In this document: in pieces, positions 1 through 64,000 of the stretch
Layout: each line of letters starts with the position of its first letter
Numbering within the stretch: position 1 is the stretch's first letter
DNA from: Tenacibaculum aquimarinum
GTDB lineage: Bacteria; Bacteroidota; Bacteroidia; Flavobacteriales; Flavobacteriaceae
Direction: 5' to 3'
DNA length: 64,000 nucleotides
Assembly: GCF_022478115.1 (NCBI RefSeq)
Contig: NZ_JAKGSC010000004.1
Location: 1-64,000, forward strand
Notes under the pieces: generated by a model
What the model saw: the letters and a program-made list of their open reading frames with translations, nothing else
Databases searched by the model: none
What the model was told of the DNA's origin: nothing
Made by a program: the position numbers and the translations under genes

Positions 1-84
1 CTAACAACTAACAACTAACAACTAACAACTAACAACTAACAACTAACAACTAACAACTAACAACTAACAACTAACAACTAACAA
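1..84. repeat. Perfect heptamer tandem repeat (CTAACAA x12)
   Basis: Twelve perfect head-to-tail copies of CTAACAA fill bases 1-84 and may continue beyond the window edge. The last copy ends two bases before the ATG at 86. Because seven is not a multiple of three, the array puts TAA stops in all three forward frames, so it cannot be read through into the gene. There is no recognisable ribosome binding site or TAnnTTTG box within it. Such arrays change copy number by slippage, so this one could alter promoter spacing or the 5' untranslated region. Confidence 0.97.
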
Positions 85-85
85 T

Positions 86-1120
86 ATGAACGTTTGTTTT
101 TTAATGTATCCATGGGAAAGTATAAAAGCCCCAGAGAACGACACTTCTTTAACTCTCATTCACGAATGTGTAAAAAGAGGTCATGGTGTTGCAATTTGCT
201 CGCCATCTAATTTAACTATTAGAAATAGCGTTACTAGTGCTTTTTGTACAATTTTAAAGCGTGCAGAAAAAGTTCCTGCAAATTTAAAGACGTTTCATAA
301 AAAAACAGAACTTAGAGAGGAAATGCTGCCTTTAGCAGGTTTTGACATTATTTTTATGAGGGCAGAACCGCCTTTAGATCCAATAATGTTAAACTTTTTA
401 GACTCGGTAAAAGATGATGTTTTTATAATAAATTCCGTTCAAGGAATGCGTGTAGCAAACAATAAATTATATACAGCTGTTTTTGAAGATCCAAATAATG
501 AAATAATTCCTGTAACACACGTTTCAAAAAATAAAGATTATTTAGTTAAAATGATTGAAGAATCTAATTCAGATAAAATGATATTAAAACCCTTAAATGG
601 TTTTGGTGGTTCTGGAGTTATTTTAATAGAAAAATCTGCAATGGGAAACATTAATTCTCTTTTAGATTTTTATATAAATAAAGGTGATGGAAATTCCGAT
701 TATGTTATTCTTCAAGAATATATTGAAGGTGCAGATAAAGGAGATGTTAGAATTTTATTGTTAAATGGTTTGCCAATTGGAGCTATGAAACGTGTTCCTG
801 GAGATAAAGATCATCGATCTAATGTTTCTGCTGGAGGTACAATTGAAAAACATAAACTTACTGCACAAGAAAAACTATTGTGTAAAAAAATTGGACCCAA
901 ATTAGTGAAAGACGGATTGTATTTTGTTGGTATAGACGTAATTGGAGGTAAGCTTGTGGAGGTTAATGTAATGAGTCCAGGAGGAATTACTTACATGAAT
1001 AGAGTTTATAAAACCAAAGTTCAAGAAAAAGTAGTTGATTTTATGGAAAGTAAATACCTTGAAAGAAATGCTGCGTTTATTAGAAAATCGGATTTAAAAA
1101 GACAAGTAGACGAAGCATAA
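86..1120 (+). CDS. Glutathione synthetase-like ATP-grasp ligase (GshB family)
   Basis: This 344-residue cytosolic protein has the GshB layout: an N-terminal Rossmann-like part with FMRAEPP at 90-96, then an ATP-grasp domain. That domain has the glycine-rich loop KPLNGFGGSG at 168-177, QEYIEGADKGDVR at 210-222, and the metal/ATP site GIDVIG (282-287) and EVNVMSPGG (292-300). It is slightly longer than the roughly 316-residue E. coli enzyme. Family members join a carboxylate to an amine with ATP; GshB itself adds glycine to gamma-glutamylcysteine. The window encodes bacillithiol enzymes, and this gene heads a run with an amidohydrolase and a DUF1704 peptidase, so another peptide substrate is plausible (inference). 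The ATG directly follows the heptamer array. Confidence 0.85.
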   Translation: MNVCFLMYPWESIKAPENDTSLTLIHECVKRGHGVAICSPSNLTIRNSVTSAFCTILKRAEKVPANLKTFHKKTELREEMLPLAGFDIIFMRAEPPLDPIMLNFLDSVKDDVFIINSVQGMRVANNKLYTAVFEDPNNEIIPVTHVSKNKDYLVKMIEESNSDKMILKPLNGFGGSGVILIEKSAMGNINSLLDFYINKGDGNSDYVILQEYIEGADKGDVRILLLNGLPIGAMKRVPGDKDHRSNVSAGGTIEKHKLTAQEKLLCKKIGPKLVKDGLYFVGIDVIGGKLVEVNVMSPGGITYMNRVYKTKVQEKVVDFMESKYLERNAAFIRKSDLKRQVDEA

Positions 1121-1175
1121 AACAGTTGGCAGTTTTTAAGTTAGCAATAAAAAATAATATTTGTAAAAATAGAAG

Positions 1176-2015
1176 TTGATAAAAGTTGATAAACCTATAG
1201 TTTCAGTAGATTGGCTACATCAAAATATTGATGCAGAAAATCTTATTATTTTAGATGCTACAATTCCTAAAGTAGGAACTAAAAATGAAGTAAAAATCAA
1301 TAAAAAGGTTATTCCAAATACTCGTTTTTTTGATATAAAAAATACATTTTCTGATAAAGAATCGCAGTATCCAAATACTATTTTATCTGCTAAAAATTTT
1401 GAGGAAGAAGCACAAAACCTAGGAATTAACAAAAACACATGTATAGTTGCTTATGATGATTTAGGAGTGTACGCTTCGCCCAGAGCTTGGTGGATGTTTA
1501 AATTAATGGGTTTTGATAATATAGCGGTTTTAGATGGAGGTTTTCCTGCTTGGGAAAAAGCTAATTTCAATACAGAAAAACCAAAGAAAAACCAGTTTAC
1601 AAAAGGAAATTTTATAGCTGATTATCAATCAGAAAAAATAAAAGTAACTGAACAAGTTTTATCAGCAACCAAAAACAATACTATTTTAATTGCTGATGCT
1701 CGTTCTAAAGGAAGGTTTTATGGAACTGAACCAGAACCAAGAAAAGAAATTAGAGGAGGTCATATGCCAAATTCGGTTAGTTTACCTTATGGAGAAATAC
1801 TTTCTAACGGAAGGTTAAAATCAACAGAAGAATTAAAAAGAATTTTCGAAGAAATAAACCCAACAAGTAGCTCCTTAATTTTTTCTTGCGGAAGTGGAAT
1901 TACAGCTTGTGTTTTAGCTTTAGGAGCAGAAATTGCTAACATTAAAAATTACGCAGTATATGATGGTTCTTGGACAGAGTGGGGAAGTAGAACAGAATTA
2001 CCAATTATTAAATAA
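1176..2015 (+). CDS. Thiosulfate/3-mercaptopyruvate sulfurtransferase (two rhodanese domains)
   Basis: The 279-residue protein has two rhodanese domains. The N-terminal one is structural (roughly 8-130). The C-terminal one carries the catalytic loop CGSGITA with Cys238, the form typical of mercaptopyruvate sulfurtransferases, which move sulfane sulfur from 3-mercaptopyruvate to a thiol acceptor. An in-frame TAG at 1170-1172 and the lack of an upstream ATG leave TTG at 1176 as the best start. It lies in a 10-base tandem duplication (AAGTTGATAA twice), so the start region may have been rearranged. The gene is 55 bases after the ATP-grasp gene and 6 bases before the next, probably in one transcript. 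No export signal is seen. Confidence 0.9.
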   Translation: MIKVDKPIVSVDWLHQNIDAENLIILDATIPKVGTKNEVKINKKVIPNTRFFDIKNTFSDKESQYPNTILSAKNFEEEAQNLGINKNTCIVAYDDLGVYASPRAWWMFKLMGFDNIAVLDGGFPAWEKANFNTEKPKKNQFTKGNFIADYQSEKIKVTEQVLSATKNNTILIADARSKGRFYGTEPEPRKEIRGGHMPNSVSLPYGEILSNGRLKSTEELKRIFEEINPTSSSLIFSCGSGITACVLALGAEIANIKNYAVYDGSWTEWGSRTELPIIK

Positions 2016-2021
2016 TAAATT

Positions 2022-2348
2022 ATGACACAAAATTGGACAAAAGAAGAATTTACAGCATATGTTTTATTATATGTTGCACAAAGTAATTACATAGAGACGG
2101 AAGATGAAAGCAATTATATTTTATCTAAAGTAGATGAAAAATCGTTTAATGCAATTCATACAGAAATTGTACATGATAACGATTATCAAAGTATGGAAAA
2201 AATTAAGCAATATTTGTTAGATAATAAATATTCAGATGAAGATAAATCAAAGTTAATTAAAGAGATTAAAGAAGTCTGTTTTGCTGACGGTTCTGTAGAT
2301 ATTTTAGAAAAGAATGCATTTATGTTTTTAAAGAAAATATTAAAGTAA
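2022..2348 (+). CDS. TerB-like small protein
   Basis: This 108-residue, acidic, mostly helical protein has no signal peptide or membrane segment. Its C-terminal stretch CFADGSVDILEKNAFMFL (about 86-103) resembles the helix with acidic residues of TerB/DUF533-type folds, which bind metal in tellurite-resistance TerB. The match rests on pattern only, so TerB-like is tentative. Its TAA overlaps the ATG of the next gene (TAATG), which indicates translational coupling with the amidohydrolase-like protein. Confidence 0.7.
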   Translation: MTQNWTKEEFTAYVLLYVAQSNYIETEDESNYILSKVDEKSFNAIHTEIVHDNDYQSMEKIKQYLLDNKYSDEDKSKLIKEIKEVCFADGSVDILEKNAFMFLKKILK

Positions 2349-3178
2349 TGGAAAAGTTATCTGTTGAAGAAATTATTCATAAAATTAAAAATGAAGAAAT
2401 TTTTGAAGCCGTTTCATCAGATTATTCATTTACAATAAAGATTGAAGAATATGTTCCGTATGCTTGTGGAGCTGTACATGATGGAAATCAATTTAGAAAA
2501 GAATTGTGGGATAATTGTAAGCATACAGCGTATGAACGTTGGTTTGAAGAAGACCCGGAAACCAAAGAAATGGTTAAAACGCATCCAATAATTATAGCAG
2601 GTTTGGATTCTCGGTTTGAGTACGATTTAAATCGCCCACCAGAAACTGCAATTTACACAGATGCTTGGGGAAAACAATTATGGCATAAAGAATTACCGAA
2701 AAGTCAAAAAGAGAAAAGCTTAGTTAAGCATGCTAATTTTTATAAAGTAGTTAAAGCTTTAGTTGAGAAGTTAGAAGAAAAATTTGGAGTTTGTATTGTG
2801 TATGATATGCACAGTTATAACTGGAAACGTTGGGATAGAGAAGTGCCAACTTGGAATTTAGGAACCTCAAATATCGATAATAACCGTTTTGGTGAAGAAG
2901 TAGAATCTTGGCGTAAAGTTTTAGAAAAAATGCCATTACCAAACTTAATAAAATCAACTTCAAAAATTAATGATACATTTCAAGGAAATGGATATTTTTT
3001 AAAGTTTATCACTCAAAATTTTGACAATACTTTAGTCTTAGCAACAGAAATAGCAAAAGTGTATTGTGATGAGTTAACACAAACAATGTTTCCTGAAGTT
3101 GTGCAAGCCGTAGAAAAATATTTAAGAATTGAATTAAAAAAACACGCAGAAAACTTTTATAAAAAGCATAAAGCGTAA
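2348..3178 (+). CDS. N-formylglutamate amidohydrolase-like protein
   Basis: This 276-residue cytosolic protein resembles the N-formylglutamate amidohydrolase (HutG-type) superfamily. It has an early VPYACGAVHDG segment (36-46), LDSRFEYDLNR (about 87-97) and a central VYDMHSYN motif, where the Asp and His would bind zinc. Family members cleave amide bonds next to glutamate-like groups. No histidine-degradation genes are nearby, so a Hut role is not supported. Between a GshB-like ligase and a DUF1704 peptidase it more likely acts on a peptide or amino-acid amide (inference). It starts by overlapping the TerB-like gene and ends 29 bases before the peptidase gene. Confidence 0.82.
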   Translation: MEKLSVEEIIHKIKNEEIFEAVSSDYSFTIKIEEYVPYACGAVHDGNQFRKELWDNCKHTAYERWFEEDPETKEMVKTHPIIIAGLDSRFEYDLNRPPETAIYTDAWGKQLWHKELPKSQKEKSLVKHANFYKVVKALVEKLEEKFGVCIVYDMHSYNWKRWDREVPTWNLGTSNIDNNRFGEEVESWRKVLEKMPLPNLIKSTSKINDTFQGNGYFLKFITQNFDNTLVLATEIAKVYCDELTQTMFPEVVQAVEKYLRIELKKHAENFYKKHKA

Positions 3179-3207
3179 CTTTGTGCCGTAATTTTTGCAA
3201 TTGATTT

Positions 3208-4368
3208 ATGATGAATGACACTTCTTTAAAAACAGCATCACTTTTTAAAATAGATAATTATGTAGATAGTTTGGTTAAAAAAATTGAACTATTAAGCTAC
3301 GTAAATCCAACAAATATAGAAGAACAAAAGCAACTGTTTTTTGATTCAAATTACTTTACAGATCCTAATTTTGTATATCCTAAAAGAGATTTTGATAAGT
3401 TTAAATTACATAGAGAGTTTTTTACCCAACCGCTAGAAGAAATAGAAGACGAAAGATTACGTAATTTGTATGAAGAAATCATCTATTTTTATTCAGGTTT
3501 AATACAATGTATTGAAACTGTTGGAGAAGGTAAGAGGTTTTATTACAATAGTTTACATTCATTCGGAACGCCTACAGAACAAGATGTAGAAAACGCAAAA
3601 TTTATTCTTCATTTTAATGCTGAAGATGAAGAGTCAGAGATTTTTCAACCAAAATACTCACCAAAAGAAGCCGAAGATTTATTTAGAAATTACGCCAAAC
3701 AATACGATTTTACATTCGATATAAAATATTCTAAAACTATGGGAGCAATTGCTATGGTTTTAAATAATATTCAAACGTTAGTTTTAAATGAAAACCATAC
3801 GTTTTCAGAAAATGAAATGGGTATTTTAACAAATCATGAAATTGGCGTACACATGGTTACTACAATGAATGGTTTATTACATCCATTAAAAATATTTTCT
3901 CATGGATTTCCAGATAATGTAGAAACACAAGAAGGTTTAGCAGTTTTTAGTGAATATATGTCCGGAAACTTAACTGTTAGAAGGTTAAAAGAATTGGCTT
4001 ACAGAGTTTTAGCAGTAGATAGTTTAGCTAAAGGATATTCATTTTCTAAAACATTTAGATTACTACATAACACGTATGATTTAGAAAGAGAACAAGCTTT
4101 TTATATAACAACAAGAGCACATCGCGGAGGAGGTTTTACTAAAGATTACTTATACTTAACGGGTTTAAAAAAAGTATACGATTATTATAATGAAGGCAAA
4201 GATTTAAAATTACTATTAACAGGTAAAGTTTCTTTGGAGTTTGTAGATGATATTACTTATTTACTTGAAAATAAATATGCAACGCCAATAAAGCATTATA
4301 CTGATGCTTATTTAAAAAATAATAACAAAAATAAAACAATAGACTTTATTTTAAACTCTTTAAAATAA
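3208..4368 (+). CDS. DUF1704 / QEGLA-motif zinc metallopeptidase-like protein
   Basis: The 386-residue protein matches the DUF1704 family (flavohemoglobin expression-modulating QEGLA motif proteins). The zincin-like motif HEIGVH is at 210-215 and the family motif QEGLA at 241-245, followed by a conserved arginine-rich helix. Eukaryotic relatives (MATCAP/KIAA0895-type) are tubulin tyrosine carboxypeptidases using the same HExxxH signature, so a carboxypeptidase activity is reasonable. No signal peptide is present, so the substrate should be cytosolic. It is the last gene of the plus-strand run and converges on the DCC gene with only 2 bases between stops. Two adjacent ATGs occur at the start (3208 and 3211). 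Confidence 0.88.
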   Translation: MMNDTSLKTASLFKIDNYVDSLVKKIELLSYVNPTNIEEQKQLFFDSNYFTDPNFVYPKRDFDKFKLHREFFTQPLEEIEDERLRNLYEEIIYFYSGLIQCIETVGEGKRFYYNSLHSFGTPTEQDVENAKFILHFNAEDEESEIFQPKYSPKEAEDLFRNYAKQYDFTFDIKYSKTMGAIAMVLNNIQTLVLNENHTFSENEMGILTNHEIGVHMVTTMNGLLHPLKIFSHGFPDNVETQEGLAVFSEYMSGNLTVRRLKELAYRVLAVDSLAKGYSFSKTFRLLHNTYDLEREQAFYITTRAHRGGGFTKDYLYLTGLKKVYDYYNEGKDLKLLLTGKVSLEFVDDITYLLENKYATPIKHYTDAYLKNNNKNKTIDFILNSLK

Positions 4369-4370
4369 AC

Positions 4371-4787
4371 TTATTCAATAAATTTAGATTTTAATTCTTT
4401 AGTAGGAATCATACAGCTTTCTTTTTTACCGAACCATTTATAACGGTTTTTAGCAATAAAATCATACACAAGATTTCTAATTACTGAAGGAAATACCCAA
4501 AATAGTTGTGTCATTTTCCAAAAACCACCAAAATTAGCAGCTATTTTTAAAGCAGCAGAAGATTTAATGGTGTAGGAATAGTTTTCTTCAACCAAGATAA
4601 TAGAATCAATTTTAGTTACATCAATCTTTAAATGGTTGGTAATTTCTTGTCCAATGTTAGATTGTAATGAAGCAAAAACAAAAATATGATGCTTGTCAAA
4701 CTTAATTATTTTTAACACTGCGTTATTACACAAGTTGCAAACACCGTCAAATAAAATTAACTTTTTTCCTTTTGGAATATTCATCAT
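4371..4787 (-). CDS. DCC-family thiol-disulfide oxidoreductase (DUF393)
   Basis: The 138-residue protein starts with the DCC signature LFDGVCNLCN, giving a CxxC pair at Cys17 and Cys20 in a thioredoxin-like setting; the family (YuxK-like, DUF393) is named for a conserved Asp-x-x-Cys-x-x-Cys. The substrate is unknown and the family is only generally assigned to thiol redox. It has no signal peptide. A second methionine follows the first, so the exact start is uncertain by one codon. It runs convergently with the ligase/peptidase block and has its own -7 box at 4812-4819. Confidence 0.85.
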   Translation of the reverse strand: MMNIPKGKKLILFDGVCNLCNNAVLKIIKFDKHHIFVFASLQSNIGQEITNHLKIDVTKIDSIILVEENYSYTIKSSAALKIAANFGGFWKMTQLFWVFPSVIRNLVYDFIAKNRYKWFGKKESCMIPTKELKSKFIE

Positions 4788-4811
4788 TATCAGTTACTTA
4801 AATAATTATTG

Positions 4812-4819
4812 CAAAAATA
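4812..4819 (-). promoter_or_regulatory. -7 promoter box for the DCC gene
   Basis: On the minus strand the bases read TATTTTTG, an exact fit to the Bacteroidota -7 consensus TAnnTTTG. A TTG triplet lies 15 bases upstream (complement of 4835-4837), somewhat close for a -33 element. The box is 24 bases before the start codon. Confidence 0.5.
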
Positions 4820-4950
4820 TAAGATATTTTGTAACAAAAAATTATTCTCGGCGTCTTATGGTAAGTACTCGTAAAATTAACAGCTTTTAACAAAAGATTA
4901 ATAAGCATAATTTATAACAAATAGTACTATTGTATAAAATTAACTAACCA

Positions 4951-5655
4951 ATGATTCGAATAGAAAAACTACACAAATCTTATCCAATAGGTAAAGATTC
5001 ACTTCACGTTTTAAAAGGTATTGATTTACATATAAAAGAAGGAGAATTTGTTTCAATTATGGGGTCTTCTGGTTCTGGTAAATCTACATTGTTAAATATT
5101 GTTGGTTTATTAGATTCTCATGATGAAGGAGATTATTACTTAAATGGACAGTTAATTCAGAATTTAAATGAAAAAAAAGCAGCAATTTTACGTAATAAAT
5201 TTTTAGGTTTTGTATTTCAATCTTTTAATTTGATTTCTTACAAAACAGCTTTAGAAAATGTTGCTTTACCATTGTCTTATAAAGGAATTGCAAGAAAAGA
5301 ACGTTTAAAAATTGCGCAAGAATATTTAGAAAAAGTAGAATTAGGACCTTGGGCACATCATTTACCAAATGAACTTTCTGGTGGTCAAAAACAACGTGTT
5401 GCAATTGCAAGAGCTTTAGCAACAAAACCTAAAGTTGTATTAGCAGATGAGCCAACTGGAGCATTAGATTCTACCACTACAGATTCTGTAATGGGACTTC
5501 TTAAAGATATAAATGATGAAGGAATGACAGTTTTTGTTATTACGCATGAAGAGGAAGTTGCAGAGCAAACCAAAAGAGTTGTACGCTTAAAAGATGGTGT
5601 AATTATTAGTGATGAATTAACATCTATAGGAAAAGCAAAAGCAAAAGCCCTTTAA
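4951..5655 (+). CDS. ABC transporter ATP-binding protein (MacB/LolD type)
   Basis: This 234-residue ATPase has Walker A GSSGSGKST at 38-46, a Q-loop around FVFQSFNL (88-95), the signature LSGGQ at 142-146, and Walker B VVLADE at 162-167 followed by the D-loop. The sequence is of the MacB/LolD class (GLLDSHDEG, DEPTGALDS), which powers mechanotransmission through FtsX-like permeases rather than substrate passage across the inner membrane. It is the first gene of a four-gene operon with two permeases and a periplasmic adaptor. Two bases separate its stop from the next ATG. The weak box TACTATTG (4925-4932) is the only promoter-like sequence close upstream. Confidence 0.95.
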   Translation: MIRIEKLHKSYPIGKDSLHVLKGIDLHIKEGEFVSIMGSSGSGKSTLLNIVGLLDSHDEGDYYLNGQLIQNLNEKKAAILRNKFLGFVFQSFNLISYKTALENVALPLSYKGIARKERLKIAQEYLEKVELGPWAHHLPNELSGGQKQRVAIARALATKPKVVLADEPTGALDSTTTDSVMGLLKDINDEGMTVFVITHEEEVAEQTKRVVRLKDGVIISDELTSIGKAKAKAL

Positions 5656-5657
5656 TT

Positions 5658-6887
5658 ATGTTTGATTTAGACCGTTGGAGAGAAATATTTCAAAGTATCA
5701 ATAAAAACAGATTAAGGTCAATTTTATCTGGTTTTACTGTAGCTTTTGCAATTCTGTTATTCACACTGCTTTTTGGAATAGGAAACGGTTTACAAAATAC
5801 CTTTAAGAAAGAATTTGCAGGAGATGCAACTAACTCCGTTTATATTTGGGCAGGTAGAACAACTAAGCCTTATAAAGGTTTACAAAGTGGAAGAAGAATT
5901 CAGTTTAAAAATGACGATTACGAGTTTTTAAAGAAAGAATTTGATAATGAAATTCAATTTATTAGTCCTAGAATTCAAAGAAGTGCAAATGTAACTTATA
6001 AAACCAAAAACGATACTTATACCATAAGAGGTGTTTATCCAGGTTACGATGTCTTAGAATCTATTTCTATGGCAGATGGTAGGTATTTAAACTTATTAGA
6101 CTTAAAGAGCAAATTAAAAGTTGTTGTAATTGGTCAAATGGTTGAAAAAGATTTATTTAATGGTTTAAGCGCCTATGGAAAAAACATTAACCTTGGCGGT
6201 ATAATTTATAAGGTAATTGGTGTGTTTACAGATCCAGGAGGAGATAGTGATGAGCGTTACATTTATATGCCATACACCACAATGCAACAAATTTACGGAG
6301 GAAACGACAATATTGGAGATTTTGGGATGACTTACAATCCAAAATTAAGCATTGATGCTGCAATTGCTTTTGGAAATAAAATGAAAAGAGCTTTGCAAAA
6401 AAGACATGATGTTTCTCCAAATGATCAACGAGCAATTAGAGTAAATAATTACGCAGAAGACAATAGACAAGTGTCTACAATGATGCTTGGATTAAACATA
6501 TTAATATTAGTAATTGGTTTTGGAACTTTAATAGCAGGTATTGTTGGGATCAGTAATATTATGGTTTATGTAGTAAAAGAACGCACCAAAGAATTAGGTA
6601 TTAGAAAAGCATTAGGAGCAAGCCCTGGTTCTATTATTACAATGATAATGTTAGAATCGGTATTAATAACAGCACTAGCAGGTTATTTAGGTTTGGTAGT
6701 TGGTGTAGGAATTTTAGAGTATATAGGACCAAGTTTAGAAAAGTATTTTATTTTAAACCCAGGAGTTTCAACTTCTACAGTAGTTGCTGCAACAATAACA
6801 CTTATTACAGCAGGTATTATTGCTGGTTATTTGCCAGCAAAAAAAGCAGCACAAATTAAACCCATAGTAGCATTAAGAGCAGATTAA
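5658..6887 (+). CDS. FtsX-like ABC transporter permease (MacB-type), first copy
   Basis: The 409-residue inner-membrane protein has the MacB/FtsX topology: an N-terminal helix (about 20-45), a large periplasmic MacB_PCD domain (about 50-265), and three C-terminal helices with the FtsX signature VKERTKELGIRKALGA near 300-315. It would couple ATP hydrolysis by the adjacent ATPase to movement of the periplasmic adaptor. It is paralogous to the next gene and one base separates the two, so the permease is probably a heterodimer. Substrate is unknown. Confidence 0.93.
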   Translation: MFDLDRWREIFQSINKNRLRSILSGFTVAFAILLFTLLFGIGNGLQNTFKKEFAGDATNSVYIWAGRTTKPYKGLQSGRRIQFKNDDYEFLKKEFDNEIQFISPRIQRSANVTYKTKNDTYTIRGVYPGYDVLESISMADGRYLNLLDLKSKLKVVVIGQMVEKDLFNGLSAYGKNINLGGIIYKVIGVFTDPGGDSDERYIYMPYTTMQQIYGGNDNIGDFGMTYNPKLSIDAAIAFGNKMKRALQKRHDVSPNDQRAIRVNNYAEDNRQVSTMMLGLNILILVIGFGTLIAGIVGISNIMVYVVKERTKELGIRKALGASPGSIITMIMLESVLITALAGYLGLVVGVGILEYIGPSLEKYFILNPGVSTSTVVAATITLITAGIIAGYLPAKKAAQIKPIVALRAD

Positions 6888-6888
6888 T

Positions 6889-8109
6889 ATGAAGTTTTTA
6901 TTCGATTCAGATACTTGGCAAGAAATTTACGGAAGCATCCGTAAGAACATGACTAGAACCGTTATTACTATTTTCGGTGCTTTTTGGGGTATCTTATTGT
7001 TAGTGTGTTTGTTGGGGGCGGCAAGAGGTATTGAAAATAGTTTCAATTCGTTATTTGGAGATTTTGCAACAAATAGTTTATTTATTGGTGGAGGTAGAAC
7101 TTCAATGCCGTTTAAAGGCTTTCAAGAAGGAAAACAAATTTCACTTAATATAAATGATGTAGATGCTATAAAGAGAGAAGTTAAGGGTATTGAGTTTGTT
7201 GTGCCAAGAAACGCAACTGGCGGACAAGTAACACATGGTTTTAAAACAGCAAATTTTACAGTTTTTGGAGATTATCCAAAATTAGATAAAGTACAGAAGA
7301 AAAATATGGTTTATGGTCGTTTTATCAACCAAAATGATATTAATGAAAACAAAAAAGTTTGTGTTATTACTGAAGAGGTTTACAAACAATTATATGATAA
7401 AGAAGAAGAAGCTGTAGGAAGTTATTTAAAAGTAAACAGTATTAGTTTTTTAGTTGTTGGCGTGTATAAAGCAGGACAATTTGAAGGAAATACATCAGTA
7501 CATATACCATTTAGTACATTTCAGTTAATTTATAACAAAGTAGATGAGTTTGCATGGATGATGGTTACTGGAAAGTCTGGATTTGACATTGAACAAGTAG
7601 AATTTGATGTGAAATTATTATTAAAAAATTTACACAAAGTACATCCAGAAGATAATAGAGCGTTTGGAGGATTTAACCTAGGAAAAGAAATAGGTAAATT
7701 AACAGGGTTTTTAACAGGTATGCAGTTTTTAACTTGGTTTGTAGGTATTGCAACATTAATTGCAGGGGTTTTTGCAATTGGTAATATTTTATTAATTACG
7801 GTAAAAGAACGTACAAAAGAAATTGGTATACGAAGAGCGTTAGGAGCAACTCCAGCTAAAATAAAACAACAAATAGTATTAGAGTCTGTGTTTTTAACAT
7901 TATTAGCAGGTTCTTTCGGTATAATTGCTGGAGGAGTAATTTTAATGCTTATAGATGCTGCAGACACATTTTTAGTAAATCCAACAGTAAATATACCAGT
8001 AGTATTAATAGCATTTTTACTACTAGTAACCTTAGGAACATTAATAGGTTTTATACCTGCATATATTGCTACAGTAGTAAAACCAATTGAAGCATTAAGA
8101 GACGAATAA
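6889..8109 (+). CDS. FtsX-like ABC transporter permease (MacB-type), second copy
   Basis: This 406-residue paralogue of the preceding permease has the same order: N-terminal helix, MacB_PCD periplasmic domain, then three helices with VKERTKEIGIRRALGA. Both keep related periplasmic segments (GRTTKPYKG in the first, GRTSMPFKG here), which points to an old tandem duplication. It likely forms the second half of the heterodimeric permease. A 34-base gap precedes the adaptor gene. Confidence 0.93.
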   Translation: MKFLFDSDTWQEIYGSIRKNMTRTVITIFGAFWGILLLVCLLGAARGIENSFNSLFGDFATNSLFIGGGRTSMPFKGFQEGKQISLNINDVDAIKREVKGIEFVVPRNATGGQVTHGFKTANFTVFGDYPKLDKVQKKNMVYGRFINQNDINENKKVCVITEEVYKQLYDKEEEAVGSYLKVNSISFLVVGVYKAGQFEGNTSVHIPFSTFQLIYNKVDEFAWMMVTGKSGFDIEQVEFDVKLLLKNLHKVHPEDNRAFGGFNLGKEIGKLTGFLTGMQFLTWFVGIATLIAGVFAIGNILLITVKERTKEIGIRRALGATPAKIKQQIVLESVFLTLLAGSFGIIAGGVILMLIDAADTFLVNPTVNIPVVLIAFLLLVTLGTLIGFIPAYIATVVKPIEALRDE

Positions 8110-8143
8110 TAAATTAAGAATAAGCAAGCAAAAATAAATACAA

Positions 8144-9250
8144 ATGAAAAAAATTATCATTTTTGGTGGAATAGCATTAGCTTTAATAGCAGTGTTAATT
8201 TGGTTCGGAAAAAAGAACAGCGCATCACCTGTTAAATACGAAACTGAAAAAGCATTTAAAGCTACAATTGTTAAAAAAACTGTTGCTACAGGTAAAGTAC
8301 TTCCTTTAGAAGAAGTAGAAATTAAGCCTCAAATTGCTGGGATTATAGATAAAGTTGTAGTAGAAGAAGGAGCAATTGTAAAAATTGGAGACCTTATTGC
8401 AACTGTTAGAGTTGTACCAAACGAGCAGTCTTTAACAAGTGCAAAAGGGCGAATTAACTCTGTAAAGATTCAATTAAACAATGCTAAAACACAATACGAT
8501 AGAAATAAAAATCTTTTTGAAAAAGGTGTAATTTCTCGTACGGCTTTTGAAGCATCTGAATTAAGCTATAATCAAGCTAAAAACGATTTAAGCAATGCCA
8601 ATAATGATTATCAAATTATCAAAAAAGGATCTGTAGGTTCCTCTGGAGCAAACACAAATATTAGAGCAACAACTTCTGGTATGGTTGTAGAAATTCCTGT
8701 TAAAAAAGGATATCAAGTTGTGCAAACTAACGGATTTAATGCAGGTACAACTATCGCAACAATTGCAGATATGAGTAAAATGATTTTTGAAGGTCAAGTA
8801 GATGAATCTGAAGTTGGTAAACTAATAAAAGATACCGAATTAGAAGTGTCTTTAGGAGCAATTGAAGACAAAAAATTCCCTGCAATTTTAACTTTTATTG
8901 CACCAAAAGGAACAGAAGAAGCAGGTGCAGTTCAATTTAAGATAAAAGCAGATGTAACTTTAGATGATGAGCATTTTATTAGAGCAGGTTATAGTGCAAA
9001 TGCAGAGATTGTATTAGAAAAGAAAGACAGTGTTTTATCTATAAAAGAAGCTTTATTAAGGTTTGACAAGAAAACTGAAAAGCCTTATGTAGAAGTTAAA
9101 ACAGGAGAAGATACTTTTGAGAAAAAAGAATTAAAATTAGGAACTTCAGATGGTGTAAATGTTGAGGTTTTAGAAGGCGTTACTAAAGATGACGACATTA
9201 AGATATGGAACAAAGCAACTAAAGAAACAAAAGAGAATAAGAATAATTAG
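8144..9250 (+). CDS. MacA-like periplasmic adaptor (HlyD/RND membrane-fusion family)
   Basis: The 368-residue protein starts with one membrane-anchoring helix (about 3-20). A barrel-sandwich/lipoyl half (ATGKVLPLEEVEIKPQIAG, about 50-68) follows, then a coiled-coil hairpin (roughly 100-165), the second lipoyl half (RATTSGMVVEIPV) and a beta-barrel domain. This is the HlyD/MacA arrangement. The adaptor links the MacB-type permease pair to an outer-membrane TolC-like channel, and no such gene is encoded in the cluster. The gene ends before a strong rho-independent terminator, closing the operon. Confidence 0.93.
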   Translation: MKKIIIFGGIALALIAVLIWFGKKNSASPVKYETEKAFKATIVKKTVATGKVLPLEEVEIKPQIAGIIDKVVVEEGAIVKIGDLIATVRVVPNEQSLTSAKGRINSVKIQLNNAKTQYDRNKNLFEKGVISRTAFEASELSYNQAKNDLSNANNDYQIIKKGSVGSSGANTNIRATTSGMVVEIPVKKGYQVVQTNGFNAGTTIATIADMSKMIFEGQVDESEVGKLIKDTELEVSLGAIEDKKFPAILTFIAPKGTEEAGAVQFKIKADVTLDDEHFIRAGYSANAEIVLEKKDSVLSIKEALLRFDKKTEKPYVEVKTGEDTFEKKELKLGTSDGVNVEVLEGVTKDDDIKIWNKATKETKENKNN

Positions 9251-9284
9251 TAATTAAAAATTGTTTTTGATTTTTGTTAGATTG

Positions 9285-9320
9285 AAGAGGAGATTCATTA
9301 AGTTGAATTTCCTCTTTTTT
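9285..9320 (+). terminator. Rho-independent terminator of the exporter operon
   Basis: A 13-base stem with one G-U wobble has its left arm at 9285-9297 (AAGAGGAGATTCA) and its right arm at 9304-9316, with a 6-base loop. A T-run follows. It lies 34 bases after the adaptor stop codon. Confidence 0.85.
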
Positions 9321-9330
9321 GTTTCCTGTT

Positions 9331-9350
9331 ATTCCTGCGAAAGCAGGAAT
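9331..9350. repeat. REP-like hairpin (ATTCCTGC-GAAA-GCAGGAAT)
   Basis: A perfect 8-base stem closes a GAAA tetraloop. The same arms recur as an inverted pair at 53290-53314 and 53405-53429, so this is a dispersed palindromic element rather than a local structure. It sits between convergent genes just after the exporter terminator. Confidence 0.8.
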
Positions 9351-9370
9351 CTATAAAACCTTATAAATAT

Positions 9371-10030
9371 TTACTGAAGTAAATAACTAAATCCAATTTC
9401 AAGACCTAAAACGTTATAACCGTCGTTTGGTAATTGAAAATTAAGGTTAGAAACATGTCCAAAGTTACTTCCTAAATAGATAAAAGTTCTAGTCGAGGTC
9501 TGGTAATTAAAGCCTAGAGAAAAGTTCTCTATAAACGTAAAACCTTTTGCTAAACGCTCCGTTTCTGTATCAATATAAGAAAACCCAAGTCCAATTGTAA
9601 ATTGTGTGTCTAGTTTAGTAGTAAGTTGTTTTTTTATACCCAATCCAAATTCTAAACTATATAAATTCATAGCTTTTCTTTCGGCATATATTTCACGTAA
9701 TTCTAGATAATTATCTCCATATCTAGGTTGTACAAAAGGTGGGTTTAATAATTTATGACGTAAAAACTGAATTTGAGGTTGTGCAATCAATTCAAAATTA
9801 AGTTGCTTCCAAGAACCTAATTTGTAAAATAATTGACCTTTATAAGTGTTGGTTTGGTAAGAATAATCTTTATCATCAAACAGAAAATTCTTTTCGTTTG
9901 CATGATTAAAAAGCAAGCCAATTTTATAAGGAGAGAATTTACTTTTGTTAGATTCTTGTCCGTATGAAGAAGAAATCATACAGACAAAAATCAATAATAT
10001 ATAGGTGTTAAGAGAACATTTTTGCAACAT
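9371..10030 (-). CDS. PagL-like acyloxyacyl hydrolase (outer-membrane beta-barrel)
   Basis: A signal peptide (MLQKCSLNTYILLIFVCMIS, cut near SYGQ) is followed by alternating beta-strand sequence and a terminal aromatic strand, as in small outer-membrane barrels. The segment GHVSNLNF near the C-terminus matches the His-x-Ser-Asn active-site motif of lipid A 3-O-deacylase PagL, so the likely role is removing an acyl chain from lipid A. The start was placed at the methionine at 10030: this puts the signal peptide at the N-terminus, and upstream codons would run deep into the preceding gene. It overlaps the dehydrogenase gene by 23 bases, suggesting cotranscription. Confidence 0.75.
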   Translation of the reverse strand: MLQKCSLNTYILLIFVCMISSSYGQESNKSKFSPYKIGLLFNHANEKNFLFDDKDYSYQTNTYKGQLFYKLGSWKQLNFELIAQPQIQFLRHKLLNPPFVQPRYGDNYLELREIYAERKAMNLYSLEFGLGIKKQLTTKLDTQFTIGLGFSYIDTETERLAKGFTFIENFSLGFNYQTSTRTFIYLGSNFGHVSNLNFQLPNDGYNVLGLEIGFSYLLQ

Positions 10031-10895
10031 TCTCAGCTTTTCTACTTTCAGAATAATCATAAAAACCTTCACCAGACTTTATACCTAATTTACCAGCATT
10101 TACCATGTTTACTAATAACGGACATGGAGCATATTTTGGATTTTTAAATCCATCATACATTACATTTAAGATAGATAAACAAACATCAAGCCCAATAAAA
10201 TCAGCTAATTGTAAAGGTCCCATCGGATGCGCCATTCCTAATTTCATAACAGTGTCAATTTCAACAACACCGGCAACACCGTTGTAAAGTGTTTCAATAG
10301 ATTCGTTAATCATTGGCATTAAAATACGGTTTGCCACAAAACCAGGATAATCATTTACTTCAACCGGAATTTTATTAATTTTCTTGGTCAAATCCACAAT
10401 AAAATCCATAGTTTCATCAGAAGTATTGTAGCCTCTAATTATCTCAACCAGTTTCATAATTGGCACAGGATTCATAAAATGCATTCCAATAACCAACTCA
10501 GGTCTTTTAGTAACACCTGCAATTTGAGTAATAGAAATTGAAGAAGTATTTGTAGCCAAAATTGTATCAGCAGGACAAACTTCATCCAATTCTTTAAAAA
10601 TTTTCGCTTTCAATTCGGCATTTTCAGTAGCAGCTTCCACTACCAAACTAGCATTTTGCACACCTTCTTTTATAGAAGTGTACGTTGTAATATTTCCTAA
10701 AGTTCTGTTTTTATCATCCTCAGAAATTTTTTCTTTAGCAACCATTCTATCCAAATTCTTGGTAATTGTTGCCATTCCTCGGTCTAAACTAGCTTGAGAA
10801 ATATCAATTAATTGAACATTATAATCAAATTGAGCAAATGTATGCGCAATTCCATTACCCATAGTTCCAGCTCCAATAACAGCTATATTTTTCAT
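10008..10895 (-). CDS. 3-hydroxybutyryl-CoA (3-hydroxyacyl-CoA) dehydrogenase
   Basis: The 295-residue enzyme has the NAD-binding motif GAGTMG at 8-13, the catalytic region HFMNPVPIMKLVEI, and a C-terminal 3HCDH dimerisation domain (DYPGFVANRI onward, GEGFYDY near the end). It oxidises or reduces 3-hydroxyacyl-CoA in fatty-acid or butyryl-CoA metabolism in the cytosol. Length and motifs match the Hbd/PaaH single-function class rather than the multifunctional FadB type. Its 3' end overlaps the PagL-like gene. A dispersed repeat lies upstream. Confidence 0.95.
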   Translation of the reverse strand: MKNIAVIGAGTMGNGIAHTFAQFDYNVQLIDISQASLDRGMATITKNLDRMVAKEKISEDDKNRTLGNITTYTSIKEGVQNASLVVEAATENAELKAKIFKELDEVCPADTILATNTSSISITQIAGVTKRPELVIGMHFMNPVPIMKLVEIIRGYNTSDETMDFIVDLTKKINKIPVEVNDYPGFVANRILMPMINESIETLYNGVAGVVEIDTVMKLGMAHPMGPLQLADFIGLDVCLSILNVMYDGFKNPKYAPCPLLVNMVNAGKLGIKSGEGFYDYSESRKAENVAKMFS

Positions 10896-10980
10896 GTTTC
10901 TTATTTAAGTATTTAATAATTTAAAGATTAAAATATTCAACCTTTAATCATTTATTTTTTCAATTTTTTAATAATTATTT

Positions 10981-11127
10981 TGGGCGTTTTAACAGGCTTT
11001 CGCTACTCGCTTTTTTTAGTTTTGTTCTCGATATAAATTTTTTTCATACTTCAAAAATTCACTCGAACTGACAACTAAAAAAGAGCTTAAACAAACCGCT
11101 CAATCCCTAACGCACGTACTTGCTAAC
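10981..11127 (+). repeat. Dispersed intergenic repeat, copy R1 (long form)
   Basis: This copy begins TGGGCGTTTTAACAGG, continues with the core GCTTTCGCTACTCGC and a T-run, and carries an internal insert flanked by TTTTAGTTTTG and ACAACTAAAAAA. It ends with GAGCTTAAACAAACCGCTC and CAATCCCTAACGC. It lies between the 3' end of the Gfo/Idh gene and the start of the dehydrogenase gene. The long internal insert is shared only with the copy at 58132-58290. Confidence 0.85.
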
Positions 11128-11159
11128 TTCCTTCTTCAAACTTCAAACTTCTTTCTTCC

Positions 11160-12119
11160 TTAAAAGCAATCAATAATCATTTGTGCAACTCTAAGTGCTT
11201 CTGTTCCCTGAGTTAAAGAAACCACAGGAACGGTATCATTATTTACAGCATCTGCAAAAGACTCTAATTCATCTAAAATTGCATTATTTGGTATTACATC
11301 CGGATTCTCAAAATAGATTTGTTTTTTAACACCTTCAGCATTTTGTAAAATCATGGCAAATTCTCCCGGATTTTCAGGAGCATCTTTCATTTTTACAACT
11401 TCAGATTTTTTCTCAAGAAAATCAACAGAAATGTAAGCATCCTTCTGAAAAAAACGTGTTTTACGCATGTTTTTCATAGAAATTCGGCTTGCTGTTAAGT
11501 TAGCAACACAACCATTTTCGAACTCAATTCTTGCATTTGCAATATCTGGAGTTTCAGAAATAACTGAAATTCCGCTTGCATGTACATTTTTCACGTTAGA
11601 TTTTACAACCGATAAAATAATATCAATATCATGTATCATTAAATCCAACACCACAGGAACATCGGTTCCACGCGGATTAAATTCTGCCAATCGATGACAT
11701 TCAATAAACATAGGAGTTTCAATCTTATCTTTAGCGGCAATAAAAGCAGGGTTAAAACGCTCTACATGACCAACTTGCCCACGAATATGTTTTTGACTTG
11801 CCAACGTTCTAATAGCTTCCGCTTCTTGTAAGGTATTAGTAATTGGTTTCTCTATAAAAATATGTTTCCCTTTTTCTATGGCTTGTTTTGCGCAATCAAA
11901 ATGCGATAATGTTGGAGTTACAATATCAACAATATCTACAGCATCAATTAAATCTTCTACAGAAGAAAATAATTTATAACCAAATTCTTTGGCAACTTTT
12001 TCAGCATTTTCAGTAAATGGATCATAAAAACCTACTAACTCATATTTCTCTGATTGATTTAATAAACGAAGGTGGATTTTACCTAAATGACCAGCTCCTA
12101 AAACGCCTGCTTTTAACAT
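11160..12119 (-). CDS. Gfo/Idh/MocA-family NAD(P)-dependent oxidoreductase
   Basis: The 319-residue protein has an N-terminal Rossmann motif GVLGAGHLGKIH (5-16), the family motif EKPIT with its conserved lysine (about 94-98), and a C-terminal alpha/beta domain. Family members oxidise or reduce sugars and related polyols. The substrate cannot be told from sequence or neighbours. The gene stands alone, with its own -7 box at 12178-12185. Confidence 0.9.
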   Translation of the reverse strand: MLKAGVLGAGHLGKIHLRLLNQSEKYELVGFYDPFTENAEKVAKEFGYKLFSSVEDLIDAVDIVDIVTPTLSHFDCAKQAIEKGKHIFIEKPITNTLQEAEAIRTLASQKHIRGQVGHVERFNPAFIAAKDKIETPMFIECHRLAEFNPRGTDVPVVLDLMIHDIDIILSVVKSNVKNVHASGISVISETPDIANARIEFENGCVANLTASRISMKNMRKTRFFQKDAYISVDFLEKKSEVVKMKDAPENPGEFAMILQNAEGVKKQIYFENPDVIPNNAILDELESFADAVNNDTVPVVSLTQGTEALRVAQMIIDCF

Positions 12120-12177
12120 ATAAAAAGTATTTTATTGATTGTTTTTAATTGATTTTTATGAAAAAAACCAACGAAAA

Positions 12178-12185
12178 CAAAGATA
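12178..12185 (-). promoter_or_regulatory. -7 promoter box for the Gfo/Idh gene
   Basis: The minus strand reads TATCTTTG, an exact fit to TAnnTTTG, 58 bases upstream of the start codon. No TTG is found at the usual -33 spacing. Confidence 0.45.
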
Positions 12186-12329
12186 CAATTTTATAGCATA
12201 TTTCTCATAAAGAAACTTGTGGAGTCTTAAAAAGAAAATAGTAGTTAAATAGGATTAAAAAATATTATTAATTAATCTCAATTATCGAGTAATTTATTTA
12301 GATTAATTACTATTTTTAGCTTCACAAAT

Positions 12330-12971
12330 ATGAAAGATACTGCAAAACATCAAGGACTTAGAAATCAGTTAGCTGCTGTTCTAGAAGCCAAAGGAATTAC
12401 TGATAAAAAAGTTTTGAAAGCAATTAAACAGATTCCTCGACACTTATTTATAGATTCTAGTTTTGAAGCACATGCTTATCAAGATAAAGCGTTTCCAATT
12501 GCTGCAGATCAAACAATCTCTCAACCTTATACAGTTGCATTTCAATCGCAAACTTTAGAAGTAAAGCCAGAAGATAAAGTCCTAGAAATAGGTACAGGTT
12601 CTGGTTATCAAACGGCAGTTTTGTTAGAGTTAGGAGCAGAATTATATTCCATAGAAAGACAACACGAATTGTTTAAAAAAACATCACTGTTCTTACCAAA
12701 ATTAGGTTATAGAGCAAAGAAATTAATTTTTGGAGATGGTTATAAAGGTTTACCAGAACAAGCACCTTTTGATAAAATTATAGTAACTGCTGGTGCACCA
12801 TTTGTGCCAAAACCGTTGTTAAGTCAGTTAAAAGTAGGAGGTAAGCTGTTAATTCCTGTTGGAGATACCACACAAATAATGACGCTCTTTATTAGAAAGT
12901 CACCAAAAGAATTCGAAAAACACGAACTTGGAGATTTTGCTTTTGTACCAATGTTGGAAAAGAAGAATTAG
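12330..12971 (+). CDS. pcm: Protein-L-isoaspartate O-methyltransferase
   Basis: The 213-residue enzyme shows the Pcm signatures: IPRHLFID near 35-42, the SISQPYTVA-type segment (here TISQPYTVA, 62-70), the SAM-binding motif LEIGTGSGYQ at 85-94 and ITVTAGAP-type motif III (IIVTAGAP). It methylates L-isoaspartyl residues in damaged proteins to start their repair. It lacks a signal peptide, so it acts in the cytosol. Length matches the family. It is a single gene facing a DUF2147 gene. Confidence 0.96.
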   Translation: MKDTAKHQGLRNQLAAVLEAKGITDKKVLKAIKQIPRHLFIDSSFEAHAYQDKAFPIAADQTISQPYTVAFQSQTLEVKPEDKVLEIGTGSGYQTAVLLELGAELYSIERQHELFKKTSLFLPKLGYRAKKLIFGDGYKGLPEQAPFDKIIVTAGAPFVPKPLLSQLKVGGKLLIPVGDTTQIMTLFIRKSPKEFEKHELGDFAFVPMLEKKN

Positions 12972-13027
12972 ACTTAAATTTTTAGTTTTTAATGTCTCAC
13001 TCAAAATTAATAATTAAAAACTCAAAA

Positions 13028-13453
13028 CTATTTTTTACGAAACCAATATGCAGTTCTACCGAAAGCAGCAAAACCAATATAACCACGTATTTTTAGTTTG
13101 TTCTTGTTTTCTAATTTAATATAACATTTGTATTCTTTCCCGTTTTTTGGATCTAAAATTTTTCCTCCGCTCCATTCATCACCTTTATTTTTTAATCCGT
13201 TTAGAATGTGCATTCCAAGAATAGGTTCATTTTTAAGGTTGTCTTTACATTCAATACAAACATCATTTTTGTGAGCTATATCTGTAATCTCAATAATTTT
13301 TGCATAGGCTTTTCCGTCTTTTTCATAGACTTCAATAATAGAATCTACTTTATTGGTTTCTTCGTCTCTATTTTCCCATTTACCAAAAATGGTTTGTGCG
13401 TTTATTGAAAATGTTACTGTGAAAATTAAAAGTGTTAAGAGGTGTTTTTTCAT
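13028..13453 (-). CDS. DUF2147 secreted protein, first paralogue
   Basis: A signal peptide (about 1-19, ending FSINAQ) is followed by a DUF2147 domain. It starts IFGKWENRDEETNKVDSIIE, has a Cys-x-x-Cys (CIEC) in the middle and ends with ILDPKNGKEYKCYIKL and RGYIGFAAFGRTAYWFRK. The family is a beta-rich secreted domain of unknown function common in Bacteroidota. A clear paralogue is encoded at 45824-46237 with the same cysteines and C-terminus. The substrate or partner is unknown. Confidence 0.88.
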   Translation of the reverse strand: MKKHLLTLLIFTVTFSINAQTIFGKWENRDEETNKVDSIIEVYEKDGKAYAKIIEITDIAHKNDVCIECKDNLKNEPILGMHILNGLKNKGDEWSGGKILDPKNGKEYKCYIKLENKNKLKIRGYIGFAAFGRTAYWFRKK

Positions 13454-13499
13454 TATAAGGGTTATTTTTATGGATTAATTTCAATAATCATTCCAAAAA

Positions 13500-14027
13500 T
13501 TAATCATACTTAGCATCAAAATTTCCGTTCCATTTTCCTTGAACTCGCATAATTTGCTCAATAACATCACGTACGCAACCTTCGCCACCTTTTTTGTCGG
13601 AAATATATTTAGAAACTTGCTGAATTTCTCTTGCAGCATCATTTGGGCAACATGGCATTCCAACTAATTTCATTACAGGAAAATCTGGAACATCATCTCC
13701 CATGTACAATACATTTTCTGGTTTTAAATTATACTTTTCAACCAACTCGTTGTATTGTTTTATTTTATCGTGAGCGCCTAAATAAATATCTTTAATACCT
13801 AAATTAGCTAAACGAGTTCTTACACCTTCGTTAGTTCCGCCAGAAATAATACAGACATTAAAACCTGCATTTACGGCAGATTTTAAAGCATAACCATCTT
13901 TAATGTTCATGTTTCTAATCATTTCTCCGTCTGGCATTATAGTTACAATTCCGTTTGTTAAAACGCCATCGACATCAAAAATTAAGGTAGTTATATTTGG
14001 TAATAATTGTTTGTAGCTAATTTCCAT
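13500..14027 (-). CDS. kdsC: 3-deoxy-D-manno-octulosonate 8-phosphate phosphatase (KdsC, HAD family)
   Basis: The 175-residue protein has HAD motif I FDVDGVLTNG with the nucleophile Asp18 and acid/base Asp20, motif II IISGG, and motif IV YMGDDVPD. It lacks a cap domain, which together with its length fits the tetrameric KdsC group. KdsC removes phosphate from KDO-8-phosphate in lipopolysaccharide core synthesis. The gene overlaps the DUF2520 gene upstream by 11 bases, so the two are translated together. No other KDO genes are nearby. Confidence 0.88.
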   Translation of the reverse strand: MEISYKQLLPNITTLIFDVDGVLTNGIVTIMPDGEMIRNMNIKDGYALKSAVNAGFNVCIISGGTNEGVRTRLANLGIKDIYLGAHDKIKQYNELVEKYNLKPENVLYMGDDVPDFPVMKLVGMPCCPNDAAREIQQVSKYISDKKGGEGCVRDVIEQIMRVQGKWNGNFDAKYD

Positions 14028-14712
14028 TTCGGATAGATTTTGTGATTGTTTTATAGATTTTCTGTTGTTTTTTATTCAACAAATCTAAATGATTTTTTAT
14101 TGTTTTTTTATCGTTTCTAATTGCAGGTCCAGTTTGCGCTTCTATTGGCGATAATGTTTCAATTTTTTGAGCCGTTTCTTTAATTAACGGTTGTAAAATT
14201 TCAAAAGGAACATTGTATTCTTCGCAAATATCGTTTCCGGTTTTATACATATGATTTGTAAAATTATTTACAAAAACGGCTGCAACATGCAATACTTTTC
14301 TTTGTTCAGAACTAATTGAATATATCTTTTTCCCTATTGATTTTGCTAAAGATTCAAGTAGTTTTTTATCATCTTCATTTTCTGCTTCTAAACAAAACGG
14401 AACTTCAGAAAAATTGACTTTTTTGTCTTTAGAAAAAGTTTGTAGCATATAAAATACACCTTTTCTAGTCTTATTTTGTAAAGAATCTAAAGAAACGCTT
14501 CCAGATGTGTGTACAACAAAAGAGTTTTTAATTTTTGAAGAAACTTCTGAAATAGCATCATCAGAAACCGCAATAATAGTAACATCTGCTTGCGGAATAG
14601 CTTTTAATTCTCTAGAATTTACTTGTGTTGCATTTACGTTTTTAGTTTTAGAAAAAGCGTTTGTAAGATGTGTTGCCACTTTTCCATTACCAATAATTGT
14701 TACTGTAATCAT
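14017..14712 (-). CDS. Rossmann-like / DUF2520 protein
   Basis: The 231-residue protein starts with a nucleotide-binding motif IGNGKVATHL (7-16), has VHTSGSVS around 67-74 (motif shared with pyrroline-carboxylate reductase-like folds), and a C-terminal helical DUF2520 domain containing HVAAVFVNNFTNHM. The family is presumed to be NAD(P)-dependent but has no settled substrate. It overlaps kdsC, an arrangement I associate with flavobacteria, though no link to KDO synthesis is shown by the sequence. Confidence 0.88.
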   Translation of the reverse strand: MITVTIIGNGKVATHLTNAFSKTKNVNATQVNSRELKAIPQADVTIIAVSDDAISEVSSKIKNSFVVHTSGSVSLDSLQNKTRKGVFYMLQTFSKDKKVNFSEVPFCLEAENEDDKKLLESLAKSIGKKIYSISSEQRKVLHVAAVFVNNFTNHMYKTGNDICEEYNVPFEILQPLIKETAQKIETLSPIEAQTGPAIRNDKKTIKNHLDLLNKKQQKIYKTITKSIRNGN

Positions 14713-14787
14713 ATAAAGCGAAGATATTGAAAATCTTGTAATGATTAGAATTGGTTTTACTAAATTAGCTGATGTAAACTTAAAAGA

Positions 14788-15942
14788 ATGAGTAAAAACA
14801 AAAACCTAGGAATAAATACAAAATGCGTTCACGTTGGTGAAGTAGAAGACAAGCAATTTAAAGGAGCAGTTTCTCCAATTTATATGGCAACTTCGTATGC
14901 TTTTGATGGTGTTGATGTAAAAAGATATCCGCGTTATTTTAACACACCAAACCAAGAAATGTTGTGTAAAAAGATAGCAACTTTAGAAAATTGTGAAGCT
15001 GGTTTAATTTTTGGATCAGGAATGGCAGCAATTAGTGCGGCACTATTTGCATTTTTAAAAACAGGCGATCATGTAATTATTCAGCAAGTTATTTATGGAG
15101 GAACGTATAATTTAATTGTAGAAGAATTTGAAAAATACGGCATTGAATATTCATTTACTGACTCCGATAAAATTGAAGATTTTATACCACTAATTAAAGA
15201 GAATACAAAAGTACTGTATATAGAAACACCGTCTAATCCGCTATTAGGAATTACTGATATTAAGGCGATTGCAAGCTTGGCAAAAGAGCAAAATATTATT
15301 ACAATGATAGATAATACATTTGCATCTCCAATAAACCAAACTCCTGCTGATTTTGGGATTGATATTATTTTACATTCAGCAACAAAATATATGGGAGGAC
15401 ATTCAGATATTTCCGCTGGAGCAATTGCTGCAAGTCAAGAACACATTGATTTAATATGGAAAACTGCCATTAATTTTGGAGGTAATCTAAGCGATCAAAC
15501 TGTTTGGTTATTAGAAAGAAGTTTAAAAACATTAAATCTTCGTGTAAAAGAGCAGACTAAAAATGCGCAAATAATGGCGGAGTATTTTGAATCGAATTCA
15601 AATTTTGAAAAAGTGTATTATCCTGGTTTAAAAAGTCATCCACAACACAAGTTGGCAAAATCTCAAATGCATGGTTTTGGTGCAATGTTATCTTTTGAAT
15701 TAAAAGAAGGTATAGATGCGATGGATTTTCAACGTAATTTAAAATTGATTAAACCTTCATTAAGTTTAGCTGGTCTGGAAAGTACAACGGTAAGTCCGGC
15801 ACAAACAACACATGCTTTATTAAGTGAAGAAGAACGTTTAAAAAGAGGAATTAGCGACGGATTAATTCGTTTTTCGGTAGGAATAGAAGAAACAAAAGAT
15901 TTAATTGCAGATATTGAACAAGCGTTAAGCAGTATCCAGTAA
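14788..15942 (+). CDS. Trans-sulfuration PLP enzyme (cystathionine gamma-lyase/synthase or methionine gamma-lyase)
   Basis: The 384-residue enzyme belongs to the Cys/Met metabolism PLP family: phosphate-binding FGSGMAAISAAL (about 76-87), IDNTFASP (aspartate to the pyridine nitrogen), the PLP lysine in HSATKYMGGHSD, and SLAGLESTTVSP near the C-terminus. The subfamily (gamma-lyase, gamma-synthase or methionine gamma-lyase) cannot be decided by eye. It is 33 bases upstream of bshB1, and a cystathionine beta-synthase is encoded at 58511, so supplying cysteine for bacillithiol is plausible (inference). Confidence 0.9.
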   Translation: MSKNKNLGINTKCVHVGEVEDKQFKGAVSPIYMATSYAFDGVDVKRYPRYFNTPNQEMLCKKIATLENCEAGLIFGSGMAAISAALFAFLKTGDHVIIQQVIYGGTYNLIVEEFEKYGIEYSFTDSDKIEDFIPLIKENTKVLYIETPSNPLLGITDIKAIASLAKEQNIITMIDNTFASPINQTPADFGIDIILHSATKYMGGHSDISAGAIAASQEHIDLIWKTAINFGGNLSDQTVWLLERSLKTLNLRVKEQTKNAQIMAEYFESNSNFEKVYYPGLKSHPQHKLAKSQMHGFGAMLSFELKEGIDAMDFQRNLKLIKPSLSLAGLESTTVSPAQTTHALLSEEERLKRGISDGLIRFSVGIEETKDLIADIEQALSSIQ

Positions 15943-15975
15943 ACAAATAAACAATTACACGATTACACAATAATT

Positions 15976-16692
15976 ATGAAATTAGACATATTAGCTTTTG
16001 GTGCACATCCAGACGATGTAGAATTAGGAGCAGGAGCAACCATAGCAAAAGAAATTTCTTTAGGAAAAAAAGTAGGAATAGTAGATTTAACACGCGGAGA
16101 ACTTGGTACAAGAGGTTCAGCAGAAATACGTGATGTAGAAGCTACAAATGCTGCTAAAATTCTTGGAGTTTCCGTAAGAGAAAATGTAGGTTTTGCTGAT
16201 GGTTTTTTTACAAATGATAAAGAGCATCAGTTAGAAATTATAAAAATGATTCGTAAATATAAGCCAGAAATTGTGTTGTGTAACGCAATTGATGACCGAC
16301 ATATAGATCATGGAAAAGGAAGTAAATTAGTTTCTGATGCTTGTTTTTTAAGCGGATTGTTAAAAATTGAAACTGAAGTAGCGGGTAAGCAACAAGAAAA
16401 ATGGCGACCAAAGAAAGTGTATCATTATATACAATGGAAAAACATTGAACCTCAGTTTGTAGTTGATGTAACTGGTTTTATGGAAACTAAAATAGATGCT
16501 GTAATGGCTTATTCTTCACAATTTTATGATCCTAAAAGTACAGAACCTCAAACACCAATTACAAGCAAAAACTTTACAGAAAGTATAGATTATAGAGCAA
16601 GAGACTTAGGACGTTTAATAGGAGTAGAGCACGCAGAAGGTTTTACAACAGAGCGTTACGTTGCTGTAGAAAATTTAGATAAATTAATTTAA
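15976..16692 (+). CDS. bshB1: Bacillithiol biosynthesis deacetylase BshB1
   Basis: The 238-residue protein is a LmbE/PIG-L zinc deacetylase with the motif GAHPDDVELGAGATI at 8-22 (His and Asp residues bind zinc), RGELGTRGS at 40-48, and the second metal motif DRHIDHGKGSKLV. These residues match the BshB1 group, which removes the acetyl group from GlcNAc-malate to give GlcN-malate. BshC, which adds cysteine in the last step, is encoded at 41507-43111; bshA is outside the window. The gene follows the transsulfuration enzyme by 33 bases. Confidence 0.93.
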   Translation: MKLDILAFGAHPDDVELGAGATIAKEISLGKKVGIVDLTRGELGTRGSAEIRDVEATNAAKILGVSVRENVGFADGFFTNDKEHQLEIIKMIRKYKPEIVLCNAIDDRHIDHGKGSKLVSDACFLSGLLKIETEVAGKQQEKWRPKKVYHYIQWKNIEPQFVVDVTGFMETKIDAVMAYSSQFYDPKSTEPQTPITSKNFTESIDYRARDLGRLIGVEHAEGFTTERYVAVENLDKLI

Positions 16693-16704
16693 GTTTTCTT
16701 TTGT

Positions 16705-16732
16705 TGTAAAATAAAAATTAAAGTATATTTGC
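16705..16732 (+). promoter_or_regulatory. Promoter of tRNA-His (TTG-N17-TATATTTG)
   Basis: TTG at 16705-16707 and an exact -7 box TATATTTG at 16725-16732 are 17 bases apart, the best-spaced Bacteroidota promoter in the window. The box ends 15 bases before the tRNA, giving a short leader. Confidence 0.75.
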
Positions 16733-16747
16733 ATCCGCAATTATATG

Positions 16748-16821
16748 GTGGTTGTAGCTCAGTTGGTTAGAGTATCGGTTTGTGGTACCGAGGGTCGCGG
16801 GTTCGAATCCCGTCTTCCACC
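16748..16821 (+). tRNA. tRNA-His (anticodon GTG)
   Basis: The cloverleaf is clear: D-arm GCTC/GAGT, anticodon stem TCGGT/ACCGA (perfect) around loop TTGTGGT with anticodon GTG, and T-arm GCGGG-TTCGAAT-CCCGT. A G at 16747 supplies the extra G-1 diagnostic of tRNA-His, opposite discriminator C73. CCA is not encoded. As read, acceptor pairs 5-68 and 6-67 are T-T mismatches (GTGGTTG against CTTCCAC), which is unusual. Confidence 0.96.
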
Positions 16822-16830
16822 CAAAATAAC

Positions 16831-16862
16831 AAAGCCTTTTCAGAAATGGAAAGGCTTTTTTT
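16831..16862 (+). terminator. Terminator after tRNA-His
   Basis: The stem AAAGCCTTTTC / GGAAAGGCTTT has a short loop (AGAAAT) and is followed by seven T residues. It also has A-rich sequence on its other side, so it could serve the convergent regulator gene that ends at 16865. Confidence 0.85.
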
Positions 16863-16864
16863 GT

Positions 16865-17614
16865 TTACATAAAGTTTAAAGCGCTAACAACTTCAGCACG
16901 TTTTCTTACTGAAACCGGAATTGTTTTTTTGTCTTTTAGAACAATATAACCTCCGTCAGATTTTATAAACTCTTTTACATATTGTAGGTTCACTAAATGA
17001 CTTTGATGCACGCGTAAAAACTGAAACTCTTTCAACATATCTGCATAAAATTTTAATGTTTTTGCTACCAAAATTTTGCTTCCGTCTTGCATAAAAAATT
17101 CCGTATAATTATTGTCCGATTTACAACGAACAATTGTATCTAAACTCACAACTACAATTTTATCTGAAGTATGTAGAGAAATCTTTTTAGGTCTTGTGTT
17201 TGGCTTGTTAATAGAGTCTTGCAGAACGTTTAGCTGCTCTTTATTGGGTTTAACTTGGCTTTTAGCTTTGTCAATAGCAATGTCTAAATCTTCAATGGAA
17301 TATGGTTTTAAAACATAATCTATTGCTGAAAATTTAAAGGCTTTTAAAGCAAACTCATCACTTGCAGTAACAAAGATAATTTTTGAAGTTAAATCTGGAT
17401 GAATTTCTAACACATCAAAACCAGTTCCGTCTCCTAACATAATGTCTAAAAACAAAATATCTGGCTGTTGTTTTCTTAATAATTTAGAAGCTTCAACTAC
17501 GCTTTTTGCAGTGCCAATAATTTCTATTTCTGCATGATGTGTTTCCAAATCTTGCTGTAACATTGCCAATGCGTTAGGTTGATCTTCTACTAATATTGCG
17601 GTAAGTTTTTGCAT
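16865..17614 (-). CDS. LytTR-family response regulator
   Basis: The 249-residue protein has a receiver domain (phospho-acceptor Asp57 in LFLDIM, switch Thr in FVTAS, Lys in YVLKPY) and a C-terminal LytTR DNA-binding domain (about 145-245, with FLRVHQSHLVNL). It would be phosphorylated by the LytS-like kinase encoded at 18468-20435. The kinase, a metallophosphoesterase and this gene lie in one minus-strand run with gaps of 5 and 11 bases. LytTR proteins bind paired direct repeats of about two helical turns, and such a repeat is found at 21873-21907 upstream of the block. Confidence 0.94.
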   Translation of the reverse strand: MQKLTAILVEDQPNALAMLQQDLETHHAEIEIIGTAKSVVEASKLLRKQQPDILFLDIMLGDGTGFDVLEIHPDLTSKIIFVTASDEFALKAFKFSAIDYVLKPYSIEDLDIAIDKAKSQVKPNKEQLNVLQDSINKPNTRPKKISLHTSDKIVVVSLDTIVRCKSDNNYTEFFMQDGSKILVAKTLKFYADMLKEFQFLRVHQSHLVNLQYVKEFIKSDGGYIVLKDKKTIPVSVRKRAEVVSALNFM

Positions 17615-17625
17615 TTTCTGTTGTA

Positions 17626-18462
17626 TTATTCTAATTCAAAAATTGTAATTTCTGGCCTAACATTAAATCGAACCTGCCATAAATGACCTAAAGCTCTATT
17701 TATGTATAATGTTCTACCATCTTCTAAATTAATCTTTCCAGAGGAATATTTTTTGTTTTTTACTGGTAAAAGAGGTGGATTCAAAAACGGCGGTTTAACT
17801 TGTCCGCCATGTGTATGACCAGATAAGATCCAACTTTTATAGTTGTTCCATACATCTAAATCGCAAACATCAGGATTATGACATAAAACTACATTAGCTT
17901 TTTTATTATCTAGATTATTCATTATTTTTTTTGGATTAAAATTCAATCCCCAATAATCATCTAAACCAATAATATTTAATCCGTTTATATTTTTTTCTTC
18001 ATTACTTAAAACTGAAACTCCAGATTTTTCCAGTATTGAAGTTATCTTGTTGGCGACATTTTGTTCGGTCCAATTTTTACCATAATCATGATTTCCTAAA
18101 ATACCAACAGTGCCAAATTTTCCTTTTACTATGTGTTTACAAACCTCTTCTAATTGTGAGAATTGTTCTTCATTTTCATAAGAAACATAATCTCCAGTAT
18201 AAACAACAAAATCGGGATTTAATAATTGTGTTTTTTTGAATGAATCAATTATATATTGATAATCGAATCTATTTCCAATATGGATATCACTAATTTGAAT
18301 TAAAGTTTTACCTTTTAAATGTTCTGGTAAATTATTTATTTTCATTTTCTTTTTTACAAATTCTAACCAAAAAGGTTCAATTTGCCAAGAATAAATACCG
18401 CCAATTAAACCAACTCCAATAGCTCCTTTAAATGAGTTTTTAATAAATTTTCTCCTTTTCAT
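17626..18462 (-). CDS. Metallophosphoesterase with Tat-type N-terminus (YkuE/YaeI-like)
   Basis: The 278-residue calcineurin-like phosphoesterase shows SDIHIGN (metal site I), GDYVSYEN, GNHDYG, CHNPDV and SGHTHGGQ, the full set of metal-binding motifs. The N-terminus KRRKFIKNS followed by a hydrophobic stretch looks like a twin-arginine signal, as in B. subtilis YkuE, so the enzyme may act outside the cytoplasm. Substrate is unknown. It is encoded between a sensor kinase and its regulator, spaced by 5 and 11 bases. Confidence 0.9.
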   Translation of the reverse strand: MKRRKFIKNSFKGAIGVGLIGGIYSWQIEPFWLEFVKKKMKINNLPEHLKGKTLIQISDIHIGNRFDYQYIIDSFKKTQLLNPDFVVYTGDYVSYENEEQFSQLEEVCKHIVKGKFGTVGILGNHDYGKNWTEQNVANKITSILEKSGVSVLSNEEKNINGLNIIGLDDYWGLNFNPKKIMNNLDNKKANVVLCHNPDVCDLDVWNNYKSWILSGHTHGGQVKPPFLNPPLLPVKNKKYSSGKINLEDGRTLYINRALGHLWQVRFNVRPEITIFELE

Positions 18463-18467
18463 GGTTT

Positions 18468-20435
18468 CTAATAATCTGTTTTTAAAGGAATCTTAAACCA
18501 AACTCGTGTTCCAATTGTGTTTTCTTTTTCTTTCAATTCTTTAATTGAAAATGTACTTTGTTTAGATAAATTTTCAATACGTTCTTGTGTCACCTTTACA
18601 GCAACAGATTGATGATTTTTTACAGTGCTTTGTTTTTTAGATTGCTCAAAACCAATTCCGTTGTCATCAATTGTACATTGTAAAAAGTTATTATTGGTTG
18701 TAAAAAGTACGGTTATTTCTCCGTCTTCTTTTAAGTTAATTCCGTGTTTAATGCTGTTTTCTATAAAAGGTTGCAACAACATTGGTGGAATTAAAATTTC
18801 TTCTTCGTCAATAGAAAGATTCGTTTTAATGTTGAAATCAAATAGATTTGCACTCATTTGTTGTTCCAATTCTAAATAGTTTTTTAAGGTTGCAATTTCT
18901 TCAGATAAACTAATTTCTTCTTGTCTAGAGTTCAATAAAACCGAACGTAACAAGGTAGCGAATTTGCTAATTGTTGAACTTAATTCTTTCGTTTTCCCAG
19001 TGCTTCCAAGCGCTTTAATTCCGTTTAAAACATTAAAAATAAAATGCGGATTCATCTGTAACTGCAACGCTTTTTGTTCCAATGATAACAAATGATTTTC
19101 CAATTTCAATTTTTCAACCTTTGCTTTGTTTCGTTTTTTCATTCGGTTTATATAATTCAGAATTATTAAGCCTAAGAGTAAACTTAATCCACCTAATAAA
19201 CTCCATAAAAACCAGTCTTTTTTATACAATGGTTTGTCAATAAAAAACCTGAATGAAATAGGTTCACTTTCTACAGTATCAATTTTAGATTGTGCGATAA
19301 ACGTATAATTTCCTGCCGATAGATTTGCAAAATCAATAGATTCTTTGTTTGTCCAAGGACTAAATTTTTCATTTAGTTTAAATCGATATGCAACTGCTTT
19401 TGGATTGTTAATGTTTACTGTTTTATATGAGAACGAAACATGATTTTTATCTGAAGGAAGCTGTAAAACCTTTTTATATTGATTGATATTTATAGAATCT
19501 AAAGGTTCATAAACCACGTCAATATTTGTGAGTGTAATAATTGGTTTTAGTGTTTTTTTACTGTCTGTTTCATATTTGTACAAACCAGCATTTTCGGTAG
19601 CAATCCAAACGTTATTTTGTTGATCTTTAAAAATTAAATTGATATTATTAGTAGCTAACGTATTGTATTTGTTAATGTTTTTATCGAAAGTAAAATCAGT
19701 ATTTAAAACGGTAATTCCATTATTTTTAGTGGCAATCCAAAACTGATTGTTAATTTTCTGAATGTCGGTAATTTCCTTTGGTTGTTGTGCAATTAAAAAA
19801 GCTTGTTCCCCTTCAATAAAAAAAAGACCAATTTCATTACTTGTGATTATTTGATTTTCAAAAATTGAAATAGTTTTAAAATCTCCAATTTCAACACGTT
19901 TTAAAGATGTTGGCTTTAAAAGATTGTCAACTTTCCAAAGTGCTTTGTTTGTTGCAATAAAATAATACTTTCCATCAAATTTTAAATCGTTTATTTGGTT
20001 TAAATCAATTTGAAAATTAGTTTTTAAAGGTGATAAATAATCTTCTCGAAGCCTGTAAATACCTTGTGCAGTTCCAACAAAAATAATTCCTTCTACTGTT
20101 AAAATTGAATGTACTTTTTTACTTTCGAAATGAGAAAATTTACCATGCGCATAAATAGTAAAACTATTATTTGTACCAATTAGTAAACTATCGTTTTTTA
20201 CTTCTAAAATATTGATTACGCTATTTTTAACATCGTAATTGTTAAATTCTTCGCCATTAAATTTACTTATTTTGTTTTTAGAAGCTAACCAAATAGCACC
20301 AATATTGTCTTGTGTTATAGATACTATTTTAGCATTTGGAATTCCATTTTTTACGGTATAGTTTTTCAACTGAAAATTTTGAGCAGACGCTTGTATCAAC
20401 CCAAAAAGTAAAAATAAAAATGTAAAAAACTTCAT
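18468..20435 (-). CDS. LytS-like sensor histidine kinase with periplasmic beta-propeller
   Basis: The 655-residue protein begins with a signal peptide (to about 19) and a periplasmic sensor made of two-component-regulator propeller blades (for example IGAIWLASKNKISKFNGEEF at 45-64). A Y_Y_Y-type domain (about 335-400) and one membrane helix (about 408-428) follow. A His_kinase domain comes next with phospho-acceptor His464 in LQMNPHFIFN, then an HATPase with DNGIGFEQ. This is a short relative of hybrid sensors of Bacteroidota, paired with the LytTR regulator two genes downstream. The ligand is unknown. Confidence 0.93.
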   Translation of the reverse strand: MKFFTFLFLLFGLIQASAQNFQLKNYTVKNGIPNAKIVSITQDNIGAIWLASKNKISKFNGEEFNNYDVKNSVINILEVKNDSLLIGTNNSFTIYAHGKFSHFESKKVHSILTVEGIIFVGTAQGIYRLREDYLSPLKTNFQIDLNQINDLKFDGKYYFIATNKALWKVDNLLKPTSLKRVEIGDFKTISIFENQIITSNEIGLFFIEGEQAFLIAQQPKEITDIQKINNQFWIATKNNGITVLNTDFTFDKNINKYNTLATNNINLIFKDQQNNVWIATENAGLYKYETDSKKTLKPIITLTNIDVVYEPLDSININQYKKVLQLPSDKNHVSFSYKTVNINNPKAVAYRFKLNEKFSPWTNKESIDFANLSAGNYTFIAQSKIDTVESEPISFRFFIDKPLYKKDWFLWSLLGGLSLLLGLIILNYINRMKKRNKAKVEKLKLENHLLSLEQKALQLQMNPHFIFNVLNGIKALGSTGKTKELSSTISKFATLLRSVLLNSRQEEISLSEEIATLKNYLELEQQMSANLFDFNIKTNLSIDEEEILIPPMLLQPFIENSIKHGINLKEDGEITVLFTTNNNFLQCTIDDNGIGFEQSKKQSTVKNHQSVAVKVTQERIENLSKQSTFSIKELKEKENTIGTRVWFKIPLKTDY

Positions 20436-20458
20436 ATTAACAAACTTACAAATTATTA

Positions 20459-20491
20459 AAGACCTACAAGATTTTAATTCTTGTAGGTCTT
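20459..20491 (-). terminator. Perfect 13-base hairpin between lipoprotein and kinase genes
   Basis: The arms AAGACCTACAAGA (20459-20471) and TCTTGTAGGTCTT (20479-20491) pair perfectly around a 7-base loop. On the minus strand it is followed by TAATAATTTG, a weak U-tract, so it could end or attenuate transcription of the lipoprotein gene before the kinase gene. Confidence 0.6.
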
Positions 20492-20513
20492 AATTAGCTC
20501 AATTATTATTCCA

Positions 20514-21605
20514 CTATTTCATTGCGTACAAACGCTTGTTCTTAGTGTCTGGCTCAACATGTTCTAAATCTCCGTAAGGTTTAGTTACTGGTTTTAAAAC
20601 TGTTAAAACTGTAGTTTTCCCTTTAATTATTAATTGGCTATTTACAATATCCCAAGTCCAACGGAACTTATCAACCGGAATGTTTAACGCTTTAATTTCT
20701 CTTTGTAATTCTGGCATTTCTTCAATAAAATCCATTATTTCTTCTTGCATTGTAAAAGTAGGAATCGCTTCATCTGAGTTATGGTAATCCAATTCAAACT
20801 TTACAGGTACATTAAATTGTTGTGTGTACGCTTCACCAACATAACGCTCTTCTTCATTGTTTAAAGCATCAAACCAGTTAATTTCTTTTTCTTCGCTGTA
20901 TTTTCTTGCAATTTCTTTAGATAAATCAATTTTTCCTGGCGAATGTGCTGTTGGATAAAAAACATAATAAGGTTGCGCTAAATAATGTTTCTTAAACTCG
21001 CCGCCAAAGACGTTGTAATACTGAGTTGCCACAATATTTGGCGTTTCGTTTGCTACAAAAGCATCTTTTATAGTTTTCATTAATTCGGTATTTTCTGCCA
21101 AACCTTGCGAATGAAAAATGATATTTGTGTTTCTATTTACAACACTTTTTAAAGAAGGTAATTTACCTTGTGTAATGTTTTTTCTCAATGTTTCTGCGGT
21201 AATAGTTTCGCCATTTACAACCGTTTCTAAACTCATTCCTGTAAACGGATTGTTGTAATTTACAATATGAACTTCGCCAAAAGGTTTGCTTTCTCCATTG
21301 CTATTCATCCACGTAATAATTTCCTCTAAAGAATACGCGCCTTCTACAATTTTAAGATTTTTCTCTTTAAAATACGTTCGTGCATTTTTGTAAAAATCGC
21401 TATTACTTTTATCAATTCCTGTTATAAAAACAATTGGTTCTTGCGTTGCAACATCTTCTAATTGTGTGTTGTCAAAAGCGCTCATTTCTACAACTTCAGC
21501 AACTTGTTTTGTTTCTTTTTTAGGTCTATTGTCGCAACTTGCAAAGATTCCTAAGATTACTAAAGTTGCAAATGCTACGCTGGTTTTTCTAATTACATTT
21601 TTCAT
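20514..21605 (-). CDS. Lipoprotein of unknown function
   Basis: The 363-residue protein has a lipoprotein signal with lipobox ASC (ILGIFASCDN), so Cys25 would be lipidated, and an exported mixed alpha/beta body. I do not recognise a family. The stretch FGEVHIVNYNNPFTGMSLE resembles caspase-like or CHAT-like core strands but without a convincing His/Cys pair, so I make no claim. It lies 26 bases after a 61-residue ORF and 78 bases (with a hairpin) before the sensor kinase gene. That suggests regulation by, or input to, the LytS/LytTR pair (inference). Confidence 0.8.
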   Translation of the reverse strand: MKNVIRKTSVAFATLVILGIFASCDNRPKKETKQVAEVVEMSAFDNTQLEDVATQEPIVFITGIDKSNSDFYKNARTYFKEKNLKIVEGAYSLEEIITWMNSNGESKPFGEVHIVNYNNPFTGMSLETVVNGETITAETLRKNITQGKLPSLKSVVNRNTNIIFHSQGLAENTELMKTIKDAFVANETPNIVATQYYNVFGGEFKKHYLAQPYYVFYPTAHSPGKIDLSKEIARKYSEEKEINWFDALNNEEERYVGEAYTQQFNVPVKFELDYHNSDEAIPTFTMQEEIMDFIEEMPELQREIKALNIPVDKFRWTWDIVNSQLIIKGKTTVLTVLKPVTKPYGDLEHVEPDTKNKRLYAMK

Positions 21606-21631
21606 GATTTCTATGGTTTTAAGGTTATTTT

Positions 21632-21817
21632 TTAAATTTGTGAAGTAACAGGCAGTTTATTTAACAGCTTACATAAATTACGATCGGTTTGCCAAAAACC
21701 ATCTTGTTCTTTTTCTGTTTTTACAATTTTCCCTTGTGTGTCAAAATGTATTTTTACTTGATTGTATTTTGTCAAATACATTTTAATTACTGAATAATAA
21801 CTGCCTTGTAACTTCAT
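21632..21817 (-). CDS. Small hypothetical protein, 61 residues
   Basis: The short, basic, soluble protein (starting MKLQGSYYSVIKMYL) matches no family I know. Support for it being real comes from context. It follows an exact -7 box (21837-21844) by 20 bases, the DNA just upstream holds a perfect 14-base direct repeat with 21-base period, and the lipoprotein gene follows 26 bases later on the same strand. Confidence 0.5.
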   Translation of the reverse strand: MKLQGSYYSVIKMYLTKYNQVKIHFDTQGKIVKTEKEQDGFWQTDRNLCKLLNKLPVTSQI

Positions 21818-21836
21818 TTTTTATTGTTTTATACTC

Positions 21837-21844
21837 CAAAGGTA
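21837..21844 (-). promoter_or_regulatory. -7 box of the small ORF/lipoprotein unit
   Basis: The minus strand reads TACCTTTG (exact TAnnTTTG). No TTG occurs where the -33 element should be; instead a direct repeat begins at 21873. This suggests a promoter that depends on an activator. Confidence 0.55.
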
Positions 21845-21872
21845 GATGAGGAATTGACGTTAATTTTGCTGT

Positions 21873-21907
21873 AATTAGAATTCGTAAGAAGTAAATTAGA
21901 ATTCGTA
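21873..21907 (-). promoter_or_regulatory. Candidate LytTR operator: 14-base direct repeat, 21-base period
   Basis: The sequence AATTAGAATTCGTA occurs at 21873-21886 and again, with 14 of 14 identities, at 21894-21907. The 21-base period is two helical turns, the layout used by LytTR regulators such as AgrA and VirR. It sits about 42-76 bases upstream of the predicted start site from the box at 21837-21844. Confidence 0.5.
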
Positions 21908-21920
21908 GAAATAGTGTTTT

Positions 21921-22015
21921 TTTGAAGCTATTTCGCGCTTTCACTACTCGCTTTTTTTCTAAAAAAGAAAAAAGAGCTCAGACAAACCGTTCAATCACGG
22001 CTAAACTTGTTTGTG
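21921..22015 (+). repeat. Dispersed intergenic repeat, copy R2
   Basis: This copy begins TTTGAAGCTATTTCGCGC, has the core GCTTTCACTACTCGC and T-run/A-run hairpin, and ends with GAGCTCAGACAAACCGTTC and a diverged tail. The GAAGCTATTTC end is shared with copies R3 and R4. It lies in the 353-base gap between divergent genes; the rest of that gap holds the 21-base direct repeat and a REP-like element. Confidence 0.8.
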
Positions 22016-22021
22016 AGCTAT

Positions 22022-22092
22022 TTGTCATTCCAGACATGATGCGAAATCTATAAAAAAGTAAGTTTGGATTCCCAATTACTCGAGTATGACAA
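22022..22092. repeat. REP-like element with TTGTCAT/ATGACAA ends
   Basis: Perfect 7-base terminal inverted repeats TTGTCAT (22022-22028) and ATGACAA (22086-22092) enclose CATTCCAGAC and GGATTCCC motifs, a layout typical of dispersed flavobacterial REP/MITE-like elements. No coding potential. Confidence 0.65.
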
Positions 22093-22170
22093 GACGTTTA
22101 TTGGGAAAAAGTTTTTAAGAAATTATTTGTTTTGAAATTTTGTTTGTAAGTTGGAAGAAAATATTAAGCT

Positions 22171-22674
22171 ATGAAAAAGAGTATTTTGTTATTATTTGTT
22201 TTGGCATTTTTAAGTTGTACTTCAACTAAAACAGTGGAAACTCAAAACTGGATTAATTCTCAAAACTTTACTATTATTAAGCCAAGTAATTGGAGGTCGG
22301 TTAAACATCATGGATATGTCGGTTATACACCACTTAAAAATGGAACAAATTTTTATAATAACGTAGTCTCTGTTTTTCAATTTCAATTAAAAGATAAACC
22401 TGAATTTAAAAAATTTGTTTTTGATCAAATTAAAAAATCAAATGAAGTTTTAAATCCAACTTCTCAAGTTGTATTAATTGAAAATAATCATTTTGGAGAG
22501 GCTTATGTACATAAATATGAATCAACTTGGAATGGGATAAAATATAAAAAATACGTTATGAATTTTCAATATAAGGGAGAATACTATAATTATACATATT
22601 CGTCTATTTTAGAAAAATATGATAAACATTTTAAGGAAGCTATTTCCATATTAAATAGTATAAAGTTTAAATAA
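22171..22674 (+). CDS. Small lipoprotein of unknown function
   Basis: The 167-residue protein has a lipoprotein signal (LLLFVLAFLSCTST, lipid-bearing Cys16) and a compact alpha/beta body ending with an amphipathic helix. The pattern (NWINSQNFTIIKPSNW early, EKYDKHFKEAISILNSIKF at the end) resembles PsbP/DUF1795-like secreted domains, but I cannot assign it firmly. It stands alone between two repeat copies. Confidence 0.75.
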   Translation: MKKSILLLFVLAFLSCTSTKTVETQNWINSQNFTIIKPSNWRSVKHHGYVGYTPLKNGTNFYNNVVSVFQFQLKDKPEFKKFVFDQIKKSNEVLNPTSQVVLIENNHFGEAYVHKYESTWNGIKYKKYVMNFQYKGEYYNYTYSSILEKYDKHFKEAISILNSIKFK

Positions 22675-22692
22675 TTATTCAGTTCACTTTAT

Positions 22693-22780
22693 AAACAAGC
22701 TTAGCCCTGATTGAGCGGTTTGTTTAAGCTCGTTGAGGAACGAAACAGCGAGTAGCGAAAGCAGGAAATAGCTTCTAAAA
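22693..22780 (-). repeat. Dispersed intergenic repeat, copy R3
   Basis: Read on the minus strand it runs from TTAGAAGCTATTTCCTGC through the core GCTTTCGCTACTCGC and GAGCTTAAACAAACCGCTC to CAGGGCTAAGCTTG. It differs from copy R4 at about one base in 85, so the two are recent duplicates. It lies between convergent genes. Confidence 0.88.
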
Positions 22781-22801
22781 AAAATCACATTGTTTTAAAT
22801 T

Positions 22802-24964
22802 TTAATAACAATCAGTTTTAATTTTATTTGCTTTCTGAAACTTGCTTAACGGTGTATTTAATTGGGTTTTTGTTATTTGCTCTAATACTTTTAAAACGCC
22901 ATTCATCATACTCACAGAACCGCAAATCATAATAGTTCCGTTGTTTTTTAAAACGCTAGCAATTAAATGCTGCTTTTTTAAAACTAAATCTTGCACGTAT
23001 TCTTTATTTTGCTCTTGAGAATAAGCGGTGTAAATAGTTTTGTTTTTTAAATAAGTAGCGTACATTTTTAGTGAGTCTTGTGTTCTTCCTCCCCAAAATA
23101 CATGCGTTTTAGAATCCGAATTTAACATGCCTAAAAAAGGTGCAATTCCGGTTCCGTTTGCAATTAAAATAGTTTCATTGGCTTTTTTCGGGAAATGAAA
23201 TTGGTTGTTCTTTTCAATTTTTGCAATTAAATTATCTTCTTTATTAAGGTTAAAAAGTAAGTTAGAGCAAATGCCAAATTGATGTTTTTTTACACTCAAT
23301 AAAATGTCATTATCTATTTTTCCTACAGAATATAAGCGCTCAATATTGTCTTCAGTTGGTGTTATGGATAGTAAATCTCCAGATGTAAATTGAAGTTTTT
23401 TTGTCGGTTTTAAACGAATTAAAAAAGAATTATCTGAGTTTAAAGCGGTTTTTTCAACAACTTTAAATGTTTCCTGATTTTTTAGTTTTATAGGTTTTTG
23501 TTTTAGCTCTAAATCGACTTTTGTTTTTTCACTCCATTGTAAACTCCAGTTTTTAAAATCAGAAAAAGACTGATTGTTTATTTTACAAATTGGTAGGAGA
23601 GAAGTGAAATTTTTATGTTGTTTTAATGTATTGTCAACTTCAATTGCAAATTGACAAAAATCTGAATATGCAAGAGACCCAAAACCTACAACAGCATATT
23701 TAATTAGGTTTTCTTGCGAAGTGTTTTGTAGTAAATGAAGAAAATTAGATGCGTTTATTGGCGCTTCTCCTTCTCCATAAGTAGACGTTAAAACAATAAG
23801 TTGTTTCGCATTTTTATAAGAAGTGTAATTGTTTAAATGATCTATAAAAACAGCTTTGTTACGTGCTAAAATTGCTTCAAAAAATGAATTTGCAATGTTA
23901 AATGTGCTTCCGGTTTCCGAGCCAACAAGAATAATAATTTCTGCGGTGTCTTTTTTAAACTTGTTTTTAGATAATGTGCTTTTTTTTCTTCGTTCTAAGG
24001 TCATTGCAAAACCAGAATACATAAAAAACAAAATTGCAATACAAGACAGAAGTAAAATTAGAGACCAAATTATTGTGCCGCGACCTGTGTGTAAAAACAA
24101 ACTCCAATCAGAAATAATTTGTGTCCAAGACAAATTTTTAGCACTAATAATTTCACCTGAATATTGATGTACAATAAGCTCTTTGTTGTTTAGTTTTAAG
24201 AAAAAATAATCTTCAACATCCTCAGAAAAGGGGAATTCAATACTTTTTACTTCATCTAGTTTTATGTTTTTGAAAACTGTAAAATCTTCAATTGGAACTT
24301 TTGTATCAATACTAACTTTAGAAAAATCTATTGTATGATTTATTTTAGTTTCTGGTAAAAGTGAAAACTTTTCTAAAGATAAATACACACCAGAAAGTGT
24401 GATTATTAGTATTGGAATTAGCGTAAAACGCCCAATAATTACATGGTAATATTGATTAAAACCTTCTTTTACAACTTTGGTAAAGAATTGTATAATTCCG
24501 CCTTGTCTTTTAATAATTAAAATGCTTCCTGTTATAGAAATTAACAAGAGTAAGAAAGAAAAGAACCCAACTAAAAAACGCCCAGTTGATTTTAAAAATA
24601 AAGAACGATGCAAATTGGTTGTCCATTTAAATAGCGGAGATTTTTCAATTAAAGCGCCTATTTTTTTTCCTGTTATTGGATTTACATAAAAGGTTTCGTT
24701 TTTCCCTTCGTTTGTAATTACAGAAGCTTCTAGGAAATTGTTTTCATCAACTTTAAAAGAAATTATTTCATCGTATTCGTTCTTTAAAGAGCCAATTGTT
24801 TTAGAAATAGAGATTTCTTCAGCATTTTGTATTGCAAATGGTTTTAACTGATTCGAAATAGGTTCGAAAGCTAAAATTATTCCTGTAACGGCAGCTGTTA
24901 GTATAAAAAGGAAAGAAGATATAGCCAAAGTTAAGTGGCTATATCTCCAAATTGAAATGGTCAT
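22802..24964 (-). CDS. PepSY-flavodoxin-NADPH reductase fusion (inner-membrane flavoreductase)
   Basis: The 720-residue fusion has PepSY-type membrane domain helices at about 9-32, 128-151, 180-195 and 298-322, with conserved His10, His119, His174 and His292. A flavodoxin domain (about 343-485, SETGSTFN at 349-356) follows, then a ferredoxin-NADP reductase module (FAD motif RLYS at 543-546, NADPH motif GTGIAPF at 604-610). It should take electrons from NADPH through FAD and FMN and pass them across the membrane, for example to reduce iron or haem outside. It is the last gene of the operon opposite the TonB/HmuY genes, 11 bases after the DUF2271 gene. Confidence 0.92.
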   Translation of the reverse strand: MTISIWRYSHLTLAISSFLFILTAAVTGIILAFEPISNQLKPFAIQNAEEISISKTIGSLKNEYDEIISFKVDENNFLEASVITNEGKNETFYVNPITGKKIGALIEKSPLFKWTTNLHRSLFLKSTGRFLVGFFSFLLLLISITGSILIIKRQGGIIQFFTKVVKEGFNQYYHVIIGRFTLIPILIITLSGVYLSLEKFSLLPETKINHTIDFSKVSIDTKVPIEDFTVFKNIKLDEVKSIEFPFSEDVEDYFFLKLNNKELIVHQYSGEIISAKNLSWTQIISDWSLFLHTGRGTIIWSLILLLSCIAILFFMYSGFAMTLERRKKSTLSKNKFKKDTAEIIILVGSETGSTFNIANSFFEAILARNKAVFIDHLNNYTSYKNAKQLIVLTSTYGEGEAPINASNFLHLLQNTSQENLIKYAVVGFGSLAYSDFCQFAIEVDNTLKQHKNFTSLLPICKINNQSFSDFKNWSLQWSEKTKVDLELKQKPIKLKNQETFKVVEKTALNSDNSFLIRLKPTKKLQFTSGDLLSITPTEDNIERLYSVGKIDNDILLSVKKHQFGICSNLLFNLNKEDNLIAKIEKNNQFHFPKKANETILIANGTGIAPFLGMLNSDSKTHVFWGGRTQDSLKMYATYLKNKTIYTAYSQEQNKEYVQDLVLKKQHLIASVLKNNGTIMICGSVSMMNGVLKVLEQITKTQLNTPLSKFQKANKIKTDCY

Positions 24965-24975
24965 TTTTGTTAAAT

Positions 24976-25449
24976 TTATTGTGGTATCATGCGAACGTAA
25001 CGTATAAAACCTTTTCCTTCAATTTTACTTTTTACATTTTCAGTTGTAAGTTCAAACTCAACATCATCTTTATAATATTCTTGATCTTCAACCGCAGTTT
25101 CAAACCTAATTTTATAGCCTTTATCAAGTTTATCATTTGGAATTTCAATAACACTAATTGCTCTATTTCCACCGCTAATGGTTGCGCCGGTTATTGCGTC
25201 TATATCAGAACGAACTTTCCCTTGAAAATTCCACCATTCTGTAATATCATGGTACCATTCTTCATCATCTCCTTGCACGTAAATTGTTTCTTGGTATTCT
25301 CCTTCCGGATTTAATAAGGAAATTACAATATAAGCGCCTTCACCTGTATAATTTTTCATTTGAATCATACATTTATACTTAGCGTTTTCTGTTGTTGTAA
25401 AAGCAGTAATCGAGAATATTACTACAAGTATTGCTATTATTTTTTTCAT
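24976..25449 (-). CDS. DUF2271 secreted protein with flavinylation motif
   Basis: The 157-residue protein has a signal peptide (about 1-21) and a DUF2271 domain. Residues 84-90, DAITGAT, fit the motif Dxx(S/T)GAT that ApbE uses to attach FMN covalently, with Thr90 the predicted carrier. It would act as a periplasmic flavoprotein receiving electrons from the reductase encoded 11 bases downstream. ApbE is not encoded in this window. The 5' untranslated region holds a GC-rich structured element. Confidence 0.88.
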   Translation of the reverse strand: MKKIIAILVVIFSITAFTTTENAKYKCMIQMKNYTGEGAYIVISLLNPEGEYQETIYVQGDDEEWYHDITEWWNFQGKVRSDIDAITGATISGGNRAISVIEIPNDKLDKGYKIRFETAVEDQEYYKDDVEFELTTENVKSKIEGKGFIRYVRMIPQ

Positions 25450-25465
25450 AATTTTATCTTTTTAG

Positions 25466-25522
25466 GTACTCGATGAGCCAAACTTAATTGTCCCACCGAG
25501 TTTCGGCATGGGGGAAACTGCC
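25466..25522 (-). ncRNA. Candidate structured RNA/leader element before the DUF2271 gene
   Basis: In very AT-rich surroundings this minus-strand segment is GC-rich and folds in more than one way. Stem A pairs ACUCGGUGGG (complement of 25492-25501) with CUCAUCGAGU (complement of 25468-25477), ten base pairs with two G-U pairs and a 14-base loop. Stem B is GGCA/UGCC with a C-rich loop. CCGA/UCGG is a competing hairpin that would take up part of stem A. It ends about 20 bases before the start codon. It could be a cis-regulator or a processing site; no known family is claimed. Confidence 0.4.
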
Positions 25523-25527
25523 AAAGT

Positions 25528-27018
25528 TTATTTTAAAAAATTAATATCGATTGTTTTTAATGCTTCATTTTCTTTAGCTAAGTCGAACAAAGTTTCTTCA
25601 AAATCTGTTTTTACAGTTTTATCTGCGCCTTTTGAAATTAAATACTTCATAATTTCATCATTTTTAGCAGTCATAACTGCTTTTTGTAATGCAGTTAAAC
25701 CTTCATTATTTTTAGCGTTGATGTTAATTTTATAATTTTCTATATACTTTAACATTGCTAAACTTTGCTTTTCAACCGCTAAATGAAACAAGGTATTTCC
25801 GTTTTTTTGAGGCTTATCAACTTGTAATCCTTTAGCTTTTAAAAGGTTTACTTTTTGTTGAAATTCTTTTTCGTTTTTAGGATTGAAAGTATTGAATACA
25901 TAATGTCCTAAATTATTGCCTTTAGAATCAATTATTGAAACATCTGCACCTTTTTTTAATAAGAATTCTACAGTTTTAACGTTATTATTTAATGCTTTAG
26001 TTAAAGCAGATTGCCCATTTTTATTGGTGTGATTAATATTAGTAGTTTTTGAAGCTAATAACTTAATTACTTCAAAAGAATTACGAGAAACCGCATTTAA
26101 TAAAGCTGTATTTCCTTCTTTATCAGCTTGGTTTACATCAACTCCTTTGTTAATAAAGTAGTTTATAGTTGCTATATCTTTATTACTGTAAGCTAAATTG
26201 TGCAATGGCGTTTTACCTTCATTATTGGTAATATTTGGAGCAATTCCTAAACCTTCTAAATAATTAAAAAATTCTAAAGAATTATATCCACTTCTAGAGC
26301 CTAGCGTTGCAAATAGCATTGCGTTACCACCATTTTTGTTCAATGATTTATAAGGCAATCCTTTTTTTATCAGCAACTCAAGCATTTCTTTATTACCTTT
26401 TTGTGCAGTATAATTAAAGGCTCCGTTTCCATTTTTATCTGTAGTATTTATGTCTAAACCTTTATTGATAAAATAATCTGCAAGCGTAAAATCTTTTAAA
26501 TTTGGAATAATTAACAACAAAGCATCTGCACCTTTTGGAGTTTTATCTTTTACAACATTGGCTCCATGTTTTATTAAAACATCATAAAGCGCTGTATTTT
26601 TAACTCCTGCGGCAGCAGTAAAGTTTAAAATTGTATATCCTTTATCGTCAATAACATCTGTTTTTGCGCCGTTTGCTAATAAATATTTTACAATAGATAT
26701 ATTGTTTTTATAAGCTGCCCAAAAGATATACGTTCTTCCATCGTGTGTTAATTTATTAACGCTATTGCCATCTTTAGTTAACAAGTGTTTAATTACATTT
26801 TCGTTGGCGTTTTCCAATAAAGCGTATACAATTGCGTCAAAACCAGAACGATTAAGTTTTGTAGCACTGTTACCTTCTTTAATTTTTTGTTCAACTTGCT
26901 CAATAGTAGGATTCGTTTTCCAGAAACCTCTTTTCAAGAAAATGTTTGAATTTTGAGCTGTTACTATTGTACTTAAAAGTATAAGACTTAATAGTATGGT
27001 TAGTTTTAATGATTTCAT
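25528..27018 (-). CDS. Secreted ankyrin-repeat protein
   Basis: The 496-residue protein has a signal peptide (cleaved after about residue 21, VTAQ) followed by roughly a dozen ankyrin repeats of about 33 residues, with GxTxLxxA-type and LLxxGAxxxxx patterns from about 60 to the end. Ankyrin repeats bind other proteins; this one would sit in the periplasm. It lies in the haem-module operon, with 5 bases between its start and the DUF6607 gene and a 78-base structured gap after its stop. A scaffold role for the reductase or DUF2271 protein is inference. Confidence 0.92.
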   Translation of the reverse strand: MKSLKLTILLSLILLSTIVTAQNSNIFLKRGFWKTNPTIEQVEQKIKEGNSATKLNRSGFDAIVYALLENANENVIKHLLTKDGNSVNKLTHDGRTYIFWAAYKNNISIVKYLLANGAKTDVIDDKGYTILNFTAAAGVKNTALYDVLIKHGANVVKDKTPKGADALLLIIPNLKDFTLADYFINKGLDINTTDKNGNGAFNYTAQKGNKEMLELLIKKGLPYKSLNKNGGNAMLFATLGSRSGYNSLEFFNYLEGLGIAPNITNNEGKTPLHNLAYSNKDIATINYFINKGVDVNQADKEGNTALLNAVSRNSFEVIKLLASKTTNINHTNKNGQSALTKALNNNVKTVEFLLKKGADVSIIDSKGNNLGHYVFNTFNPKNEKEFQQKVNLLKAKGLQVDKPQKNGNTLFHLAVEKQSLAMLKYIENYKININAKNNEGLTALQKAVMTAKNDEIMKYLISKGADKTVKTDFEETLFDLAKENEALKTIDINFLK

Positions 27019-27023
27019 TTAAA

Positions 27024-27920
27024 TTATTTTTTTACAAATGATTCAATAACTTCACTAATTTCTGCTTCTGTTTCAATTTTATCAGAAAATAATTGCTTGA
27101 ATAATAGTTTGTTATCAACCTTTTTTTCTAAAGTAAGATCTTTGTTTCTTTCAAAAACTGAAGTCCATTTATTTCTTACTAATTGCCATTTTGATTCATT
27201 TTTTGTCCACCAATCTTTTGCAGCTTTACAACGAGCATCAGGTACTTTTACATACGTGTTGTAACCCTTTTCGTAAGCTAAAACAACATCTTTTTCGCCT
27301 TCTTTTCTAATGATTTTTTTATTGTCTTGATCGTGTAACCATCCGTAGTTTGTAATTTCATGGCGATTTCCTCTTTCAGTTACATTGTAATCGCTTCTTT
27401 TTGTATATTCTCTTCTTGGTAAAGGCGCATCTGTTGTGTTTTCCCAATAACTTTTCCCATCAACATGTACCCAAGTTCCAGAACCTTCGTAACGAGGACT
27501 GTCATCTACTTGATACACTTTTTGTGTCCATTGGTTTTTTACATCTGCTTTAGTTTTGTTCTTATAAAGCCAATTATTATCGCCATTAAACATATAGAAA
27601 TCACGATTTTGATACATCCAATCTTGTCTCCAGTGCTTTACAATATGTGGTTTTGCTGGGCTTCCAACTTGTAATAAATGTTGAATTGATATTTTATTAT
27701 TATCATCTTCTATTAATTGTGCCCATTCTAATCCTTTTGCAATCTTAGTTTTAGATGCTTTGTATAAAGAGTCTTTACTAGCGTTAAAAGTTTCTGCAAA
27801 GTTAAAAGTTACCTCAAAACATCCACACATTTCTTTTATTGCTTCTCTGTCTTTTTTCTTTTGTGCATTAACAGAAATTGTAATCAATAAGATTAATGTA
27901 CTAAAAATTAATTTTTTCAT
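27024..27920 (-). CDS. DUF6607 secreted protein
   Basis: The 298-residue protein has a signal peptide (about 1-19, ISVNAQ) and a DUF6607-type body rich in Trp and Tyr, with EMCGCFEVTFNFAETF at about 31-46 and HWRQDWMYQNRDFYMFNGDN near 117-136. The family is encoded beside haem uptake genes in Bacteroidota, but its activity is not known to me. It is the first gene of the four-gene minus-strand operon, divergent from the TonB receptor, with a -7 box at 27952-27959. Confidence 0.88.
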   Translation of the reverse strand: MKKLIFSTLILLITISVNAQKKKDREAIKEMCGCFEVTFNFAETFNASKDSLYKASKTKIAKGLEWAQLIEDDNNKISIQHLLQVGSPAKPHIVKHWRQDWMYQNRDFYMFNGDNNWLYKNKTKADVKNQWTQKVYQVDDSPRYEGSGTWVHVDGKSYWENTTDAPLPRREYTKRSDYNVTERGNRHEITNYGWLHDQDNKKIIRKEGEKDVVLAYEKGYNTYVKVPDARCKAAKDWWTKNESKWQLVRNKWTSVFERNKDLTLEKKVDNKLLFKQLFSDKIETEAEISEVIESFVKK

Positions 27921-27951
27921 TTTATGTTTTTTATTGTTTTAAAATTTTTGA

Positions 27952-27959
27952 CAAAAATA
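27952..27959 (-). promoter_or_regulatory. -7 box of the DUF6607-ankyrin-DUF2271-reductase operon
   Basis: The minus strand reads TATTTTTG (exact TAnnTTTG), 31 bases upstream of the start codon. A convincing -33 is missing. The candidate dyad at 27966-27988 lies just upstream. Confidence 0.5.
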
Positions 27960-27965
27960 TAACTT

Positions 27966-27988
27966 TTATTTAGATTGAATTAAAATAA
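27966..27988. promoter_or_regulatory. Candidate Fur-type operator between divergent haem genes
   Basis: The arms TTATTTAGATT and AATTAAAATAA match as an inverted repeat at 9 of 11 positions around a central G. The dyad covers the -33 TTG of the TonB receptor promoter and sits just upstream of the opposing operon promoter, a good place for iron-dependent repression of both. The DNA is AT-rich, so chance matches are possible. Confidence 0.35.
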
Positions 27989-28001
27989 GAATATATATTT
28001 G
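27975..28001 (+). promoter_or_regulatory. Promoter of the TonB receptor/HmuY genes
   Basis: TTG at 27975-27977 and the exact -7 box TATATTTG at 27994-28001 are 16 bases apart. The box ends 16 bases before the start codon, so the leader is short. Confidence 0.6.
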
Positions 28002-28017
28002 CCAAAAATTATTAAGA

Positions 28018-30087
28018 ATGTTTCTAAATAGAATAATTATACCAGTTGCCTTATTGTTTACTTCAGTTGCTTTTTCGCAAGAAGAAGTACAGCAAATAGA
28101 TTCAATAAAAAATAATAAACTAGATGAAGTAATAGTAACAGCAACAAGAACAGTGAGACAATTATCTTCTGTGCCAATGCCTGTAACTTTAATATCGAAA
28201 AAACAAATTCAGCAATCAGGATCGGTTCGTTTAAGTGATATTTTAATTGAACAAACGGGTATTACTACAGCTTCTGACTTTGGAGGATTTAATGGCGTGC
28301 AAATGCAAGGTTTAGATGCAGAATACACATTAATTCTAATTGATGGCGTTCCGTTAGTTGGTAAAAGAAGTGGAAATATTGATTTAGATAGAATAAGCGT
28401 TAATAATATAAAACAAATTGAAATTGTTAAGGGTCCGTCTTCTTCTTTATACGGATCGGACGCTATTGGAGGTGTTATAAATATAATTACAGAAAAGCCA
28501 AAACATGATGTTTTAAAGGGAGGTTTACAGTTTTTGGCTCGTGGTGGCGCAAAAAATGAGTTGGATATGAATGCTAATTTAGTTTATAAAAAAGATAAAC
28601 TTGGCATTAATGCAGGTATAAATACGAACTCTAGTGCTGGTTTTGATTTATCTCCACAAACAAGTTTTAAAACCACAAATGGACACGAAAACTTTACAGG
28701 TAATTTTAAAGTTTTATATGATTTTACTGACAAGCTTAAAACTACTGTTTCAACTCGTTTTTTTGAAGAAAATCAAGGCAATTTAACGGAGCAAAACAAC
28801 CAAAAAGATTGGAGTGTTAATGTTGATTTTAATCATAAAATATCAGATAAATGGAACTTAGATTACACGTTTTATGCAACTGATTTTAAAACAAAAAGTG
28901 AAACAGATGTTGAAGTTTCTACATTTAATCAAACATTAATAAGACCAGAAATAAGATCGCAATTTGCAATAGGAAAATTGAATGCAATTGTAGGTGTTGG
29001 TGCTTCTTTTGAAGAAGTAGATAGAAGCGATTTCTTAAAAAAAGAGAAGTTTGATTCTCAATATGTTTTTGGACAACTAGATTATAATCCAACTTCAAAA
29101 TTAAATGTAATAATTGGCGCTAGATTTGATAATCATAGTCAATATAAATCGGCATTTAGCCCAAAAATATCAACAAGATATGCTGTTAATAATTGGTTAG
29201 CAGCAAAAGCCTCTGTAGGTTATGGATTTAAAGCTCCAGATTTTCGTCAACTATATTTTAATTTCAGAAATACCGCAAGCGGATATGTTGTTTTTGGTAT
29301 AAAAACCTTGCATGAATTGTATGGTAATTTACCAGAAGTACAGCAATTTGATACAGATTTAAATCCAGAAAACTCTATTGGTTTTAACCTTGGATTTGAG
29401 TTGAAACCTATCAGTAATTTGGCAATAAATATCAATGTATTTAGAAATGATATTGAAGATTTAATAAACACTTTTGATACTCAAATAAATCCGTTGAATT
29501 TTAATTTACCAGCCGGAACACGAGTTTTTACTTACGAGAATAGAGATAGAGTTTATACGCAAGGAATAGAGTTGGATGCAAACTATATAATTGATGATAA
29601 TTTTAGGTTTATTGCTGGTTATCAGTTCTTAGAAGCAAAAGATAAAGAAGAAGAAGCTTTAATAAATAGTAATCAAATTTTTATTAGAAGAACGCCAACT
29701 TCACCCTCAGAAAAACTTACCATAGATAATTATTTTGGTTTGCCTAATAGATCTAAACACATGGCAAATGCAAAACTATACTATCAAAATTTTGAACATC
29801 GATTTACAGCAAATCTTAGAGCAATTTATAGAAGTAAATATGCACTTTATGACACTAATAATAGTCAAGGTATAATAGATGAATATGATGATTTTGTTTC
29901 AGGTAATATTACTCTAAATACTGCTATTGAAAAGAAACTATTTAGCTTATTAAAAGTACAATTTGGAGTTGATAATCTGTTAGATGAAAAAGGTGAATCT
30001 AATGCAACAAAACAAGCTTTTCTTAATAATGATGCTGCTTTGCAATTAGGAAGAACGTACTATGGAAGAATTCAATTCAATTTTTAA
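28018..30087 (+). CDS. TonB-dependent outer-membrane receptor (haem/iron type)
   Basis: The 689-residue protein has a signal peptide (about 1-20), a TonB-box region DEVIVTATR (about 37-45), a plug domain (about 55-160 with GVQMQGLDAEYTLILIDG and SLYGSDAIGGVINIIT), and a 22-strand barrel ending in an aromatic residue (QFNF). It imports a ligand across the outer membrane using TonB energy. The HmuY gene follows 43 bases later, which supports haem as ligand. Divergent operon genes encode the matching inner-membrane reductase. Confidence 0.95.
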   Translation: MFLNRIIIPVALLFTSVAFSQEEVQQIDSIKNNKLDEVIVTATRTVRQLSSVPMPVTLISKKQIQQSGSVRLSDILIEQTGITTASDFGGFNGVQMQGLDAEYTLILIDGVPLVGKRSGNIDLDRISVNNIKQIEIVKGPSSSLYGSDAIGGVINIITEKPKHDVLKGGLQFLARGGAKNELDMNANLVYKKDKLGINAGINTNSSAGFDLSPQTSFKTTNGHENFTGNFKVLYDFTDKLKTTVSTRFFEENQGNLTEQNNQKDWSVNVDFNHKISDKWNLDYTFYATDFKTKSETDVEVSTFNQTLIRPEIRSQFAIGKLNAIVGVGASFEEVDRSDFLKKEKFDSQYVFGQLDYNPTSKLNVIIGARFDNHSQYKSAFSPKISTRYAVNNWLAAKASVGYGFKAPDFRQLYFNFRNTASGYVVFGIKTLHELYGNLPEVQQFDTDLNPENSIGFNLGFELKPISNLAININVFRNDIEDLINTFDTQINPLNFNLPAGTRVFTYENRDRVYTQGIELDANYIIDDNFRFIAGYQFLEAKDKEEEALINSNQIFIRRTPTSPSEKLTIDNYFGLPNRSKHMANAKLYYQNFEHRFTANLRAIYRSKYALYDTNNSQGIIDEYDDFVSGNITLNTAIEKKLFSLLKVQFGVDNLLDEKGESNATKQAFLNNDAALQLGRTYYGRIQFNF

Positions 30088-30130
30088 AATAAATATTAAT
30101 CAAATAAGTAATAATTAAAATCAATTTAAA

Positions 30131-30754
30131 ATGAAAAAAATAATTTTAACATTAGCAGTAGTCTCTTCAATGATATTTACATCTTGTAGTGAGGATGATA
30201 CAACAGTTACAGAGGCAGTAGTTTTTAAAGAAGTAAAGAATTTACATGCTCCGCAAACTACAGATTACACTGTAAATCCACCTGCAACTGCTGGAGAATT
30301 TACAAAATTTAGCTTTAAAACTGGCGCTGTTGTTACTGATGATAGTTGGGATTTGGCATTTAGAGGTACAACTATTTTAGTAAATGGGGGTGTGGAAGTT
30401 GGTGGTTTAGTTGATGAACCAACAAGATCTGGAGACGCTTCTTTGGCTTTAGAAACTGGAACATTTGCCGATATTTCTATTGCACCTGTAGCTGCAAATT
30501 TTAAACAAGATGTAGCAGGAAGTTACGCTTTAGCGTCTGGAAGTGGAAGTGGTTGGTATACATATGCGGGAGCTCCAACACATGCAATTAACCCAATTGC
30601 AGGAAAAATAATTGTTGTAAAAACTATTGATGGTAATTATGCTAAAATGGAAATTTTAAGCTATTACAAAGACCAAGATGCAACAAGCGATTCTAGATAT
30701 TACACATTTAACTATGTATACAATCCTAATGTAGGAGATAAAGATTTTCAATAA
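30131..30754 (+). CDS. HmuY-family haem-binding lipoprotein
   Basis: The 207-residue lipoprotein has lipobox TSC (MIFTSCSEDD, Cys19) and the HmuY fold features: DSWDLAFRGTTILVNGG at about 76-92, later GWYTYAGAPTHAINPIAG, and the closing strands YYTFNYVYN. HmuY proteins hold haem at the outer membrane and pass it to a HmuR-type receptor, here encoded 43 bases upstream. The two genes form the plus-strand half of the haem module and end at a terminator. Confidence 0.9.
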   Translation: MKKIILTLAVVSSMIFTSCSEDDTTVTEAVVFKEVKNLHAPQTTDYTVNPPATAGEFTKFSFKTGAVVTDDSWDLAFRGTTILVNGGVEVGGLVDEPTRSGDASLALETGTFADISIAPVAANFKQDVAGSYALASGSGSGWYTYAGAPTHAINPIAGKIIVVKTIDGNYAKMEILSYYKDQDATSDSRYYTFNYVYNPNVGDKDFQ

Positions 30755-30795
30755 TCATCATAAGTTATTGAATTATATGTTTAATTTTAGTTATG

Positions 30796-30831
30796 AAAAG
30801 CTGCTCAGTTTAAAAACTGAGTGGCTTTTTT
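30796..30831 (+). terminator. Terminator after the HmuY gene
   Basis: The stem AAGCTGCTCAGTTT / AAACTGAGTGGCTT (two wobble pairs) is followed by a T-run. Confidence 0.8.
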
Positions 30832-30900
30832 ATTGTTTTGCGTTTTCTATAAAGTATAAGCTTAATTTATAAAAAATAAACTTCGGAATAATAATTAGCC

Positions 30901-30991
30901 AACAAGCAAGCTTAGCCCTGATTGAGCGGTTTGTTTAAGCTCGTTGAGAAACGAAACAGCGAGTAGCGAAAGCAGGAAATAGCTTCTAAAA
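30901..30991 (-). repeat. Dispersed intergenic repeat, copy R4, reaching into the uvrA stop
   Basis: Nearly identical to copy R3. Read on the minus strand, its first bases TTTTAGAAGC contain the last codon and TAG stop of uvrA (stop at 30986-30988). So the element abuts or supplies the uvrA 3' end. Confidence 0.88.
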
Positions 30992-33778
30992 AACTAATTT
31001 CTCTGCCAAATAAGGAGCAGTCAATGATTTTTTATTGCGTGCTAAATCTTCTGGAGTTCCTGCAAAAATAAGGTTTCCGCCATTTTTACCGCCTTCTAAA
31101 CCAAGATCTATAATGTAATCGGCGCACTTAATGAGTTCTATATTGTGCTCAATTACAATGATGGAATGTCCTTTGTCTATTAAGGCATTAAAGGATTTTA
31201 ACAACTTCTGAATATCATGAAAATGCAAACCTGTTGTAGGTTCGTCAAAAATAAATAACGCCTTGTCTTTGGTGTGTCCTTTTACCAAAAATGAAGCCAG
31301 TTTAATACGTTGCGCCTCGCCGCCAGAAAGTGTTGAGGAAGATTGCCCCAATTGTACATAACCCAAACCAACGTCTTGCAATGGTTTTAACTTATTGGCA
31401 ACTTTGGTGACTAAATTTTCTGAGAAAAAGGCAACAGCATCGTCAATAGTTAGATTTAAAATATCGTCAATAGATTTTCCATCGAATTTTACTTCTAATA
31501 CTTCTTTTTTAAAGCGTTTTCCGTTACAGGTTTCGCATTCTAAATGCACGTCTGCCATAAATTGCATTTCTATGGTAACTTCTCCTTCGCCTTTACAAAC
31601 CTCGCAACGACCGCCTTCTACATTAAAAGAAAAGTGTTTGGGTTTGTAGTTTCTAATTTTAGATAATTTCTGATTAGAATACAAGGCTCTAATGTCATCA
31701 TAAGCCTTTATATAAGTTACCGGATTGGAGCGCGAAGAACGCCCAATTGGATTTTGATCTATAAATTCTACGTGTTTTATACTTTCAAAACTTCCTTTTA
31801 CTTCTGTGTGCTGACCGATTTTATCTCCGTAACCAATTAGTTTTTTTTGCATTGACGGATATAAAATATTCTTTACCAACGTACTTTTTCCGCTTCCAGA
31901 AACTCCTGTAATTACTGTTAAAGTATTTAGTGGAAAAGAAACATCAATATTTTTTAAATTGTTTTCACGAGCGCCAATAATATCAATTGAATTGTTAGAA
32001 GTTCTACGTTTTGTTGGCACTTCAATTTTTAGTTCTTCGGATAAGTATTTTGCTGTTAAAGATTGCGATTTTAAAATGTCGTCAAAATTACCTTCCGCTA
32101 CAACATGACCTCCGTAAGTTCCTGCTTCTGGACCGATATCGATAATATAATCGGCTTCTTTCATAATATCTTCATCGTGTTCTACCACAATTACGGTGTT
32201 TCCTAAATCGCGTAAATCTTTTAAAACGCCAATTAATTTTTCGGTGTCTTTTGGATGTAAACCAATACTTGGTTCGTCTAAAATATACATAGAACCAACT
32301 AGCGAACTTCCTAAAGAAGTTGCTAAATTTATTCGCTGACTTTCTCCACCAGAAAGTGTGTTGGATGTTCTGTTAAGTGTTAAATAATTTAAACCAACGT
32401 CTTGTAAAAACTGTAATCTGTTGTTGATTTCAGTTAATAATCGTTTGGCAATTTTTTCTTCGTACTTATTGAATTTTACCGATTTAAAGAATGTTGCTAA
32501 TTCATCTAAAGGAAGTGAAACCAACTCAGAAATAACTTTTCCGCTTACTTGCACGTAGTTTGCTTCTTTTCGTAATCGTTTTCCGTTACAATCGGTACAT
32601 TTTGTTTTTCCGCGGTAGCGAGAAAGCATCACTCTATTCTGAATTTTATAACTTTTTTCTTCTAAAGCTTTAAAAAAATGATTGATTCCTTTAAATTTCT
32701 TTGTGCCTTCCCAAACGTGTTGTTTTTGTTTTTCAGAAAGTTCAAACCAAGGTCTGTGAATTGGAATATCGAATTCTTCAGCATTTAAAATTAAATCATC
32801 TTTAAAATGTCTGTAAGAATCTGTTTTAAAAGGAAAAATACAATCTTCATAAATAGATAAACCTGTGTTTGGAACTACCAAATCGGCGTCAATTCCAATT
32901 ACATTTCCGTAACCTTCGCATGTTGGACAAGCTCCATAAGGATTGTTAAAACTGAATAAATGTGTGTTTGGTTCTAAGAATGTAATTCCGTCTAACTCAA
33001 ACTTATTACTGAATTGCGTTGTGTCTTTTGTTTCTAAATTTTCGATAAAACAAAACCCTTTTCCTTCAAAAAAAGCAGTTTGAATTGCATCTGCCAATCT
33101 GTTAAAAAAATCTTCATCGTCTTTAATTACAATTCTATCAACAACTAAAAATAAGTCGTCGTTTTTATATTCATCTTGCGGAAAATCTTCAATTCTATAA
33201 ACTGTTTCCTTGTATTTTAAACGCGCATAACCTTGTTGTGTCAACACATTTAAGACCGATTTTATATCTCTATTTTCATTAATTTTAATAGGAGCAAGTA
33301 GCAATAATTTAGAACGGACTTCAATTTTTTTAACAAAATTTAGAACATCAGTAACGGTATGTTTTTTTACTTCTTTTCCAGAAATAGGAGAGATGGTTCT
33401 ACCAATTCTTGCGTATAATAATTTAATATAATCGTAAATTTCGGTAGAAGTTCCAACTGTAGAACGCGGATTTGTAGAGTTTACTTTTTGCTCAATAGCA
33501 ATTGCAGGTGCAATACCTTTAATATAATCTACCTTAGGTTTGTGTAATTTTCCTAAAAACTGGCGCGCATACGAACTTAAACTTTCTACATAACGCCTTT
33601 GTCCTTCTGCATACAAGGTGTCAAAAGCCAAAGAAGACTTTCCAGAACCAGATAAACCTGTAATTACAACTAGTTTATTTCTTGGTATAACAACATCAAT
33701 ATCTTTTAAATTGTGCAGTTTAGCACCTTTTATAATAATATTTTCTTTAGGATCTATGGTAGAAAGGTCTGTTTTCAT
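30986..33778 (-). CDS. uvrA: Excinuclease ABC subunit A
   Basis: The 930-residue protein has two ABC ATPase modules: Walker A GLSGSGKSSLAF (about 42-53) and GVSGSGKSTLV (second half), with LSGGESQR and LSGGEAQR signatures. Zinc-binding CxxC pairs are present (CPTCEGYG, CTDCNGKR, CEVCKGEGEV, CETCNGKR). This is the standard UvrA architecture that scans DNA for damage with UvrB. Length is normal. The stop codon lies within a dispersed repeat. A 27-base dyad (33780-33806) sits directly before the start codon. Confidence 0.98.
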   Translation of the reverse strand: MKTDLSTIDPKENIIIKGAKLHNLKDIDVVIPRNKLVVITGLSGSGKSSLAFDTLYAEGQRRYVESLSSYARQFLGKLHKPKVDYIKGIAPAIAIEQKVNSTNPRSTVGTSTEIYDYIKLLYARIGRTISPISGKEVKKHTVTDVLNFVKKIEVRSKLLLLAPIKINENRDIKSVLNVLTQQGYARLKYKETVYRIEDFPQDEYKNDDLFLVVDRIVIKDDEDFFNRLADAIQTAFFEGKGFCFIENLETKDTTQFSNKFELDGITFLEPNTHLFSFNNPYGACPTCEGYGNVIGIDADLVVPNTGLSIYEDCIFPFKTDSYRHFKDDLILNAEEFDIPIHRPWFELSEKQKQHVWEGTKKFKGINHFFKALEEKSYKIQNRVMLSRYRGKTKCTDCNGKRLRKEANYVQVSGKVISELVSLPLDELATFFKSVKFNKYEEKIAKRLLTEINNRLQFLQDVGLNYLTLNRTSNTLSGGESQRINLATSLGSSLVGSMYILDEPSIGLHPKDTEKLIGVLKDLRDLGNTVIVVEHDEDIMKEADYIIDIGPEAGTYGGHVVAEGNFDDILKSQSLTAKYLSEELKIEVPTKRRTSNNSIDIIGARENNLKNIDVSFPLNTLTVITGVSGSGKSTLVKNILYPSMQKKLIGYGDKIGQHTEVKGSFESIKHVEFIDQNPIGRSSRSNPVTYIKAYDDIRALYSNQKLSKIRNYKPKHFSFNVEGGRCEVCKGEGEVTIEMQFMADVHLECETCNGKRFKKEVLEVKFDGKSIDDILNLTIDDAVAFFSENLVTKVANKLKPLQDVGLGYVQLGQSSSTLSGGEAQRIKLASFLVKGHTKDKALFIFDEPTTGLHFHDIQKLLKSFNALIDKGHSIIVIEHNIELIKCADYIIDLGLEGGKNGGNLIFAGTPEDLARNKKSLTAPYLAEKLVF

Positions 33779-33779
33779 T

Positions 33780-33806
33780 CAGTAAAAATAAGCGCTAAAT
33801 TTACTG
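33780..33806. promoter_or_regulatory. Inverted repeat immediately upstream of uvrA
   Basis: CAGTAAA and TTTACTG (7-base perfect arms) enclose a 13-base spacer containing the palindrome AGCGCT. Its position right at the uvrA translation start suggests an operator or 5' hairpin; followed by T residues on the plus strand, it also looks like a terminator with no gene to end. Confidence 0.3.
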
Positions 33807-34050
33807 TTTTTTAGGCAGAAATCAGCTTGAGATTTACTATATTTTTATTCATTAAAATGCAGTGTTTTTATAGAAATATTAATATAAGTTTAAGAAAAGC
33901 GGAACAATATTTGCTTTTTAGAATAAAAAATTACATTTTTGTTGCTCATACTTAATCACTTAAATCTAAAAACGTATAGATAAAAAATTACTTTAAACAG
34001 TTATAACTAATAATAACCGAAAAGCAATCCGCTTTTTAAAAAGTAATTTT

Positions 34051-34635
34051 ATGCGTAGAGATGTAGCCCAAGACAGTACTTTAGTTAGTGAATATATTAA
34101 CGGAAATGAATTAGCATTAGAAACTTTAATTAAACGCCATAAACAACGTTTATATAGTTTTATATATAGTAAAATTCAGAATAGAGATATTACAGAAGAT
34201 ATTTTTCAAGACACATTTATAAAAGTGATAAGAACCTTAAAAAGAGGTAATTATAACGAGGAAGGTAAGTTTTTACCTTGGGTTATGAGAATTAGCCACA
34301 ACTTGGTTATCGATCATTTTAGAAAATCTAATAGAATGCCAAAGTTTAGAAATACCGACGAGTTTGATATTTTTTCGGTATTAAGTGATGGTGCTTTAAA
34401 TGCAGAAAAAAGAATGGTAAAAGAACAAATTTCTGCAGACGTTAGAGAGTTGATTGAAGAGTTGCCAGAAGAACAAAAAGAAGTTTTAAAAATGCGTATT
34501 TATAACGATATGAGTTTTAATGAAATATCAGAAAATACAGGCGTAAGTATAAATACAGCGTTAGGTAGAATGCGTTATGCGCTTATAAATTTGCGTAAGA
34601 TTATAGAAAAAAATAAAATTATTTTGGTAAGCTAA
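34051..34635 (+). CDS. ECF-type RNA polymerase sigma factor
   Basis: The 194-residue protein has sigma region 2 (about 22-95: RHKQRLYSFIYSKIQNRDITEDIFQDTF, then LPWVMRISHNLVIDHFRK) and region 4 (about 130-185: LPEEQKEVLKMRIYNDMSFNEIS with helix-turn-helix GVSINTALGRMRYAL). No anti-sigma factor gene is nearby; a 47-codon ORF follows 57 bases later. The gene is divergent from uvrA across a 272-base spacer without other genes. Confidence 0.95.
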   Translation: MRRDVAQDSTLVSEYINGNELALETLIKRHKQRLYSFIYSKIQNRDITEDIFQDTFIKVIRTLKRGNYNEEGKFLPWVMRISHNLVIDHFRKSNRMPKFRNTDEFDIFSVLSDGALNAEKRMVKEQISADVRELIEELPEEQKEVLKMRIYNDMSFNEISENTGVSINTALGRMRYALINLRKIIEKNKIILVS

Positions 34636-34692
34636 CAATAAAAGTAATTTTGTGTCGTTAATAAGTTAATAATCAATGATAAAACGACTTAT

Positions 34693-34836
34693 ATGATGCA
34701 ACTTTACACTGAAAAGTCATCTGATTTTCAGATGCAACCTAGCGAAGAAACAATTCAATTTTTGATTAACTTTTCTAAGTCATTAGAAATTATTAAAACC
34801 AAATCAAACTGTCTCATTGAATTGAATTTGAATTAA
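34693..34836 (+). CDS. Small protein, 47 residues, downstream of the sigma factor
   Basis: An ATG-ATG start opens a 47-codon frame (MMQLYTEKSSDF at the start, QPSEETIQFLINFSKSLE in the middle) ending in TAA just before a strong terminator. Its helical, acidic composition and its place between the sigma gene and the terminator argue for a real gene in the same transcript. Function is unknown; regulation of the sigma factor is a guess from position. Confidence 0.6.
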   Translation: MMQLYTEKSSDFQMQPSEETIQFLINFSKSLEIIKTKSNCLIELNLN

Positions 34837-34842
34837 GAGTGG

Positions 34843-34873
34843 AAAAAGTCTCAACAATGTTGAGGCTTTTTTT
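34843..34873 (+). terminator. Terminator after the sigma factor unit
   Basis: The stem AAAGTCTCAAC / GTTGAGGCTTT (one wobble) has a 3-base loop and a T7 tail, seven bases after the small-protein stop codon. Confidence 0.9.
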
Positions 34874-34883
34874 ATGCTTTTAA

Positions 34884-34989
34884 TTTGGGCGTTACCTAAA
34901 GGTCGGGCTTTACGCACTCGCTTTTTTTGAGAAAAACAAAAAAGAGCTCAAACAATTGCTTCAATCCCTAACGCGCATACTTGCTAACA
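34884..34989 (+). repeat. Dispersed intergenic repeat, copy R5
   Basis: This copy begins TTTGGGCGTTACC, has GGGCTTTACGCACTCGC with a T-run/A-run hairpin, then GAGCTCAAACAATTGCTTC and ends CAATCCCTAACGCGC. It is between convergent transcription units and ends 7 bases before the nth stop. Confidence 0.85.
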
Positions 34990-34996
34990 AATAGAT

Positions 34997-35647
34997 TTAT
35001 TTTTTATAATACTCGTCTAAAACAGATTTTCTTCCAATTGTCTTTGTAATAATATCATTGTCTAAATTCCAACCACGCGCAGGAGAATATTCACGTCCAT
35101 ACCAAATAATCTGTAAATGTAAATCGTTCCAAAGTTCTCTAGGAAACAAGCGTTTCGCATCTTTTTCGGTTTGTTGTACATTTTTTCCATTTGTTAAATT
35201 CCAACGCCAAAGTAGTCTGTGAATATGAGTATCCACAGGAAAAGCAGGAACACCAAAAGCCTGACTCATAACAACGCTAGCGGTTTTATGACCAACAGCT
35301 GGTAATTCTTCCAAGCCTTCAAAACTTTGCGGAACTTCGCCATCATATTTTTCTATCAATATTTTTGACAAACCGTAAATTCCTTTCGATTTCATTGGAG
35401 ATAAACCACAAGGTCTAATAATTTCCTTAATTTCTTCCACAGTCATTTTAACCATATCAAAAGGATTATCCGCTTTAGCGAAAAGGAGCGGAGTAATCTT
35501 ATTTACACGAACATCGGTACATTGCGCAGACAATAAAACCGCAATTAACAACGTGTAAGGATCTTTATGGTCTAACGGAATTGGAATTTCAGGATATTTT
35601 TCTTCAAGAGTATCAATTACAAACTGTACTTTTTCGGCTTTGGTCAT
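34997..35647 (-). CDS. nth: Endonuclease III-like DNA glycosylase lacking the 4Fe-4S cysteines
   Basis: The 216-residue protein carries the helix-hairpin-helix LPAVGHKTAS with catalytic Lys121 and the VDTHIHRL motif with Asp139, as expected for a bifunctional glycosylase/AP lyase removing oxidised pyrimidines. The C-terminal part, IIWYGREYSPARGWNLDN, lacks all four cysteines that hold the iron-sulfur cluster in E. coli Nth; the protein has only two cysteines (43 and 80). The start is at the methionine of MTKAEK, since the longer frame overlaps the divergent bcp start. Confidence 0.93.
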   Translation of the reverse strand: MTKAEKVQFVIDTLEEKYPEIPIPLDHKDPYTLLIAVLLSAQCTDVRVNKITPLLFAKADNPFDMVKMTVEEIKEIIRPCGLSPMKSKGIYGLSKILIEKYDGEVPQSFEGLEELPAVGHKTASVVMSQAFGVPAFPVDTHIHRLLWRWNLTNGKNVQQTEKDAKRLFPRELWNDLHLQIIWYGREYSPARGWNLDNDIITKTIGRKSVLDEYYKK

Positions 35648-35681
35648 TTTCTGTATATTTACAACTACAAAAATACAAATA

Positions 35682-36137
35682 ATGACAACATTAAAAATAG
35701 GAGATAAGGCGCCAAATTTTGAAGCCAAAGACGAAAAAGGAAATACAGTAAAGTTGGCAGATTATGCCGGTAAAAAATTAGTAGTTTTCTTTTACCCAAA
35801 AGCAAGTACACCAGGTTGTACAGTTGAAGCGTGTAATTTAAGAGATAATTATCAAACTTTTTTAGCGAAAGGTTATGCTATTTTAGGTGTGAGCGCAGAT
35901 TCAGCAAAGAGACAACAAAATTTTATCAATAAAAACGAATTACCATTTCCGTTATTAGCAGATGAAGATAAAGCTGTAATAGAAGCATTTGGTGTTTGGG
36001 GACCAAAGAAATTTATGGGAAGAGAATATGATGGAATTCACAGAACAACTTTTGTAATTGATGAAAAGGGAGTAATTGAAGATGTTATTCTAAAAGTGAA
36101 AACAAAAGCACATACAGAGCAAATTTTAAAAGATTAA
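35682..36137 (+). CDS. bcp: Thioredoxin-dependent thiol peroxidase (Bcp/PrxQ)
   Basis: The 151-residue peroxiredoxin starts at ATG 35682 (MTTLKIGDKAPNFEAKDE) and has the PrxQ motif STPGCTVEAC with peroxidatic Cys46 and resolving Cys51. It reduces hydroperoxides with electrons from thioredoxin. A longer frame would begin inside the divergent nth gene and adds no domain. Only 34 bases separate it from nth, so its promoter must overlap that gene. It ends at a strong two-way terminator. Confidence 0.96.
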   Translation: MTTLKIGDKAPNFEAKDEKGNTVKLADYAGKKLVVFFYPKASTPGCTVEACNLRDNYQTFLAKGYAILGVSADSAKRQQNFINKNELPFPLLADEDKAVIEAFGVWGPKKFMGREYDGIHRTTFVIDEKGVIEDVILKVKTKAHTEQILKD

Positions 36138-36142
36138 TTAAT

Positions 36143-36174
36143 AAAAAAGCCAAACTTTAAAGTTTGGCTTTTTT
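36143..36174. terminator. Two-way terminator between bcp and the hydroxylase gene
   Basis: A perfect 16-base inverted repeat (AAAAAAGCCAAACTTT / AAAGTTTGGCTTTTTT) gives a T-run on both strands and lies 5 bases from each convergent gene. Confidence 0.92.
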
Positions 36175-36178
36175 ATTA

Positions 36179-37117
36179 TTATTTCTGTTGAGACCTTAAA
36201 TCGGCCTGCAGTTCTTTACTTGTTTGCGTGCTTCCGTCATGAGACCAACCTGGAGGCATAAAAACATATTTTAAACGCGTTCCAAGTGGTAAATCTTTTT
36301 TGTTTTTAAAGAAGTCAGCAAATATTGCTTTCCATTCGTGAAAAATAATATTTACAGGGCCTTTATCTTCTAATGGAGAAGTTAAGCCAAATTTCAATTT
36401 TTCATATTCTTCCGTAGTTTCTTCGGCTTGAAATGTTCCAAACATTCTATCCCAAATAATTAAAAACATTCCCATGTTTTTATCTAAATACTTTACGTTT
36501 GATGCATGATGTACTCTGTGATGCGAAGGCGTTACAAAAATGTATTCCCAAATATTTAAAAAGAAACCTAAAACTCCTTTTCGTTTGTTTGGTTTAATAA
36601 AGTTGGTGTGACATAAGGTTCCGTAATTCTGATTCATTGCGTAAGCAAACATTATGTGTAAAGGTTCTATTCCTACTAAAATTAAAGGAATTAAAAATAT
36701 AAAACGATATAATGGTTGTAATACAGGAGAACGGAATCCAGTAGATAAATTATAGTATTCTGAGTTATGATGCGTTACATGAACTGCCCAGAAAAAACGA
36801 GAATGATGATCTACATAATGATGAATATAATACAAGAAATCTTGACCAACAAAAGCAATAAACCAGTATAAAACACCAGTGCTTTCCCAATTAATTAATC
36901 TGTATTTAAAGAAAAAATCCATTACTATAAAAGAAGTAACATACATTAATCCGTCTAACAAAACATTTGTTAAAGCAAAATAAACATTGGTAGAGACATC
37001 TTTAAACTCATAGTTTTTAGCTTTCCTTTTGTAGCTAAAATACATCTCTATAAAAATGGCAAGCGCACAAATTGGTATAAACCATTTGTAAGCATTTTGA
37101 TGTGTGAAAATATCCAT
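36179..37117 (-). CDS. Sterol desaturase/fatty acid hydroxylase family protein, first paralogue
   Basis: The 312-residue membrane protein has about four hydrophobic segments and the di-iron histidine pattern of the superfamily: HHYVDHHSRFFWAVHVTHHNSEYYN in the middle and SHHRVHHASN near 195-205. Enzymes of this family hydroxylate or desaturate lipids, and flavobacterial members may modify carotenoids, hopanoids or ornithine lipids. The substrate here is unknown. It has its own -7 box (37132-37139). A second, distinct member is encoded at 53432-54301. Confidence 0.92.
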   Translation of the reverse strand: MDIFTHQNAYKWFIPICALAIFIEMYFSYKRKAKNYEFKDVSTNVYFALTNVLLDGLMYVTSFIVMDFFFKYRLINWESTGVLYWFIAFVGQDFLYYIHHYVDHHSRFFWAVHVTHHNSEYYNLSTGFRSPVLQPLYRFIFLIPLILVGIEPLHIMFAYAMNQNYGTLCHTNFIKPNKRKGVLGFFLNIWEYIFVTPSHHRVHHASNVKYLDKNMGMFLIIWDRMFGTFQAEETTEEYEKLKFGLTSPLEDKGPVNIIFHEWKAIFADFFKNKKDLPLGTRLKYVFMPPGWSHDGSTQTSKELQADLRSQQK

Positions 37118-37131
37118 TTAATAATTTTTTA

Positions 37132-37139
37132 CAAAATTA
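37132..37139 (-). promoter_or_regulatory. -7 box of the first hydroxylase gene
   Basis: The minus strand reads TAATTTTG (exact TAnnTTTG), with TTG 22 bases upstream (complement of 37162-37164, inside the esterase gene). The box is 14 bases before the start codon. Confidence 0.5.
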
Positions 37140-37144
37140 GGGTT

Positions 37145-37780
37145 TTATTTTAAGCGTTCTTCAATCCAACTCTTAAAGTTGTAAAAGTTTTGAGGAGCAA
37201 CTCCATGTCCAACTGGATACTCAGAAAAAACATTTTTTAACTGAAGGTTGTCTAGAAATTTTGGAGCTCTACTTGCCCAATCTACAGGAATTACTTGGTC
37301 TACACTTCCGTGAGAAATATAGTAATCTGTATTAATTTGTTCTTCAGAAGGGTTTTTAGGCAATAACTCTTCATTTAAATAGCCACTTAAAGCAATTACA
37401 TGTTGTGCTTTGTTTGGGTAGTTAAAACTTAAAGCATAGCTTAAAATTGCTCCTTGACTAAATCCTAATAAAAAAGTTTTACTAGTATTATATTCTTTTT
37501 TTATAGTGTCAATAAAATCAGCAATTTTCACTAAAGATTTTCTTGCTTGGTCTAGGTCAGAGATTTTACCATTTGCAGCATCAAAATTTATTGCATACCA
37601 AGCGTAACCGCCCATTCCCATTTCATATGGTGCGCGAACAGAAACAATTAATAATTCGTCCGGTAATTCTTCTGCAAAAGAAAATAAATCCAATTCATTA
37701 CTTCCGTAACCGTGTAAAAGTATTAGTAACGGTGGGTTTTCGGTTGCAGCTTTTGGTTTTCTTACTTCGTAATGTAACAT
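37145..37780 (-). CDS. Phospholipase/carboxylesterase-type alpha/beta hydrolase
   Basis: The 211-residue protein has the oxyanion region LILLHGYGSNELD (about 19-31), the nucleophile elbow GFSQG (Ser near 112), and a C-terminal SHGSVDQVIP and VGHGVAP supplying the Asp and His. This fits the small esterase/phospholipase group (EstB/YpfH-like). No signal peptide is present. Substrate is unknown. A terminator for the upstream gene separates the two. Confidence 0.92.
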   Translation of the reverse strand: MLHYEVRKPKAATENPPLLILLHGYGSNELDLFSFAEELPDELLIVSVRAPYEMGMGGYAWYAINFDAANGKISDLDQARKSLVKIADFIDTIKKEYNTSKTFLLGFSQGAILSYALSFNYPNKAQHVIALSGYLNEELLPKNPSEEQINTDYYISHGSVDQVIPVDWASRAPKFLDNLQLKNVFSEYPVGHGVAPQNFYNFKSWIEERLK

Positions 37781-37791
37781 ACTTTTTTTAT

Positions 37792-37832
37792 AAAAAAAAC
37801 TCCCTAAAAGATTAAAGCCTTTAAGGGAGTTT
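37792..37832 (-). terminator. Terminator of the DUF4870-type gene
   Basis: On the minus strand AAACTCCCTTAAAG pairs with CTTTTAGGGAGTTT and is followed by a T-run. It lies 14 bases past the stop of the upstream gene and just before the esterase start. Confidence 0.85.
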
Positions 37833-37846
37833 GTAAAATTATATTT

Positions 37847-38179
37847 TTAAATTCCTTTAAACCAGTCTTGAAATTGAGCTCCAACAACAGGTACTAGTTT
37901 TTCTTCACCTTTAATGGCTCCCATAAATCCAATTATCCAAAGCACAAATAGAATTATACCAACAATTCCACCAACCATACCTCCTAAAAATCTAGTAATA
38001 ATCCATCCGTTAAGAATAGATAATACACAAAGACCTATCATTTGACGAATATGAAAACTAGCAAAAGCGTTTTTCTTACTATTGTTTAAAATCCAAGCTA
38101 TTATAACTCCTGGTATCCATAAATAGCTAATAATTGCATTTGTTTTTCCTTCTTCTACTGTTGTTGGTAATTTTTCCAT
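37847..38179 (-). CDS. Small DUF4870/TIC20-like membrane protein
   Basis: The 110-residue protein has three hydrophobic segments (about 17-31, 48-66 and 71-88) and the phrases NAIISYLWIPGVIIAWI and FASFHIRQMIGL, typical of DUF4870/TIC20-like small membrane proteins. Function is not known. It follows the dihydroorotase-like gene by 3 bases and shares its transcript. Confidence 0.85.
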   Translation of the reverse strand: MEKLPTTVEEGKTNAIISYLWIPGVIIAWILNNSKKNAFASFHIRQMIGLCVLSILNGWIITRFLGGMVGGIVGIILFVLWIIGFMGAIKGEEKLVPVVGAQFQDWFKGI

Positions 38180-38182
38180 GAT

Positions 38183-39442
38183 TTAGTTGTTTAAAATTAA
38201 TTGATTGTTTGCGAATATTCCATAAGCTTTTCCTTTTAAAGTTTTACCTAGAAAAGCACTGTTTTTACTTGTTGATAAAATATTTTCTTTAGAAAAAATG
38301 ACGCTTCCTTCTGTAGTAAAGAAAGATAAATTGGCAGTTTCTCCTTTTTCAATTGAAGAAGTTTGTAATCCAAATATTTTCTTCGGATTTTCAGATAAGC
38401 ATTTTGTAATTGTATTTAAGTCTAATAAAGTGTTTAAAGCGCCAAAAGCACTTTCTAAACCTATTGTACCGTTTTTTGCTACACTAAATTCTACTTTTTT
38501 GTGTTCAATATCAATTGGGTTGTGGTCAGAGGTAATTATGTCAATTGTTCCTTCTTTTAACCCTTTTATAAGCGCTTTAGTATCTTTTTGTGTGCGTAAA
38601 GGTGGATTTACTTTTACGTTAGAATCAAAACCATGTAGTTCGTCATCCGTTAAATATAAATTATGAATTGCAACACTACACGTTACGTTTAGTCCTTTTT
38701 TCTTAGCTTCTTTAATCAGTTTTACAGATTTTTCAGTAGAAATTGTTGGTATGTGCAATTTTCCGCCAGTATATTCTAGTAAAAATAAATCTCTTGCAAT
38801 TTGAAGTTCTTCTGCTAAAGCAGGAGCTCCTTTTAATCCTAATTTTGTTGAGTTTGTGCCTTCATTTACTATTCCTTCACCAGAAATAGCATTATTTTTC
38901 GGAAAACTTAAAACTAGCCCATCAAAATTTTGTGCGTATAAAAGTGCAATTTTTAGTAAATTATCATTAGAAACTGGTTTCTTATAATCTCCAAAAGCAA
39001 TTGCACCAGATTGTTTCATGTCAAATAATTCAGCAATATCAACACTTTTACTTTGTTGTGTTAAAGATGCAATAGGGTGTAAGCTAGTTGCAAAGCCATT
39101 TGCTTTATTAATTAAGAATTCAACCGCAGATTTATTGTCAATAACAGGATTTGTATTTGCGTTTACAGCAACATTTGTAAAACCACTTTTTGCAGCAACA
39201 TTTAAACCATTTTTAATAGTTTCTCGTTCTTCAAAGCCAGGTTCACCAAGGGAAACACTAGTATCAAACCAACCGCAAGAAACATGTAAGTTATCAAGTT
39301 TAACTACTGTATAATTGTCTTTTTTAGGAATAGAATTCGCTATTTTTTCAATTTTACCTTCAGTAATTAAAATATCTTTTTGCTTGTTATGATGTGGGCT
39401 AGAAGTATCTATAATCGTTGCCGATTTAATAAGCGTGCTCAT
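38183..39442 (-). CDS. Dihydroorotase-like amidohydrolase lacking the HxH metal motif
   Basis: The 419-residue protein (from MSTLIKSA) is clearly related to dihydroorotase: WFDTSVSLGEPGFEERETI at 58-76, HIPTISTEKSV, IHNLYLTDDEL and TSDHNPIDIEHK. The usual DxHxH metal ligands are replaced by Asp60-Thr-Ser-Val-Ser64, so a normal binuclear zinc site cannot form. It may be a non-catalytic partner (as inactive PyrC-like subunits are for some aspartate carbamoyltransferases) or use another site. The start overlaps the BatA gene stop (ATGA), which sets the shorter start. A -7 box lies at 39478-39485. Confidence 0.9.
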   Translation of the reverse strand: MSTLIKSATIIDTSSPHHNKQKDILITEGKIEKIANSIPKKDNYTVVKLDNLHVSCGWFDTSVSLGEPGFEERETIKNGLNVAAKSGFTNVAVNANTNPVIDNKSAVEFLINKANGFATSLHPIASLTQQSKSVDIAELFDMKQSGAIAFGDYKKPVSNDNLLKIALLYAQNFDGLVLSFPKNNAISGEGIVNEGTNSTKLGLKGAPALAEELQIARDLFLLEYTGGKLHIPTISTEKSVKLIKEAKKKGLNVTCSVAIHNLYLTDDELHGFDSNVKVNPPLRTQKDTKALIKGLKEGTIDIITSDHNPIDIEHKKVEFSVAKNGTIGLESAFGALNTLLDLNTITKCLSENPKKIFGLQTSSIEKGETANLSFFTTEGSVIFSKENILSTSKNSAFLGKTLKGKAYGIFANNQLILNN

Positions 39443-41388
39443 GCTTTGAAGAATTTTAGAATTAAGATTTCTAATAACAAAGATACAATAGCCAACGCTA
39501 AAAACCATTGCCAAAGCCATGTAACTTTGTTGTTTTTGTTAATTTCTGTAAAAATGGCTTTAACGGAAGTATCTGTGGAAATATTTTTATGTTCCTTGGT
39601 TAATACGTTTATATCTAAAAATTCAAGATTACTTTCATCTTTAGGGTAATTAAAAGCAATAGATTTTAAGGTGTCTTTTTGCTTTAAGACGTGATAGAAA
39701 CCTGCTTTTAAAGGTTGCTCTTTAGTAGTTAGTGTAACTTTGTTTTGAAGCGTTTGTTGTAGCGGAATAAATGAGTTTTCTGTGTTTTTGATTGATAGAA
39801 TATCATCCTTGCTAAGTTGTGTGGTAATGTCAATCTTATTTTCGTTATTTACAGTGAAGTATGGTCTTGAGTGCTGTAGGCTTTGTTGTGCCATGTTGTA
39901 AAAAACAGGAACAATTAAAGGTGAATTTGTGAAGTTGCTATTTTCTTTTTCTAAAGAAGAATTTACAAAATACACATTAGAATTTGTGGTTTTTATTTGC
40001 TGAATAAAAGGTGATTTATTTTCTAAACCTACAATTGTGCTTGCATTTGAAAATGCAGTTGTATAAGAGTTTTGTGTAGTTGGATATTGAAAATTTTGAA
40101 CTTTCTTTAAAAAGACATTCTTAAGAAGTGGATGCTTAAAGTTGATGTCGGTAATTTTTAATGTATCCGTTTTCTTCTCTAGAATTTTTCCAGCAGATAA
40201 ATTCTTTAAGAAGTTGTTGTAGGAAGTAATATTTATATTTTTATTAGGAATAATTACAAGATGACCTCCATTTTTAGAAAAGTTTGCCAAGCTAGAAATT
40301 AAGCTTTGCGGAATTTCTTCAACCTCATTTAAGACTACTAATTGTTGTTTTAAGATTGCATTATAATTTACATTTTTAACAGTAGAAGAGGAGAAGTTAA
40401 ATTCGTTTTTTTGATAAATTTTAGGTAAGTAATTAGAAGGTTTTCCAATGCTTAAAACAGCAATTTTATCACCCTTATTTAATGTAAAATAAAAGTCGTT
40501 ATCAAATTTAAAAGTATCGTTAAAAGTTAAATTTATTTTACCTAAAAAAGAATTCTTTTTTTCTATGTTGAAAGAAACAATTTTATCAGTGTTTTTTTCG
40601 ATAGAGAAGGACTGCTTGCTAATTAGTTCTTGCTTGTTGTAAATTGCAATTGGAATGTTTTCTTTTGCTTCACCTTGATTTTTGATGTTGATATTTACAG
40701 TTAGGTTGCTTCCATCATTATCATTTGTGAAAACACTATCAATAGAAATGTTATCTTGTAAAGAGTTTTCTAGTTTTATTAGTGATAAATTGCTGTTTAC
40801 ATTTGTAAAATTATTTTTATAAGTATTCTGAAAATCAGATATTAATATATTTTTACTTGAAGTGTTTGTTTTATCTGTATTGTTGCTCTCAATTTTTAGT
40901 AATACTTCATCAATTGATAACTTTTTACTAGTATTTGTGATGTTTAAAAGTACTTTTTTTAACTCAGATGACGAAATATTTTTATAGAATTCATCATTTG
41001 TAAGTAAAGAAAATTTATCTTTATTAGAAATTGTTTCAATGATTTCTTGAGATGAGATTTGTAATAAATCTCCTTTTTCTCCTTTAGTATTTGTGCTTAA
41101 TGAATTGTCTAAATAGATAAAATTATGTTGATTATTTGTTGCTTTTTTATTACTAAAATAAGGTTGGGTGAAAGCAAAAATTATCGCAGAAAGAGCTAGT
41201 AGTCTCGTGCTTAAAATTAACCATTTTTTTAACTTAGAACTCTTTCTGGTTTGGAGTATTAATTTCTGTAAAAAAGCAACGTTTGTAAAAGGAACTTTTA
41301 CAAACTTTTGCAACTGGAATAAGTGCACTAAAATAGGTATAATTAATAGCGCTAGAAAATAAAAAATTTCAGGATGTTTAAATTGCAT
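39439..41388 (-). CDS. BatA-domain membrane protein
   Basis: The 649-residue protein has the N-terminal BatA domain with FLALLIIPILVHLFQLQK (about 11-28), a second helix near 57-76, a long periplasmic part with vWA-like strands (YLDNSLSTNTKGEKGD) and a C-terminal helix (about 628-646). Such proteins are related to the Bat aerotolerance and vWA operons of Bacteroidota but here occur without the other Bat genes. It overlaps the next gene by 4 bases. The exact role is unknown. Confidence 0.85.
   Translation of the reverse strand: MQFKHPEIFYFLALLIIPILVHLFQLQKFVKVPFTNVAFLQKLILQTRKSSKLKKWLILSTRLLALSAIIFAFTQPYFSNKKATNNQHNFIYLDNSLSTNTKGEKGDLLQISSQEIIETISNKDKFSLLTNDEFYKNISSSELKKVLLNITNTSKKLSIDEVLLKIESNNTDKTNTSSKNILISDFQNTYKNNFTNVNSNLSLIKLENSLQDNISIDSVFTNDNDGSNLTVNINIKNQGEAKENIPIAIYNKQELISKQSFSIEKNTDKIVSFNIEKKNSFLGKINLTFNDTFKFDNDFYFTLNKGDKIAVLSIGKPSNYLPKIYQKNEFNFSSSTVKNVNYNAILKQQLVVLNEVEEIPQSLISSLANFSKNGGHLVIIPNKNINITSYNNFLKNLSAGKILEKKTDTLKITDINFKHPLLKNVFLKKVQNFQYPTTQNSYTTAFSNASTIVGLENKSPFIQQIKTTNSNVYFVNSSLEKENSNFTNSPLIVPVFYNMAQQSLQHSRPYFTVNNENKIDITTQLSKDDILSIKNTENSFIPLQQTLQNKVTLTTKEQPLKAGFYHVLKQKDTLKSIAFNYPKDESNLEFLDINVLTKEHKNISTDTSVKAIFTEINKNNKVTWLWQWFLALAIVSLLLEILILKFFKA
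39478..39485 (-). promoter_or_regulatory. Possible internal promoter for the dihydroorotase-like gene
   Basis: The minus strand reads TATCTTTG (exact TAnnTTTG) within the 3' end of the BatA gene, 36 bases before the start codon of the next gene. No -33 at normal spacing. Confidence 0.35.
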
Positions 41389-41494
41389 ATCTTTAAAATG
41401 GATTGTAAAAATAGGTAATTAGATTGTTATAAAAAGCAACACGTTAAAAATCTGTTATAATTGATTTTATTTCTCATGCTTATATCTAATTTAG

Positions 41495-41502
41495 TATTTT
41501 TG
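41495..41502 (+). promoter_or_regulatory. -7 box of bshC, four bases before the ATG
   Basis: TATTTTTG is an exact TAnnTTTG match ending at 41502 and the ATG is at 41507. Transcription would begin at or next to the start codon, so the mRNA may be leaderless. There is no TTG at -33 spacing. Confidence 0.5.
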
Positions 41503-41506
41503 ATAT

Positions 41507-43111
41507 ATGACAGAAACAGATTGTATAGAACATATTCCGTTTAAAAACACTGGGTATTTCACAAAAACTATGTTAGATTATTTAGCTAAAGATGCTAAGA
41601 TTCTCCCTTTTTACAATAATTTTCCAAACTTAGAAGGTTTTAAATCACAAATTGAGGAGAAAAAGTTGTCAGTTCTATCGCAGTCGAGAGCTATTCTAGT
41701 TGAATCTCTTAAAAAACAATATAAGAATAGTGCTATTTCTGATTTAACTCAAAGAAATATAGAGTTATTAGCACTTAATAATACTTTTACTGTAACAACA
41801 GGCCATCAATTAAATCTATTTACTGGTCCTTTATATTTTTTATATAAAATACTGTCTGTCATTAATTTATGCGAAGAATTGTCCGTGAAATTTCCGAAAG
41901 AAAATTTTGTTCCAATTTATTGGATGGCAACAGAAGATCATGATTTTGAAGAAATTAATTTTTTCAATTTTAAAGATGTTAAATTTAGGTGGAATACTAA
42001 TCAGAATGGTGCTGTTGGTCGTTTTTCTACTGAAGGATTAGAAGAAGTATTGGCTGTTTTCTCAGCAAAATTAGGAGATTCTAAAAGAGCCAATGAATTA
42101 AAGGAGTTATTTTCTCAAGGTTATACCAAACACAATAATTTAGCAGAAGCAACACAATATATTGCAAACGAATTATTTGGAAAATATGGAATTGTAATTA
42201 TTGATGCTGATACTGCGGATTTAAAACGTCCTTTTCTTCCGTTTGTAAAAGATGAATTATTGAATCAAACTTCTTATAATGAGGTTTCTAAAACGAATTT
42301 AGAGTTTGAAAAAAATTATAAAATTCAAGTTAATCCTCGAGAAATAAATTTGTTTTATTTAACTGACAATCAGCGAGAAAGAATTGTTTTTGAAGAGGGT
42401 GTTTATCAAATTAATAATACAGAAATCACTTTTTCTGAAGCTGAAATTTTAGAGGAATTAGAAAATTATCCCGAACGTTTTTCTCCAAACGTATTAATGC
42501 GTCCGTTATACCAAGAAGTAATTTTACCAAATTTAAGTTATGTTGGTGGAGGAGGAGAAATAGCATATTGGTTGCAGTTGAAAAGCTATTTTGAAAAAGT
42601 TAAAGTTCCTTTCCCAATTTTATTATTGCGTAATTCTGTACAAGTAATTTCAGAAAAACAATCTAAAAAACTTGAAAAATTAGATATTTCTTTAGAGGAA
42701 ATATTTTTAAAGCAAAACGATTTACTAACAAAAAAAGTGAATGAAAATTCTGAGGTTTCAGTAGATTTTGGACAACAGAAAGAATTTTTAAAGCAACAGT
42801 TTTCTGATTTAAAAGTTATTGCTAAAAAAACTGATGTTTCTTTTGTAGGCGCTGTAAACGCTCAAGAGAAAAAGCAAATAAAAGGTTTAGAAAACCTTGA
42901 GAAGCGTCTTTTAAGAGCAGAAAAACGTAAGCAAAATGATTTAGTGCAAAGAATTACGGATTTACAAAATCAGCTTTTTCCAAACCAGAGTTTAGAAGAG
43001 CGTCAACGTAATTTTTCTGAATATTATTTAGAATACGGAAACGATTTTGTTCAGCAATTAAAAGATAACTTAAAACCATTGCAATTAGAGTTTATGGTTC
43101 TAAAAATGTAG
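41507..43111 (+). CDS. bshC: Bacillithiol biosynthesis cysteine-adding enzyme BshC
   Basis: The 534-residue protein matches BshC (COG4365) in length and motifs: TTGHQLNLFTGPLYFLYKI (about 97-115), WMATEDHDFEEINFF (about 144-158), VLMRPLYQEVILPNLSYVGG (about 330-349) and a C-terminal coiled coil. BshC joins cysteine to GlcN-malate to finish bacillithiol. With BshB1 at 15976 this shows that the strain makes bacillithiol. The gene stands alone with a -7 box right at its ATG. Confidence 0.95.
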   Translation: MTETDCIEHIPFKNTGYFTKTMLDYLAKDAKILPFYNNFPNLEGFKSQIEEKKLSVLSQSRAILVESLKKQYKNSAISDLTQRNIELLALNNTFTVTTGHQLNLFTGPLYFLYKILSVINLCEELSVKFPKENFVPIYWMATEDHDFEEINFFNFKDVKFRWNTNQNGAVGRFSTEGLEEVLAVFSAKLGDSKRANELKELFSQGYTKHNNLAEATQYIANELFGKYGIVIIDADTADLKRPFLPFVKDELLNQTSYNEVSKTNLEFEKNYKIQVNPREINLFYLTDNQRERIVFEEGVYQINNTEITFSEAEILEELENYPERFSPNVLMRPLYQEVILPNLSYVGGGGEIAYWLQLKSYFEKVKVPFPILLLRNSVQVISEKQSKKLEKLDISLEEIFLKQNDLLTKKVNENSEVSVDFGQQKEFLKQQFSDLKVIAKKTDVSFVGAVNAQEKKQIKGLENLEKRLLRAEKRKQNDLVQRITDLQNQLFPNQSLEERQRNFSEYYLEYGNDFVQQLKDNLKPLQLEFMVLKM

Positions 43112-43113
43112 TA

Positions 43114-44865
43114 CTATTTTACTTGATTTCCATTTATAAACGTTTTTAAAATGTTTATTTGATGTAAGCTATCAATAGATATTTCAAAAGGATTTTTATC
43201 AATAATTATAAAATCGGCATATTTTCCTTTAGCTAATGAGCCAATTTTATCTTCCATATTAATTTGCCAAGCTGCGTTTATTGTCATGGATTTTAGTCCG
43301 TTTAAGAGCGATATTCTTTCATTATAACCAAGAGTATCATTTTCTTTAGTTTGTCTTTTTACAGCAGTTTGAATTAAATGAAACGGCTTGCTCTCAAACA
43401 TTGGTTGATCTGCATGCATTGAATATTTTAAATTTAATGAATCAGCAGTATGTATTGGTAGTATTTTTTCTGCGCGTTTTTTTCCAATAATTTCATCAGA
43501 TAGTGATTTTCCGTAGTAAAATAGATGGTTTATGTGAAAACTTGGTGCCATATTCAATGTTTTCATTTCCGAAAGACTGTTTTTAGAAAGCAACAAACAA
43601 TGCTCAATTCTGTGTCTTTTTTCAGTAATATTTACTTCTGAATTAGCTTTCTTAAAAGCATTAATTACATTTCTGCTTGAAAGATCTCCTTGAGAATGGA
43701 TAGCAATTTGCCATCCTTTTTTATCATATTTTTTAATAAAATTGACCAGCGAATCTTTTTCAATTAGTGCTTTCCCTGATGAGCCTTCTGGAATATGTAA
43801 TTTGTTTTTGTTGAATTCAGTTCTTAAATATGGCGATTTTAAATACATGGAACCAGTGTAAGGAGAACCGTCATACCAATGTTTAACACCAATTATATTG
43901 TAAAAATCGTCTTCGGTTTTTGTCTTTGGTAGTAAAAAACTTCGATCGTGTCTTATGTATAAAAAATGCCTTGGATTTTGCTCCCTTTTTGGTAAAAGAC
44001 CAAATGTTACCAATGCTTGATTTACAAACCCAGATTTTTCTGATGATAAATGTTTGTAAAGCAGTAAAGGCTTGTTGTCATTAATTGTAATTCCTGCTGA
44101 AACGACTGTTGTATTCCCGTTTTTAGCGTATTTATTCAATGTACTAACTGTTGAGTTTATTAAAAATTCAGATGTTAAAACATCTTTTTTAAGTTGATTT
44201 AAAATAGGAATAAACGCTTCTTGTTCAGCTATTAATCCTGTTAACTCTCCATTTTTATCTTTTTCATAATAACTTGCTTTTGATGGATTTGGAGTTTCTT
44301 TTGTGATGCTTACTTTCTTAAATGTATTAGAATTTACCCAATACGTATGCAGGCTTTGTGAGATTAATAAAATAGGATTGTTTGGAGAAATTTCGTCTAA
44401 AAAAGCAATGTTAGGTGTTTTTAAATCCTCTACTAAAATTGGATCAATTCCTTTGCAAATAACCCATTCACCTTCTTTTTTTGTTTTAATCTGTTTTTTT
44501 AAATGATTCCAAACTTCTGCATTGGTTTTGTGTTTAAAGCCAGATAAGTCAATCATATCATTTAAAAAGGCAGATAGTGCAACATGAGAATGGCTGTCAA
44601 TAAACCCTGGAAGAACAGTTGCTCCTTTTAAATCTACAACAGTATTCCCATTTTTGTATTTCTCTAATTCATTAGTTGTTCCAATGTCTTTTATTTTTCC
44701 ATTTTCAATAAAAATAGCTTCCGCATTTTTAAGTGTTTTATTTAGTGTAATGAAGTTTCCGTTAATATAAAGTGTATCGCTATTTTTATCAAAATCTTTA
44801 GTGATTAAAAAATAACTTATAAAAGCAATTGCAATTATTCCTAATAGAATTTTGGATTTACTCAT
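43114..44865 (-). CDS. Amidohydrolase family protein (YtcJ-like)
   Basis: The 583-residue protein has an N-terminal membrane anchor or signal (about 5-21), then an amidohydrolase_3 domain: LPGFIDSHSHVALSAF (about 86-101, with the HxH metal ligands), IHSQGDLSSR, RIEHCLLL and SMHADQPMF. This fits YtcJ-like enzymes, which hydrolyse amides of unknown identity, probably on the outside of the cytoplasmic membrane. It converges on bshC with two bases between stops. A -7 box (TATATTTG) is at 44886-44893. Confidence 0.93.
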   Translation of the reverse strand: MSKSKILLGIIAIAFISYFLITKDFDKNSDTLYINGNFITLNKTLKNAEAIFIENGKIKDIGTTNELEKYKNGNTVVDLKGATVLPGFIDSHSHVALSAFLNDMIDLSGFKHKTNAEVWNHLKKQIKTKKEGEWVICKGIDPILVEDLKTPNIAFLDEISPNNPILLISQSLHTYWVNSNTFKKVSITKETPNPSKASYYEKDKNGELTGLIAEQEAFIPILNQLKKDVLTSEFLINSTVSTLNKYAKNGNTTVVSAGITINDNKPLLLYKHLSSEKSGFVNQALVTFGLLPKREQNPRHFLYIRHDRSFLLPKTKTEDDFYNIIGVKHWYDGSPYTGSMYLKSPYLRTEFNKNKLHIPEGSSGKALIEKDSLVNFIKKYDKKGWQIAIHSQGDLSSRNVINAFKKANSEVNITEKRHRIEHCLLLSKNSLSEMKTLNMAPSFHINHLFYYGKSLSDEIIGKKRAEKILPIHTADSLNLKYSMHADQPMFESKPFHLIQTAVKRQTKENDTLGYNERISLLNGLKSMTINAAWQINMEDKIGSLAKGKYADFIIIDKNPFEISIDSLHQINILKTFINGNQVK

Positions 44866-44885
44866 AATTATAAAAATGAATTTAT

Positions 44886-44893
44886 CAAATATA
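44886..44893 (-). promoter_or_regulatory. -7 box of the YtcJ-like gene
   Basis: The minus strand reads TATATTTG (exact), 20 bases before the start codon. No -33 TTG found. Confidence 0.45.
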
Positions 44894-44927
44894 GCAAAGA
44901 TTTTAGGAGAAATACTTTTATATGGAG

Positions 44928-44957
44928 TTGTTAGGTTAGATTTTTAAGTTAATTTTG
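44928..44957 (+). promoter_or_regulatory. Promoter of rlmF (TTG-N19-TAATTTTG), probably leaderless
   Basis: TTG at 44928-44930 and the exact -7 box TAATTTTG at 44950-44957 are 19 bases apart. The box ends four bases before the ATG at 44962, the same spacing as bshC, so transcripts probably lack a leader. Confidence 0.6.
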
Positions 44958-44961
44958 GCGC

Positions 44962-45813
44962 ATGAGTAAATCCTTACACCCAAAAAATAAACACAACAAC
45001 GGTTACGATTTTGACAAACTAATTAAGGTTTCGGAAGATTTAAAACCTTTTGTTACTAAAAATAGTTACGGAACAACAACGATAGACTTTTCTGACCCTA
45101 AAGCCGTAAAAGAACTTAATAAAGCATTATTAAAAGCTCATTACGGAATTGAATATTGGAATTTTCCTGACGAAAATTTATGTCCGCCAATTCCTGGTCG
45201 TGTAGATTATATTCATCATTTGGCAGATTTGCTTTCTTCCGAAGAGAATATAAAAATTTTAGATATTGGTACAGGTGCAAGTTGCGTGTATCCGTTATTG
45301 GGTGTTGCTGAGTATAATTGGGATTTTGTTGCTACAGATATTGATTTAGACTCTTTAGATTATGCACAGGATATAATTGATGACAACAAGTTGGAAGCTA
45401 AGATTACCTTACGTCAACAATTTAAAGAAGAACATATTCTAAAAGAAATTTTAGAAGAAGACGATGCTTTTACGGCAACGATGTGTAATCCTCCGTTTTA
45501 TAAATCTGCGGAAGAAGCAAGAGGAGCAAACCGACGAAAAACCAGAAATTTAGGAAACAACGCTGTCAGAAACTTTGCAGGAAACAATAACGAGCTTTGG
45601 TATATTGGTGGCGAAAAAGCCTTTTTACACACCTATTTGTATGAAAGTTCTTTGAATCCTAAAAGTAGCAAATGGTTTACAAGTTTGGTTTCTAATAAAG
45701 ACAATGTAAAGTCTTTGGAAGCTTCTTCTAAAAAATTAAAAGTTACTGAATTTAAAGTAATACCAATGACACAAGGAAACAAGGTTACAAGGATTGTTTG
45801 TTGGAGGTTTTAA
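44962..45813 (+). CDS. rlmF: 23S rRNA (adenine(1618)-N6)-methyltransferase
   Basis: The 283-residue enzyme has the SAM-binding motif LDIGTGASCVYPLLG (about 94-108) and the catalytic motif MCNPPFY (about 173-179) of N6-adenine RNA methyltransferases. It begins LHPKNKHNNGYDFDKL, the RlmF N-terminal signature, and methylates A1618 in 23S rRNA. Single gene, with its own promoter very close to the start codon. Confidence 0.95.
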   Translation: MSKSLHPKNKHNNGYDFDKLIKVSEDLKPFVTKNSYGTTTIDFSDPKAVKELNKALLKAHYGIEYWNFPDENLCPPIPGRVDYIHHLADLLSSEENIKILDIGTGASCVYPLLGVAEYNWDFVATDIDLDSLDYAQDIIDDNKLEAKITLRQQFKEEHILKEILEEDDAFTATMCNPPFYKSAEEARGANRRKTRNLGNNAVRNFAGNNNELWYIGGEKAFLHTYLYESSLNPKSSKWFTSLVSNKDNVKSLEASSKKLKVTEFKVIPMTQGNKVTRIVCWRF

Positions 45814-45823
45814 ATATTTGTTG

Positions 45824-46237
45824 TTATTCTTTTCGAATCCAATATTGAGTTCTTCCAAAAAGAGCAACACCAAGAAAACCTCTTACTTTTAGTTTGTTGT
45901 TGCTAACTAATTGTAAATAACACTTGTAGGTTTTTCCGTTTTCAGGATCAAGAATAGTTCCTCCATTGAATTCATTTCCGTCTTTTTTAATGTTTTCAAT
46001 AATATGTAAGCCAATTATTGGTTTACCTTTTTTTGTCCCTTTGCATGCTTTGCAAAGAGCGTTTTTATCAACAGTAAAACTTTCAATTATTTTAGCCGAG
46101 TAGGTGTGGTCCGTTTTGTAGATTTCAATAACTGCTTTTTTTTCTTTGGTTTTATCGTCAAAAGTTTCCCATTTGCCAATAATAGTTTGTCCGTTAGTAG
46201 TTAAACTGATAAGAAACAAGATGTATAAATATTTCAT
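45824..46237 (-). CDS. DUF2147 secreted protein, second paralogue
   Basis: The 137-residue protein has a signal peptide (about 1-16) and a DUF2147 domain starting IIGKWETFDDKTKEKKAVIE, with Cys-x-x-Cys (CKAC) and the C-terminal RGFLGVALFGRTQYWIRK. It is clearly related to the protein encoded at 13028-13453 over the whole length. Function unknown. It is the last gene of a short minus-strand run following the small membrane protein gene by 29 bases. Confidence 0.88.
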   Translation of the reverse strand: MKYLYILFLISLTTNGQTIIGKWETFDDKTKEKKAVIEIYKTDHTYSAKIIESFTVDKNALCKACKGTKKGKPIIGLHIIENIKKDGNEFNGGTILDPENGKTYKCYLQLVSNNKLKVRGFLGVALFGRTQYWIRKE

Positions 46238-46266
46238 TTTTGTATAATTTTAAGTTGTTTTGTAAA

Positions 46267-46740
46267 TTATTGTTGTGTTTTTTCTGTTGTTAAAACATTA
46301 AAAGTTAATATTAAAAAAAATAAAGCTAAAATTTCTAAAAATACTCGACTCCAATGCCAATATTCCCAAGTGTTTAATTCAGATTTTAATTGAATAGCGT
46401 TAAAAGTTGCATTGTAAAATTGTTGATTTACTCCTTTAAAATAAATATAAAATACGGCTATAAATGAAAAAGTAAAAAAAGTTGCTATTATAGAATAACG
46501 TAATCCGGCTGATTTTTTTAAATAACAATACATACAAACAAATACAGGAATTAATGCAGCAATTAGTGTTAGAACTGTATAAAAACCACCTATTTTTTTT
46601 CCGAATTCAGAATAATAGTGATAAAATTCTGGTGCAGATAAAGTTTTCCAATAAGGAACTAACAATGCGCCTTCAGTAATTTGACTTCCTAAAAATATTG
46701 CAAAAATTGCAATTAAAAAATATGCTAAAACACGGTTCAT
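46267..46740 (-). CDS. Four-helix membrane protein (DUF1772-like)
   Basis: The 157-residue protein has four membrane helices (about 5-23, 53-74, 82-102 and 132-150). The layout and the C-terminal NTWEYWHWSRVFLEILALFF resemble DUF1772 (anthrone oxygenase-like) membrane proteins, though this is by pattern only. A Crp-type regulator is encoded 71 bases upstream on the same strand, so it may be a regulated partner. Function unknown. Confidence 0.75.
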   Translation of the reverse strand: MNRVLAYFLIAIFAIFLGSQITEGALLVPYWKTLSAPEFYHYYSEFGKKIGGFYTVLTLIAALIPVFVCMYCYLKKSAGLRYSIIATFFTFSFIAVFYIYFKGVNQQFYNATFNAIQLKSELNTWEYWHWSRVFLEILALFFLILTFNVLTTEKTQQ

Positions 46741-46811
46741 ATAAAATGATTTTAATTTTAGACAAAATTCAGTGTTTATTTATGCGCTGGCATTTACATA
46801 TGTAAAGAAAA

Positions 46812-47387
46812 TTAAGAATTTTTCAGTTTTCTCCTTATTCTACTCAATTGAGTTGGGGAAATTCCTAAATAAGAAGCTATATGATATTGTGGCAGTATCA
46901 ATTCTATTGCAGGAAAACGGTCTCTCATAATAAGATACCTTTTATCAGCATCCAATAATGCCATTTCAATCTCTTTTTGTTCTTTCTCTAAAAAATAAAA
47001 TTCTGCAATTTTTCTGCCTAACCGTTCTAAGTCATGGAATTTATCATATAATTTTTCCATTTCATTAAAATCGGCAACAAGAATTTCGCAATCAGTTAAA
47101 GCCTGTTGCGCTATTTTATTGGGCTGTTTGGTTAATAAAGAAGTGTATGCACCAATTATTGATGGACCAACAAAAAACTGCTTGTTGTATTCTTTTCCTT
47201 TTTGATTTAAGAAATAAGCTCTAACAATTCCTTTTTTTAGGAATCCAATTTGATGAGCATATTCACCTTCTTTAACAAAAAAATCATCTTTTAAGAGTTG
47301 TTTTGGCTTAAAACATTGTTGAATCTCTTTCAAAGCATCTTCATTGATAGGATTAATGCTATTTATGTAGTTTAAAAAATCATTCAT
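46812..47387 (-). CDS. Crp/Fnr-family transcriptional regulator
   Basis: The 191-residue protein has a cyclic-nucleotide-binding domain (about 15-110, with EYAHQIGFLKKGIVRAYF) and a C-terminal helix-turn-helix whose recognition helix is in YLGISPTQLSRIRRKL (about 172-187). The phosphate-binding arginine of E. coli Crp is not evident, so the ligand is uncertain. This short type is common in Bacteroidota and often controls a neighbouring gene, here possibly the four-helix membrane protein. Confidence 0.9.
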   Translation of the reverse strand: MNDFLNYINSINPINEDALKEIQQCFKPKQLLKDDFFVKEGEYAHQIGFLKKGIVRAYFLNQKGKEYNKQFFVGPSIIGAYTSLLTKQPNKIAQQALTDCEILVADFNEMEKLYDKFHDLERLGRKIAEFYFLEKEQKEIEMALLDADKRYLIMRDRFPAIELILPQYHIASYLGISPTQLSRIRRKLKNS

Positions 47388-47426
47388 TTTTATCTAAAAA
47401 TCAAATTAATGTAAGAACAAGTAATC

Positions 47427-47840
47427 TTACCTATATGAATATCCAAAATAACTAAGACTAATAATTAATAGCGGGGCAGCAAAGCACAGTAAAATAATTG
47501 GCCAACGGTATAAGCCCCAAAAAGAAACTACTTTTCGTTTTTCATTGTCTTGTTTGCTGTAAACTATAGTTGCGTAATCACCAACGCTGTATGCTGGCGG
47601 ACTAGAGCTTACATCACTTTCAAAAGTAACCGTTTCATCTAATCTGTTTAGGTATTCAAAAACAGGTTTGTAAGTATAACCATCATCGCTGCTAATTTTA
47701 AGTAAATCAATAACTTTTGCTTTGGTTTTTACGCCATTATTAATGAGGTTTCTAGAAACTATGTATTGTTTGTTTGCAAAATAAAGTAATAGTAAACCAA
47801 TAATTAATAAAGCTGCGTATAAGTATTCTATCATTTTCAT
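47427..47840 (-). CDS. DUF3592 membrane protein
   Basis: The 137-residue protein has a membrane helix at each end (about 4-22 and 112-131) around a DUF3592 domain containing TYKPVFEYLNRLDETVTFES and YSVGDYATIVYSKQD. The family is of unknown function, probably an extracytoplasmic beta domain. It lies alone, about 39 bases before the Crp-type gene. Confidence 0.88.
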   Translation of the reverse strand: MKMIEYLYAALLIIGLLLLYFANKQYIVSRNLINNGVKTKAKVIDLLKISSDDGYTYKPVFEYLNRLDETVTFESDVSSSPPAYSVGDYATIVYSKQDNEKRKVVSFWGLYRWPIILLCFAAPLLIISLSYFGYSYR

Positions 47841-47885
47841 AAGTTTAATTATGCTCTAAATTAAATACACAAGATAGTAATTATT

Positions 47886-48539
47886 CTAGCTTTTATCTTC
47901 TAAAAATGTTTCGCCTTTAGTTAACCAAGAAACACCAAAAGCTATCAATGCAATTACTTCACACCAAAAAATAATATTTGTTGTGGCTCTTGTTTCATCA
48001 CTTAAAAATTTAAAACTGATACCTGCTAAAAGAACAAACACTATAATTATAATGCCGCAAATTGTATAAACCTTGTTTCTTTTTAGTTTCATTTCCGTAG
48101 GTTTAATAGCTGGATTGGTTTTTTTGAAGATTACCAAACTGAAATAAGCAAATACACTAAAAAGTGCTACAGCAGACAAAAGATGTACTATTTGAATCGT
48201 TTCACTCTGACTTGTAGTTGGAAATATTGCAACACAAATAGCGAAAATTGCACCAATGTTAGCGATAACATTATCGTTAATTTTTTCAGGTTTATTCTCA
48301 TCAGAATAACCTGTATAAGTCAATAAAAAGAATCCAAGAACAAATAAAAAACCTACAAAAAAGTCTCTTGCTTCAGTTGCGTAATATGCGCTAATTGAAT
48401 CTTGAATTAAGATGTTATTTCCATTAACTAATAAAACAATTGGTAAAATTATAGGTAAACCAACGCCAATAATACCAATAAGTTTTCTTAACGTTAAATA
48501 TGATATTATTTGATTATTCTTTTCATTTGATTTCTTCAT
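47886..48539 (-). CDS. Six-helix membrane protein of unknown function (DUF998-like)
   Basis: The 217-residue protein, counted from the methionine at 48539, has about six hydrophobic helices and the motif SISAYYATEARDFFVGFLFV (about 49-68). It recalls DUF998-type membrane proteins, not with certainty. The methionine at 48539 is the likely start because a -7 box at 48564-48571 overlaps the earlier candidate at 48566, which would be untranscribed. A lpdA terminator lies upstream. Confidence 0.75.
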   Translation of the reverse strand: MKKSNEKNNQIISYLTLRKLIGIIGVGLPIILPIVLLVNGNNILIQDSISAYYATEARDFFVGFLFVLGFFLLTYTGYSDENKPEKINDNVIANIGAIFAICVAIFPTTSQSETIQIVHLLSAVALFSVFAYFSLVIFKKTNPAIKPTEMKLKRNKVYTICGIIIIVFVLLAGISFKFLSDETRATTNIIFWCEVIALIAFGVSWLTKGETFLEDKS

Positions 48540-48563
48540 AACAATTTTTAGTTGGTTGATAAC

Positions 48564-48571
48564 CAAATATA
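48564..48571 (-). promoter_or_regulatory. -7 box deciding the start of the six-helix protein
   Basis: The minus strand reads TATATTTG (exact). It overlaps the upstream methionine codon at 48566, so the start at 48539 is preferred, with a leader of about 20 bases. Confidence 0.5.
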
Positions 48572-48610
48572 AAGAAATAGAGTGGAATTAAATCACTGTA
48601 TTTTAGAAGT

Positions 48611-48644
48611 GAAAAAACCTCACCAATTAAGGTGAGGTTTTTTC
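48611..48644 (-). terminator. Perfect terminator after lpdA
   Basis: A 14-base perfect stem (GAAAAAACCTCACC / GGTGAGGTTTTTTC, 6-base loop) gives T-runs on both strands and lies 62 bases past the lpdA stop codon. Confidence 0.9.
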
Positions 48645-48705
48645 TTTAGTATCTTTATTCTTTTGTCTAAAAGTCTATTTATCCAAAAATCTAAGAATCT
48701 ATTTT

Positions 48706-50094
48706 TTATAAATGAATTACTTCATCATAAGCATCAGCAACAGCTTCCATAACCGCTTCACTCATTGTTGGGTGTGGGTGAATTGCTTTTAAAACTTCGT
48801 GTCCTGTAGTTTCTAATTTTCTACCTAAAACAGCTTCCGCAATCATATCGGTAACTCCGGCACCAATCATGTGGCAACCTAACCATTCACCATATTTTGC
48901 ATCAAAAATTACTTTTACAAAACCATCTTTGTTTCCAGCAGCACTTGCTTTACCAGAAGCAGAAAAAGGAAATTTTCCTACTTTTAATTCGTAACCAGCT
49001 TCTTTCGCTTTCGCTTCCGTTAAACCAACAGAAGCAATTTCTGGAGAAGCATACGTACAACCAGGAACGTTTCCGTAATCAATTGATTCCGTATGTAAAC
49101 CAGCTAATTTTTCAACACAAGTAATTCCTTCTGCAGAAGCAACGTGTGCTAAAGCTTGTCCAGGAACTACATCTCCAATAGCAAAATAACCAGGAATATT
49201 AGTTTGGTAAAAATCGTTTACTAAGATTTTATCTCTGTCAACAATAATTCCAACATCTTCTAAGCCAATATTTTCTAAGTTAGATTTAATACCAACAGCC
49301 GATAATAAGATATCTGCTTTTAAAGTTTCTTCTCCTTTTTTAGTTTTTACAGTTGCAACAACTCCATCACCAGAAGTATCAACAGATTCTACAGAAGAAT
49401 TTGTCATTACTTTAATACCAGATTTTTTTAGAGAACGTTCCATTTGTTTAGAAACATCAATATCTTCAACAGGCACAACATTTGGCATAAACTCAACAAT
49501 AGTAACATCCGTTCCCATTGAATTGTAAAAATGTGCAAACTCAATACCAATAGCTCCAGAACCAACTACAATCATAGATTTTGGTTGCTTTGGTAAAGAC
49601 ATTGCTTGTCTGTAACCAATTACTTTTTTACCATCTTGCGGTAAATTTGGCAATTCTCTAGAACGAGCACCCGTTGCAATAATAATATTCTCAGCACTAT
49701 ATTCAGTTACCGTTCCGTCTTCAGCAGTAACATCAACTTTTTTACCAGTTTTAATTTTACCAAAACCGTTTATAACATCAATTTTGTTTTTCTTCATTAA
49801 GAACTGAACACCTTTGCTCATTCCTTCAGCAACACCACGACTACGTTTAATAACAGCTTCAAAATCCTTGTCAATTGCTTCAGCTTTTAAACCGTATTCA
49901 TCTACATGTTTTAAATAATCATAAACTTGAGCAGATTTTAACAAAGCTTTTGTAGGAATACATCCCCAGTTTAAGCAAATTCCACCTATTTCACTTTTCT
50001 CTACAATGGCAACTTTAAAGCCTAATTGAGAAGCTCTAATTCCTGCTACATAACCTCCAGGACCACTTCCTATTATTAATACGTCGTATTTCAT
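48706..50094 (-). CDS. lpdA: Dihydrolipoyl dehydrogenase
   Basis: The 462-residue flavoenzyme has the FAD motif IIGSGPGGYVAG at 6-17, the redox-active disulfide GGICLNWGCIPTKALL (Cys at about 40 and 45), NAD-binding VVGSGAIGIEF, and the C-terminal His-Glu pair HPHPTMSEAV. It is E3 of the 2-oxoacid dehydrogenase and glycine cleavage complexes. Length is standard. It stands alone, with a dispersed repeat upstream and a perfect terminator downstream. Lipoyl synthase, needed for its lipoyl substrate, is encoded at 61095. Confidence 0.97.
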   Translation of the reverse strand: MKYDVLIIGSGPGGYVAGIRASQLGFKVAIVEKSEIGGICLNWGCIPTKALLKSAQVYDYLKHVDEYGLKAEAIDKDFEAVIKRSRGVAEGMSKGVQFLMKKNKIDVINGFGKIKTGKKVDVTAEDGTVTEYSAENIIIATGARSRELPNLPQDGKKVIGYRQAMSLPKQPKSMIVVGSGAIGIEFAHFYNSMGTDVTIVEFMPNVVPVEDIDVSKQMERSLKKSGIKVMTNSSVESVDTSGDGVVATVKTKKGEETLKADILLSAVGIKSNLENIGLEDVGIIVDRDKILVNDFYQTNIPGYFAIGDVVPGQALAHVASAEGITCVEKLAGLHTESIDYGNVPGCTYASPEIASVGLTEAKAKEAGYELKVGKFPFSASGKASAAGNKDGFVKVIFDAKYGEWLGCHMIGAGVTDMIAEAVLGRKLETTGHEVLKAIHPHPTMSEAVMEAVADAYDEVIHL

Positions 50095-50130
50095 GTTGTT
50101 TATTTTTACGTGTTGTTTGTTTATTTTTTT

Positions 50131-50210
50131 GGCGTTCGAGCGGGCTTTCCGTTATATCTTTTTTGTGAAAAACAAAAAAGGATGTCACTTCAATCCCTAA
50201 CGCGCTTACT
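50131..50210 (+). repeat. Dispersed intergenic repeat, copy R6 (short form)
   Basis: This copy runs from GGCGTTCGAGCGGGCTTTCC through a T-run/A-run hairpin (TCTTTTTTG / CAAAAAAGGA) and ends CAATCCCTAACGCGC. It lacks the CTACTCGC form of the core, having GTTATATC instead, as in copy R7. It lies between the lpdA start and the 3' end of the next gene. Confidence 0.8.
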
Positions 50211-50213
50211 TAT

Positions 50214-50867
50214 TTACTTTATTTTTTCAATAGTCCTTCTAACTTTCATCATATTTGGTTGATGCTTTTTACATTCCTGAACATCATCAAAAGCTTTATC
50301 TTCAATAAATTTATTATAATCTTTACAAGATTTAAAAATATTAAATTCTTCATTCTTAAAATCCCAAACAATTCCTTTTCCTTTTATTAAGTCATTAGCA
50401 ATTACTGATCCTGCAATACCAAAATTAACAGCTGTTCCCATTGCCCATTGATTAACTAGCTCAGCTTCTGTATATAAATAATTTTCTCCACCCATAATAA
50501 CTCTAACAAAAGTATTATGAAAATTAGTGCTTTGAGCTCTGTCTGTTTTATTTCTGTTTTTTAATATGGCTTTTATTTGAAAGTATAAATGTCCTTTGTA
50601 GGAAATAGCGAAAATTTTCCTTACTTTTCTATTATTCTTTGGATAATAGAAATATGGATTATGAATGATACTATCAATATTTTGTCTTTTAAGATTCATC
50701 ATTTTAACCTCTTCAAATATTGAAGGTTTTTTATTTATAAAATCTTTTTTAGACACATAAATTCCTTCTGGGTAATTAGGTTTGAATAACGTATCAGTTT
50801 TTATTTCATTTTGACTAAATATTGAATTTGTAATAAATAAAAATAATACAATAATTAATTTTCTCAT
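50214..50867 (-). CDS. Secreted protein of unknown function
   Basis: The 217-residue protein has a signal peptide (about 1-19, FITNSIFSQ) and a mixed alpha/beta body with charged stretches; I recognise no family. The segment GEN-YLYTEAELVNQWAMGT (about 133-151) is hydrophobic enough to suggest a buried core, not a membrane helix. It follows argS by 22 bases on the same strand and ends 3 bases from a dispersed repeat. Confidence 0.75.
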   Translation of the reverse strand: MRKLIIVLFLFITNSIFSQNEIKTDTLFKPNYPEGIYVSKKDFINKKPSIFEEVKMMNLKRQNIDSIIHNPYFYYPKNNRKVRKIFAISYKGHLYFQIKAILKNRNKTDRAQSTNFHNTFVRVIMGGENYLYTEAELVNQWAMGTAVNFGIAGSVIANDLIKGKGIVWDFKNEEFNIFKSCKDYNKFIEDKAFDDVQECKKHQPNMMKVRRTIEKIK

Positions 50868-50889
50868 TGTTTTAAATTAAATAATAAAC

Positions 50890-52665
50890 TTACATTCTTT
50901 CAGGAACCTGAATTCCTAATAAACCAAATGCAGATTTAATAGTATCAGCAACCTTTTTAGATAACTGAACTCTAAATACTTTTTTATCTTGATTTTCTTC
51001 CCCTAAAATATGCACATTTTGGTAGAACGAATTAAATTCCTTCACCAAATCATATGTGTAATTAGCAATAACTGCTGGCGAATAATTCTTTGCCGCTTGC
51101 TGAATTACTTCAGGGTACAATTCTAATTGTTTAATTAATTCCTTTTCTTTTTCGTGTAATTCAATGGTAACTTCTTTTGAAACATCAAAAGTAGCTTTTC
51201 TTAAAATAGACTGAATTCTCGCATAGGTATATTGTATAAAAGGCCCTGTATTTCCTTGAAAATCTACAGAAGATTTTGGGTCAAATAAAATTCTCTTTTT
51301 AGGATCTACTTTTAAAATAAAATATTTTAAAGCACCTAAACCAATTACTTTATACAACTCCTCTTTTTCTTCGTTAGAATAACCTTCTAATTTTCCTAAT
51401 TCTTGCGAAATTTCTTTGGCTGTATTGGTCATTTCGTCCATTAAATCATCTGCATCAACCACAGTTCCTTCACGAGACTTCATTTTTCCAGAAGGTAAAT
51501 CTACCATTCCGTAACTTAAATGATATAATTGATCTGCCCAAGAATATCCTAATTTCTTCAAAATTAAGAATAATACTTTAAAATGATAATCTTGTTCGTT
51601 CCCAACCGTGTAAACCATTCCGCCTAAATCTGTAAAATCTTTGGCTCGTTGTATGGCAGTTCCAATATCTTGCGTCATGTAAACTGCAGTTCCGTCAGAA
51701 CGCAAAACTAATTTTTCATCTAAACCATCTTCGGTTAAATCGCACCAAACAGAATCGTCTTCTTTTTTGAAGAAAACACCCGATTTTAATCCGTCTTCAA
51801 TAATATCTTTTCCTAATAAATAGGTATTGCTTTCGTAGTATAATTTATCAAAATCAACTCCAATGTTTTTATACGTAACATCAAAACCTTTGTAAACCCA
51901 ACCGTTCATAGTTTCCCACAAGTCAACAACTTGTTTATCTCCAGCTTCCCATTTACGAAGCATTTCTTGTGCTTCAATAAAAAGAGGTGCTTGTTTTTTA
52001 GCATCCTCTTCAGAAACACCTGAAGCTACTAATGTTGCAATTTCTTTTTTATATTCTTGGTCAAATTTCACGTAGTAATTACCAACCAATTTATCACCTT
52101 TTAAACCAGTGTTTTCTGGAGTTTCTCCGTTTCCGAATTTTTCCCAAGCCAACATCGACTTACAAATATGAATTCCACGATCGTTAATAATCTGTGTTTT
52201 GTAAACCTTTTTTCCAGAAGCTTTTAAGATTTCAGAAACTGAATATCCTAATAACACATTTCTAACGTGTCCTAAATGCAAAGGTTTGTTGGTGTTTGGA
52301 GAAGAATATTCAACCATTCTAGAATCGTTTTCTGTCGTAGACGAAACAAATCCAAATGTTGAGTTATTGTTAATTTCATTAAAGAAATTACTATAAAAAC
52401 TATCTGCAATTACTAAGTTTAAAAAACCTTTTACTACGTTATAGTTTGTAATGTCTTCAACATTTTCAACTAAATATTTACCTAAATCTTCGCCTATTTG
52501 AACAGGGTTTCCTTTTTTGTATCTTAATAAAGGAAACACAACGACAGTAATATCGCCATCAAATTCTTTACGTGTTGCTTGGAACTCTACCGAAGGGATT
52601 TCGGTGTTATATAATGCTAAAAAACCTTCTTTTACTTTGGTTTCTATAGTGTTTTGAATATTCAT
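50890..52665 (-). CDS. argS: Arginyl-tRNA synthetase
   Basis: The 591-residue class I synthetase has the HIGH-type motif in SSPNTNKPLHLGHVRN (about 119-134), the typical ArgRS KMSK region as KMKSREG (about 390), and C-terminal anticodon-binding DALR domain features. The N-terminal additional domain is complete. It charges tRNA-Arg. A -7 box (TAAATTTG) lies at 52687-52694, 21 bases before the start codon. Confidence 0.97.
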   Translation of the reverse strand: MNIQNTIETKVKEGFLALYNTEIPSVEFQATRKEFDGDITVVVFPLLRYKKGNPVQIGEDLGKYLVENVEDITNYNVVKGFLNLVIADSFYSNFFNEINNNSTFGFVSSTTENDSRMVEYSSPNTNKPLHLGHVRNVLLGYSVSEILKASGKKVYKTQIINDRGIHICKSMLAWEKFGNGETPENTGLKGDKLVGNYYVKFDQEYKKEIATLVASGVSEEDAKKQAPLFIEAQEMLRKWEAGDKQVVDLWETMNGWVYKGFDVTYKNIGVDFDKLYYESNTYLLGKDIIEDGLKSGVFFKKEDDSVWCDLTEDGLDEKLVLRSDGTAVYMTQDIGTAIQRAKDFTDLGGMVYTVGNEQDYHFKVLFLILKKLGYSWADQLYHLSYGMVDLPSGKMKSREGTVVDADDLMDEMTNTAKEISQELGKLEGYSNEEKEELYKVIGLGALKYFILKVDPKKRILFDPKSSVDFQGNTGPFIQYTYARIQSILRKATFDVSKEVTIELHEKEKELIKQLELYPEVIQQAAKNYSPAVIANYTYDLVKEFNSFYQNVHILGEENQDKKVFRVQLSKKVADTIKSAFGLLGIQVPERM

Positions 52666-52686
52666 TTATCAATTGAAATTGAAAAA

Positions 52687-52694
52687 CAAATTTA
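52687..52694 (-). promoter_or_regulatory. -7 box of argS
   Basis: The minus strand reads TAAATTTG (exact TAnnTTTG), 21 bases before the start codon; no clear -33. Confidence 0.45.
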
Positions 52695-52752
52695 CATAAT
52701 TTATTTGTTTTTTAGAACGATTTTTAGTGAAGAATATTTGTATTTTTACAGT

Positions 52753-53277
52753 ATGGAAAAACGTTTAGAACAACTCCCAAAATTGGCGGCAGATGCAAAG
52801 AAAGAAAATCAAAAATACTTTGCAAGATTAAAGAAAAGAACGCCTAAAAACTTAGATTATGTAATGCAAGAATTACATGAAGAGGAGTTTGAAAAAACAG
52901 ATTGTTTAACCTGTGGTAATTGCTGTAAAACTACTTCTCCAATTTTTACTGACAAAGATATTGAGCGTATTGCAAAGCATCAGAGAATGAAAGTTGCCGA
53001 TTTTCAAAGTCAATATTTAGTAAGAGACGAAGACGATTTTATGGTCTTAAAAACAGCACCATGTTCTTTCTTTGACGAGTCTGATAATACTTGTTTTATT
53101 TACGATGTTAGACCAAAAGCCTGCGCAGAATATCCGCATACAAATCGTAAAAAGTTTATTGGAATTACAGATTTAACCATAGATAATACAGCAGTTTGTC
53201 CTGCAGCATATTCCATTGTAGAAAACTTAAAAAAGAAATTACCTTTAGTTTCTAAGGAAAAGAAGAGAAGGAGTTAA
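52753..53277 (+). CDS. YkgJ-family cysteine-cluster protein
   Basis: The 174-residue protein (from MEKRLEQLPK) has the YkgJ zinc/iron-chelating cluster: CLTCGNCCKTTSP near 50-62, CSFFDESDNTCFIYDVRPKAC (about 107-127), CPAAY later. The family is called a putative Zn- or Fe-chelating domain and its role is not established. The start was moved from an upstream in-frame ATG at 52654, because that one lies inside the divergent argS start and adds an unrelated hydrophobic stretch. Confidence 0.88.
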   Translation: MEKRLEQLPKLAADAKKENQKYFARLKKRTPKNLDYVMQELHEEEFEKTDCLTCGNCCKTTSPIFTDKDIERIAKHQRMKVADFQSQYLVRDEDDFMVLKTAPCSFFDESDNTCFIYDVRPKACAEYPHTNRKKFIGITDLTIDNTAVCPAAYSIVENLKKKLPLVSKEKKRRS

Positions 53278-53289
53278 GATTCTTTGATA

Positions 53290-53429
53290 TGTCATTCCTG
53301 CGAAGGCAGGAATCCAAACTAACATTCAAAAATAAAAATGTTTAAAACCAGAAAAGTAACTTCTATAATTTGAACATAACGTTTTATTTAATTTATGAAT
53401 TATAGATTCCTGCCTACGCAGGAATGACA
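53290..53429. repeat. Inverted pair of REP-like hairpins (TGTCATTCCTGC/GCAGGAATGACA)
   Basis: TGTCATTCCTGCGAAGGCAG at 53290-53309 continues into GAATCC, and its near-complement (ending GCAGGAATGACA) is at 53405-53429. The two palindromes face each other 90 bases apart, with AT-rich sequence between, like a small non-coding mobile element. The right end is two bases from the next start codon. Confidence 0.8.
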
Positions 53430-53431
53430 AA

Positions 53432-54301
53432 TTGGATTTTTTGACTACTTTAGACAAAAATAAAATCTACTTGGAAACTATAATTACTTATTTCGAAACT
53501 ATTCCGTCATCACATAGAAGTTTAATTCTTGTTGGAGGAATCACATTTTTCTGGTTATTAGAAGGCGCAATTCCGTTGTTTAAATTCAATTATAAAAAAT
53601 GGAAACATGCTTTACCTAACTTGTTTTTCACTTTAACAACCATTATTATCAATTTTGCTTTAGCTTTTTTATTATTAAAAACAGCAGATTGGGTAACGGC
53701 AAATAACTTCGGAATAATAAATTGGTTGCCAGAAATGCCTTTGTGGTTATATGCAGTTTTAGGAGTTTTATTTCTTGATTTTTTTGGTGCCTATTTAGCA
53801 CATTTTACTGAACATAAAGTAAGTACATTGTGGATGGTGCATTTGGTGCATCACACAGATCATAAAGTAGATACAACAACTGCTAATAGACATCATCCAA
53901 TTGAAAGTGTAATTCGTTTTGGGTTTACTTTATTAGGTGTTTTTGTGGTTGGAACACCAATTGCTATTATAATGCTTTATCAGTCTATGTCTTTGGTATT
54001 TACGCAGTTAACGCATGCAAATATTAAAATGTCGACTAAAGTAGATAAACTTTTAAGTTACGTAATTGTGTCTCCAGATATGCATAAAGTGCATCATCAT
54101 AATATGTTGCCGTATACCGATTCTAACTACGGAAATATCTTTTCTGTTTGGGATAGGCTTTTTGGAACGTACATGGAATTAGACAGAGAAAAAATTGTCT
54201 ATGGAGTTGATACGTTTCCAGATGAAGCAACAAATTCTTCTTTAAAAGAGCTATTAAAACAACCGTTTCAAGGATATCGTAAACCTACGAATGTTGATTA
54301 A
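53432..54301 (+). CDS. Sterol desaturase/fatty acid hydroxylase family protein, second paralogue
   Basis: The 289-residue membrane protein has hydrophobic segments at about 31-50, 66-86 and 102-122 and the di-iron histidine motifs HFTEH, HLVHHTDHK, NRHHP and MHKVHHHN. It belongs to the same superfamily as the protein at 36179 but differs in sequence, so it is a different subfamily. The start is TTG at 53432: an in-frame TGA is at 53396-53398 and the first ATG downstream comes about 100 codons later. The REP pair ends two bases before it. Substrate is unknown. Confidence 0.88.
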   Translation: MDFLTTLDKNKIYLETIITYFETIPSSHRSLILVGGITFFWLLEGAIPLFKFNYKKWKHALPNLFFTLTTIIINFALAFLLLKTADWVTANNFGIINWLPEMPLWLYAVLGVLFLDFFGAYLAHFTEHKVSTLWMVHLVHHTDHKVDTTTANRHHPIESVIRFGFTLLGVFVVGTPIAIIMLYQSMSLVFTQLTHANIKMSTKVDKLLSYVIVSPDMHKVHHHNMLPYTDSNYGNIFSVWDRLFGTYMELDREKIVYGVDTFPDEATNSSLKELLKQPFQGYRKPTNVD

Positions 54302-54560
54302 TTTTATTCAACCTATCAACCGTAATAACTCTAAAAGTATTGGAATTAACAGTAATTCTAATATTGTTTTCTGAATTGCTTATGTAGAAGTTTTTAGCTG
54401 TCTTAGTAAAGAATTTTATGTCTGTTTCTTTTAGAATATTGAATAGAAAAACTTCAATCTCTTTTTTTGAAAAGGTGCTTTTTAACTTTTTATTTATTCT
54501 ACCATAAACAAGTTCTGTATAACAGAGTTTATCTAAGATTTCTTGTTTGTTGATGGGCAT
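54285..54560 (-). CDS. DUF3781 small protein
   Basis: The 91-residue protein fits DUF3781: KLCYTELVYGRINKKL near 11-26 and FYISNSENNIRITVNSNTFRVITVDRLNK in the second half. The family is small, soluble and of unknown function. It overlaps the convergent hydroxylase gene by 17 bases and follows the serine hydrolase gene by 13 bases, so it ends that operon. Confidence 0.85.
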   Translation of the reverse strand: MPINKQEILDKLCYTELVYGRINKKLKSTFSKKEIEVFLFNILKETDIKFFTKTAKNFYISNSENNIRITVNSNTFRVITVDRLNKINQHS

Positions 54561-54573
54561 AAATTAAAGAGAA

Positions 54574-55644
54574 TTATTGAATGAAAATATCTTCTAATTC
54601 ACTTATTAAGATTTTTGTTCCTACTCGAGATAAGTTTGTGAGAATAGCAATAACAATTTCTTCTTCAGGATATATTAATAAATAAGTTGATGCGCCAACT
54701 CCTCCACCAGAATGACTATATCTTACAGTTCTTTTTTTTGTTTTAGAAATTGATATTCCAATTCCATACTTTGTGTTTTTACCATTGGTTGTCTTTTGGG
54801 GAGTAACTAATTCTTTTAAAGAGCTTTTAGAAATAATTCTTTGCTTGATAAATTCGTTCCCAAATAAAACTAAATCTTCAGATGTAGATAAAAAACCGCC
54901 TCCAGCTGCTTTAAATTCGTTGTTAACAGGTGGACCTAATTTAATTTCACCTTTTCTTTTTATATAAAACTGTGTTCTATTTGAATTCTCTTTATCAGAA
55001 ATATCTAAAACAGTGTTATTCATTTTAAGAGGAATGAAAATATTTTTTTCCATGTATTGAAAATAATCTTTTTTTGATGCATTCTGAATAGCAACACTCA
55101 ACAAATTCCAACCATAAGTACTATATTTAAACTTTGTTTGAGGTTTAAAAAGAAGTTTAGAATCTTTAAAAACATCGAGACCTTCTACTATAGACATTTT
55201 TTTATTTAGTAAGAATTCATTTGCATTATAGTGCCTAATTCCAGCTAAATGACCTCCAAGTTGTCTAATTGTAAAATCATATTCTTTTTTAGGGAATTTT
55301 GGGACATATTCGTATAAAATAGCATCTAAATTTAACTTTTTGTCATCTACTAGTTTTGCTAAAGCTACTGAGGTAAGTGTTTTAGATATACTTGCAATTC
55401 TAAACTGTGTAGAATTCGGGTTTACTTTTGTTTTATTAATAATATCAGAATAGCCAAAGCCTTTAGACCAAATTATTTTTCCTTTTTGAGAAACAGAAAT
55501 CGACATTCCTGGAATTTTTTGAGAATTTAAAAACTCCTGAGCTATACTATTTGCCTTACTATTTTTTTCTTCCGAATTTTGAGAAAAAAGAGTTACGTTG
55601 TAAACAATGAAAAATAAAAGAAATAGGATGTTATTTTTTTTCAT
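54574..55644 (-). CDS. Secreted serine hydrolase (beta-lactamase/class C family)
   Basis: The 356-residue protein has a signal peptide (to about 21) and a class C-type serine hydrolase domain: nucleophile motif SISK (Ser85-Lys88 region, FRIASISKTLTSVAL), the tyrosine motif KYSTYGWN, and HSGGG near the C-terminus. It probably acts in the periplasm. The gene follows namZ by five bases. In B. subtilis, as I recall, NamZ works with NagZ and the serine hydrolase AmiE in muropeptide recycling, so a similar role here is plausible. Confidence 0.9.
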   Translation of the reverse strand: MKKNNILFLLFFIVYNVTLFSQNSEEKNSKANSIAQEFLNSQKIPGMSISVSQKGKIIWSKGFGYSDIINKTKVNPNSTQFRIASISKTLTSVALAKLVDDKKLNLDAILYEYVPKFPKKEYDFTIRQLGGHLAGIRHYNANEFLLNKKMSIVEGLDVFKDSKLLFKPQTKFKYSTYGWNLLSVAIQNASKKDYFQYMEKNIFIPLKMNNTVLDISDKENSNRTQFYIKRKGEIKLGPPVNNEFKAAGGGFLSTSEDLVLFGNEFIKQRIISKSSLKELVTPQKTTNGKNTKYGIGISISKTKKRTVRYSHSGGGVGASTYLLIYPEEEIVIAILTNLSRVGTKILISELEDIFIQ

Positions 55645-55649
55645 AAAAT

Positions 55650-56876
55650 CTATTTATATATCAAGTACTTACTCCTAGTTACTTTAAAAGCATCCAAATC
55701 ACTCTCCCAAGTTTTTCTTATTTCTTTAGCACTTAAATCTTGCTCAATCTGTTGTTGTAGTTTTGTGTTTCCTGCGTGAATAGTAAACGTTTTTCCAAAG
55801 AATTTTTCTGTTTTTGGTGTTTTATTATACGCATCAATTAACCATTCTAAGTTAACTGAACTTTGTTTTTCAGTTGTACTTAAATCTACACCATAACAAA
55901 GTTTACCTTTATGTTTTGGGTATTTAGCGCCAAAATTAGGATTTGGAGTATAACTGAAATCACTTTTTTCGAAAAAAGGTGCGCCATATCTTTGAAACTG
56001 AAACTCAGTTCCACGACCTGCATTAATAGTTGTTCCTTCAAAAAAACCTAAACTAGGATATAAGTTTATAGATGTATTATTAGGTAAATTTGGCGATGGT
56101 CTTATTGCTAAATGATATTCCGAATTATGCGTATAATTTTCTAAAGGAATAACTGTTAAATCAGCTTGAATTCCATTTTTCAACCATTTTTCTCCGTTAA
56201 TCATTTGTCCGTATTCTCCAATTGTCATTCCGTAAACCAACGGAACAGGATGTTTACCAACAAAACTTGAATGTTTCATTTCTAAAACAGGTCCATCAAC
56301 GTAATGTCCATTAGGATTTGGTCTGTCTAAAATAATAACTGGAACTCCATTTTCAGCACAAGCTTCCATAACATAATGTAAAGTTGAAATGTAGGTATAA
56401 AAACGTGCTCCAACATCTTGAATGTCAAAAACCACAACATCAATTCCTTTTAATTGTTCAGCGGAAGGTTTTTTACTTTTTCCATGTAAAGAAAGTATAG
56501 GTAAACCTGTTTTTTTATCAATTCCGTCTTTTATATGTTCTGCTGCGTCTGCTTTTCCTCTAAAACCATGTTCTGGAGCAAAAACTTTTTGTACGTTAAT
56601 ATCTAAAGAAAGTAAACTGTCAACTAAATGTTTTGGTTCTTGGCTCTTGTTTCCTGTGTTAAGAACCGAAGTTTGATTGGCAACAATTGCAACATTTTTC
56701 CCTTTTAGTAAATTCAAATACAAATTAGTTCTATCTGCAGCTATTTTTATTTCGGCTTGGGTTTCTTCAACTTTTTCACTTTTTAACTGCGTCTTTTGCG
56801 CACAAGAAATCAGCTGAAAATTTAGTGACAGAAACAAGATTAAATATGTACTTTTGAAAGGTTTAAAATTTATCAT
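55650..56876 (-). CDS. namZ: Exo-beta-N-acetylmuramidase NamZ-like lipoprotein (DUF1343)
   Basis: The protein (408 residues from the ATG at 56876) has a lipoprotein signal (LISCAQ) and the DUF1343/NamZ domain: VAIVANQTSVLN, FAPEHGFRG, VVFDIQDVGARFYTYISTL, and RPNPNG. NamZ removes N-acetylmuramic acid from the non-reducing ends of peptidoglycan fragments. It heads a three-gene operon with a serine hydrolase and a DUF3781 protein. The start codon is separated by only 4 bases from the divergent permease start. Confidence 0.92.
   Translation of the reverse strand: MINFKPFKSTYLILFLSLNFQLISCAQKTQLKSEKVEETQAEIKIAADRTNLYLNLLKGKNVAIVANQTSVLNTGNKSQEPKHLVDSLLSLDINVQKVFAPEHGFRGKADAAEHIKDGIDKKTGLPILSLHGKSKKPSAEQLKGIDVVVFDIQDVGARFYTYISTLHYVMEACAENGVPVIILDRPNPNGHYVDGPVLEMKHSSFVGKHPVPLVYGMTIGEYGQMINGEKWLKNGIQADLTVIPLENYTHNSEYHLAIRPSPNLPNNTSINLYPSLGFFEGTTINAGRGTEFQFQRYGAPFFEKSDFSYTPNPNFGAKYPKHKGKLCYGVDLSTTEKQSSVNLEWLIDAYNKTPKTEKFFGKTFTIHAGNTKLQQQIEQDLSAKEIRKTWESDLDAFKVTRSKYLIYK
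56849..56856 (+). promoter_or_regulatory. -7 box of the LolC/E-type permease, inside namZ
   Basis: TACTTTTG is an exact TAnnTTTG match within the 5' end of namZ. It includes the TTG at 56854, which is therefore not the translation start, and supports the TTG at 56881. Confidence 0.5.
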
Positions 56877-56880
56877 CAAT

Positions 56881-58116
56881 TTGAATTACGAGTTATTTAT
56901 TGCTAAACGAATAGTTGCTAGTAAAGAGCATAAAAATAGTATATCATCTCCAATAATAAAAATTGCAACAACAGCAATTGTGTTAGGTATGATTATTATG
57001 TTGATTGCTGTTGCTACTGCATCTGGATTTCAGCATAAAATACGTGATAAAATGTCTGGTTTTAAAGGGCATATTCAAATTACAAATTACGATAATAATA
57101 ACTCAGACGTTTCTATAGTTCCAATAGATAAAAATCAAGATTTTTATCCAGAATTCACGAATGTTGAAGGTGTTAATAAAGTACAGGTTTTTGCTAATAA
57201 AACCGGAATAATAAGAACGCCAACAGATTTTGAAGGTATTGTTTTTAAAGGCGTTTCTTCAGATTATAATTGGTCTTTTTTTAATGAATATTTGGTAGAC
57301 GGTCGTTTACCAAACTTTAATCAGCAAAGAAATAGAGAAGTAATTCTTTCTAAATATATTGCTGATAGATTGCATTTAAAACTAAATGACACCATTCAAA
57401 CTTGGTTTATGAATGGCACAAGCACTTCAAAAGCAAAGTTTAGAAAACCCGTAATTGTTGGAATCTACAATACAGGTTTCCAAGAATTTGATAAAAACAT
57501 GATGGTTGGCGACATCTTTGAAGTACAACGTTTAAATGGTTGGAACGAAAACCAAGTTGGCGGATTCGAAGTTTTAATCGATAATTTTGATGAAATTAAC
57601 CAAAAAGGAAAAGAAGTTTACAATAAAATTCCATCGACATTAAATAGCAAAACAATTGTAGATACGTATCCAGCAATTTTTGAATGGATTCAGCTTTTTG
57701 ACAATAATGTGCAGTTTATAATTGCCATAATGATATTAATTGCAGGCATAAATATGATAACCGCTTTACTCGTTTTAATCTTAGAACGCGTACAAATGGT
57801 AGGTATTTTAAAAGCCTTAGGAAGTAGTAATTGGAGTGTTAGAAAAATATTTTTATACAACGCAACAAGTTTAATTTTAAAAGGACTTTTTTGGGGTAAC
57901 TTAATAGGTTTAACGTTGTTGTTTATTCAGCATTATTTTGGGGTAATTACGTTAGATCCAGAAACCTATCATGTAACCAAAGTGCCTGTTTATATTAGTT
58001 TTTGGAATGTTTTACTTTTAAATATAGGAACGCTTATTTTGTGTTTTGTAATGCTAATTATTCCGTCTTATATAATTACAAAAATTAGACCATCAGAGTC
58101 TATAAAGTTCGCTTAA
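56881..58116 (+). CDS. LolC/LolE-like FtsX-family ABC permease
   Basis: The 411-residue protein (from TTG 56881, NYELFIAKRIV) has an N-terminal membrane helix (about 30-50), a periplasmic MacB-like domain (about 60-260) and three C-terminal helices with the FtsX-type LERVQMVGILKALGSS. This is the LolC/E form used in lipoprotein export. The ATPase is not adjacent. Divergent namZ starts four bases away. It could also be a different permease of the family. Confidence 0.9.
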   Translation: MNYELFIAKRIVASKEHKNSISSPIIKIATTAIVLGMIIMLIAVATASGFQHKIRDKMSGFKGHIQITNYDNNNSDVSIVPIDKNQDFYPEFTNVEGVNKVQVFANKTGIIRTPTDFEGIVFKGVSSDYNWSFFNEYLVDGRLPNFNQQRNREVILSKYIADRLHLKLNDTIQTWFMNGTSTSKAKFRKPVIVGIYNTGFQEFDKNMMVGDIFEVQRLNGWNENQVGGFEVLIDNFDEINQKGKEVYNKIPSTLNSKTIVDTYPAIFEWIQLFDNNVQFIIAIMILIAGINMITALLVLILERVQMVGILKALGSSNWSVRKIFLYNATSLILKGLFWGNLIGLTLLFIQHYFGVITLDPETYHVTKVPVYISFWNVLLLNIGTLILCFVMLIIPSYIITKIRPSESIKFA

Positions 58117-58131
58117 AATTTTATTTTTTAG

Positions 58132-58290
58132 TTGGGCGTTACTTTATCCTGAAAGCATTCAGGACCAAGTCGCGCTTTCCACTGTATCTTTTTAGTTTTG
58201 TTCTCGGTACAAATTTGTTCATTCTTCACAAATCCACTTGAACTGACAACTAAAAAGGATGCCGTTGCAATCGCTAACGCGCGTATATCC
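58132..58290 (+). repeat. Dispersed intergenic repeat, copy R7 (long form)
   Basis: This copy begins TTGGGCGTTAC, contains the core CGCTTTCCACTGTATC and the long internal insert also seen in copy R1 (flanks TTTTAGTTTTG and ACAACTAAAAA), and ends CAATCGCTAACGCGCG. It forms an inverted pair with copy R8, the outer 9-base ends being perfectly complementary. Confidence 0.85.
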
Positions 58291-58294
58291 GCAT

Positions 58295-58320
58295 TGTCAT
58301 TACGAGGAACGAAGTGATCT
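58295..58320. repeat. TGTCATTACGAGGAACGAAG-type dispersed motif
   Basis: The motif TGTCATTACGAGGAACGAAG followed by TGATCT is a short intergenic repeat I know from many bacterial genomes. It lies between repeat copies R7 and R8 in a 394-base gap with no gene. Confidence 0.6.
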
Positions 58321-58387
58321 CTTTTATATTAAAACCACGTAATTAAAGAATCTCTATTTTTCGATAATAATAAGTTTGTAGTAAGTA

Positions 58388-58480
58388 AACCCGCGTTAGG
58401 GATTGCGCGGCCTGTTTGAGCTCTTTTGTGAAGCATGAGCAAAAAGCGAGTAGCAAAAGCCCGTTAAAACGCCCAAAAAA
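58388..58480 (-). repeat. Dispersed intergenic repeat, copy R8
   Basis: Read on the minus strand, the copy begins TTGGGCGTTTTAACGGG, has GCTTTTGCTACTCGC with a hairpin, then GAGCTCAAACAGGCCGCGC and ends CAATCCCTAACGCGGG. It lies just before the -7 box of the cystathionine beta-synthase gene. Confidence 0.88.
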
Positions 58481-58484
58481 TAAG

Positions 58485-58492
58485 TATCTTTG
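58485..58492 (+). promoter_or_regulatory. -7 box of the cystathionine beta-synthase gene
   Basis: TATCTTTG is an exact TAnnTTTG match, 18 bases before the start codon and five bases after the end of copy R8. No TTG lies at -33 spacing, where the repeat sits, so the repeat now supplies the upstream promoter DNA. Confidence 0.55.
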
Positions 58493-58510
58493 CAGCTGTA
58501 AATTTAAGAG

Positions 58511-59869
58511 ATGAAATACGCAAAAAATATATTAGAAACCATTGGTAATACGCCGTTGGTACAATTAAATACTGTAACTAAAGAGATAGATGCTTTAGTG
58601 TTGGCAAAGGTAGAAACGTTTAACCCAGGAAATTCTATAAAAGATAGAATGGCGTTAAAAATGATTGAAGATGCTGAGGCAGACGGGCGTTTAAAACCAG
58701 GTGGAACAATTATTGAAGGAACTTCTGGAAATACCGGAATGGGATTGGCTTTGGCTGCAATTATAAAAGGTTACAAATGTATTTTTGTGATTTCGGACAA
58801 ACAATCTAAAGAAAAAATGGACATTTTACGTGCCGTTGGTGCAGAAGTAATTGTGTGTCCAACTAACGTAGAACCAAGCGATCCGCGTTCTTATTATTCG
58901 GTTTCTAAACGTTTAGGTGCAGAAACACCTAATTCTTGGTATGTAAACCAATATGACAATCCAAGTAATGCATTAGCGCATTATGAGCAAACTGGACCAG
59001 AAATTTGGGAGCAAACTGAAGGGAAAATAACGCATTTTGTAGTTGGTGTTGGAACAGGAGGAACTATTTCTGGAACAGCGAAATACCTAAAAGAGAAAAA
59101 TCCGAATATTAAAATTTGGGGAATTGATACGTATGGTTCTGTATTTAAAAAATACCATGAAACAGGTATTTTTGATGAGAATGAAATTTATCCGTACATC
59201 ACAGAAGGAATTGGAGAAGATATTTTACCTAAAAATGTTGATTTTTCTTTAATTGATGGTTTTACAAAAGTAACAGATAAAGATGCTGCTGTTTATACAC
59301 GTAAAATTGCCAAAGAAGAAGGAATTTTTGTTGGTAATTCTGCAGGTTCTGCAATTAAAGGAATGTTGCAATTAAAAGAACATTTTACTAAAGACGATGT
59401 TGTTGTTGTGCTGTTTCACGATCATGGAAGTAGATATGTTGGTAAGATGTTTAATGACGATTGGATGCGCGAAAGAGGTTTCTTAGAAGAGGAAATTAAA
59501 ACGGCTGCAGATTTAATTAAAAATCATTCTGATGAGCCTTTGGTTGCTGCACAAACCGAAGAATTGGTTTCGCACGCAATTGAGCGTATGCGCGATTATA
59601 AAATTTCGCAAATTCCAGTAAAAGACATTAATGGTTTTGTAGGTTCTATTGATGAGTCTGTTTTATTACACAGTTTTATTGCTGATAAAAATATAGCAGA
59701 TAAGCCAATTAAAGATATTATGGGAAAACCATATCCTGTAGTTAAGAAATCTGCAAAGTTAGAAGAGATTTCTAAATTGATTACCAAAGAGAATCAAGCT
59801 GTTTTAGTAGATTTAGAAAATGGAAATCACCATATTATTACAAAGTATGATATTATAAGTGCTATTTAA
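58511..59869 (+). CDS. Cystathionine beta-synthase-type PLP enzyme with CBS domains
   Basis: The 452-residue enzyme has a PLP-binding Lys44 in NSIKDRMA, the phosphate loop EGTSGNTGMGLA (about 69-80), a glycine loop VGVGTGGTISG, and a catalytic core of about 320 residues. A C-terminal pair of CBS domains (about 335-452) follows, in which nucleotides usually bind. It would condense homocysteine with serine, or synthesise cysteine. With the enzyme at 14788 it completes a reverse transsulfuration route. The stop abuts the next ATG directly. Confidence 0.95.
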   Translation: MKYAKNILETIGNTPLVQLNTVTKEIDALVLAKVETFNPGNSIKDRMALKMIEDAEADGRLKPGGTIIEGTSGNTGMGLALAAIIKGYKCIFVISDKQSKEKMDILRAVGAEVIVCPTNVEPSDPRSYYSVSKRLGAETPNSWYVNQYDNPSNALAHYEQTGPEIWEQTEGKITHFVVGVGTGGTISGTAKYLKEKNPNIKIWGIDTYGSVFKKYHETGIFDENEIYPYITEGIGEDILPKNVDFSLIDGFTKVTDKDAAVYTRKIAKEEGIFVGNSAGSAIKGMLQLKEHFTKDDVVVVLFHDHGSRYVGKMFNDDWMRERGFLEEEIKTAADLIKNHSDEPLVAAQTEELVSHAIERMRDYKISQIPVKDINGFVGSIDESVLLHSFIADKNIADKPIKDIMGKPYPVVKKSAKLEEISKLITKENQAVLVDLENGNHHIITKYDIISAI

Positions 59870-60109
59870 ATGACTTTTCTTTTCAGTGGACCATCCAGTT
59901 TAGGGGATTTTGTTTTAGTTTTTTTATTATTTATGTTGTTACCAACGCTGGTAATTTTTTCATTAATAAAAATAATTATTAAAGGAAATGAATTTTATCA
60001 AAACAGAGTTACAGGTAGTTTGTTAAGAGTAATATTTTATAATTTATTTATTTTTGTTTTATCTGTTGCAATATGTTTTTTTGGATTTTGGGTTTATTCT
60101 GAGATTTAA
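59870..60109 (+). CDS. Small two-helix membrane protein
   Basis: The 79-residue protein has two hydrophobic helices (about 11-33 and 50-73) with a basic loop and no recognised family. It begins at the base after the synthase stop, so it should be translated from the same mRNA, and ends before a strong terminator. The role is unknown. Confidence 0.7.
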   Translation: MTFLFSGPSSLGDFVLVFLLFMLLPTLVIFSLIKIIIKGNEFYQNRVTGSLLRVIFYNLFIFVLSVAICFFGFWVYSEI

Positions 60110-60130
60110 CTTGTTAGAAATATTTAAACA

Positions 60131-60164
60131 AAAAAAAACCATCTCGTTAGAGGTGGTTTTTTTT
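60131..60164 (+). terminator. Terminator of the synthase unit
   Basis: The arms AAAAAAAACCATCTC and GAGGTGGTTTTTTTT (one wobble) have a 4-base loop and are followed by AT-rich DNA. Confidence 0.9.
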
Positions 60165-60451
60165 AATCAACTAATTCAAATAATTTACACATGAAAACGG
60201 TTTACTACGTCGTCTTCAATTTCTTATTTGCAAATGCCGTGCCAAAATGTATTTTAAGTATGTAAGTTGTTAAAAAACTATGATTTTTATAAACTCTTAA
60301 CACTTAGTTGGTGTTTTATTGCTAATATGATTATTGAGTTTGATTTTTAATACGGTTTATCTAATAAAATCAACAATTGGGTATTAATAATTATCTTGTT
60401 TAAAGATAAAATAAGAACTTTACAGTATTAAAAACTAACTATACAGACAAA
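60165..60451. other. Intergenic stretch with a possible 24-codon ORF
   Basis: Nearly all of this AT-rich region shows no recognisable element. A short frame at 60191-60265 would encode 24 residues beginning MKTVYYVVFNFLF. It has no promoter box or ribosome binding site that I can see, so I do not call it a gene. Confidence 0.5.
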
Positions 60452-61102
60452 ATGGAGGAAATAATTAGAGTATTTATTTACATACACGCTTTTTTTGGCG
60501 GATTGGGTTTAATTTCTGGTATTGGAAGTATTGTTGTAAAAAAGGGGAGTATTCCGCATAAACGTTTTGGAAAGTTATTCTCAATAGGAATGTTGGTGAG
60601 TTCTCTAATATCGATTCCTATTGCTTGTTTGCCAAATCATCAAAACATATTCTTATTGCTAATTGGACTTTTTACTATTTATTTAGTTATTTCTGGAAAT
60701 AAGGCTTTAACTTTTAAATCGAAAGCTAAAACAGCAGCTACTGTAACAGATAAAATTACTTCAGGAAGTATGTTTTTCTTTTCAGTTGTAATGATTTTAC
60801 TTGGTGCTTATTACCTTTTTAAAGGAAGTACATCAGCATTTTTACTATTTGTATTCTTTGGTGGCTTCGGATTCTTATTATCGATAAAAGATTTTATTTT
60901 CTATAAAAACCTTTCAACCAAAAGGAATTTATGGTTAACAAACCATGTTGGTAAAATTGTTGGTGCTTTTATAGCTTCCGTTACTGCATTTTTAGTTGCA
61001 GGTTTAAGTTTAAACAATTTAATTGCTTGGATGTTGCCAACTATTTTAGGCACAATTTATATTGTGTATTGGAAAAGAAAATTAAAAGTTAAAACTAGTT
61101 AG
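60452..61102 (+). CDS. Six- to seven-helix membrane protein (DUF2306-like)
   Basis: The 216-residue protein has about seven hydrophobic segments. The N-terminus [31 protein letters not shown] and a later [22 protein letters not shown] fit the DUF2306-like four-plus-helix membrane family, where histidines in helices 1 and 5 may bind haem (speculative). It overlaps the convergent lipA gene by eight bases. Function unknown. Confidence 0.8.
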
Positions 61103-61964
61103 CGTGTTTATGTGCTTTGTAAGAAGAACGCACTAAAGGTCCACTTTCTACATACATAAAGCCCATTTCTAAGCCTAAAGTTTCGTATTTTTTAAACTGC
61201 TCTGGCGTTATAAATTCTTTTAAAGGTAAATGTTTTTTACTTGGTTGTAAGTACTGACCAATAGTAATAACATCTAAACCAACTTCGCGTAAATCTTTCA
61301 TTGTTTGGATAACTTCTTCTTCCTTTTCACCCAAACCTAACATTATACCAGATTTTGTACGCATTCCGTTTTCTTTAAGGTATTTTAAAACACCTAAACT
61401 ACGGTCGTATTTTGCTTGTATTCTAACTTCACGTGTTAAACGACGAACAGTTTCCATATTGTGAGAAACCACTTCTGGATGTTCTGCAATAATTCGGTCT
61501 AATTGCTTTGTGTTTCCTTGAAAATCAGGAATTAAAGTTTCTAAAGTTGTAGTTGGATTTGCTCTACGAATTGCCTGAACAGTTTCTGCCCAAATAATAG
61601 AACCACCATCTTTTAAATCGTCTCTATCTACAGAAGTAATTACGGCGTGTTTAATGCTCATAATTTTAATAGAACGCGCTACTTTTTCAGGTTCGTCCCA
61701 TTCAACTGTTTCTGGTCTTCCGGTTTTAACGCCACAAAAACCACAAGAACGAGTACAAATATTACCAAGAATCATAAAAGTTGCAGTTCCTTCTCCCCAA
61801 CATTCGCCCATGTTTGGGCAACTTCCGCTGGCACAAATTGTATTTAATTTGTATTTATCTACTAAACCTCTAAGTTCCGTATACTTTTTACCAACAGGTA
61901 ATTTTACACGTAACCATTTTGGTTTTTTTACTCTTTCTGGAAGTACAACTGATTTTTCTGACAT
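61095..61964 (-). CDS. lipA: Lipoyl synthase
   Basis: The 289-residue radical SAM enzyme has the auxiliary cluster cysteines [13 protein letters not shown] (Cys44, 49, 55) and the radical SAM motif CTRSCGFC (Cys70, 74, 77), plus the C-terminal RSSY motif (RSSYKAH). It inserts sulfur into octanoyl groups on 2-oxoacid dehydrogenase and glycine cleavage proteins. Length is normal. A -7 box is at 61984-61991, in the gap after the sigma factor gene. Confidence 0.98.
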
Positions 61965-61983
61965 TCACTTAATAATTGAAGAA

Positions 61984-61991
61984 CAAAGTTA
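61984..61991 (-). promoter_or_regulatory. -7 box of lipA
   Basis: The minus strand reads TAACTTTG (exact TAnnTTTG), 19 bases before the start codon. Confidence 0.5.
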
Positions 61992-62001
61992 CGAAGAATT
62001 G

Positions 62002-62565
62002 TTACGATTTCTTAATAATCTCAGCCAACAATTTTTTAGCACGTAACAATTTTACTTTTACATTGTTCATTGGTTCGTTAATTTGCTCAGAAATTTCTTT
62101 GTAGCTTAATTCTTGAAAAAAACGTAATTGAATAACTTCTTGATATTTAGGTTTTAACTTCTTAATATCTTGCAATAGTTTTGCTAAGTTTTGCTCGGTA
62201 ATAATCTTATCTTCTGGAGAAGGAGCATCATCTACAACTGCATAGACAGTTTCTTCTTGCTCTTTAGTAGTTTCAATAGAAATAGATGATTTTTTCTTGC
62301 GAAGAAAATCGATATAGACATTTTTAGAAATGGCAATTAACCAGGTTTTAAACTGATATTGCTCATCAAATGTGTTTATTTTATCAAAAGCTTTAGAAAA
62401 TGTTTGGATGGTTATATCTTCTGCATCTTCATCATTATTTATCTTTTTAAGCTGAAAATTATATACATTTCCCCAAAAAGAATCCAATAAAAAGTTGAAA
62501 GCAGTTTGTTTGCCTTCTTTCGCTTTTTTAATTTCTGATAAAAGTTTGTCTTTTTTTACTTCCAA
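62002..62565 (-). CDS. ECF-type RNA polymerase sigma factor, second
   Basis: The 187-residue protein has region 2 (about 10-90: FLLDSFWGNVYNFQLKKI, then DEDAEDITIQTFSKAFDKI and FKTWLIAISKNVYIDFLRK) and region 4 (about 125-185: LKPKYQEVIQLRFFQELSYKEIS). Its start overlaps the end of the glycosyltransferase gene by 10 bases, so the two are translated together. No anti-sigma gene is adjacent. Confidence 0.94.
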   Translation of the reverse strand: MEVKKDKLLSEIKKAKEGKQTAFNFLLDSFWGNVYNFQLKKINNDEDAEDITIQTFSKAFDKINTFDEQYQFKTWLIAISKNVYIDFLRKKKSSISIETTKEQEETVYAVVDDAPSPEDKIITEQNLAKLLQDIKKLKPKYQEVIQLRFFQELSYKEISEQINEPMNNVKVKLLRAKKLLAEIIKKS

Positions 62566-63662
62566 TCTACTGGTTTAGAAATTTTATTCGCAATAAAGAT
62601 ACCAAATTGAAATAGAACTAAACCAATTTCTAAAAAAGGTAAGAAAAATACAGTTTGTGTTTCGTGTAGTTTCTTGGCTGAAAAGCCTACTACTATAAAT
62701 TGAACGATATAATAAATTAGTACAATTGGTAACATAATTTTCCAATCAAACACAAAGAATAGGAGTGTAGCTAAAATTATAAAAAGTAGTTTTGAAACGA
62801 AAAATAAACCAAGAAAAAACTGATGCTTAGTTTTGTAATGTTTTGCTGTAGAAATATGTCTTCGCTTTTGTAAGACCCATTTTTTAAATGTTTTGGGAGG
62901 CTCAGAAACGGTAAAACTATCTGTTGAAGTACAAATTGTTGTATTGATTTTTGTGGCTGCGTCTTGTATAAATAAATCGTCGTCTCCAGAACGAATATTC
63001 ATATGATTTATAAAACCTTTTACTTTAAAGAATTCCGATTTTGTATAGGCTAAATTTCTACCAACTGCCATATAAGGTGATCCAATTTTAGCATAACTAA
63101 AATATTGAATTGCAGTTAGTAAAGTTTCATATTTAACAAAAAGGTTAACAAGACTGCGTTTAGAAGTATTGTACTTTCCATAACCTAGAACAATACTTTT
63201 CTCTGTTGAAAAATGGCTAGTCATTTCAGAAATCCAATTTTCAGAAAGTACGTTGCAATCTGCATCCGTAAACAATAAATGTTCGTGTTTAGCAGCTTTT
63301 ATTCCTAAAGTAAGTGCGTATTTTTTGTTTCCCCAGAAGGCTTCATTGTTTTCAACATTAACAATTTTAATGTTGTTGTTTTCTTTTTGAAAAGCTTCCA
63401 TAATTTCTAAAGAATTGTCAATAGAAGCATCATTAATTAAAACAATTTCAAACTCATGGTAATTTTGATTTAGTATAGATGGAAGAAATTCCGGTAAATT
63501 TTCAGCTTCGTTTTTAGCGCAAATAATTATAGAAACTGGAAAATTTTTATTGTTTTTTTGTTTTGCATCTTTTGAAAAAGCAAAAACAGAAAACACTAAA
63601 TAGTATATAATTTGAATAATTGTAATTGCTACAAAAATGTAGAAAAGTGTAATTATTACCAT
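62556..63662 (-). CDS. Family 2 glycosyltransferase
   Basis: The 368-residue protein has a GT-A domain: VSIIICAKNEAENL (about 43-56), LINDASIDNS, DAD at FTDADCNV, and a QKRRH motif near 267. One N-terminal and two or three C-terminal membrane helices flank it (about 5-25 and 285-365). It is the polymer or lipid-linked sugar transferase type. The acceptor is unknown. It follows the 67-residue protein gene by 13 bases. Confidence 0.93.
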   Translation of the reverse strand: MVIITLFYIFVAITIIQIIYYLVFSVFAFSKDAKQKNNKNFPVSIIICAKNEAENLPEFLPSILNQNYHEFEIVLINDASIDNSLEIMEAFQKENNNIKIVNVENNEAFWGNKKYALTLGIKAAKHEHLLFTDADCNVLSENWISEMTSHFSTEKSIVLGYGKYNTSKRSLVNLFVKYETLLTAIQYFSYAKIGSPYMAVGRNLAYTKSEFFKVKGFINHMNIRSGDDDLFIQDAATKINTTICTSTDSFTVSEPPKTFKKWVLQKRRHISTAKHYKTKHQFFLGLFFVSKLLFIILATLLFFVFDWKIMLPIVLIYYIVQFIVVGFSAKKLHETQTVFFLPFLEIGLVLFQFGIFIANKISKPVDWK

Positions 63663-63675
63663 TTAAAAAATACTA

Positions 63676-63879
63676 TTAATTGTGTTGAGGTTCAGCACAA
63701 TCTGCATATTGTTCTGGTGTTTTTCCGCAGAAACCACAAGACTCTCCACTCTCATTTAACATTGGGTTTTGACTTGCACAAGTTCCTGCAAATTTACCGT
63801 CTTTTTTTGCCCAAATTTTAATAGCAATTCCAGCTACAGCTAAACCTAATAAAGCTAAAGTTAATAAAAGTAATTTCAT
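63676..63879 (-). CDS. Small cysteine-rich membrane-anchored protein
   Basis: The 67-residue protein has one N-terminal helix (about 3-22) followed by a short tail with four cysteines (GTCASQNP, ESCGFCGKTP, YADCAEP), possibly binding a metal. No signal cleavage site is evident, so it is likely anchored. The start follows a -7 box (63900-63907) by 20 bases. It heads the transcript of the glycosyltransferase and sigma genes. Confidence 0.8.
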   Translation of the reverse strand: MKLLLLTLALLGLAVAGIAIKIWAKKDGKFAGTCASQNPMLNESGESCGFCGKTPEQYADCAEPQHN

Positions 63880-63899
63880 TTTATATGAATTTTATAGTG

Positions 63900-63907
63900 C
63901 AAAGATA
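63900..63907 (-). promoter_or_regulatory. -7 box of the 67-residue protein/glycosyltransferase/sigma unit
   Basis: The minus strand reads TATCTTTG (exact TAnnTTTG), 20 bases before the start codon. Confidence 0.5.
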
Positions 63908-64000
63908 CAAACTAAAAAAATCAGAATAAATTATTTTAATATATTTATAAATGTGACTTTGATATAAAAATGTGTCACATAATAAATCAATTAATTTAAA

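Follow-up and report, generated by a model that had tools for sequence, protein, structure and literature searches.

The stretch of DNA analysed here (the window) comprises 64,000 nucleotides of Tenacibaculum aquimarinum, positions 1-64,000 of the forward strand of contig NZ_JAKGSC010000004.1 (assembly GCF_022478115.1). Five ORFs, all on the + strand, lie within positions 86..4368. The first (86..1120) encodes a GshB-like ATP-grasp ligase of the ligA type and is followed by genes for a rhodanese resembling mercaptopyruvate sulfurtransferase (1176..2015, with a TTG start), a small TerB-like protein (2022..2348), a predicted zinc amidohydrolase of the N-formylglutamate amidohydrolase family (FGase; 2348..3178) and a MATCAP/DUF1704 (QEGLA) protein, a predicted zinc carboxypeptidase (3208..4368). 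Because the window starts at the end of the contig, any sequence before base 1 is out of view. A preliminary description of this DNA had reported five same-strand genes spaced 55, 6 and 29 bases apart, with one TAATG overlap, and the ORF coordinates bear this out, the third and fourth ORFs sharing one base at 2348. Its family labels for the ligase, rhodanese, FGase and MATCAP agree with profile matches, whereas “TerB-like” is a weak label: the window protein had no Pfam match at E 0.01, and the best score among four homologues that were scanned, 18.4 bits against PF05099 (E 0.0027), falls below the cut-off of 24.4. The sulfurtransferase contains two PF00581 rhodanese stretches and scores 222.7 bits against PRK11493, below the cut-off of 250. 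An anti-phage defence system was dropped as a candidate because none of the five proteins matched a PADLOC model at E 0.01.

Comparison of 31 Bacteroidota genomes that encode a MATCAP indicated that the conserved unit consists of three genes, not five: the GshB-like ligase, the FGase-family amidohydrolase and the MATCAP carboxypeptidase. The ligase gene is at the MATCAP locus in 30 of these genomes and the FGase gene in 27, 4 of which have it as a fusion with MATCAP; some loci carry two ligases. Across 395 sampled Bacteroidota genomes, 18 of the 19 with MATCAP encode a strong GshB-type ligase, versus 2 of the 376 without it, a linkage far above chance (Fisher p 6e-28, a value not corrected for shared ancestry). 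The sulfurtransferase and TerB-like genes, which the preliminary description had placed in a single system with the other three, are at the locus in only 13/31 and 10/31 genomes, respectively, and inspection of rhizobial and Vibrionaceae loci (L039-L042, L128-L130) revealed neither. Both were therefore dropped as core parts, and they are probably local additions in this lineage. Neighbouring genes were also counted across 59 loci, some of which share a genome, and a PF00375 symporter gene lies near the ligase in 37 of them. It was rejected as a module part and as a clue to glutamate, since 51 of 59 relatives have the symporter and only 13 of 59 have MATCAP; all 36 same-genus genomes encode it with or without MATCAP, and in the home genome it lies on another contig (C1).

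Outside the Bacteroidota, we relied on plasmid records, of which 127 had a MATCAP match and 172 a GshB match; eight were inspected for the module, L039-L042 by profile, L128-L130 by gene tables, and L127. The trio is co-located in rhizobia and in a Photobacterium as well as in Bacteroidota, and on rhizobial plasmids the flanking genes are unrelated. On pSymB of Sinorhizobium meliloti, the three genes form one operon; in L127 (S. meliloti 1021), the ligase and FGase genes were located and no third module gene was. The proposed link between ligase, DUF1704 and amidohydrolase genes thus extends to both Bacteroidota and Pseudomonadota. A general-stress promoter was considered for the rhizobial operon and discarded, as the motif was present only in S. 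meliloti, 333 bases upstream, and not in Aminobacter, Pararhizobium or Shinella. Some loci depart from the pattern: genome G241 lacks a ligase and an FGase beside its MATCAP, which is divergent, Tenacibaculum sp. M341 (L031) has no ligase within 6 kb, and Vibrio HDW18 has an FGase-MATCAP fusion with no ligase in the 15 kb visible. These exceptions suggest that MATCAP may act without the ligase.

Databases annotate the module ligase as glutathione synthase or synthetase, a name that is likely wrong. The window protein does have both domains of GshB, GSH-S_N (PF02951, 81 bits) and GSH-S_ATP (PF02955, 182 bits), and in an alignment with E. coli GshB (1gsa) the ATP-grasp site columns are retained. 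It scores 445 bits against NF009110/PRK12458 (cut-off 408), narrowly passes the NCBI glutathione synthase equivalog PRK05246 (277.4 bits, cut-off 272) and falls below TIGR01380 (231.8 bits, cut-off 299.05). In a 50-row tree, the deep branches of which are weak, it groups within a ligA clade (21 rows, support 97/89), and a second set of module ligases forms the ligB clade (14 rows, 95/99); the true GshB group, seven rows plus one from Desulfocapsa, stands apart from both (81/78). By this phylogeny, which the preliminary description had proposed as a check, the ligase belongs to its own clade outside true GshB. The module ligases also differ from GshB in specific residues: Thr288 of the E. coli enzyme is replaced by Gly in all 19 ligA and all 13 ligB rows, the position of Asp9 holds Tyr or Asn, and ligA has an alignment gap at Thr99. 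A further difference is genomic, as the module ligase gene is linked to two hydrolase genes and has no PF04262 partner in the genome.

The window FGase matches PF05013 (46 bits, cut-off 28.9), and its predicted fold and conserved His/Glu columns fit that family, which includes N-formylglutamate amidohydrolase (2q7s). It differs from that enzyme in being fused or coupled to MATCAP and in scoring far below the HutG N-formylglutamate deformylase model TIGR02017 (15.8 bits, cut-off 278.75); N-formylglutamate itself is therefore not a likely substrate. Two observations about this component are new in this analysis. First, a degenerate FGase-like domain is attached to MATCAP in 11 of the 31 genomes. 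The domain has not decayed evenly: 7 of 24 rows retain the first histidine, as do 37 of 64 in an alignment of rhizobial type. When a model of the long MATCAP with its FGase-like domain was searched with Foldseek on its own, neither human MATCAP nor NFGAH was among the 50 best matches, and the single one of those 50 below E 0.001 was an M32 carboxypeptidase. Second, exactly three of the 31 genomes lack any PF05013 FGase, and in each an AstE/aspartoacylase-family protein adjoins the ligase. Known FGase and AstE/aspartoacylase enzymes cleave acyl groups from Glu or Asp and act on small N-acyl amino acids, and the replacement suggests that the module needs a hydrolase of the N-acyl-Glu/Asp type. 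The three genomes occupy basal or near-basal positions in the ligB clade and two are sisters, so the replacement may represent one or two events.

The window MATCAP matches PF08014 strongly (310 bits, cut-off 27) and falls below TIGR02421, a QEGLA equivalog that is a name rather than a tested function (287.4 bits, cut-off 338.65). Its HEIGVH and TQEGLA motifs align with HEIGTH and TEEGLA of human KIAA0895L (7z5g); among 54 distinct MATCAP rows, HExxxH is present in all and the third metal ligand motif, [QEG]EG[LT]A, in 47. The protein is thus predicted to be a zinc carboxypeptidase related to the enzyme with which animals trim tubulin tails. MATCAP relatives in animals cut back poly-glutamate side chains (PMC10499314). 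Unlike these tubulin carboxypeptidases (MATCAP/TMCP), the bacterial proteins are encoded beside a ligase, and an FGase domain, live or degenerate, is present at the N terminus of many.

The reading we favour, at close to even odds, is that the trio is an ATP-driven build-and-trim system. The GshB-like ligase would spend ATP joining an amino acid to an acidic small peptide, likely N-acyl or gamma-glutamyl, and FGase and MATCAP would take apart bonds of the kind that the ligase makes, acting on one shared substrate and perhaps as a complex. The directions of these reactions are presumed, and the acidic amino-acid chemistry is extrapolated from known FGase/AstE enzymes and from animal MATCAP relatives (PMC10499314). 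The product would be a small peptide other than glutathione that is made and recycled in the cytoplasm, and the sulfurtransferase and TerB-like gene would have no part in the cycle. The home genome also has a RimK-AstE and a RimK-Zn_protease pair (L131, L132), which offer a precedent for this logic, in that an ATP-grasp ligase gene overlaps a metallohydrolase gene; however, those pairs involve another ligase subfamily and other hydrolases, and no MATCAP was seen there.

Alternatively, the trio could be a protein-tagging cycle in which the ligase attaches at least one amino acid, likely glutamate, to protein tails or side chains and MATCAP erases them, as with RimK on ribosomal protein S6 and the tubulin ligases and MATCAP of animals. 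We consider this possible but unlikely, because the ligase retains the GshB N-terminal domain (PF02951), an architecture for small substrates, because known FGase and AstE enzymes act on small N-acyl amino acids, and because no module-specific candidate target was seen in neighbouring ORFs of at least 60 residues. Salvage or detoxification, in which the hydrolases would strip amino acids off scavenged acyl-peptides, with the ligase capping or conjugating an intermediate, would account for two of the three core enzymes being hydrolases. In addition, a study of Photobacterium damselae reports that low salinity raises expression of genes annotated as GshB and QEGLA by 38.4- and 27.5-fold, respectively (PMC10308900). 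The strongly induced GshB gene is discussed there as glutathione synthetase, and its locus tag adjoins that of the QEGLA gene; from this, and from the locus in Photobacterium sp. DA100 (L040), we infer that it is a ligA. Given this induction, the module may serve a shift in solute use. A salvage route would not need a ligase, yet one is at the locus in nearly every genome, and the only transporter often nearby is not module-specific; we regard salvage as improbable.

The preliminary description proposed a sulfur-linked five-gene pathway in which the sulfurtransferase feeds a thiol peptide in a bacillithiol organism. The BshB1 (15976-16689) and BshC (41525-42634) genes that it placed in the window were both located, and bshC is present in all 31 genomes. 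However, the sulfurtransferase is missing from the locus in 18 of the 31 genomes and did not turn up at the rhizobial and Vibrionaceae loci inspected, and in genome G003 (L084) it shows up as two distinct ORFs; sulfur supply therefore lies outside the core. Rhizobia and Photobacterium make glutathione and also have the trio, which argues that bacillithiol is only background, and we judge this pathway very improbable. An ordinary glutathione synthase beside unrelated peptidases is scarcely credible, despite the database names, the PRK05246 score and the retained ATP-grasp residues, given the residue changes, separate clades and strict linkage described above and the outcome of the search for gshA or gshF called for earlier: PF04262 is absent from all 31 genomes, and PF04107 is absent from the home genome and present in 2 of 13 MATCAP relatives tested. 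On the genomic side, the two refuting conditions that the preliminary description set, presence of gshA or gshF and lack of conserved linkage, did not go against its reading.

The build-and-trim reading also admits a broader version, which we hold only as a long shot: that the trio is a second “glutathione-like” pathway, found in makers of bacillithiol and of glutathione alike, in which one or two ligases would build an acidic peptide and MATCAP-FGase would edit it, and that eukaryotes drew their tubulin-trimming carboxypeptidase from this ligase-MATCAP pairing of bacteria.

A prediction tying DUF1704 and NFGAH-like peptidases to ATP-grasp ligases was reportedly made by Iyer et al. in 2009, an attribution we give tentatively, and the basic linkage may thus already have been predicted; that work may or may not extend to the degenerate FGase-like domain, the AstE replacement and the loci with two ligases. 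Our searches of the open-licence literature returned no paper joining DUF1704 with ATP-grasp or an ATP-grasp amidoligase with NFGAH, none on KIAA0895 with Bacteroidetes and none from a search on S. meliloti RpoE2, while DUF1704 by itself gave one paper, on malaria genomes, and QEGLA one; the trio may still be published.

If the build-and-trim reading is true, glutathione synthase annotations of this ligase mislead, including that of the gene in the published P. damselae transcriptome (PMC10308900), and many Bacteroidota, rhizobia and some Vibrionaceae would make an unknown metabolite or tag. The bacterial MATCAPs open a family of carboxypeptidases known for acting on tubulin to genetic study, and the three-gene operon on S. 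meliloti pSymB makes the question directly testable.

The five same-strand ORFs at the start of the window, spaced exactly as the preliminary description had claimed, encode a PRK12458-type, GshB-like ATP-grasp ligase (86..1120), a sulfurtransferase with two matched rhodanese stretches (1176..2015), a protein of 108 residues termed TerB-like (2022..2348), an FGase-family protein (PF05013; 2348..3178) and a MATCAP protein (DUF1704, PF08014, QEGLA; 3208..4368). The BshB1 and BshC genes placed in the window by the same description were both located. The closest named relative of the ligase is a Tenacibaculum todarodis protein (98%). Base 1 is the contig end, and a tandem 7-base repeat, CTAACAA, forms this edge (1-85) directly 5' of the ligase start codon, which leaves the ligase promoter region out of view. 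A DCC1-like thiol-disulfide oxidoreductase gene (4371-4787) follows the MATCAP gene and is convergent with it; of 59 loci, 27 have a homologue no more than ~7 kb from MATCAP, every one from Bacteroidota.

MATCAP loci were drawn from 59 relatives (13 with MATCAP), 395 Bacteroidota genomes (19 with MATCAP) and 25 named genome loci. The home genome is common to the first two sets, the named set overlaps both, and counts refer to the 31 distinct MATCAP genomes from the first two. Linkage across relatives, which the preliminary description had left to a survey, singles out the trio of ligase, FGase and MATCAP genes: 30 of 31 genomes carry a ligase gene at this locus, oriented as MATCAP is, and FGase is encoded separately in 23, as a fusion with MATCAP in four and missing from the locus in four. 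Rhodanese (13/31) and TerB-like (10/31) genes also occur at these loci, and three genomes have two ligases there. FGase is found at all 24 named loci that remain after L036, incomplete upstream, is set aside from the 25; 23 of these also have the ligase. Loci from outside Bacteroidota, all from plasmid records, include Aminobacter, Sinorhizobium, Pararhizobium and Shinella, where the order is FGase, MATCAP, ligase with unrelated flanks, Photobacterium DA100, with a ligase and an FGase-MATCAP fusion, and Vibrio HDW18, with the fusion and no ligase in the stretch seen. At one locus (L084, genome G003) the sulfurtransferase shows up as two ORFs, and ligase, FGase and MATCAP each match one ORF.

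A PF02955 profile search of the same 395 genomes gave strong matches (E < 1e-40; next match 2.6e-27) in 20 genomes. Of these, 18 belong to the 19 genomes with MATCAP, each match sitting at the MATCAP locus, and two are others, G249 and G132, whose proteins cluster with E. coli GshB in our tree (ligase/MATCAP co-occurrence, Fisher p 6e-28, kinship ignored). In the one remaining MATCAP genome, G241, the MATCAP is divergent and adjoined by neither ligase nor FGase; this 424-residue protein (L061) nevertheless has the top PF08014 score of the sample.

The trio ligase is likely not a glutathione synthase. PF04262 (gshA) has no match in any of the 31 genomes (0/31); PF04107 is likewise missing from the home genome but was found in 2 of 13 MATCAP relatives. 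All 31 genomes encode bshC. In a 50-row tree, which has weak deep branches and places rows labelled RimK-like on two long branches, the window ligase falls in a clade (ligA; 21 rows, support 97/89) separate from a second ligase type (ligB; 14 rows, 95/99) and from a group of seven GshB rows and one Desulfocapsa row (81/78). On a Desulfocapsa plasmid (L126, 4297-10559), a gene annotated gshB lies among genes with oxidoreductase, hypothetical, C45 family peptidase and radical SAM protein annotations, possibly another GshB-like peptide pathway. E. coli GshB K125, K160, R210, R225, D273, E281 and N283, which we take to be the ATP-grasp site, are conserved in 19/19 ligA and 13/13 ligB rows. By contrast, Gly replaces T288 in every one of the 32 rows, D9 gives way to Tyr in ligA and to Asn in ligB, and ligA is gapped at T99; these positions presumably contact substrate. 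Counting against a non-GshB assignment, the window ligase just exceeds the NCBI PRK05246 cut-off.

Three of the 31 genomes (G109, G328 and G422) lack a PF05013 match, and an AstE/aspartoacylase catalytic-domain protein (PF24827, 68-73 bits, 304-309 residues) adjoins the ligase in each; two of its genes share the ligase strand and the third is convergent. PF24827 occurs in 28/31 genomes and adjoins a trio-type ligase only in these three. Because their ligases branch at the ligB base or close to it and two are sisters, the swap may represent one or two events. Cleavage of acyl groups off glutamate or aspartate is common to the known AstE, aspartoacylase and N-formylglutamate amidohydrolase enzymes, and this shared deacylation hints at the chemistry more strongly than any other clue. 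Where both ligase types occur (L067, L068, L081), an FGase similar to that of the window (80% in G013) is combined with a long-type MATCAP (30% to the window MATCAP in G013), so the parts look interchangeable.

Most likely, the ligase would consume ATP to create an amide linkage on an acidic peptide, and FGase and MATCAP, both hydrolases, would trim the product. Animal relatives of MATCAP take Tyr and Glu off C termini and also cut back poly-glutamate chains (PMC10499314), which fits the glutamate theme, though it is no proof. An RNA-seq study of Photobacterium damselae reports a gene named GshB (RS17020), treated there as glutathione synthetase, up 38.4-fold and one named QEGLA (RS17025) up 27.5-fold at low salinity (PMC10308900).

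Among open-licence papers, we found no published description of the degenerate FGase-like domain on long MATCAPs or of the AstE swap. Priority for the basic trio may belong to a 2009 paper in which its linkage may already have been predicted. AstE matches adjoin RimK-like matches elsewhere too (e.g. G144, G189, G266), and G001 (contig C1:3227061-3228769) has a GCS2 (PF04107) match with another FGase match ~400 bases away, which may be a ligase-FGase pairing of a different sort. The home genome holds two further ATP-grasp/metallohydrolase pairs of overlapping genes, RimK with AstE_AspA_cat (contig C5, L131:3592-5438) and RimK with Zn_protease PF05618 (contig C7, L132:3699-5011); a Pycsar-effector-type protein gene (PycTM, PF18967) and an adenosine-deaminase-like gene (L132:1987-3458) adjoin the latter. 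Given these two pairs, ligase/metallohydrolase pairing is a recurring kind, of which the trio is a new variant.
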